Shown in pieces: positions 1 to 21,884 of a stretch of 21,884 nt of DNA (within the stretch, counting starts at the first letter, position 1; each line of letters starts with the position of its first letter). The notes under the pieces were generated by a model. That model ran no database searches, had not been told where the DNA came from, and saw nothing but the letters and a program-made list of their open reading frames with translations. The stretch is from a virus: positions 1 through 21,884 of IMG/VR virus record IMGVR_UViG_3300042934_000207. One strand, 5' to 3'. The position numbers and the translations under genes were made by a program.

Positions 1-433
1 GAAATCCACCGTTGGTGTTGCATAGTAAATCAAGGTCTTCTCCTGAGGCTATTTGCATTCCGTTTACATAATCAGGCGTTATCAATCTTAGTGCGTCTGT
101 ACTCAAATAGAATAATGCAGCCGCAAGTTCATTGCTCATCACAATTCCAGGTGTACTACCGAAGGCATCCGGGGAAACTCGGAAGTAACTTTCTGCTGTT
201 TGAAAAGCTGCAATAGCTAAATTTAATGAATCAAATTCGATGCGAGGTAATACACCCGGCTTTGTCTCTAGCCTGCTTTTATTTACGACCCAACCCCCAA
301 ACTCTCTGGCGTTGTCTGAGCTCAAAAATCCACTTAAAAGATATCCTATCTGCTGAAACCCTTCAGCCACGATCTGCGCAAGCTGCTCAGTCGTTGGCTT
401 CATCGGTACTTCCGGAAGTGTTGGAATTCCCAT
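1..433 (-). CDS. Unknown phage structural-region protein (3' end cut by window edge)
   Basis: An open frame starts with ATG at 433 and runs off the left edge, giving about 144 codons. A GGAGG ribosome site lies 7 bases upstream and overlaps the stop region of the preceding nozzle-like gene, so the two are co-transcribed. The N-terminus (MGIPTLPEVPMKPTTEQLAQ) is Pro/Thr/Gln-rich and is followed by an amphipathic segment and a mixed alpha/beta region. No catalytic motif, signal peptide or membrane helix is visible. Its place at the end of the head-tail gene set suggests a tail or virion component, but this is inferred from position only. I do not recognise the family. Confidence 0.75.
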   Translation of the reverse strand, partial: MGIPTLPEVPMKPTTEQLAQIVAEGFQQIGYLLSGFLSSDNAREFGGWVVNKSRLETKPGVLPRIEFDSLNLAIAAFQTAESYFRVSPDAFGSTPGIVMSNELAAALFYLSTDALRLITPDYVNGMQIASGEDLDLLCNTNGGF

Positions 434-443
434 AATAGCCTCC

Positions 444-1856
444 TTATCGTAAAGGCATCGCTTCTTGCTCACGATCCCACTCATATATATTGCATGGGCC
501 CACACCCGAAAACTTAACTCTCAGCCAGTTACCCATCGCTAAAGCGCCCATATTGAGCGGTATGCGTACACTTTTCAGTGATCCGGTAATGGTCGTGCCT
601 ATCTGAACCCAATCGGAGTCACCTGACGCTGATTTGCTTACGTGAATGTTCAACGAGCTGCCAGCCGGCACGTCTAGGATCAGCCGCATCCGGTACCATC
701 TGATTTGTTGGCTCAATGATCCTGCGCCGAAGGGTTTGCTCACCCATCGCCAGTTGATGCCTGTCCCATTATCAGCTGTTCCTCCGAGCTTGATCACCTT
801 GCCGCCCGTATCTCCCAAGTACAATTCATTCTGCATTTTCACGCCACATGTAGGGCTCCAGTCGTTCCACACGTACCAGATTTGAAACTCTAAATCGTAG
901 ACTAACAGTGTGTCAGGCGTACTGCCAGTCATCGGGATAGCTGCATACAGTTTCTTGCCGTCAGACGTGAGGAAACAGGTATTTGCGGCGCTTTTGTTCA
1001 TGTTATCGACGTACCATTGCACGGGAAATGAGAAGCTCTTGTCGGGCTTTGTGGAGCCTACGTATTGGTATATCCCCGTATCATCCAGAATGAACATGAC
1101 TCCCTGAACGGTGGCGACACATTTATTGTTCAGGATCCCAACCTCAGTCGTAACCGTGAATAGCGTGTAATCCGATGGCGCATAACCCATGAGCCGATGT
1201 ATGCTACTTGGCTTGAATACGGTTAAGGCGCTCAGCCCAGCGTTAACGCCGTTAATCTTCTCACCGTTTGAGGTTTCAATCGTGATATAGCCTGAATCCG
1301 CGTCATCACCGTTCGCAGTAGTCCAGTCGTTAGCGATGCGATAAGCCGTATACTTCAGGTCGTTATCAACTGCAGCAAATAGCCTGTCAGTAAACTGCTC
1401 CACATAGTTGGCGCCGCTTGGTGAAGTGGCTAGCGTGGATACAGATGAACCATCATACGCTCGCATTTGCCCCACGCCATTGGCCATAATCAAGTTAATA
1501 TCGCTGAATCCACCTTTAAAGTTGGCAAATGAAGCGTCCGTCGTACCCAGTCCGGTCGTTCCGGTGGATATCCAAGTAGTCCCGTTCCACTTGTACCACA
1601 CCCCGTTAGACACTGCGTGTAACTCATTGTCTTTCCATGCGCCTAACCCATTGATCGCAGCCGGCATTGCAGTTCCGAGCAATGAAAAACCCGGTCTCAC
1701 GGAGAGTGCCGGGTACTTATCGGATGATATATTGCTCATGTCGGATGATTCATCGTCGCGTAGGCTGAACGCATCGAGTTTGTTAATGCCCCTAAACGTC
1801 CGCTGCACGATCGGCGGTCTTGTTTTTATTGGAGGGTAGTGATTCATACGGCTCAT
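444..1856 (-). CDS. Predicted tail nozzle/hub beta-propeller protein (P22 gp10-like)
   Basis: This is a 470-aa protein starting at ATG 1856 with an AAGGAGGA ribosome site. Near the N-terminus it has a segment of the form LRDDESSDMSN followed by DKYPALSVRPGF (about residues 32-57). That pattern is typical of minimal-tail hub or nozzle proteins, where a conserved acidic/Asn stretch precedes an L-x-x-R-P-G-F motif. The rest is beta-rich with repeated blade-like units: NGVWYKWNGT near 84-93, a GIYQYVG stretch mid-protein, and a LLVYD...WYVW unit later, as in P22 gp10 or T7 gp12 type propellers. It follows the adaptor gene with only the beta-helix spike between, which is the expected neighbourhood. 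The family is inferred from pattern and context. A tail fibre or other propeller protein is the main alternative. Confidence 0.6.
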   Translation of the reverse strand: MSRMNHYPPIKTRPPIVQRTFRGINKLDAFSLRDDESSDMSNISSDKYPALSVRPGFSLLGTAMPAAINGLGAWKDNELHAVSNGVWYKWNGTTWISTGTTGLGTTDASFANFKGGFSDINLIMANGVGQMRAYDGSSVSTLATSPSGANYVEQFTDRLFAAVDNDLKYTAYRIANDWTTANGDDADSGYITIETSNGEKINGVNAGLSALTVFKPSSIHRLMGYAPSDYTLFTVTTEVGILNNKCVATVQGVMFILDDTGIYQYVGSTKPDKSFSFPVQWYVDNMNKSAANTCFLTSDGKKLYAAIPMTGSTPDTLLVYDLEFQIWYVWNDWSPTCGVKMQNELYLGDTGGKVIKLGGTADNGTGINWRWVSKPFGAGSLSQQIRWYRMRLILDVPAGSSLNIHVSKSASGDSDWVQIGTTITGSLKSVRIPLNMGALAMGNWLRVKFSGVGPCNIYEWDREQEAMPLR

Positions 1857-1867
1857 GCTAATCCTCC

Positions 1868-3403
1868 TTAAATATCTGCTCTGAATGAGATTCCATCTAA
1901 AGCTAAGTACGTATTTCCAGCACCCGTCGACGCTATTTGTACAGCACCTGCATTCGACACCTCAATGCCTGTTGTCTTCACGGTACCATCGCTTGAAAAA
2001 GTTACTATTGCTACAGTGAAAGCAGGACGGTATCCGGCGGGTAAAGTGAACAGTGTTGTTCCACCTGCAGCTGTGCCCGATTTTATCAACCCTCTGAGAT
2101 GAACAAAACCGTTAGCATCCTTGTAAAACCCAGCATTGGCGTAAACACTTCCGAAGTTTACCCATGCATTTTGCAACGATGCTGCTGTCCATGCCTTTGT
2201 TTTAATGCTTATATCATTAACGAATTGAGGTGTAACAGTTGTTTTCGATGAAACTGACTCATCACCGACAAGGTTATTCTGCAATTGATTCCCGGAGAGT
2301 GTCACGTTAGAAGAGTTTCCACTGAAATCGAACGCATCGATCCCGTACCTTTGTGTCTTGACCGTTTGATTATCGTAGCAGATATTGCCAACCAGGGTGA
2401 TGGAATCCCCTTTGTCCAAACTAATACCTGATTTCGATGCATAGACCGGTGTAACCGTGCTGCTCGTGCCATTGTTTGAACACGTGTTGTTCGCAATCGA
2501 GAGTCTTTTGGGACCAGTCGCATCATTCTTGATATTAATTCCGGTCAGCGCGTTAAATTCGCACGTGTTATCTGCTATAACGCCATCTTCACAGCAAACA
2601 TTTACGCCGTATTCCGTGTTGAGAGCTACGTAATTGTTAATGCATCTAAAGAACTTAATAAGTCCTTCTGAGTAAATTCCCGCAGCTCCTAGAGCTCCGT
2701 TACCATGCACATCCTGCCCGTTATACGTAAACCTTGAGTTAGTTACGGTTACGTGATGAGACGCTACCAGAAGACCGTCCAAATCGTTGTAGTGACAATC
2801 ACAGTTTTCAACGATGTTATTTGATGTTATATACGGTTCAATGTTGAGGTCTGAAGACAACCATATGCCCATGTAATAATTGTAGTCAGATCGGCAATCT
2901 CTCAATGTCACATTGTGGCCATTAGAAAACCCGATCCCCTGAAATGATGACTTGGTAGCATGGACTCGTTGAATGTTAATATCGTGGCAACGATAACCAA
3001 ATATCAAATATCCAGTGTGCGTTGCCTGATTGTCGCGGTTACCGTCCAGCGTCATATCCTCGATGTCCACGTTGCTTGCGAAGTTATCCAAGACAAATAT
3101 TGAAGTACTCACAGCATTATTTGAGACTTTGATGGTTGTCGCGCCAACCCCCGAGCCTCGAATTGTCACATTGGGCTTCACCGAAAGCTGGCCTGATTTT
3201 ATGTAAGTCCCAGGCGGGAATAAAACGACACCACCCTTTACCGAGGCATCACTAAGAGCCTTTGCGATGAATACAGTATCGTCCGAAACCCCGTCACCTT
3301 TAGCGCCGTACACCTTCACGTTGAAAATGAGGTCGCCCCAGGTCCGTTTGTTTATGTTTCCGTTCAGAATCTGTTGGGCAATTAGTTCAGTGGTTTCGCT
3401 CAT
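1868..3403 (-). CDS. Pectate-lyase-like beta-helix tail spike
   Basis: This is a 511-aa protein. Its start ATG (3403) overlaps the TGA of the adaptor gene, with AGGGGG just upstream. Residues 1-12 (MSETTELIAQQI) resemble the N-terminus of the beta-propeller fibre at 4041-5783, suggesting a shared docking peptide. Residues 28-45 (FNVKVYGAKGDGVSDDT) are the hallmark entry of the pectate lyase superfamily. A long right-handed parallel beta-helix follows, rich in N and G turns (SNNIVENC, NNTCSNNG, SGNQLQNN). The last 110 residues carry a fibre-tip domain with a YKDANGFVHLRG unit and LPAGYRP, common at phage fibre C-termini. It probably binds or depolymerises a surface polysaccharide; the active site cannot be assigned by eye. 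Confidence 0.85.
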   Translation of the reverse strand: MSETTELIAQQILNGNINKRTWGDLIFNVKVYGAKGDGVSDDTVFIAKALSDASVKGGVVLFPPGTYIKSGQLSVKPNVTIRGSGVGATTIKVSNNAVSTSIFVLDNFASNVDIEDMTLDGNRDNQATHTGYLIFGYRCHDINIQRVHATKSSFQGIGFSNGHNVTLRDCRSDYNYYMGIWLSSDLNIEPYITSNNIVENCDCHYNDLDGLLVASHHVTVTNSRFTYNGQDVHGNGALGAAGIYSEGLIKFFRCINNYVALNTEYGVNVCCEDGVIADNTCEFNALTGINIKNDATGPKRLSIANNTCSNNGTSSTVTPVYASKSGISLDKGDSITLVGNICYDNQTVKTQRYGIDAFDFSGNSSNVTLSGNQLQNNLVGDESVSSKTTVTPQFVNDISIKTKAWTAASLQNAWVNFGSVYANAGFYKDANGFVHLRGLIKSGTAAGGTTLFTLPAGYRPAFTVAIVTFSSDGTVKTTGIEVSNAGAVQIASTGAGNTYLALDGISFRADI

Positions 3404-3972
3404 AATAGCCCCCTGTACACGTCTTGTATCTGGTAGGAGTATGATTGCTTAGCCTGATTAAACGAATTCAACAATGCGTTATACTGCGTCATGAAGCCAC
3501 TTGCTACATCAAATTGGCTGAAAGTCTCAGCGATCATTTTGCAAGCATAATACACCAACATCATGTGGAAGTCTTGATCAAAATCAGGGATATCCGTCAC
3601 ACTCTCCAAGATTCTCGGCTCTTTATAGCGGAATATCATAAGCCCATCCGTAATGTCCTTTTCAGGGGTAGGATGCAAAGCTAAAATGTTTTCACCGAGG
3701 AACCAGTAGAACTCATTGTCCGAAACCCCTCTTACATTGGCTTCCACATACTCGACGCCACCTACGACCACATCGATCACCTTGGTTTTCGAGTATCCCA
3801 ACACGTAAAACTGCGAATCGTTCACGATATCCATTACATCGACCGCCTGCGGCTTGTAGATGGTGCGGAATAGCTCCTTCTGGATCTCGTTGAGCTTGTT
3901 CATCACGCTAGCGTTAGAGAGGCCGTGCGGGTACTTCTCTTGGATCTCGTCTAGGATTTGTTGGACGTTCAC
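3400..3972 (-). CDS. Head-to-tail adaptor (SU10 adaptor / P22 gp4-like)
   Basis: This is a 190-aa protein starting at GTG 3972 with a GGAGG site 7 bases upstream. An ATG is absent at this position, so GTG is the likely start. The N-terminal helix (MNVQQILDEIQEKYP), the central beta portion and the motif DIPDFDQDFHMMLVYYACKM (about residues 132-151) match adaptor proteins that dock under the portal in short-tailed and some long-tailed phages. These have an L/I-P-D-F-x-x-D-F/Y-H signature before the final helices. The last 30 residues are a polar helix (NSFNQAKQSYSYQ), likely the portal-contact tail. It is one base-pair-step coupled (ATGA) to the beta-helix spike downstream. Function is inferred from motif and operon position. 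Confidence 0.7.
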   Translation of the reverse strand: MNVQQILDEIQEKYPHGLSNASVMNKLNEIQKELFRTIYKPQAVDVMDIVNDSQFYVLGYSKTKVIDVVVGGVEYVEANVRGVSDNEFYWFLGENILALHPTPEKDITDGLMIFRYKEPRILESVTDIPDFDQDFHMMLVYYACKMIAETFSQFDVASGFMTQYNALLNSFNQAKQSYSYQIQDVYRGLL

Positions 3973-4040
3973 GGGGGTCCTCCTTTCTTGTGTAGCTATT
4001 GAACTTCGTTTGTTAAAGATCGTTATGTCGCGTAAAGTAA

Positions 4041-5783
4041 TTACAATTTAAATTTAACCATGTTATCCGTTTCTTTTAGCCCAGCGATATACAAGTAATC
4101 GTCAAGGATGAAGGTGGCTTCCGGTTCAACGGTGTACTTATTGTTCGCGTACCCAGTGTACGGATAACTGTAATCATCCACCACTTCAAATGTGCCATCA
4201 CTCAACAGTTTAATTTTAAGTGCATGAAGTGTTGCGAATCCTGTACTCAAATAAATATAACCGTCAAAACACATGCCTTGAGGTTGCGCTTCCGATCCAA
4301 CATATCCGAAATAACTGCCCAATATCTGTGCTGTCCCGTTGTAATCGGCGGTTGATTTCCCACTGACATATGTGCCCCATTTAAGTGGATTAGACTTATC
4401 GGCTGTGTTGTCTGCCAAATTGTTGTCGCCCATGCCAAGCAGAATTTTATAAATCCGCAAATAGACACTATCAACGATACACGCATAATAAACGATGTGG
4501 TTATTTTCTCCGAAACATGCAGCGCCATCGCCTTCTAGTTGAGGCTTCACTGCGCCCTCTTTAAAAATAATTTTCGTATTTGCGCTATCCGTTACATTTA
4601 AAGCCGACTTACCTATAGGATTGCTGTATAAATTTATTTCAGGCGGATACCCACCGCCGTTATATACAAGCAGTTTTCCGTTCTTGTAATCAACGCCATT
4701 TGAATGGCCTAAATTGTGGTCAATCCCACCTAAAGCATTCCAATTGCTATCAAAACGGTTTATTCTACTCCAAACAGTATGGTCGGAGGAACCCCCGCCT
4801 ACCATCCATATTTCATCATCAACAACCGTTCCATCTTGACCACACCATACAGTTCTTATTTCTCTAGGAGACCTAGACGTTAAAGGTAGCTTGTCTTTTG
4901 TATTTGGGTCCTTGCCTTTAATTGAGTATTTACTAGCGCACTGTACTGTTTTAGTTAAAGTATTTAGCACAGCAATTAAAATGTTATCTTCTGATAATCC
5001 TGCTAACGTGCCTGATGTTTGAATCGAGAAGGCATTCGTAACAGTGTCGAAATAGAGCAAATTCAACCCAAAAGACTTATTCATGCTAACTGTTAAATCA
5101 GCAGTTGTATTTGTACCAAACTTTGATTTTCCATAAACGAGATTAGTATCTCTAGGAATAACGATAGTTCCTGTGTCAAAATTGAAATCTAAGACCAATC
5201 CAAGTGTATTAAAATACGCCAATAAAACTGCTTCTCCTACTCTCGTTCTTTTAGAAGAAGTGACACTTTTATCTGCGAGTACTGTGCTTTGATAAACCCC
5301 ACCCGCTGTCCATGCCGTTCCGTTCCAATAGTACCATTTGCCATCTGCTGTAACTATGTAGACGCCTGTTGCTCCAGTCGGCAAGGACGTCTGTAATGCT
5401 GTGAGTGTGGCGTATGCCCCTTTTGGAGAGGAATTTCCGATGTTGGATATTGCCGTAGTGTTGGCTGATACATTGGCATTTGTAGTGTTTAAATCCACTT
5501 GATTAGCTTTAAGCACGACCTGGCCATCGATTCGATTAATTTCCGCTTGGACCACTGGGTTGTTTACCTCAGTCATTAAAGCAGGGTCAAGTTGGTCGAC
5601 ACCTACCGCACCTACCGCAATCATATCGCTGGTGACAGGATCGCTGATTGTCTTCGCCGTGATACTACCAATATTCTTCAACTTCAACGCATCTATCTCA
5701 TCGCCGCCGCCGATCTCATGCGTCTCTGCGTGGGTTTTTTTTTGGTTCAGCTGCCTCATGATCAACTCTGTTGTTTCGTTCAT
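4041..5783 (-). CDS. Beta-propeller receptor-binding / fibre-like protein
   Basis: This is a 580-aa protein starting at ATG 5783 with AAGGAGG 8 bases upstream. Residues 1-12 (MNETTELIMRQL) mirror the N-terminus of the spike at 1868-3403. Residues 17-31 hold a HAETHEIGGGDEID motif; H-x-x-x-H-x-x-GG-x-D-x-I is common near the N-terminus of phage fibres and appendages. Residues 80-115 look like a trimeric coiled stretch (repeated N-x-x-x-I/V). Residues 128-162 carry the TALQTSLPTG...WYYWNGTAW unit shared with the FN3/LamG protein. From about 305 onward, repeats such as EIWMVGGGS, GHSNGVDYKNGKLLVYNGGG and GMCFDGYIYLST suggest a beta-propeller, probably the host-binding head. No catalytic residues can be assigned. 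It lies just after a strong terminator. Confidence 0.75.
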   Translation of the reverse strand: MNETTELIMRQLNQKKTHAETHEIGGGDEIDALKLKNIGSITAKTISDPVTSDMIAVGAVGVDQLDPALMTEVNNPVVQAEINRIDGQVVLKANQVDLNTTNANVSANTTAISNIGNSSPKGAYATLTALQTSLPTGATGVYIVTADGKWYYWNGTAWTAGGVYQSTVLADKSVTSSKRTRVGEAVLLAYFNTLGLVLDFNFDTGTIVIPRDTNLVYGKSKFGTNTTADLTVSMNKSFGLNLLYFDTVTNAFSIQTSGTLAGLSEDNILIAVLNTLTKTVQCASKYSIKGKDPNTKDKLPLTSRSPREIRTVWCGQDGTVVDDEIWMVGGGSSDHTVWSRINRFDSNWNALGGIDHNLGHSNGVDYKNGKLLVYNGGGYPPEINLYSNPIGKSALNVTDSANTKIIFKEGAVKPQLEGDGAACFGENNHIVYYACIVDSVYLRIYKILLGMGDNNLADNTADKSNPLKWGTYVSGKSTADYNGTAQILGSYFGYVGSEAQPQGMCFDGYIYLSTGFATLHALKIKLLSDGTFEVVDDYSYPYTGYANNKYTVEPEATFILDDYLYIAGLKETDNMVKFKL

Positions 5784-5801
5784 CGCTCGACCTCCTTATA
5801 C

Positions 5802-5823
5802 AAAAAAAGCCCCTCAACGGGGC
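5802..5823 (-). terminator. Intrinsic terminator after the 93-aa gene
   Basis: On the minus strand GCCCC-GTTGA-GGGGC is followed at once by seven T. It starts one base after the TAA of the 93-aa gene and ends about 20 bases before the ATG of the beta-propeller gene. It sits inside a co-directional late operon with no visible promoter after it, so downstream expression must rely on read-through or antitermination. Confidence 0.85.
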
Positions 5824-5824
5824 G

Positions 5825-6106
5825 TTAGTAACTTACTACGATATCTTTCAGTTCGGAAATGGTGATTTTACGCTTAGCTTTCTGTGTCTGCTCGTATGCA
5901 TTTTTCCAAATATCTGCGATAACCTCAGGTACTTCAAATTCACGGCCACGCGGCACCGCGTAAATAATCCCGTTCCAGCCGATCGGCACAACATCCCCCG
6001 GGTTCTGCTCATCTTCAGGGATGTGAATCGTCTTCTTAGGCATTGCTTGCAGCCTTTCCATCAGTGTTCTTTCCTCTTGTGTTTCAGCATTTGTTCTAGC
6101 AGCCAT
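5825..6106 (-). CDS. Small capsid-adjacent protein, unknown function
   Basis: This is a 93-aa protein starting at ATG 6106 with AAGGAGG 7 bases upstream. The N-terminal third is a charged helix (AETQEERTLMERLQAM). The middle reads like a compact beta unit (KKTIHIPEDEQNPGDVV, GWNGIIYAVPRG), and the C-terminus is a lysine-rich helix. No transmembrane segment is seen. It sits directly after the major capsid gene and is bracketed by two intrinsic terminators. A head-decoration or head-completion role is possible from position, but I do not recognise the family. Confidence 0.8.
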   Translation of the reverse strand: MAARTNAETQEERTLMERLQAMPKKTIHIPEDEQNPGDVVPIGWNGIIYAVPRGREFEVPEVIADIWKNAYEQTQKAKRKITISELKDIVVSY

Positions 6107-6120
6107 TATTGTTCCTCCTT

Positions 6121-6147
6121 AAATTTAAAAGGAGCCCGAAGGCTCCT
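6121..6147 (-). terminator. Intrinsic terminator after the major capsid gene
   Basis: On the minus strand AGGAGCC-TTCG-GGCTCCT is a perfect 7-bp stem with a stable UUCG tetraloop, followed by TTTTAAATTT. It lies between the capsid stop and the next gene, whose AAGGAGG ribosome site begins right after the T-rich run. It would lower transcription of the genes downstream of the capsid and protect the capsid mRNA 3' end. Confidence 0.88.
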
Positions 6148-6164
6148 CGGTTCAGTTTATTTTA

Positions 6165-7127
6165 TTAAGCAGATACAGCGCATTCGTAACGAAGAATAGC
6201 CAGTTGCTGGATGATAACAGAAGTGAAAGCAGCTTTCCATGCGACCGTGTTGAATTGGTTCAACGGATCTGCAGTACCGGCACTACCAGCTGCGTGAACA
6301 ATGATCTCTGGTTTGCTGGAACCTTCAACATCAGGAACACCGTATGCTCCTGCGCCGATCATCAGGTTAAGGTGAACCGGAATACCAGCAGCTCCACCAG
6401 TTGCATCGATAGACACGTTAACAGCTTCTAAGAAGTAAACGCCGTACAGTTTACCAAGCTCACCATTCTTACGGTTGTCCACGCTCACGTAAGTGTTTTG
6501 CTCCTTCCACTCTTGCGTCTGCATCAGATCTGTTGCTACATCAGGAGAAACGAACATCAAGTAGCCCATCGAACCATCAGGTAGCTTGATCTCTTTCACT
6601 TTGTTTTTCTTCATCGTGCGGCGCATCTTCAAGATATCAAGTGCAGAGATTTTATCAGCAGCAGCAACCGTCACGCGGCTTGCTCGACCAGCTGCATAGT
6701 ATACGTTTGTGCCGGCAGTAATGATGTCGCGAACGATGATATCCTGAGATTGTCCAGCATTCTCACCCATGAGCTCAGCCGTTTCAGTCATCAGCGGATC
6801 AAGTCCAACCAGGTCGATGAACTCAGAGATTTTAGTCCAGTTACCGTATTGTTGAACCGTTGCCGTTACCGGTGTAATCGACAGATCCACGCCATCCGGA
6901 GTAACGCCCTCGGTGATAGCTGTCGTCGACACTGCAAGGTTGTTCAAACGTCTCCATTGAGCCGTAGCACCTTTACGCGTAGGGATGTTCTTTTTATCAC
7001 CGTATTTCATGAAGAACAATTCCGGTGTTAGACGGTCCAGCATTGCTGTTTGATAAAATGTTGCGTTCTCCGCAGAAAGTTGATTTACACCAGATCCTGT
7101 GTTATACCCTTGTACGTTTGTAGCCAT
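6165..7127 (-). CDS. Major capsid protein, N4-gp56 type
   Basis: This is a 320-aa protein starting at ATG 7127 with AAGGGAG 9 bases upstream. The N-terminal block (TPELFFMKYGDKKNIPTRKG, about residues 34-53), then a WRRLNNL segment and TEGVTPDG, are the recognisable pattern of the N4-gp56 family of HK97-fold capsid proteins. The usual central part follows, with ENAGQSQDIIVRDI and KLPDGSMGYLMFVSPD. The C-terminus (FNTVAWKAAFTSVIIQQLAI) has the family's aromatic/hydrophobic ending. The scaffold gene is directly upstream, as expected, and a strong terminator follows. It should be the most abundant virion protein. Confidence 0.9.
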   Translation of the reverse strand: MATNVQGYNTGSGVNQLSAENATFYQTAMLDRLTPELFFMKYGDKKNIPTRKGATAQWRRLNNLAVSTTAITEGVTPDGVDLSITPVTATVQQYGNWTKISEFIDLVGLDPLMTETAELMGENAGQSQDIIVRDIITAGTNVYYAAGRASRVTVAAADKISALDILKMRRTMKKNKVKEIKLPDGSMGYLMFVSPDVATDLMQTQEWKEQNTYVSVDNRKNGELGKLYGVYFLEAVNVSIDATGGAAGIPVHLNLMIGAGAYGVPDVEGSSKPEIIVHAAGSAGTADPLNQFNTVAWKAAFTSVIIQQLAILRYECAVSA

Positions 7128-7148
7128 TCATAACATCTCCCTTATGGT

Positions 7149-7931
7149 TTAGTCTAAGCTATTACGCTTACCTTGTTTAACTTCCTCAATCATGCGGCGC
7201 TGCTGATCTCTCGTCATGGCCGCGAAGCCTGTTTTGTGTTCAACTCCACCAGCCCCCAGTGAGCCCGTAGCAGTTTCCCTATTTTGCTGAATCTTCCGGA
7301 GCGTTTCTGCCTCCGTTTGCTTGGCGATATTAGCAATCTTGTCCTCATAAGTAGCCAGTTTGTAGGCATCTTCGAGTTTATAGCCTTTGTTAATGGCTAA
7401 TTCGAATACTTTCTCCTGGTGCTGCTCGAAATCAGGGTATCTCGTCTTCAATTCTGCAATCTCAGAGTTAATCTGAACCTGCAAACGTTCCTGCTGCAGC
7501 GCTGCCTTCTCCTGCTCAAACTGAGCAATCTGCTTCTTCATAGGCTCAAGGTGATCGCGGATCACGCTTTCATCCACACCAAGCTTTGCGGCTTCTTCTT
7601 GGATCTGCAACCGGTGCTCATGCTCATCCAAGGCTTTCAAATAATCGCTGTGACTCTCAAACCCATTAAATTTGGCGATACGCTCAAGGTTCTGCTGGTA
7701 AGTCTCAGCTTCCTTTGCTCGCTCAGCCACCTTGTCATAGTTCAAACCTTTTTGAATCCAAGTCGGAGCTTCTTCCTCAGGGATAAAGCGATCCTCCTTG
7801 TTATACTTCACTGTTAGCCCTCTAGGCGCTTCCTGTGTGGTAGCAGGTGTGCTTGTCTCATTGGAGCTTACCGAAGTCTCTACGGACGTTTCTGGCGCTG
7901 CTACATCGCTATGGTTGGCGATCTCTTCCAT
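7149..7931 (-). CDS. Capsid scaffolding protein
   Basis: This is a 260-aa protein starting at ATG 7931 with GGAGG 10 bases upstream. It is acidic and Thr/Ser-rich at the N-terminus (residues 1-38) and then largely helical. A long coiled coil spans about residues 65-170 (EAETYQQNLERIAKF, QIAQFEQEKAALQQERLQVQ), and the C-terminus is basic and polar (TRDQQRRMIEEVKQGKR). This shape and the position directly before the capsid gene fit an internal scaffold that guides procapsid assembly and leaves before or during packaging. It would act with the capsid and portal proteins. No protease motif is visible, so it is probably not a fused maturation protease. Confidence 0.85.
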   Translation of the reverse strand: MEEIANHSDVAAPETSVETSVSSNETSTPATTQEAPRGLTVKYNKEDRFIPEEEAPTWIQKGLNYDKVAERAKEAETYQQNLERIAKFNGFESHSDYLKALDEHEHRLQIQEEAAKLGVDESVIRDHLEPMKKQIAQFEQEKAALQQERLQVQINSEIAELKTRYPDFEQHQEKVFELAINKGYKLEDAYKLATYEDKIANIAKQTEAETLRKIQQNRETATGSLGAGGVEHKTGFAAMTRDQQRRMIEEVKQGKRNSLD

Positions 7932-7947
7932 GGTTCAATTCCTCCTG

Positions 7948-7967
7948 TTCAGCTATGGTAGGCTGAA
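7948..7967 (-). other. Short hairpin just upstream of the scaffold ribosome site
   Basis: TTCAGC and GCTGAA form a 6-bp inverted repeat with an 8-base loop. It ends two bases before the AGGAGGA ribosome site of the scaffold gene on the minus strand. It could shape or protect the scaffold mRNA start. There is no direct evidence of function. Confidence 0.35.
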
Positions 7968-7985
7968 TGTTTTTGGATATAGTGA

Positions 7986-8013
7986 AGGCCCTCCGCTGCT
8001 CTGCGAAAGGCCT
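7986..8013 (-). other. Eleven-bp hairpin between the SGNH and scaffold genes
   Basis: AGGCCTTTCGC and GCGGAGGGCCT form an 11-bp stem (two G-U pairs on the minus-strand RNA) with a 6-base loop. No T run follows on either strand, so it is not a canonical intrinsic terminator. In a head operon it could be an RNA processing or stability element that separates highly translated scaffold/capsid mRNA from the upstream part. Confidence 0.5.
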
Positions 8014-8029
8014 GGAGTTCCAAAAGGTA

Positions 8030-8764
8030 CTAAAATTGATTAAGTATGAAATTCCTCATCTTAGTAGCCATAATTGCATGAATCGTTGCGTCCGGGTGTA
8101 ATACATCGATTGGCACCTCGGAATTCGCGAATAAATTAAAGCAAGGGATATTGTACCGCTCTGCCACTTCGATCATGGCTTTAGCAAAGCTTTGAGCCCT
8201 TGTAAACTGAACTTCTCTCGCTACGCCAGCACTAGCAGGGAATGCATCAAACATCATAGGCGTAAATATAACAATCCTTGTTGTGAGCGGTGGGTACTTT
8301 GCACGTAACCCACTAAACAGAACATGACAAGCGCCATAGAAAGTACTGACAGTTCTATCCGCGAAAGCCCCAAGTACCGCTGCACCGTCATTAATGTCGT
8401 TTATCCCACCTAGCAGGGTAACCAAATCGGCAGTATTGTCCATATCGACATATCTTTCAGCCATTCCGTTCGTCCCGGATATTTTCCGACCGCTGACACC
8501 GTAGTTTCTTACCAAGGACATTTGTTCCCAGTCTTTTATATACGAGTGATATTGCTTTGTTGTACCTTGCCCATTCGTAATACTATCTCCTAGTGCATTC
8601 CATACCTTGTTTTTAAGTTTCGGAACTATACCAGTTGCAGCAGCAATGGATCGCAACTCTGTGTCGTCATAAACTGTCATTTCTTGCCCGTTTACAACAA
8701 TTCTTCCGTTTGATGTACTATCTTGCACAGTTGAACCGGAACCACCGCTTATTGGTTCCCACAT
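8030..8764 (-). CDS. SGNH/GDSL hydrolase virion-associated esterase
   Basis: This is a 244-aa protein starting at ATG 8764 with GGGGTG 7 bases upstream. All SGNH blocks are visible: LGDSITNG with nucleophile S61, YGVSG near 88-92 (oxyanion Gly), GGINDIND with N122, and DVLHPD giving the D220/H223 acid-base pair. Residues 1-45 precede the enzyme and contain SNGRIVVNGQEMTVYDD, a beta unit of a type seen in phage head-fibre or appendage proteins, so the enzyme is probably anchored on the virion. Likely activity is removing O-acetyl or similar esters from cell-wall or capsular glycan. It sits between the FN3/LamG gene and the scaffold gene. Substrate and virion attachment are inferred. Confidence 0.85.
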   Translation of the reverse strand: MWEPISGGSGSTVQDSTSNGRIVVNGQEMTVYDDTELRSIAAATGIVPKLKNKVWNALGDSITNGQGTTKQYHSYIKDWEQMSLVRNYGVSGRKISGTNGMAERYVDMDNTADLVTLLGGINDINDGAAVLGAFADRTVSTFYGACHVLFSGLRAKYPPLTTRIVIFTPMMFDAFPASAGVAREVQFTRAQSFAKAMIEVAERYNIPCFNLFANSEVPIDVLHPDATIHAIMATKMRNFILNQF

Positions 8765-8770
8765 ATGTTA

Positions 8771-10378
8771 TCACCCCGTTATCCATGTGCCGTTTGTAAT
8801 CGTCCCGTTAAATCCGTTCCCACTAGTGTCAGTCGCAGTAGTTCCACTACCTTCATGCAAATTCCATTCGCCTAACTTTACACCGGAAGTCGTGGAGAAT
8901 AGCACATCAGATATAACGCCTTTAAAGCGGTCAGTGCCGTTCCAATCAGCGCCTATCGTGAAATCTTTCGTCCCGCATGACGTAATTGCCACGCCAGCTA
9001 AAGTGCCAATTGAAACTCCATCAACAAAAAATTCCATATTCCCCTCGCTTAGCACCCCTTTTAAATGATATGTCTGACCGATAACAGGGTTAAAGGATGT
9101 TGTAATTTGTTTCATAGTTCCAGCGTTTCTACAATTAAACTCGAATGAGGTAGTCCGGTATACAAGCATAAACCCGCCCGTTGTCACTCCACCTGATGCC
9201 GTCCCTGCATACTTCCCGGCAATCATAGTGAAACCTGAGCTGGCAAATGGTGTTCCCGTTACTTTTACATTAGCCTCAATAGTGAAATTAGTTAATGTGT
9301 TTAATGTTGTATTACTTGGTATTGCAACTTTTGTTCCAGTAGACGCCCCGGAAAATTCCAATACACTAGTGGATGTTTCTGTGCCCGTTGTCGCCGTCGC
9401 CGTCACCGCAGTAGATCGATTATTCGCCGCATCTTTAGCCACAACGCGGAATGTATACAGCGTATTCGCAGTCAGGCCCGTCACCGTGTACGAATTAGAA
9501 GCTGAACTCAATGCCGCGTTTGCGATGGTGAAATTTGTTCCATCCGTACTATAAGCAACTTCCTGTATTGACACATCACCACTAGAGGAAAGTGTCCATG
9601 ATAGCGGTACGCTACTGCTTGTTGGTGTACCTGCGCTCAATGATGTCACAGGATTAGGCGCTGTTGTATCAGGTGGTGCTCCTGCATCAATCGTGTAACT
9701 TGCCGTTTGGACAGCACTTGTATTTCCTGCTGTATCTTTAGCAAAGTATTTGATCACTGCTGTAGCAGGTACAGAAATAGGTGCGCTATATACCGAGTCG
9801 CTTTGTGTAGGGGTGCTGCCATTTGTTGTGTAGTAGATAGTCGCTGCCTCATTAGCTGTCAATGTAACCGATTGAGTGACTGCATATGTCCCAGGCGCTG
9901 GGCTTATGCTAACTGTCGGTGCAGTGGTGTCAGGCGCAGGAACCTCCCCACTCCAGTAGTACCAACTCTTTTCGGAAGTAACCCACACGGGCGATGCACT
10001 GCCATTTGGATAGGACGTCTGTAACTCATCCAGATCCGAAACAATCAATACGCCACTCCCTCCGCTGCCGGTCTTGTTCGATACAGCCTTGATAGCTGTA
10101 GCATCGAAAGCTTGTGAGTTTGTCGTTGATGTGATATCAAACGTTGTGAACGATGCGGTGATCTGCCTCAATCCACCCTTTGGTATGACGTAACTCGACC
10201 CGTTCACCGTAACTGTAATGAAATCCGTGTCACTTCTGTTCCTGATAATCAGCGTTTCTTGCGTGGTCGGATACGTGAACGAGTTATTCGCTGTGTTAGC
10301 CAACCCTAAGAAGTATGTTCTAAGCTGCACCTCGTCATCGTCACGCTCCGACACCGGGGTGGCCGTAACCATCGGCAT
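8771..10378 (-). CDS. Modular surface adhesin: chitobiase-like, FN3 and LamG domains
   Basis: This is a 535-aa protein starting at ATG 10378 with a weak GGTGAT site. Domains in order: a beta-rich N-terminal anchor (about 1-100); a GSGGSG linker (104-109); a DELQTSYPNG...SWYYWSG unit (117-144) shared with the beta-propeller fibre; a CHB_HEX_C-like domain with IYYTTNGSTP (about 150-232); a fibronectin type III domain with VPLSWT and GLTANTLYTFRV (about 238-332); and a LamG/concanavalin-like domain ending WNLHEGSGTTATDTSGNGFNG (about 337-535). All are carbohydrate- or surface-binding folds. It probably decorates the head or collar and holds the phage on the cell surface. It sits between portal and SGNH genes, which is an odd place for a fibre. 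Confidence 0.85.
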   Translation of the reverse strand: MPMVTATPVSERDDDEVQLRTYFLGLANTANNSFTYPTTQETLIIRNRSDTDFITVTVNGSSYVIPKGGLRQITASFTTFDITSTTNSQAFDATAIKAVSNKTGSGGSGVLIVSDLDELQTSYPNGSASPVWVTSEKSWYYWSGEVPAPDTTAPTVSISPAPGTYAVTQSVTLTANEAATIYYTTNGSTPTQSDSVYSAPISVPATAVIKYFAKDTAGNTSAVQTASYTIDAGAPPDTTAPNPVTSLSAGTPTSSSVPLSWTLSSSGDVSIQEVAYSTDGTNFTIANAALSSASNSYTVTGLTANTLYTFRVVAKDAANNRSTAVTATATTGTETSTSVLEFSGASTGTKVAIPSNTTLNTLTNFTIEANVKVTGTPFASSGFTMIAGKYAGTASGGVTTGGFMLVYRTTSFEFNCRNAGTMKQITTSFNPVIGQTYHLKGVLSEGNMEFFVDGVSIGTLAGVAITSCGTKDFTIGADWNGTDRFKGVISDVLFSTTSGVKLGEWNLHEGSGTTATDTSGNGFNGTITNGTWITG

Positions 10379-10402
10379 TCATATCACCAACTTTCGCATA
10401 TC

Positions 10403-12250
10403 TTACTTTGCGACTGACCTTTGCTGTCTCATTGCTTCTTTCTGCAGATCCGTCTGACTCTGCAACTCTGCTTTGCGCATATCATGCTGGTTGTCCATTT
10501 CCTTCAACGCCGTTTGTTGCTTAAACTGCTCCTGTGGATCCTGAGTTTGCATTGCCGCTTGTTGTTGCTGTGTGAACTCTCGCACCATTTGATCCTGCAC
10601 CTCCGGTGGCGAGTTCATGTAAAGCTGCTGCAGCTCAGGAGGCATCTGCATAACAACTTGAATGTTCTGCGCTTGCTTCTGCTTCTCAATCTTCTTGAGC
10701 AGCCTATCCCTGAACGGGATGACATTCTGCGGTGCATACTCCAGGTAATCCTCTAAGGTGATGTATTGACCATCGAAAAGCTTATCGAGTGAGCTCATCA
10801 TCAACTCTTCCGAGTACTGTGAGCTAGGGCCAATGTCAATTTTCAGGTTCATACCCACTTCCGCGTGGTCCGTACCCCTGAATTCTTCCGGATAAGGCTT
10901 CCCATCGTCGTCTTTCAGAGTAACTTTGCGCGTTGTGTTGTACTTCACCTTCCAGAACTCTTCCCATACACGTCCGATATCCTCAATAGCGCGGTAGAAT
11001 CGCTTCTTGATGGACTCAATCGGCACGCCAGCCGCCTTTTGAAGAAGCATAATGGCTGATGCATTGAGTTGACCCTTGCCTACATCCCCGGTTGAAGCAT
11101 CCTGAGCAGACGAAAGAGACTTTGTATACTCCATGAAGGAATCAACGAGGCCCATAGCAAGGTTTGATGTGTTGCCGGGTATTAGGTAATCTACCCCTTT
11201 ACTGCCTGGAGGAGATGCGTCCGCGATCATTTCACCCGGTGTATTCGTAATCTTGGAAGGATCAATCATTCCATTCTTGTACACCAGCTTAGGCCAGCCT
11301 GTAAGCTGTACAGATAGCAGCTGCATAGCCATCAGGAAGTTAATCGCCTTCTGGTTAGGGATGATGCCTTCCGTGTCTCCTACGCCAAATATGGACTTCT
11401 TACGACGTTCCCATTGCATGATGACGATTGGATATAGCTTCATACCCGTCGGCGTCTTCGGCTTCACTACAACACTGCCGCACACCTTAGTGAAGTGAAC
11501 TTTCTTACCTTCGCGCCAGTATTTCGTAAGCACCGTTGTCTTCGTGCTGTTGCTCAACTCAACTTTAGCTCGATCATAGCCTTCGTTGTTCGTATCACTG
11601 TCCGGCTTGATGAGATCAATCATGTGTGGCGGCACTTTGTTAGCCTTAGCCAACTCCTTGACCGAATCCACTTCATCCCGTGAGCTGATGATGATATACG
11701 GTTGCTTCTGCACCCTACGTTCCTGCGGATTGCCGAAGAAGATGTTAATCGGGTCAATCGTCTCACCGCACATCTCACCTTCGTACGGGTACTCATTGCC
11801 GCCTGTAACCTCGCTATCCCAGTAGTAGTGCCATATGCCTGTCCCAAGGTTAGACGCGCTCTCTAAGGCTTCCTCGTTGAGCTCATCCTGCTTGATGTGT
11901 TCCCACGTAGTATCCGAGTAACGAGTAAACATATCAGCCGCTTGATCTTCCGCTGACTTCTCTTGCTCCTCATTCCCATCACCTGCCATCTCCTCAGGAG
12001 AAAATAACATGCGCACATTCTCATTCATCACGGTAGACACCTTGTGATTCTCGATGTAACGGATGATGTTAAACACGGGCCTAGGCAGGTTCTCGGTGCG
12101 TTTCGTCACCGGCGGCCACTGTATGCCGGCCTTGAACCGCTCGTACTCAGGCCATGCGTCCAGGAAGCCCATGCGCTTGATGTACGCCAGCCCATCTGTG
12201 TAATTCTGCTGCACCTTTGATCCTTCTTGTAACTTGCTTGTTTCGTCCAC
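10403..12250 (-). CDS. Portal protein
   Basis: This is a 615-aa protein starting at GTG 12250 with AGGTGA 5 bases upstream. Its ribosome site overlaps the stop of the preceding small gene. The N-terminal RFKAGIQWPP...ENLPRPVFNIIRYIENHKVS region and the DPINIFFGNP and LYPIVIMQWERR segments fit large portal proteins of podovirus-type and related phages. The length also fits that class. The mid-region ASTGDVGKGQLNASAIMLLQ (about residues 390-410) is the conserved stretch before the wing/stem. The last 130 residues are Gln-rich and helical (QQQQAAMQTQDPQEQFKQQ), a usual barrel-like C-terminus. It follows terminase and precedes scaffold and capsid after two inserted surface genes. Confidence 0.85.
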   Translation of the reverse strand: MDETSKLQEGSKVQQNYTDGLAYIKRMGFLDAWPEYERFKAGIQWPPVTKRTENLPRPVFNIIRYIENHKVSTVMNENVRMLFSPEEMAGDGNEEQEKSAEDQAADMFTRYSDTTWEHIKQDELNEEALESASNLGTGIWHYYWDSEVTGGNEYPYEGEMCGETIDPINIFFGNPQERRVQKQPYIIISSRDEVDSVKELAKANKVPPHMIDLIKPDSDTNNEGYDRAKVELSNSTKTTVLTKYWREGKKVHFTKVCGSVVVKPKTPTGMKLYPIVIMQWERRKKSIFGVGDTEGIIPNQKAINFLMAMQLLSVQLTGWPKLVYKNGMIDPSKITNTPGEMIADASPPGSKGVDYLIPGNTSNLAMGLVDSFMEYTKSLSSAQDASTGDVGKGQLNASAIMLLQKAAGVPIESIKKRFYRAIEDIGRVWEEFWKVKYNTTRKVTLKDDDGKPYPEEFRGTDHAEVGMNLKIDIGPSSQYSEELMMSSLDKLFDGQYITLEDYLEYAPQNVIPFRDRLLKKIEKQKQAQNIQVVMQMPPELQQLYMNSPPEVQDQMVREFTQQQQAAMQTQDPQEQFKQQTALKEMDNQHDMRKAELQSQTDLQKEAMRQQRSVAK

Positions 12251-12254
12251 TTAC

Positions 12255-12491
12255 TCACCTACTTTCAGGTTTGGGCCCGTTCAGCCACTCGTGTAGTATG
12301 TTGTCATCCATGACGACCGGCTTCTTCGGCTCACTCGGCTCAAATGGATTCATTACCGGCTGATCCATCGTAGGCAGCTGTTCTTGCTTCGTTTCAATCT
12401 GCCACCTTAGCCCGAGTTGCACAGCCTTTAACGTGAAATAACCCACTACAATGGCTGTAATGGGAATGCATAAGGCTAATATGATTACCAA
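12255..12491 (-). CDS. Small one-helix membrane protein between terminase and portal
   Basis: This is a 78-aa protein. The best start is TTG at 12491, because a GGAGG site inside the last codons of terL lies 10 bases upstream and no ATG fits the frame. Residues 1-22 form one hydrophobic helix (ILALCIPITAIVVGYFTL). A polar, Pro-rich tail follows, ending in HEWLNGPKPESR. The topology is N-terminal anchor with a soluble tail. The stop TGA lies inside the portal ribosome site. A pinholin-like, head-assembly or superinfection role is conceivable, but nothing in the sequence decides this. I do not recognise the family. Confidence 0.7.
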   Translation of the reverse strand: MVIILALCIPITAIVVGYFTLKAVQLGLRWQIETKQEQLPTMDQPVMNPFEPSEPKKPVVMDDNILHEWLNGPKPESR

Positions 12492-14002
12492 TTCATGAAA
12501 CCTCCTTGGCTTGGTTCCTCTGTCCTGAATGCGAACGGCAACGGCGCCGCCTCTTTATCAGGGAAATCACCACTAAAATAAATAAAACGATGCAACGCTT
12601 GGCTCATCGCATCGACCTGATCGTCATTCTTGCCATTCGGGAAGCTCGCTGCCTCTTCTACAAAGTCATGAACCCACTCAGTATTACGTGGTAGGAATGT
12701 GTTACCTGACTCAATATAAGCGGATACAGCGTTCACTCGCGACACCTTACCACCTTCGGGGTTTATGCCGATGATCCCAGGTATCTCACGTTGTAGTGTG
12801 GCGATGATCGCCGAACCATTAGCCTTGTCCTCAACCAGCTTCCATGATGCATCCGGATGCTTCCTCACCATATTGCGGATCGTCTGGACCGTAGCCGGGA
12901 AGTTCATCTTTGCTCGCACCTGGTCAATCAAATACATATCAGCGCGATTCTTGCCCCACACTTGAATGACAACGTAGTCGCTTTCCTTCTCGTCTTTGAA
13001 CGTGGCGTCAATACTGATGAGCTTAGAAGCAACCGGTGGCAGAGTATCATAGTACTTCCACCAATCACGCTTGAGCATGTTACCCTCTTGGCTCGTCGGT
13101 CTACCCTGGAACAGCGCGTTAAACGAAGTAGGGTAAGCTTTACGCTCCTCGACGAAGTCTTTCCCGTATCGCTCAGGCCATAGCGGTTCTCCTAGCTCGC
13201 GGGCCAGTGGATTACCTTCCTTCTCGATGTGCGTCTCATCACACTCAAGCGGCAAGTTAGTCACTACCCATGGAAGTGGCTTACCGTGCATCGGATCTAA
13301 CAACCTGCCCCATAAGTCATCCTCATGCCAGCGCGTGTTGATCAATATCACAATTGCGCCAGGATGGATACGAGTCGATATGGAGTCTTTCCACTCCTCA
13401 AACATCTTATTGCGGTACGTCTCGCTATTGGCTTCCTCGCGGTTCTTGATAGGGTCATCGATGATAACGCAATCGCCCCATGATGAGCCGGTGATACCCG
13501 ACATAATACCTCTGGAGATCATCCCGCCTCGCGTTTTCTTGCCATCTACCGATACAGACCATTCATCCTTCGCTCTCGTATCAGCAGCTACATCAATGCC
13601 GAAGAGGTCTTTGCCGAACTCTTCAACCTTGTCCTTGTTCTTGCTACCAAACTTCTCAGCGAAGCCGCTGTTATAGCTGACCTCAATCACACCCTCATTG
13701 GGGAAGTGTCCGAGGAAGTAGCTGGGGAATGTCTCTGTTATATGCATTGACTTACCATGCTGCGGTGGAACCGAGAACATGAAGTATTGCGTCCTCACTG
13801 GTATCTGACCGGCTAACATGCGCTTGCGCTTCTTCACAGCATCGTCTAACAGCCGGCAAATGTACTCACCGTGCCTCGTATAGCCGTACATGGCACCGTG
13901 TGCGTACTTCACATACTCGTAATAGTCATTTGCAGCGTTATGCTTCTCCTCTAGCTCAAGAAGCGCTATTAGCTCCATTTCCTCGGCGGCGGTTAAGCTC
14001 AT
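12485..14002 (-). CDS. terL: Terminase large subunit (packaging ATPase/nuclease)
   Basis: This is a 505-aa protein starting at ATG 14002 with GGAGGG 10 bases upstream. The start overlaps the end of terS by 47 bases in another frame. The ATPase half has Walker A SVPPQHGKS (77-85), Walker B CVIIDDP (178-184) and the coupling motif INTRWH (221-226). The RNase-H-like nuclease half has D332 in SIDATFKD, E391/D392 in VEDKANG and NDDQVDAM with D460, D461 and D464. All expected acidic residues are present, so the enzyme looks active. It cuts and pumps DNA into the procapsid through the portal encoded next to it. The C-terminal 30 residues are Pro-rich and variable. Confidence 0.95.
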   Translation of the reverse strand: MSLTAAEEMELIALLELEEKHNAANDYYEYVKYAHGAMYGYTRHGEYICRLLDDAVKKRKRMLAGQIPVRTQYFMFSVPPQHGKSMHITETFPSYFLGHFPNEGVIEVSYNSGFAEKFGSKNKDKVEEFGKDLFGIDVAADTRAKDEWSVSVDGKKTRGGMISRGIMSGITGSSWGDCVIIDDPIKNREEANSETYRNKMFEEWKDSISTRIHPGAIVILINTRWHEDDLWGRLLDPMHGKPLPWVVTNLPLECDETHIEKEGNPLARELGEPLWPERYGKDFVEERKAYPTSFNALFQGRPTSQEGNMLKRDWWKYYDTLPPVASKLISIDATFKDEKESDYVVIQVWGKNRADMYLIDQVRAKMNFPATVQTIRNMVRKHPDASWKLVEDKANGSAIIATLQREIPGIIGINPEGGKVSRVNAVSAYIESGNTFLPRNTEWVHDFVEEAASFPNGKNDDQVDAMSQALHRFIYFSGDFPDKEAAPLPFAFRTEEPSQGGFMNW

Positions 14003-14411
14003 CTATTCTCGCCCTCCGTTCGTCTGGAGTTAGACCGGTTATGTCCTGCACCGTATTGTTCATTCCACCAGTGACATCCATCTTCACCTTATCAGTGAAC
14101 ATGCCGATATGCTTACCGATCAACTCAAGTGCTTTGTTTGATGGAGCCATATCGCCCATCTGCTTTGCTAATCTATGATTATCTGCCAGCTCGTTAAGTA
14201 CCCACTCAGCAGTTAATTCCGTCTTTTCCTGCAGTTTTTCCTGCCTTGTAGTAATTTCTGCTACAATGTTAGGATTTGTTAGCAATTTTGATGCGCTAAC
14301 CCTCGCAGCTTCCTCTGTGCACTTGTACCCAGCACGCAGATAAGCTTGCGTTGCGTTCATGTCCACCATGTACTCGTCAACGAACTTCATCTGCTTATCC
14401 GTCAATGCCAT
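13956..14411 (-). CDS. terS: Terminase small subunit
   Basis: This is a 151-aa protein. I place the start at ATG 14411 (MALTDKQMKFVDEYMVDMNA), because the family begins this way and an AAGGTG site lies about 7 bases upstream. An upstream GTG in the same frame (14522) would add 37 hydrophobic residues that do not fit. The sequence LTDKQMKFVDEYMVD...NATQAYLRAGYK then S-x-x-A-S-K-L-L-x-N-P-N-I is the classic TerS N-terminal helix-turn-helix and helical hairpin. The rest is a helical oligomerisation region and a basic tail (RRARIDELNRRRG). It selects packaging sites and stimulates TerL. Confidence 0.92.
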   Translation of the reverse strand: MALTDKQMKFVDEYMVDMNATQAYLRAGYKCTEEAARVSASKLLTNPNIVAEITTRQEKLQEKTELTAEWVLNELADNHRLAKQMGDMAPSNKALELIGKHIGMFTDKVKMDVTGGMNNTVQDITGLTPDERRARIDELNRRRGNGANSAS

Positions 14412-14514
14412 CGTCTTCACCTTCTTCTTCCCTGTAGTAACAAAACCAGAACCAGTGCCACCAAATAAAAAATACAGGAGCAGACCAACATAATAGGTCC
14501 AATTCCTCCTGCAT
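14395..14514 (-). CDS. Possible 39-aa aromatic-rich membrane peptide before terS
   Basis: ATG 14514 opens a 39-codon frame with GAGG about 10 bases upstream. It has an acidic start (MQEELDLLC), a very Trp/Phe-rich hydrophobic core (FFIWWHWFWFCYY) and an acidic tail (REEEGEDDGIDG). It overlaps the first bases of terS. All three frames here look hydrophobic because the strand is T-rich, and it competes with the 24-aa frame at 14417-14491, so at most one of them is likely real. Confidence 0.25.
   Translation of the reverse strand: MQEELDLLCWSAPVFFIWWHWFWFCYYREEEGEDDGIDG
14417..14491 (-). CDS. Possible 24-aa single-helix membrane peptide before terS
   Basis: ATG 14491 opens a 24-codon frame with a hydrophobic helix (CSCIFYLVALVLVLLLQ) and a positive end (GRRR). 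Its TGA lies inside the ribosome site of terS. A GGAGG lies about 13 bases upstream, which is long. The topology is that of tiny phage membrane peptides, but the frame competes with the 39-aa frame over the same bases. Low certainty. Confidence 0.25.
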   Translation of the reverse strand: MLVCSCIFYLVALVLVLLLQGRRR

Positions 14515-14528
14515 AAGCTCACTTCCTC

Positions 14529-14580
14529 AAAATAAAAAGAGAAGTACAGATTGCGTGTCGTAGCGCTCTGTTACTTCTCT
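14529..14580 (-). terminator. Strong terminator/attenuator upstream of terS
   Basis: On the minus strand AGAGAAGT-A-ACAGA pairs with TCTGT-ACTTCTCT: 13 base pairs with one bulged A, plus an inner GCG/CGC. TTTTTATTTT follows. It lies after the promoter at 14648-14677 and before terS. The stop codon of the small leader frame (14571-14573) is inside the 5' arm, so a ribosome reaching it would disturb the hairpin. Confidence 0.85.
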
Positions 14581-14633
14581 CTATGTGCAAGGAGTTGTAA
14601 CACAAGACTGATCATCTGGCCGCCTTGTATCAT
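14571..14633 (-). CDS. Possible 20-aa leader peptide before the terS attenuator
   Basis: ATG 14633 opens a 20-codon frame reading MIQGGQMISLVLQLLAHREK, a short hydrophobic stretch with a charged end. Only a weak purine-rich GAGAGAG precedes it. It begins about 10 bases after the predicted transcription start, and its TAA falls in the 5' arm of the terminator. This arrangement matches translational control of attenuation. A faint likeness to tiny holin-like peptides is noted but unproven. Confidence 0.3.
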   Translation of the reverse strand: MIQGGQMISLVLQLLAHREK

Positions 14634-14647
14634 CACACTCTCTCGAT

Positions 14648-14677
14648 AATATAATTTTATCACCCAGTTCATGACAA
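14648..14677 (-). promoter_or_regulatory. Promoter of the packaging/head operon
   Basis: On the minus strand TTGTCA (14677-14672) and TATATT (14653-14648) are separated by 18 bases. Each is one mismatch from the sigma-A consensus. Transcription would start near 14641 and enter the leader and terminator before terS. This is the likely late promoter. The ArpU/sigma-like regulator encoded just upstream may act here. Confidence 0.6.
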
Positions 14678-14701
14678 ATGCATGCATAAAAAATGATAAA
14701 A
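14655..14701. promoter_or_regulatory. Nested inverted repeats around the late promoter (operator candidate)
   Basis: TTTTATCA (14655-14662) and TGATAAAA (14694-14701) are perfect 8-bp inverted repeats centred near 14678. Inside them, touching the -35 box, is the perfect 10-bp palindrome ATGCATGCAT (14678-14687). Such symmetry next to -35 fits a site for a dimeric activator or repressor. The binding protein is not known. The remainder of 14523-14711 contains only the leader and terminator listed separately. Confidence 0.5.
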
Positions 14702-14711
14702 ACCTGCGCTG

Positions 14712-14888
14712 TCAGTCAGTTTTCTTAAATGCCGGCGGGAACATCATATCAATAGCGCTCGTCATCCCAAGTGGGAAAATTGTGGCATCATTGATCTTCT
14801 TCTTCGCTTCTTCTTCAGTCAGATTGTACCGTTCCATAAACATTTGAAGGATTATTTGCGCTTTCTCTAGATCATTCATTTCTTCCAT
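14712..14888 (-). CDS. Small unknown protein upstream of the late promoter
   Basis: This is a 58-aa protein. I choose ATG 14888 (MEEMNDLEKAQ) because GAGGTG lies 6 bases upstream. A GTG at 14906 would add six residues but has no ribosome site. The N-terminal half is helical and acidic (NLTEEEAKKKIND). The second half is hydrophobic and Met/Pro-rich (FPLGMTSAIDMMFPPAF). No helix-turn-helix or membrane segment is clear. It follows the ArpU-like gene by about 30 bases and precedes the late promoter, so a regulatory role is possible. I do not recognise the family. Confidence 0.7.
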   Translation of the reverse strand: MEEMNDLEKAQIILQMFMERYNLTEEEAKKKINDATIFPLGMTSAIDMMFPPAFKKTD

Positions 14889-14921
14889 CGTCATCACCTC
14901 AACCACATCATATCACACATC

Positions 14922-15368
14922 TTATGACGCTGGTTGTTCTTGGAATCTCCAATTCTTATCAAACATGTGATCAAGATTTTCTATTTCGCGCTCATCGGCG
15001 GTAAGTGGTAGAAGTGCTATTGCCAATCTTCGAATGGCTGCCGTGTGTAGCCTGGAGATAACACTAGGGTCCTTATGAGCAGAGTCAGCAATCTCATTCA
15101 GGTTAACCGGATTGCGATCAATATACTTCCGCATAATCACCATTCGCTCGTCATCGCTCAGCACTTCGTTAATCGCTCCGTCAATCATGCTCACAATGCG
15201 ATTGTACCGGCTTGCATCCCACGCGTTCATGAGACCAATGTTGAAGCGCTCTGACATTATTGGCGCCGATCTGAATCGCACGATGTCGTCCCCGCAATTC
15301 ATTGCGGCGTATCTGTAGCTTCGGTAATCTCGAAGCAGCTCGGTAACTTTATTCTTGTCCATGCTCAT
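14922..15368 (-). CDS. ArpU/sigma-70 region-4-like transcriptional regulator
   Basis: This is a 148-aa protein whose ATG (15368) overlaps the stop of the preceding gene, with GAGGTG 7 bases upstream. Residues 68-120 (LSDDERMVIMRKYIDR, NLNEIADSAHKDPSVISRLH, IRRLAIAL) form a sigma-70 region-4-like helix-turn-helix of the kind found in ArpU and RinA-type late regulators. The N-terminal half is helical with no clear enzyme motif. Such proteins commonly sit just before terS and switch on the packaging and structural genes. The promoter with nested repeats and the attenuator 300 bases downstream are plausible targets. The family is read from pattern, the target is inferred. Confidence 0.7.
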   Translation of the reverse strand: MSMDKNKVTELLRDYRSYRYAAMNCGDDIVRFRSAPIMSERFNIGLMNAWDASRYNRIVSMIDGAINEVLSDDERMVIMRKYIDRNPVNLNEIADSAHKDPSVISRLHTAAIRRLAIALLPLTADEREIENLDHMFDKNWRFQEQPAS

Positions 15369-15547
15369 TTCAGTTCACCTCGCTTTGAATATTCTTCTTG
15401 AGCCCAATCCAGCATATTAAAGTTCCTCTTCAGGAAGTTGATGTCATCATGTGTCAACTGATCATTTAACGCTCTCTGCATCAAGTTGTCAGATGCAGCA
15501 ATCGTTCCTTCGGCAAGCATTTTCTTGAACCGCTCAGCAGCTTCCAT
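15365..15547 (-). CDS. Small helical protein of unknown function
   Basis: This is a 60-aa protein. ATG 15547 is chosen because GGGGTG lies 6 bases upstream; a GTG at 15556 has no suitable site. The sequence is wholly helical and charged (AAERFKKMLAEG, THDDINFLKRNFNMLDWAQEEY), with no membrane segment. Its TGA overlaps the ATG of the ArpU-like gene, so the two are translationally coupled. It lies right after a terminator-like hairpin. A partner role to the regulator is possible but unproven. Confidence 0.75.
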   Translation of the reverse strand: MEAAERFKKMLAEGTIAASDNLMQRALNDQLTHDDINFLKRNFNMLDWAQEEYSKRGELK

Positions 15548-15560
15548 ATCGTTCACCCCA

Positions 15561-15590
15561 TAAAGAGAAAAGCGCCACTAGGACGCTTTC
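15561..15590 (-). terminator. Probable terminator overlapping the coiled-coil gene stop
   Basis: On the minus strand AAAGCGTC and GGCGCTTT form an 8-bp stem (one G-T pair) with a 5-base loop, followed by TTTCTCTTTA. The 5' arm includes the last codons and the loop region contains the TAG stop of the coiled-coil gene. The T run is interrupted, so termination may be partial. Confidence 0.55.
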
Positions 15591-16558
15591 ACATATCCAA
15601 ACACATGAGCTTCCAACGCAGCTACTCGCGCTTCAAGCGCTTGGCTTCCGCTCGTTCCAGTCGTGCTTGCGACTCCAATATCCACTTGATCTCCACTTTG
15701 TAGGTTCGGCGCTTCGGCTCGGGGGATGTCGGGAAAAGCTACCTCCTGATTAGCTGCAGGAAGTTGACCAGCCGCTGTGTTGTCCAATCCGATATTAGTT
15801 GAATCACCGGCTTGTCCAGGAAACGTGGCCTCCTCTAGCGCTTTAGGTGGCGCAACCACTTCGATCTTACCTCTAACCGGTTCTGTACGCTCCAATGCGA
15901 GTTCGAGAGAGGATTTAATCTTTGCGCTTTTGCTTTCTTGTACCAATGCCGCTAAACGATCGGAAGGAGCCAAATCTACAACCTTCACCGCCGCTACTGC
16001 ACCAATTGCGATTTCATTCCGTAGTTTGTCAATCTGCGCTTGCTTCTCAGATACAAGGAGTTCTAGTCCTTCCGCTTTTGCTACTGCTGCATCACGTTTG
16101 GAAAGCGCATCACTAATCTCGCTTGTAAGTGTGTTCTTGATTCTCAAAATCTCAGTATCATACTCTTCATGTGTCGTTCTCAAAGCATCACTTAGAACCC
16201 TTTCACGCTCTGCTGCCGCACTTAACGCTTCCCCATGCGCCGCAACAAGTTCACTTACTTCTTGGTTATGCTCTGCGTAGTCTTGGCGTCTCATATCCTT
16301 GAGCAGCTCGATAATCATTTCATTTGCACGTGGATCACCGAAAACTTCGTTGAAATCGTACGGTAGTGAGATAGACTCAACTTTCTCCTCTTGCACTTGA
16401 ATTCGAACTTGTTGCACTGCTTCCTGCTCGGAGATTTGAGCCGTCAGCTGCGCTTGTCTTTCCTCCAAATGTGCGATGAGCTCCGGGTTCTTATTCAAAT
16501 TGCTTTTTTCCTCCGCAAGTTGGTTCTCAACACTGGTTAATTGGTCGCGTAAGTTCAT
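15578..16558 (-). CDS. Large coiled-coil protein with its own promoter, unknown function
   Basis: This is a 326-aa protein starting at ATG 16558 with a strong AGGAGGCGG site. Residues 1-65 and about 75-200 are heptad-rich coiled coil (LAEEKSNLNKNPELIAHLEE, LLVSEKQAQIDKLRNEI). Residues 205-290 are Pro/Ala-rich and likely disordered (FPGQAGDSTNIG, FPDIPRAEAPN). The C-terminal 25 residues return to a short heptad helix (ALEARVAALEAHVFG), perhaps a trimer or dimer tag. No membrane helix or enzyme motif is visible. It has a clear promoter with a palindrome upstream and a hairpin at its stop, so it can be an independent transcript. Scaffold is unlikely because a scaffold gene is present elsewhere. 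I do not recognise the family. Confidence 0.8.
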   Translation of the reverse strand: MNLRDQLTSVENQLAEEKSNLNKNPELIAHLEERQAQLTAQISEQEAVQQVRIQVQEEKVESISLPYDFNEVFGDPRANEMIIELLKDMRRQDYAEHNQEVSELVAAHGEALSAAAERERVLSDALRTTHEEYDTEILRIKNTLTSEISDALSKRDAAVAKAEGLELLVSEKQAQIDKLRNEIAIGAVAAVKVVDLAPSDRLAALVQESKSAKIKSSLELALERTEPVRGKIEVVAPPKALEEATFPGQAGDSTNIGLDNTAAGQLPAANQEVAFPDIPRAEAPNLQSGDQVDIGVASTTGTSGSQALEARVAALEAHVFGYVKAS

Positions 16559-16576
16559 ATTCCGCCTCCTAAGGTT

Positions 16577-16592
16577 ATATTCGTTCGAATAT
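16577..16592. promoter_or_regulatory. Palindrome in the coiled-coil gene 5' leader
   Basis: ATATTCG-TT-CGAATAT is a perfect 7-bp inverted repeat lying between the promoter and the ribosome site. It could be an operator bound by a dimeric regulator (downstream of the start point) or a weak RNA hairpin in the leader. Confidence 0.5.
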
Positions 16593-16609
16593 CGTCATTA
16601 TTACCTATA

Positions 16610-16638
16610 ATTATACCATATTTCTCTAGATATTGATA
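16610..16638 (-). promoter_or_regulatory. Extended -10 promoter of the coiled-coil gene
   Basis: On the minus strand TGGTATAAT (TATAAT at 16615-16610) is a perfect extended -10 box. The -35 region 17-18 bases upstream (TATCAA/GTATCA) is weak, as is usual for extended -10 promoters. The flanks are very AT-rich. The predicted start lies near 16603, leaving a 45-base leader containing the palindrome. The 114-base gap 16559-16672 holds nothing else recognisable. Confidence 0.7.
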
Positions 16639-16672
16639 CTTTTCATATGATTTACTCTAAATATTGTGTTAA

Positions 16673-16912
16673 TCACTTTATCTTCGACCGTTTTTGGTAA
16701 AGCACCGCCAAGTCCCTGTATGCAAGACTTAACTCCCTATCTGTATTAACCAATTTTCGTGCTTTTTTGATGTATTTATTAGCTATGCTTATGTTGCGGT
16801 ATGCCCGCCATTCACTCTTTGCCATACTGATAAACGACTCTCTCATTCTCTCACCGCCTACAAGCCATTCTAAGACTCTATTAATCTTTCGACACACAAA
16901 TATCCATCCCAC
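16673..16912 (-). CDS. Small basic helical protein, unknown function
   Basis: The frame has 79 codons from GTG 16912 (GAGG 11 bases upstream) or 57 from ATG 16846 (GGCGGTGAG just upstream). The second start is as good, so the N-terminus is uncertain. The shared part is helical and basic (SEWRAYRNISIANKYIKKARKL, SLAYRDLAVLYQKRSKI), resembling a short helical-bundle or repeat hairpin. It is the last gene before the promoter at 16610, so it closes the replication-side operon. No domain recognised. Confidence 0.65.
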   Translation of the reverse strand: MGWIFVCRKINRVLEWLVGGERMRESFISMAKSEWRAYRNISIANKYIKKARKLVNTDRELSLAYRDLAVLYQKRSKIK

Positions 16913-16916
16913 ACAT

Positions 16917-17108
16917 TCAAGCGCCTCTAATGTGCCTTCTAGTCTTTCCTATGGGCACTGGATACCTTACGTTCACAAGACAAATCCAATTACAATAGTT
17001 TTTACTCCTCACGAAGGTCGTTACAACGTCCAAATGACCATGTGTGTAGCAATTCCTTTTATGCTCTTTGCCATCTTTCAGCCAGTACACGACAGCTATC
17101 ACTTTCAT
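16917..17108 (-). CDS. Small beta-rich protein, unknown function
   Basis: This is a 63-aa protein. I choose ATG 17108 (MKVIAVVYWLKDGKEH), because it overlaps the TGA of the 31-aa membrane peptide in the ATGA style used throughout this operon. A longer frame from 17171 lacks a ribosome site and overlaps that peptide. The sequence reads as two or three beta strands with Cys residues (NCYTHGH, NYCNWICL) and a basic end (GKTRRHIRG). A small metal-binding or single-domain fold is possible. I do not recognise it. Confidence 0.6.
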   Translation of the reverse strand: MKVIAVVYWLKDGKEHKRNCYTHGHLDVVTTFVRSKNYCNWICLVNVRYPVPIGKTRRHIRGA

Positions 17109-17200
17109 CTCACTATCACCATCCATATCAGAATCCAGAACGGCGTTACCAGTATGAGTGCGTTGAACCAACCTTCAGCTACATGCAGATCGTGTCTCAT
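17105..17200 (-). CDS. 31-aa single-helix membrane peptide after RecU
   Basis: ATG 17200 overlaps the TGA of recU and has GGAGGT 6 bases upstream. The 31 codons read as a short polar start (MRHDLHVAEG) then a continuous hydrophobic helix (FNALILVTPFWILIWMVIV) ending in Arg. Its TGA overlaps the ATG of the next gene. Perfect coupling on both sides and a strong ribosome site make it a believable gene, though it is below usual length cut-offs. Function unknown. Confidence 0.55.
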   Translation of the reverse strand: MRHDLHVAEGWFNALILVTPFWILIWMVIVR

Positions 17201-17700
17201 GCGCCCACCTCCACATGTTTTAGATAATCCAACACTATTCCGTGTCCTTGCTCTACCAAACTCCCCTTTCTCCTTATCCAGTCCAGTGTCAGGCTAGAGT
17301 TTGGAAAACGGGAGTACCACTCCCAAAAATCCATGACGTGCAGGTAATATATTTCTTTCAGCAGCTTGAATTCGATTATGTAAAATGCTGTGCCGCCGAG
17401 TCTTAGGTGATTGATTAAAAATTGCAGTTGGTGTTCTTCAAAGTTTCCTAGAGGTATCCGAGTCTTGTTCTCTGTGCTTTTTGCATCAAACGCTACTGCT
17501 CGTCCTTTGTACACGCCAATAAAGTCTACCGTGCTTTTCTTCTCGGGAAATGCACTAACGATTTTGCTTCCTTTGCGAACAACCTTCCACGGCGTGGCCA
17601 CCTTCTGGACTTGTGCTATATTCTTAGCGAGATACTGCTGATTTGCATACTCGATGAGCGTTTCTAAGCCCATGCCTCTATTTGCGTGTACTATACTCAT
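17197..17700 (-). CDS. recU: RecU-type Holliday junction resolvase
   Basis: This is a 167-aa protein starting at ATG 17700 with GGGAGGT 6 bases upstream. It overlaps the stop of the 54-aa gene. NRGMGLETLIEYAN (residues 7-20, E13), STVDFIGVYKGRAVAFDAKS (56-75, D59, D72, K74) and the EEHQLQFL helix are the RecU nuclease core: glutamate, two aspartates and a lysine around one metal site. Length is slightly below bacterial RecU, as in other phage copies. It resolves four-way junctions formed during phage recombination and replication before packaging. A RusA-type fold is excluded by these motifs. Confidence 0.92.
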   Translation of the reverse strand: MSIVHANRGMGLETLIEYANQQYLAKNIAQVQKVATPWKVVRKGSKIVSAFPEKKSTVDFIGVYKGRAVAFDAKSTENKTRIPLGNFEEHQLQFLINHLRLGGTAFYIIEFKLLKEIYYLHVMDFWEWYSRFPNSSLTLDWIRRKGSLVEQGHGIVLDYLKHVEVGA

Positions 17701-17861
17701 CGGCTACCTCCCACAACCTTGAGCTCAGGCTTCACAACTTCCTTACCGAGCTCGTTTATGACACTTATCTGCACTTTCGCAATAATCTTATCCGCGATCC
17801 ATTCTTCCATCGGGGTTCCAAACGGTACGCCATCCTTAGTGAGCTGGTATAACACGTTCAC
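17697..17861 (-). CDS. 54-aa protein upstream of recU
   Basis: GTG 17861 opens 54 codons, with AAGGAG 4 bases upstream; GTG 17855 is 10 bases away and also possible. It overlaps the end of the preceding gene by about 26 bases, and its TGA overlaps the recU ATG. The sequence (YQLTKDGVPFGTPMEEWIAD, IIAKVQISVINELGKE) looks like a small mixed fold. No known domain. It is missed by 60-aa length cut-offs, but coupling on both sides supports it. Confidence 0.6.
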   Translation of the reverse strand: MNVLYQLTKDGVPFGTPMEEWIADKIIAKVQISVINELGKEVVKPELKVVGGSR

Positions 17862-18021
17862 TCATCTCCTTATCCGCTTTCAGGATCCCCAACACTCGCC
17901 GCTCTGTGACCATGAAGTGTTTCTCATACCAGGCTGCGTATTCTTCATCCGTCTTTTCCGGAAACACCTTGCGCAGCTGCAGCACGCTTGTCACTACTCC
18001 GTCATATCGCTGTAGATGCAT
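17836..18021 (-). CDS. Small paralogue B (WYE...RRVL family)
   Basis: This is a 61-aa protein starting at ATG 18021 with GGGAGGT 8 bases upstream. Its core (DEEYAAWYEKHFMVTERRVL, then GIL) aligns without gaps to the neighbouring 64-aa protein (WYERKYGIKSRRVLEIL), sharing WYE, RRVL and IL at equal spacing. Both look like two-helix units with a basic turn, perhaps DNA- or protein-binding. The C-terminal extension (ADKEMSERVIPAH) overlaps the next gene. A recent local duplication or an old paralogous pair; function unknown. Confidence 0.75.
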   Translation of the reverse strand: MHLQRYDGVVTSVLQLRKVFPEKTDEEYAAWYEKHFMVTERRVLGILKADKEMSERVIPAH

Positions 18022-18041
18022 TACGCAGCACCTCCCGGCCC

Positions 18042-18236
18042 TTATGATTGGGCGCCCAGTATTTCGAGCACCCGACGTGACTTGATTCCATACTTCCTCT
18101 CATACCAGAGGCTGAATATATAATCACTCAAATCACTGTAAGCTCTGCGGCAGTCCATGACACTTTGTGCGATCTCCTGCGCGTTGCTGATCTTCTTCCC
18201 TCTGACCTGTGGTATTGCTACTCCTTTAACTGGCAT
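18042..18236 (-). CDS. Small paralogue A (WYE...RRVL family)
   Basis: This is a 64-aa protein starting at ATG 18236 with AAGGAG 8 bases upstream; the start lies inside the end of the 41-aa gene. After a short basic N-terminus (GVAIPQVRGKKIS) comes a helical region (AQEIAQSVMDCRRAYSDLSD) and the shared core WYERKYGIKSRRVLEIL. It is related to the protein directly downstream over about 33 residues. No enzyme motif. A replication or recombination accessory role would fit its place between dnaC and recU, but this is guesswork. Confidence 0.75.
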   Translation of the reverse strand: MPVKGVAIPQVRGKKISNAQEIAQSVMDCRRAYSDLSDYIFSLWYERKYGIKSRRVLEILGAQS

Positions 18237-18343
18237 GTGATCATCTCTCCTTTTCGCTCATTCATCATTTGCTCATATTCCCACTTCATGTCCTCGGCCA
18301 TTGCAGCGCAGCATGCTTCTGCATCGAATTCCCATTCGTCCAT
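18218..18343 (-). CDS. 41-aa acidic protein after the helicase loader
   Basis: ATG 18343 overlaps the TGA of the DnaC-like gene (TGATG) and has GAGGAGG 7 bases upstream, set in a perfect 12-bp palindrome. The 41 codons encode an acidic helical peptide (DEWEFDAEACCAAMAEDM, KWEYEQMMNERKGEM). Its end overlaps the start of paralogue A. Strong signals and coupling support it; function unknown. Confidence 0.55.
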   Translation of the reverse strand: MDEWEFDAEACCAAMAEDMKWEYEQMMNERKGEMITCQLKE

Positions 18344-19158
18344 CAGGAGGCCTCCTCACGCAGCCGGTAGTTCAGTTCCCGACCGCCCTTCAAAAGCACT
18401 CGATAGTCCTTGCACATTTCATTGATCCTGCTGCCGAGAGCTTCGTCGATATCACACATTTGATCTATGTCACGCTCACTGGAGATCATCACTGGCTTAT
18501 GCTCCATGTAGCGGTAATTTAGCACTGCAAATATTTGCTCAATTTGGAACGGTGTCGGCTTGTCCCGGCCCTTCCACATATCGTCGATGAAGAGGACGTC
18601 TACACGTTGCATCTTCCTGATCCGTTCTTCCATGACCGACAGGTCATCTTTAATTTCGTTGAATCCTTCAACCCAAGGGAAGTATAATACTTGAATGCCT
18701 GTACTCATCAGTGCATTGGCAATTGCGCATAAGATGTGGGTCTTACCGCAGCCCGGGCGACCGAGGAGAGCGATACTGTTTTGTCGCTCCCCTTTGATCT
18801 CTTGGAAGTGTGATACATAGTGTTGTGCGCAGTGATAAGCGTCGTTAACAATCGGCGCACGCCCTGATAAGTCAAAGTTATCAAATGTCTTTTTCTGAAA
18901 CTCCCAAGTGATCTTGCTTGTTTTAAAGGCTCGATCAATTCGCTTCTTCTCCGCGCATTCGCATGGCTTGTACACTTCGAGTCCGTCCTCGTTCCTGATA
19001 ATGAATCCTTCCTCATCCCGACACTTGAGGCAGTTGTACGACTTTTGAGTCTGAGGATCTTGCCTTAGAGGGGAGCCATCCAACTGCGCCGCCTGTAATT
19101 GACTTATTCTCTGCTGCAGCTCCGCCAGATTGAAGCTGTCCTTCATGCTTCGCAACAT
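18343..19158 (-). CDS. DnaC-like helicase loader (AAA+ ATPase)
   Basis: This is a 271-aa protein. ATG 19158 is chosen over GTG 19164 because GGAGGT lies 8 bases before the ATG and only 2 before the GTG. Residues 10-25 are a helix likely to touch helicase or DnaD. C43/C46 and C66/C68 form a probable zinc site (NCLKC...CEC). Walker A GRPGCGKTH is at 133-141, Walker B VDVLFIDDM at 186-194, sensor 1 MISSER at 224-229 and an Arg finger near R244. It loads replicative helicase at the phage origin with the DnaD-like protein encoded upstream. Its start lies 146 bases inside that gene. Confidence 0.92.
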   Translation of the reverse strand: MLRSMKDSFNLAELQQRISQLQAAQLDGSPLRQDPQTQKSYNCLKCRDEEGFIIRNEDGLEVYKPCECAEKKRIDRAFKTSKITWEFQKKTFDNFDLSGRAPIVNDAYHCAQHYVSHFQEIKGERQNSIALLGRPGCGKTHILCAIANALMSTGIQVLYFPWVEGFNEIKDDLSVMEERIRKMQRVDVLFIDDMWKGRDKPTPFQIEQIFAVLNYRYMEHKPVMISSERDIDQMCDIDEALGSRINEMCKDYRVLLKGGRELNYRLREEAS

Positions 19159-19867
19159 GTTCACCGACCTCCGGTTTCGGGAGAATTTGATCTTTCCGGA
19201 TTATTCCGTCTTTCACTTTGCCTTTTAAGGTGCTAATCGCATAGTTTATATGCTTCTTCTGCCCCTTCTTGATGCATGCCTCGATTACTTCAATATCACA
19301 AACGCCGATGTATGAAAAAATGATGTCCAGTTCGTAAAGCGTGAGGTCTGTTATTTCGCATTCGTTAATGAGTTTTAAAAGACGATCTTTGTGAGGGTTG
19401 TTATCGGGTGGGGGCATCTCTTCTTCCTTTCCCTTCCCTTTAACTTCTTCTTCTTTTAACTTCTCTTCTTTTAACTTCTTTTGGGCGGTATCACTACCGT
19501 CGTCTTCCTGCACCACTACCGTACTACTACCGTAGTATTCTGGAAGCTTGGATTTCTGCGGTTTATTAATGGTTTGATGCTTTTTGAAGTTCGGTACATC
19601 TATGTATTTCTGACGACCGACTTCGTATCTCCGTATTAGCCTATGGCCTTCTAAAATGGATAGCCACCCATCGACTTGATCAGCAGTTATGGTCATTTCG
19701 TCATACGGGAAAATGTTTGATCTAAGCAGCGATGGGTGACCTTTCAATCTCCCGTCGTCATCTGCTTGTGAGATAAGCCCCATGAACAATAACCTTACAA
19801 CCGGTTCGCACTCGCCCAGCTTCTCATCCTCCCAGAAGCTCGGGTCGATCATTCGTTTCCTCGCCAC
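19013..19867 (-). CDS. DnaD-like phage replisome organiser
   Basis: This is a 284-aa protein starting at GTG 19867 with GGAGGGG about 5 bases upstream. Residues 1-100 (RMIDPSFWEDEKLGE, RLLFMGLISQADDDGRLKGH, INKPQKSK) are the winged-helix N-terminal domain of phage replisome organisers. Residues 120-150 are a Lys/Glu-rich linker encoded by a short DNA repeat (AACTTCT/CTTCTTTT units near 19440-19490). Residues 158-222 are a DnaD-like C-terminal helical domain ending YAISTLKGKVKDGI. The final 50 residues overlap the DnaC-like gene in another frame. It probably opens or marks the origin and recruits the loader. Confidence 0.85.
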   Translation of the reverse strand: MARKRMIDPSFWEDEKLGECEPVVRLLFMGLISQADDDGRLKGHPSLLRSNIFPYDEMTITADQVDGWLSILEGHRLIRRYEVGRQKYIDVPNFKKHQTINKPQKSKLPEYYGSSTVVVQEDDGSDTAQKKLKEEKLKEEEVKGKGKEEEMPPPDNNPHKDRLLKLINECEITDLTLYELDIIFSYIGVCDIEVIEACIKKGQKKHINYAISTLKGKVKDGIIRKDQILPKPEVGEHVAKHEGQLQSGGAAAENKSITGGAVGWLPSKARSSDSKVVQLPQVSG

Positions 19868-19879
19868 CTCTACCCCTCC

Positions 19880-20527
19880 TTAGTACCCGTTTACTTGCCG
19901 CTGATGATTTACTGCATTCTTGCTCATGTATGCTTGCTCGATCTGCTCCCAGGTGAAGCCAAGCATTTCACCCAAGGAAACGAAAGACATGAACATTTCT
20001 TGGTAAATCTCACAGTCCCCGTGGTAATCATCAAATTGAGCAATGTACTTAAACACGTCTTTGAATTGATGCGTTACACCTTCGAAATTTTTGAATACTA
20101 AAATGTTATGAGTGTTTATAAATCCTAAATCATCTTCCTCGTCGTAACCTTCCTGAACCCCAATCGACAAAATAAAGTGCAGGCAGTCAACGTATTCTTC
20201 TAAGAGTGGGTTTGTGTGGTCGTGATGGTGATCGGTCACATCGTCGAACACCACTTTGCCGAACTCGTCTCTAAGCTGATATTCATAAGCACCTGTTTGA
20301 GTGATGTGAAGATGCTTATATTCCTTCTTCAGCGTATGTTTGCTCGTTCGTGGTTCCCTGTCACTACTCCAATACTTAAACCCACGCCACTCATTCGCAC
20401 ACTCACCTAACTCCACTTGCAGAGCAAGAATCAGATACGGAAGCCGGTCCATATCCTCCAGCCCTTTTTCCTTAATAATCTTTGCGTCCAGCTCACGTTG
20501 CATATTAAAAAGTTTCTCTAGATTCAT
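19880..20527 (-). CDS. All-alpha dimeric dUTPase (dUTPase_2 family)
   Basis: This is a 215-aa protein. ATG 20527 is chosen because it overlaps the TGA of the zinc-ribbon gene and has GAGGAG 8 bases upstream; a longer frame to 20560 is less likely. The metal sites are VELGECANEWRGFKYW (E39, E42, E46) and EEYVDCLHFILSIG (E111, D114), the MazG-like fold signature. Between them lies an insert of about 50 residues with a His-rich DHHHDHT end. It hydrolyses dUTP to dUMP, which keeps uracil out of phage DNA and feeds dTMP synthesis. Confidence 0.88.
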   Translation of the reverse strand: MNLEKLFNMQRELDAKIIKEKGLEDMDRLPYLILALQVELGECANEWRGFKYWSSDREPRTSKHTLKKEYKHLHITQTGAYEYQLRDEFGKVVFDDVTDHHHDHTNPLLEEYVDCLHFILSIGVQEGYDEEDDLGFINTHNILVFKNFEGVTHQFKDVFKYIAQFDDYHGDCEIYQEMFMSFVSLGEMLGFTWEQIEQAYMSKNAVNHQRQVNGY

Positions 20528-20694
20528 TTGCTCATCTCCTCTGCCTTCCTCATCGCACACACACTACACAGCTTTACCGTCTCTTTCCCCAGCGTGATGA
20601 CCACGCCGCGCCCAAAGGTTAAGCAGAGGTCGCACACACATCCACGCTTTTGCACGCTCATCCGTTGGTTGTCTATGGCTGCGGTGTAGTTCAT
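20524..20694 (-). CDS. 56-aa zinc-ribbon-like protein
   Basis: ATG 20694 overlaps the YopX stop, and TGA 20524-20526 overlaps the dUTPase ATG. The 56 residues carry CVCDLC (C19, C21, C24) and CSVC (C43, C46) about 20 residues apart, a treble-clef or zinc-ribbon spacing. The rest is short beta (RGVVITLGKETVKL) and a C-terminal helix (AMRKAEEMSK). It is too short for usual gene-length cut-offs. Translational coupling at both ends and conserved cysteine pairs support it. It probably binds zinc and perhaps nucleic acid; the role is unknown. Confidence 0.7.
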   Translation of the reverse strand: MNYTAAIDNQRMSVQKRGCVCDLCLTFGRGVVITLGKETVKLCSVCAMRKAEEMSK

Positions 20695-21134
20695 GGGGTG
20701 GCCTTCAGGCGGTCTAGGTTTTCGTGTATATTGCCGATTATTTCGCCTAAATACTCGTCCATTGTCGTGCTAAGGTACAAATCACAATGCTCCTCGCTAT
20801 CTAAAGAAATGTAACTTGGATTATGCAAATAAAAACTCCCACGTTCAAACCTCACGACATATTTCCCAAGGTGATTTTCGAATATATCCCCCTCATAGAT
20901 CCACTTTCCGTTACGATCAGTCAGTTCTGTGTATTGACCGATTGACTTACGTTCAACCTCTGCGCGATCCATAAATCCACCAGGACCGCCGCTGTTCCAA
21001 GTGAGGATGTAGTGCCTACCTTGCGGGCATCCTCCATAGCAATCGTCCATGTAATAACCGCCAGTTATCCAACTGCCAGCCGGCAGCATCCCGTGATCAT
21101 TTATCGTTTTTCCTCTGAATAGTATCGTTCTCAT
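20691..21134 (-). CDS. YopX-family protein
   Basis: This is a 147-aa protein whose ATG (21134) overlaps the stop of the 56-aa gene. MRTILFRGKTI at the start, IGQYTELTDRNGKWIYEGDI (residues 86-105) and the ending EIIGNIHENLDRL are the YopX pattern widespread in Gram-positive phages and prophages. Cys-rich loop DDCYGGCPQGRHY (residues 30-42) is notable. The family's biochemical function is not known. It belongs to the early chain of coupled small genes before dUTPase and the replication genes. Confidence 0.88.
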   Translation of the reverse strand: MRTILFRGKTINDHGMLPAGSWITGGYYMDDCYGGCPQGRHYILTWNSGGPGGFMDRAEVERKSIGQYTELTDRNGKWIYEGDIFENHLGKYVVRFERGSFYLHNPSYISLDSEEHCDLYLSTTMDEYLGEIIGNIHENLDRLKATP

Positions 21135-21301
21135 AGTTCTACCCCCACGAATTTAAGTATCTTCCGTGCGTACATGTAGATAATGGGCCAGTGTAGCTCG
21201 TACACGTCCCGTACACGCATCTTCAGCTTGCAGAGGTACATTTCCCTCTTGCTGAATCGATGGACGGGTAGGCGCGATGCTAGGCGTTCTAGGTCGGTCA
21301 T
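21131..21301 (-). CDS. 56-aa basic protein, unknown function
   Basis: ATG 21301 has AAGGAG 9 bases upstream. The 56 codons encode a basic, partly hydrophobic protein (ERLASRLPVHRFSKREMYLC, YELHWPIIYMYARKILKFVG), and the TGA overlaps the YopX ATG. It resembles a short helical DNA- or membrane-associated protein but has no known domain. Strong ribosome site and coupling to YopX make it a likely real gene. Confidence 0.7.
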   Translation of the reverse strand: MTDLERLASRLPVHRFSKREMYLCKLKMRVRDVYELHWPIIYMYARKILKFVGVEL

Positions 21302-21320
21302 GTGTGTTGCTCCTTTTGTA

Positions 21321-21797
21321 TCAAGATATTTCGTTTAGCCTAGCGAATTCTCCATGAAACCTGATTGCTGCATCGTTGTATGCTCTTGCCGCTATTTCTG
21401 GAGTTTCGTAGCAACCTATGTAGGTCATTTTGCGATTGATTTTAATTCGCGCGATCCACGATTCGCGTTTACTCGTTTTATTCCGGATCACACCTTTGTA
21501 TCCGGACTTAGCGGTATTGCCGATACGGTTGCATGAATTTTGATGTGGTGTAGCAAAACGCAGATTTTCTTTACGGTTGTCGATCCTGTTGCCATTTTTA
21601 TGATCAACTATCCGGCTTTTTTGAGCTTTCATAATTTCACGGTGCATAAGAATTTTCCATTGCTCACCTTTTTGTCTGTCACCGATCCGGTAGGCGTATC
21701 CATACTGCGATTTATTCCAACGATATTGTGATAAATACTCGTAATCTTCATCGTCGACTAAGCAAATTTCACCTTTACCTAGGATCAATTCTTTCAT
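21321..21797 (-). CDS. HNH homing endonuclease with AP2 DNA-binding domain
   Basis: This is a 158-aa protein. ATG 21797 is preferred because AGGGGTG lies 5-6 bases upstream; a start at 21815 has no such site. An N-terminal beta region (ICLVDDEDYEYLSQYRW) precedes the HNH nuclease: MHREIM (H52), DHKNGNRIDNRKENLRFAT (D65, H66, N68, N74, N78). An AP2-like domain follows (residues 100-155: GYKGV, W-x-ARI, IGCYETPEIAARAYNDAA). Such free-standing enzymes cut DNA and spread into phage genomes. It stands between a hairpin with flanking repeats and the small early genes, so it may be a late insertion. Confidence 0.9.
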   Translation of the reverse strand: MKELILGKGEICLVDDEDYEYLSQYRWNKSQYGYAYRIGDRQKGEQWKILMHREIMKAQKSRIVDHKNGNRIDNRKENLRFATPHQNSCNRIGNTAKSGYKGVIRNKTSKRESWIARIKINRKMTYIGCYETPEIAARAYNDAAIRFHGEFARLNEIS

Positions 21798-21818
21798 GGA
21801 TACACCCCTATTCATTTT

Positions 21819-21869
21819 GATGCTTCATCGCCTGGGAGACCCGAAGGTCTCCGTGTTAAGATGCTTCAT
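21819..21869. repeat. Ten-bp direct repeat flanking a hairpin upstream of the HNH gene
   Basis: GATGCTTCAT occurs at 21819-21828 and again at 21860-21869, with the hairpin between. On the minus strand this is ATGAAGCATC, the 3' end of the preceding gene and a copy just before the HNH gene. It may record the insertion of the HNH gene or a duplicated gene end. Confidence 0.55.
21835..21852. other. Perfect 7-bp hairpin with TTCG/CGAA tetraloop
   Basis: GGAGACC-CGAA-GGTCTCC; on the minus strand the loop is TTCG. It lies 3 bases after the stop of the upstream gene but has no T run on either strand, so it may be an mRNA 3'-end or a weak terminator rather than a canonical one. Confidence 0.6.
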
Positions 21870-21884
21870 AAGCCGTCAGGAAGT
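21856..21884 (-). CDS. 3' end of an unknown gene cut by the window edge
   Basis: One minus-strand frame is open from the right edge to a TAA at 21856-21858 and encodes the ending FLTAYEAS. The hairpin right after it fits a gene end. Only eight codons are visible, so the gene is inferred from context and nothing can be said of its function. Confidence 0.35.

Follow-up and report, generated by a model that had tools for sequence, protein, structure and literature searches.

The late region of the window

The window analysed here is a virus record of 21,884 bp. The recognisable genes of the region studied all lie on the minus strand. Read 5' to 3' on that strand, the order is a RinA/ArpU-like regulator (Ltr), an ORF of 64 amino acids, a leader, terS, terL, and the portal gene. 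The promoter, hairpin, and terminator of the leader form a compact unit of about 110 nt. Relatives recognised by terL, terS, and the regulator include Paenibacillus prophages. The features of the region, with the evidence for each, are as follows.

14925-15368, minus strand: ltr, RinA/ArpU-like late activator of the sigma-region-4 type, 148 aa (PHROG 248, PHROG 36)
14712-14906, minus strand: 64-aa ORF without a family match, between ltr and the promoter; missing here in most relatives
14671-14699, minus strand: three direct repeats spaced by 11 bp, presumed Ltr sites (sequence, and 11-bp periodicity in relatives)
14654-14662, minus strand: extended -10 box TGATAAAAT (distance to the hairpin constant in 42/42 distinct relatives)
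14646-14651, minus strand: second -10-like hexamer TATTAT, spanning the expected start (conservation in relatives)
14586-14648, minus strand: diverged copy of the late-leader RNA hairpin (covariance-model matches, fold, family covariation)
14571-14633, minus strand: 20-codon leader frame, judged fortuitous (translation; frame not conserved)
14537-14581, minus strand: intrinsic terminator stem-loop, with a T tract at 14536-14529 (fold energy, shuffles)
14473-14515, minus strand: second hairpin, with TTTTTTATTT after it, that overlaps the 39-aa ORF at its start (-17.4 kcal/mol; z = -2.8 for 14530-14460)
14395-14514, minus strand: 39-aa ORF MQEELDLLCWSAPVFFIWWHWFWFCYYREEEGEDDGIDG, first gene past the terminator, overlapping the terS start (homologues in relatives L022 and L217)
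13956-14411, minus strand: terS, terminase small subunit, 151 aa, likely start ATG at 14411 (PF03592, E = 3.6e-26; PHROG 51, E = 2.5e-36)
12485-14002, minus strand: terL, terminase large subunit (PHROG 38, E = 4.9e-102)

As in phages of the Ltr/RinA/ArpU type, the gene of a small sigma-region-4-like regulator lies just upstream of the late promoter. In profile searches the product matches PHROG 248 ("transcriptional activator", E = 1.2e-6), PHROG 36 (E = 3.4e-6), and the RinA family TIGR01636 at E = 1.1e-4, which is under that family's curated cut-off. A tblastn search with the protein against phage records gave no match at E = 1e-4. The closest homologue, from relative L024, is 67% identical and adjoins the same leader. 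All 28 neighbouring Ltr-like proteins chosen for alignment from the relatives match PHROG 36.

The 39-aa ORF is absent from the program-made ORF list. Its product is aromatic, carries the motif LCWxxxxFxxWWHWFWxxYY, and is probably membrane-associated; the homologues in L022 and L217 are found at the same place. A terminator-like hairpin with a U tract overlaps the start of the small ORF both in the window and in L022 (about 2232-2286), and L128 and L217 are similar. Because of this overlap, translation of the small gene could influence termination. Elsewhere in the window, a 164-aa ORF (21321-21815, minus strand) resembles by eye an HNH homing endonuclease with an AP2-type domain.

The late promoter

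A promoter had been predicted near terS as the pair TTGTCA-18-TATATT (14677-14648). There is a promoter at this place, and the named pair is a chance-level match, with 17 such sites in the window against 20.7 expected. The proposed -35 element, TTGTCA, is part of the last of three 11-bp direct repeats, TTATCAT at 14699, TATGCAT at 14688, and TTGTCAT at 14677. Comparison with 42 distinct relatives places the actual -10 element at TG-A-TAAAAT (14662-14654, minus strand). The extended -10 motif TGnTAnnnT stands at a single fixed distance from the hairpin in the 42 distinct upstream regions, and T-11, A-10, and T-6 of the hexamer are invariant in 42/42. A -35 box is not a feature of the relatives and is present in just 3 of 46, which is consistent with a regulator-dependent promoter.

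Direct repeats upstream of the late promoter are a second trait shared with the Ltr/RinA/ArpU group. Across the 42 upstream regions, identity at the 11-bp period is 0.449, compared with 0.271 in shuffled sequences, where the highest of 300 shuffles reached 0.300. In phages phi13 and TP901-1, repeats upstream of the late promoter are mapped or presumed Ltr binding sites (PMC13123087). Ltr probably binds the 11-bp repeats of the window as well.

The spacing from the -10 box suggests that transcription starts no more than about 3 nt from the first hairpin column, and the start is expected at about 14648-14646. Taken together, the fixed extended -10 box and the 11-bp repeats indicate that the hairpin lies at the 5' end of a transcript under activator control. 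A second -10-like hexamer, TAnnAT, lies 8 bp past the promoter -10, across the expected start, and is near-invariant in the 42 distinct relatives. Its T-3 is kept in 38/42 and its A-2 in 42/42, and columns 2-3 of the hairpin alignment are invariant. A sigma-dependent pause has been proposed for putL of phage HK022 (PMC9378689), and the second hexamer may, by analogy, be a pause site of this kind.

A conserved hairpin at the 5' end of the late transcript

An RNA hairpin of about 63 nt recurs in phages and prophages of the Paenibacillus type, at 46 or more non-identical loci, where it sits between promoter and terminator at the 5' end of the transcript. In L024 the regulator gene is followed by a hairpin like that of the window. 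A pattern scan with the conserved loop recovered the same hairpin in tens of viral contigs. In phage records with a match, the hairpin is present in one copy each (15/15).

The 24 aligned sequences fold into one bulged hairpin. The lower stem has 7 pairs and is followed by a 5' bulge with a conserved A. Above the bulge, 6-7 pairs of inner stem lead to a G-R-U/G-U-C helix of three pairs, then to a purine-purine mismatch, a G-C/C-G pair, and the loop; the apical consensus is GRUAGCUNNNUGCGCAGUC. In this alignment 95.4% of cells are paired and 13 pairs have changed on both sides, a result reached by 0 of 500 shuffles. With 31 distinct rows, 96.3% are paired, and double-change cells number 100 against 26 expected. 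Compensatory change in the hairpin thus far exceeds both shuffled and slid controls, which indicates that selection acts on the RNA structure and not on a coding frame.

The copy in the window is diverged in the loop and retains just one of the two pairs in the apical G-C/C-G helix. It scored 48.3 bits in the first covariance model, which included the window sequence. In a second model, built without the window copy and without L018, the best match in the window was exactly 14648-14586 on the right strand, directly 3' of the -10 box (18.5 bits, E = 0.017); the held-out L018 was found at E = 5e-6. A chance match is unlikely given this position directly past the -10 box. The window copy folds at z = -2.7. 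A pattern closest to its loop had 27 matches in viral contigs, 0 of which were in the family by the model.

No match was found in the whole of Rfam 15, either for the window at the gathering threshold or for six relatives at E up to 5. BLASTN searches of phage records with the leader and two hairpin variants also gave no match. By the Rfam search, the family appears to be undescribed.

Distribution of the hairpin

Records of Paenibacillus dakarensis, P. sp. DMB20, P. oryzisoli, P. ottowii, P. taiwanensis, P. maysiensis, P. xylanexedens, P. rhizophilus, and P. sinensis all contain the hairpin. Among genomes of the genus of G001 it was found in 8 of 100, and among those of the order in 16 of 395. 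In a sample of the class Bacilli it occurred in 4 of 300 genomes, all 4 of which recurred in the Paenibacillales sample. In the phylum sample of 398 genomes, the sole match was the centre genome itself, although the strict filters of these scans may have missed weak copies.

Relatives L010, L014, L015, L016, and L023 have no recognisable hairpin and yet have leader or internal terminators. The hairpin would thus be dispensable in some such arrangements, or be replaced by other elements. A different stable 5' hairpin at the same place is unsupported in the hairpin-less phages L004, L023, and L010 (z = -0.4 to -0.8). Weak model matches of 15-16 bits are seen at the usual place in L010 (2308-2366) and L014 (1155-1213), with similar flanks and arms and a different apical loop. 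These are possibly a second hairpin subtype.

Terminators before and within the late genes

The original prediction of a 13-bp stem terminator with a T run directly before terS holds, and the terminator is a strong one. It lies at 14581-14537 on the minus strand and consists of 13 bp with one bulged A and a 16-nt loop, followed by TTTATTTT. Its stem contains GC pairs and leads into the T tract, as predicted for an intrinsic terminator. The free energy is -19.5 kcal/mol; folded alone, the stem-loop has z = -4.8, and 0 of 200 shuffles were as stable.

The terminator is kept across related phages. Of the leaders covered by enough sequence, 46 of 46 show a terminator-like hairpin no more than 700 nt from the element. 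The distances are 3-401 nt (median 139), and the count includes the hairpins of L022, L128, and L217, which sit at or close to a short coding frame and perhaps do not terminate. In these three loci no other leader terminator was found, and the one present overlaps the start of the short frame or lies at it. Two or more leader terminators are present in 17 of 46 loci. By a strict count (-12 kcal/mol or better, within 430 nt), 39/45 leaders have a terminator on the forward strand; the reverse strand gives 5, and shuffles predict 2.1. The order is nearly always the Ltr gene, 11-bp repeats, extended -10, hairpin, terminator(s), and packaging genes.

Hairpin and terminator show no excess complementarity (4/46 at the 5% level), and riboswitch-like pairing between the two was rejected on this count. 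The variable distance and the lack of mutual pairing argue against a local switch and fit action at a distance.

In several phages, the stretch from the late promoter and its hairpin to the leader terminator contains tRNA genes or tRNA-like sequences. Such stretches are seen in L061 (4213-4285), L069 (3717-3791), L078 (5601-5676), L107 (5814-5889), and the TP901-1 leader (L222). The tRNA-Leu-like stretches of L045, L066, L103, and L105 received no ARAGORN call.

Conserved intergenic intrinsic terminators also occur within the head cluster of L168-L184, about 5-6.6 kb and 7.2-9.6 kb past the leader, where they follow the portal region and the capsid region. In the window, none of these intergenic terminators was found. 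These terminators are present in phages with and without the hairpin. The idea that they are exclusive to hairpin-bearing phages was rejected, as L181-L184 have them too.

A proposed control point for the late operon

The arrangement of an Ltr-driven promoter, a 5' hairpin, a terminator, and packaging genes is read from sequence with high confidence. Since one or more terminators stand between promoter and terS, the late genes would need read-through. The order is kept in nearly all related phages examined, which makes a read-through decision before terS likely. In this respect the original proposal of a built-in switch for the late genes is supported; the control by a leader peptide that it invoked is unsupported.

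The favoured explanation, to which we give about even odds, is a control point at which the terminator would be passed by processive antitermination. Ltr, made from the gene just upstream, would bind the 11-bp repeats and activate the extended -10 promoter, which lacks a -35 box. The transcript would begin, within a few nucleotides of its 5' end, with the conserved bulged hairpin, which would fold on leaving the polymerase, and would then meet one or more intrinsic terminators ahead of terS. RNA polymerase would be modified by this 5' hairpin as it emerges, acting by itself or together with a protein of phage or host. The modified polymerase would ignore the leader terminator and further terminators inside the head operon. 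Antitermination by RNA is known to act in this manner in HK022 put (PMC9378689), in the dfn hairpin with LoaP (PMC12691694), and in canT (PMC11658703). Comparison of the relatives shows the gene order, the fixed spacing of promoter and hairpin, the selection on the hairpin at the RNA level, and the recurrence of terminators. We infer that Ltr binds the repeats, and likewise the exact start of transcription, the efficiency of termination, and the antitermination activity. We regard it as an even question whether the hairpin is the antitermination signal; the relatives that have leader and head-operon terminators and lack a recognisable hairpin count against it.

A conserved structure at the 5' end would also be expected of an mRNA stabiliser or a protein-binding site. 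The hairpin may then act on the stability or translation of the late mRNA, as a 5'-end protector or protein-binding element, next to a leaky or partial terminator. Its extreme 5' position, stable stem, and invariant apical loop agree with such a role, partial terminators tuning late gene dosage are plausible, and the terminators past the portal and major-capsid regions also occur in hairpin-less phages. However, a strong terminator between promoter and packaging genes in nearly all relatives is left unexplained, as are the serial terminators, two or more, of 17 loci. This explanation is considered doubtful.

Promoter, hairpin, and terminator could instead be a separate small-RNA or tRNA gene, with the late genes read mostly from elsewhere. 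Lambda 6S RNA, which runs from pR' to tR', is an example of such a unit. The compactness of the unit in the window would suit a small-RNA gene, as would the tRNA or tRNA-like genes that several relatives carry between the hairpin and the terminator, and the good promoters past the terminator in L003, L066, and L121. Overall, however, promoter-like sites past the terminator occur in the relatives at chance level (16 seen against 14.0 expected). In addition, the repeats and -10 box are placed like those of the mapped Ltr-dependent late promoters of phi13 and TP901-1, which drive late genes (PMC13123087). A separate small-RNA gene is unlikely.

Insulation of late genes from early-operon read-through is common in prophages, and the terminator is located at the early-late junction. 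It could just end an early transcript, with the true late promoter downstream. Against this, the conserved activator-type promoter precedes the terminator in every relative examined, and the stretch past the terminator has no conserved promoter. The window likewise has no better candidate between terminator and terS, which bears out, for this interval, the original observation that no other promoter is visible. Simple insulation is thus quite improbable.

The 20-codon leader frame

The leader frame on which the proposed attenuator was built is present, from ATG at 14633 to TAA at 14571 (MIQGGQMISLVLQLLAHREK), and its stop codon lies in the 5' arm of the terminator. It is not conserved: in the comparison across related phages suggested with the proposal, terminator and conserved hairpin persist and the reading frame does not. 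The frame runs through the conserved hairpin, with its start codon in a paired arm. In phages of the L025 type, pair 20-54 has changed from G-C to A-U, so that the AUG is gone and the pairing is preserved. An AUG is found at that place in 23 of 31 distinct hairpins, many of them with AGGA-like letters a few bases 5' of it, and there is none in the other 8. Most frames with an AUG end after 3-5 codons in the loop; others continue for varying lengths, and stop codons lie anywhere between 37 nt ahead of the hairpin end and over 400 nt past it. The frame in the window is without a good ribosome site.

Neither a conserved frame with regulatory codons nor mutually exclusive pairing of leader and terminator, as in leader-peptide attenuators, was found. 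Given the loss of the AUG by a pair-preserving change, stop codons placed anywhere, frames of different length and end between groups, and a leader-terminator distance that is not constant, it is very improbable that translation of the frame blocks the terminator.

Comparison with known systems

Among the closest parallels is HK022 putL, an RNA of about 60-70 nt that acts in cis beside a promoter. It has bulged stems, carries polymerase past terminators in a phage operon, and has a promoter-proximal -10-like sequence (PMC9378689). The put RNAs differ in acting at early promoters, in having two stem-loops, and in binding the beta' zinc-binding domain. By that description the present element is set apart: the two stem-loops of put are not found in the structure supported by covariation, which is one bulged hairpin at a late promoter of Paenibacillus-type phages.

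In the LoaP-dependent dfn operon of Bacillus velezensis, a small leader hairpin likewise precedes an intrinsic terminator in a long operon with multiple terminators and a Gram-positive host (PMC12691694). The dfn hairpin carries a UNCG tetraloop and depends on LoaP, a paralogue of NusG, whereas no UNCG-type tetraloop is seen in the conserved loop described here. RNA-based processive antitermination in Gram-positive hosts is also known from canT of Tn916, EAR of the eps operon, and conAn of pLS20 (PMC11658703). These belong to other kinds of operon, and canT is far larger.

The lambda Q system at pR' and tR' is similar in layout, with a late promoter, a short leader, and a terminator that has to be read through for the late genes. 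Q binds a DNA site in the promoter, whereas here a sigma-region-4-like activator is combined with a conserved RNA hairpin at the transcript start.

The Ltr (RinA/ArpU/Alt) phages of Firmicutes share the upstream regulator gene, the direct repeats, and a late operon that begins with packaging genes (PMC13123087). Late activation by Ltr is described there without a terminator or a leader RNA, and here both are conserved. To our knowledge, Ltr proteins are described as promoter activators and not as antiterminators.

Phages phi11, phi13, and TP901-1 have the same order of promoter, terminator, and late genes as the Paenibacillus phages. In phi11 (L220), rinA is followed by repeats, a -10 box, and a candidate intrinsic terminator at 1955-1978, 48 nt before terS. 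In phi13 (L221), a terminator-like hairpin at 2092-2116 lies about 25-50 nt past the start inferred from the -10 box. TP901-1 (L222) has tRNA-like sequences and a candidate terminator at 4519-4539 between alt and terS, 23 nt before terS. These candidates are weaker, at -11 to -13 kcal/mol. No paper discussing the leader terminators of the three phages was found in the openly licensed literature. In phi13, co-transcription of terL and mcp starts at the Ltr promoter P23 (PMC13123087) despite the terminator-like hairpin past the inferred start. An elongation-level switch would bear on reporter constructs that end near the terminator; the phi13 P23 fusion ends 50 bp past the start site.

Tentatively, Ltr/RinA/ArpU phages may in general gate their late genes with a post-promoter terminator that is antiterminated. 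The signal in Paenibacillus phages would be the 5' hairpin, perhaps loaded at a sigma-dependent pause near the promoter, for which the second -10-like hexamer is the candidate site.

Late control in temperate phages of Gram-positive bacteria has been described as promoter activation by RinA/ArpU/Ltr proteins. A structured RNA and a terminator before the packaging genes point to an added switch at the level of elongation, as in lambda. If this is true, the hairpin would represent a new family of antitermination RNAs.
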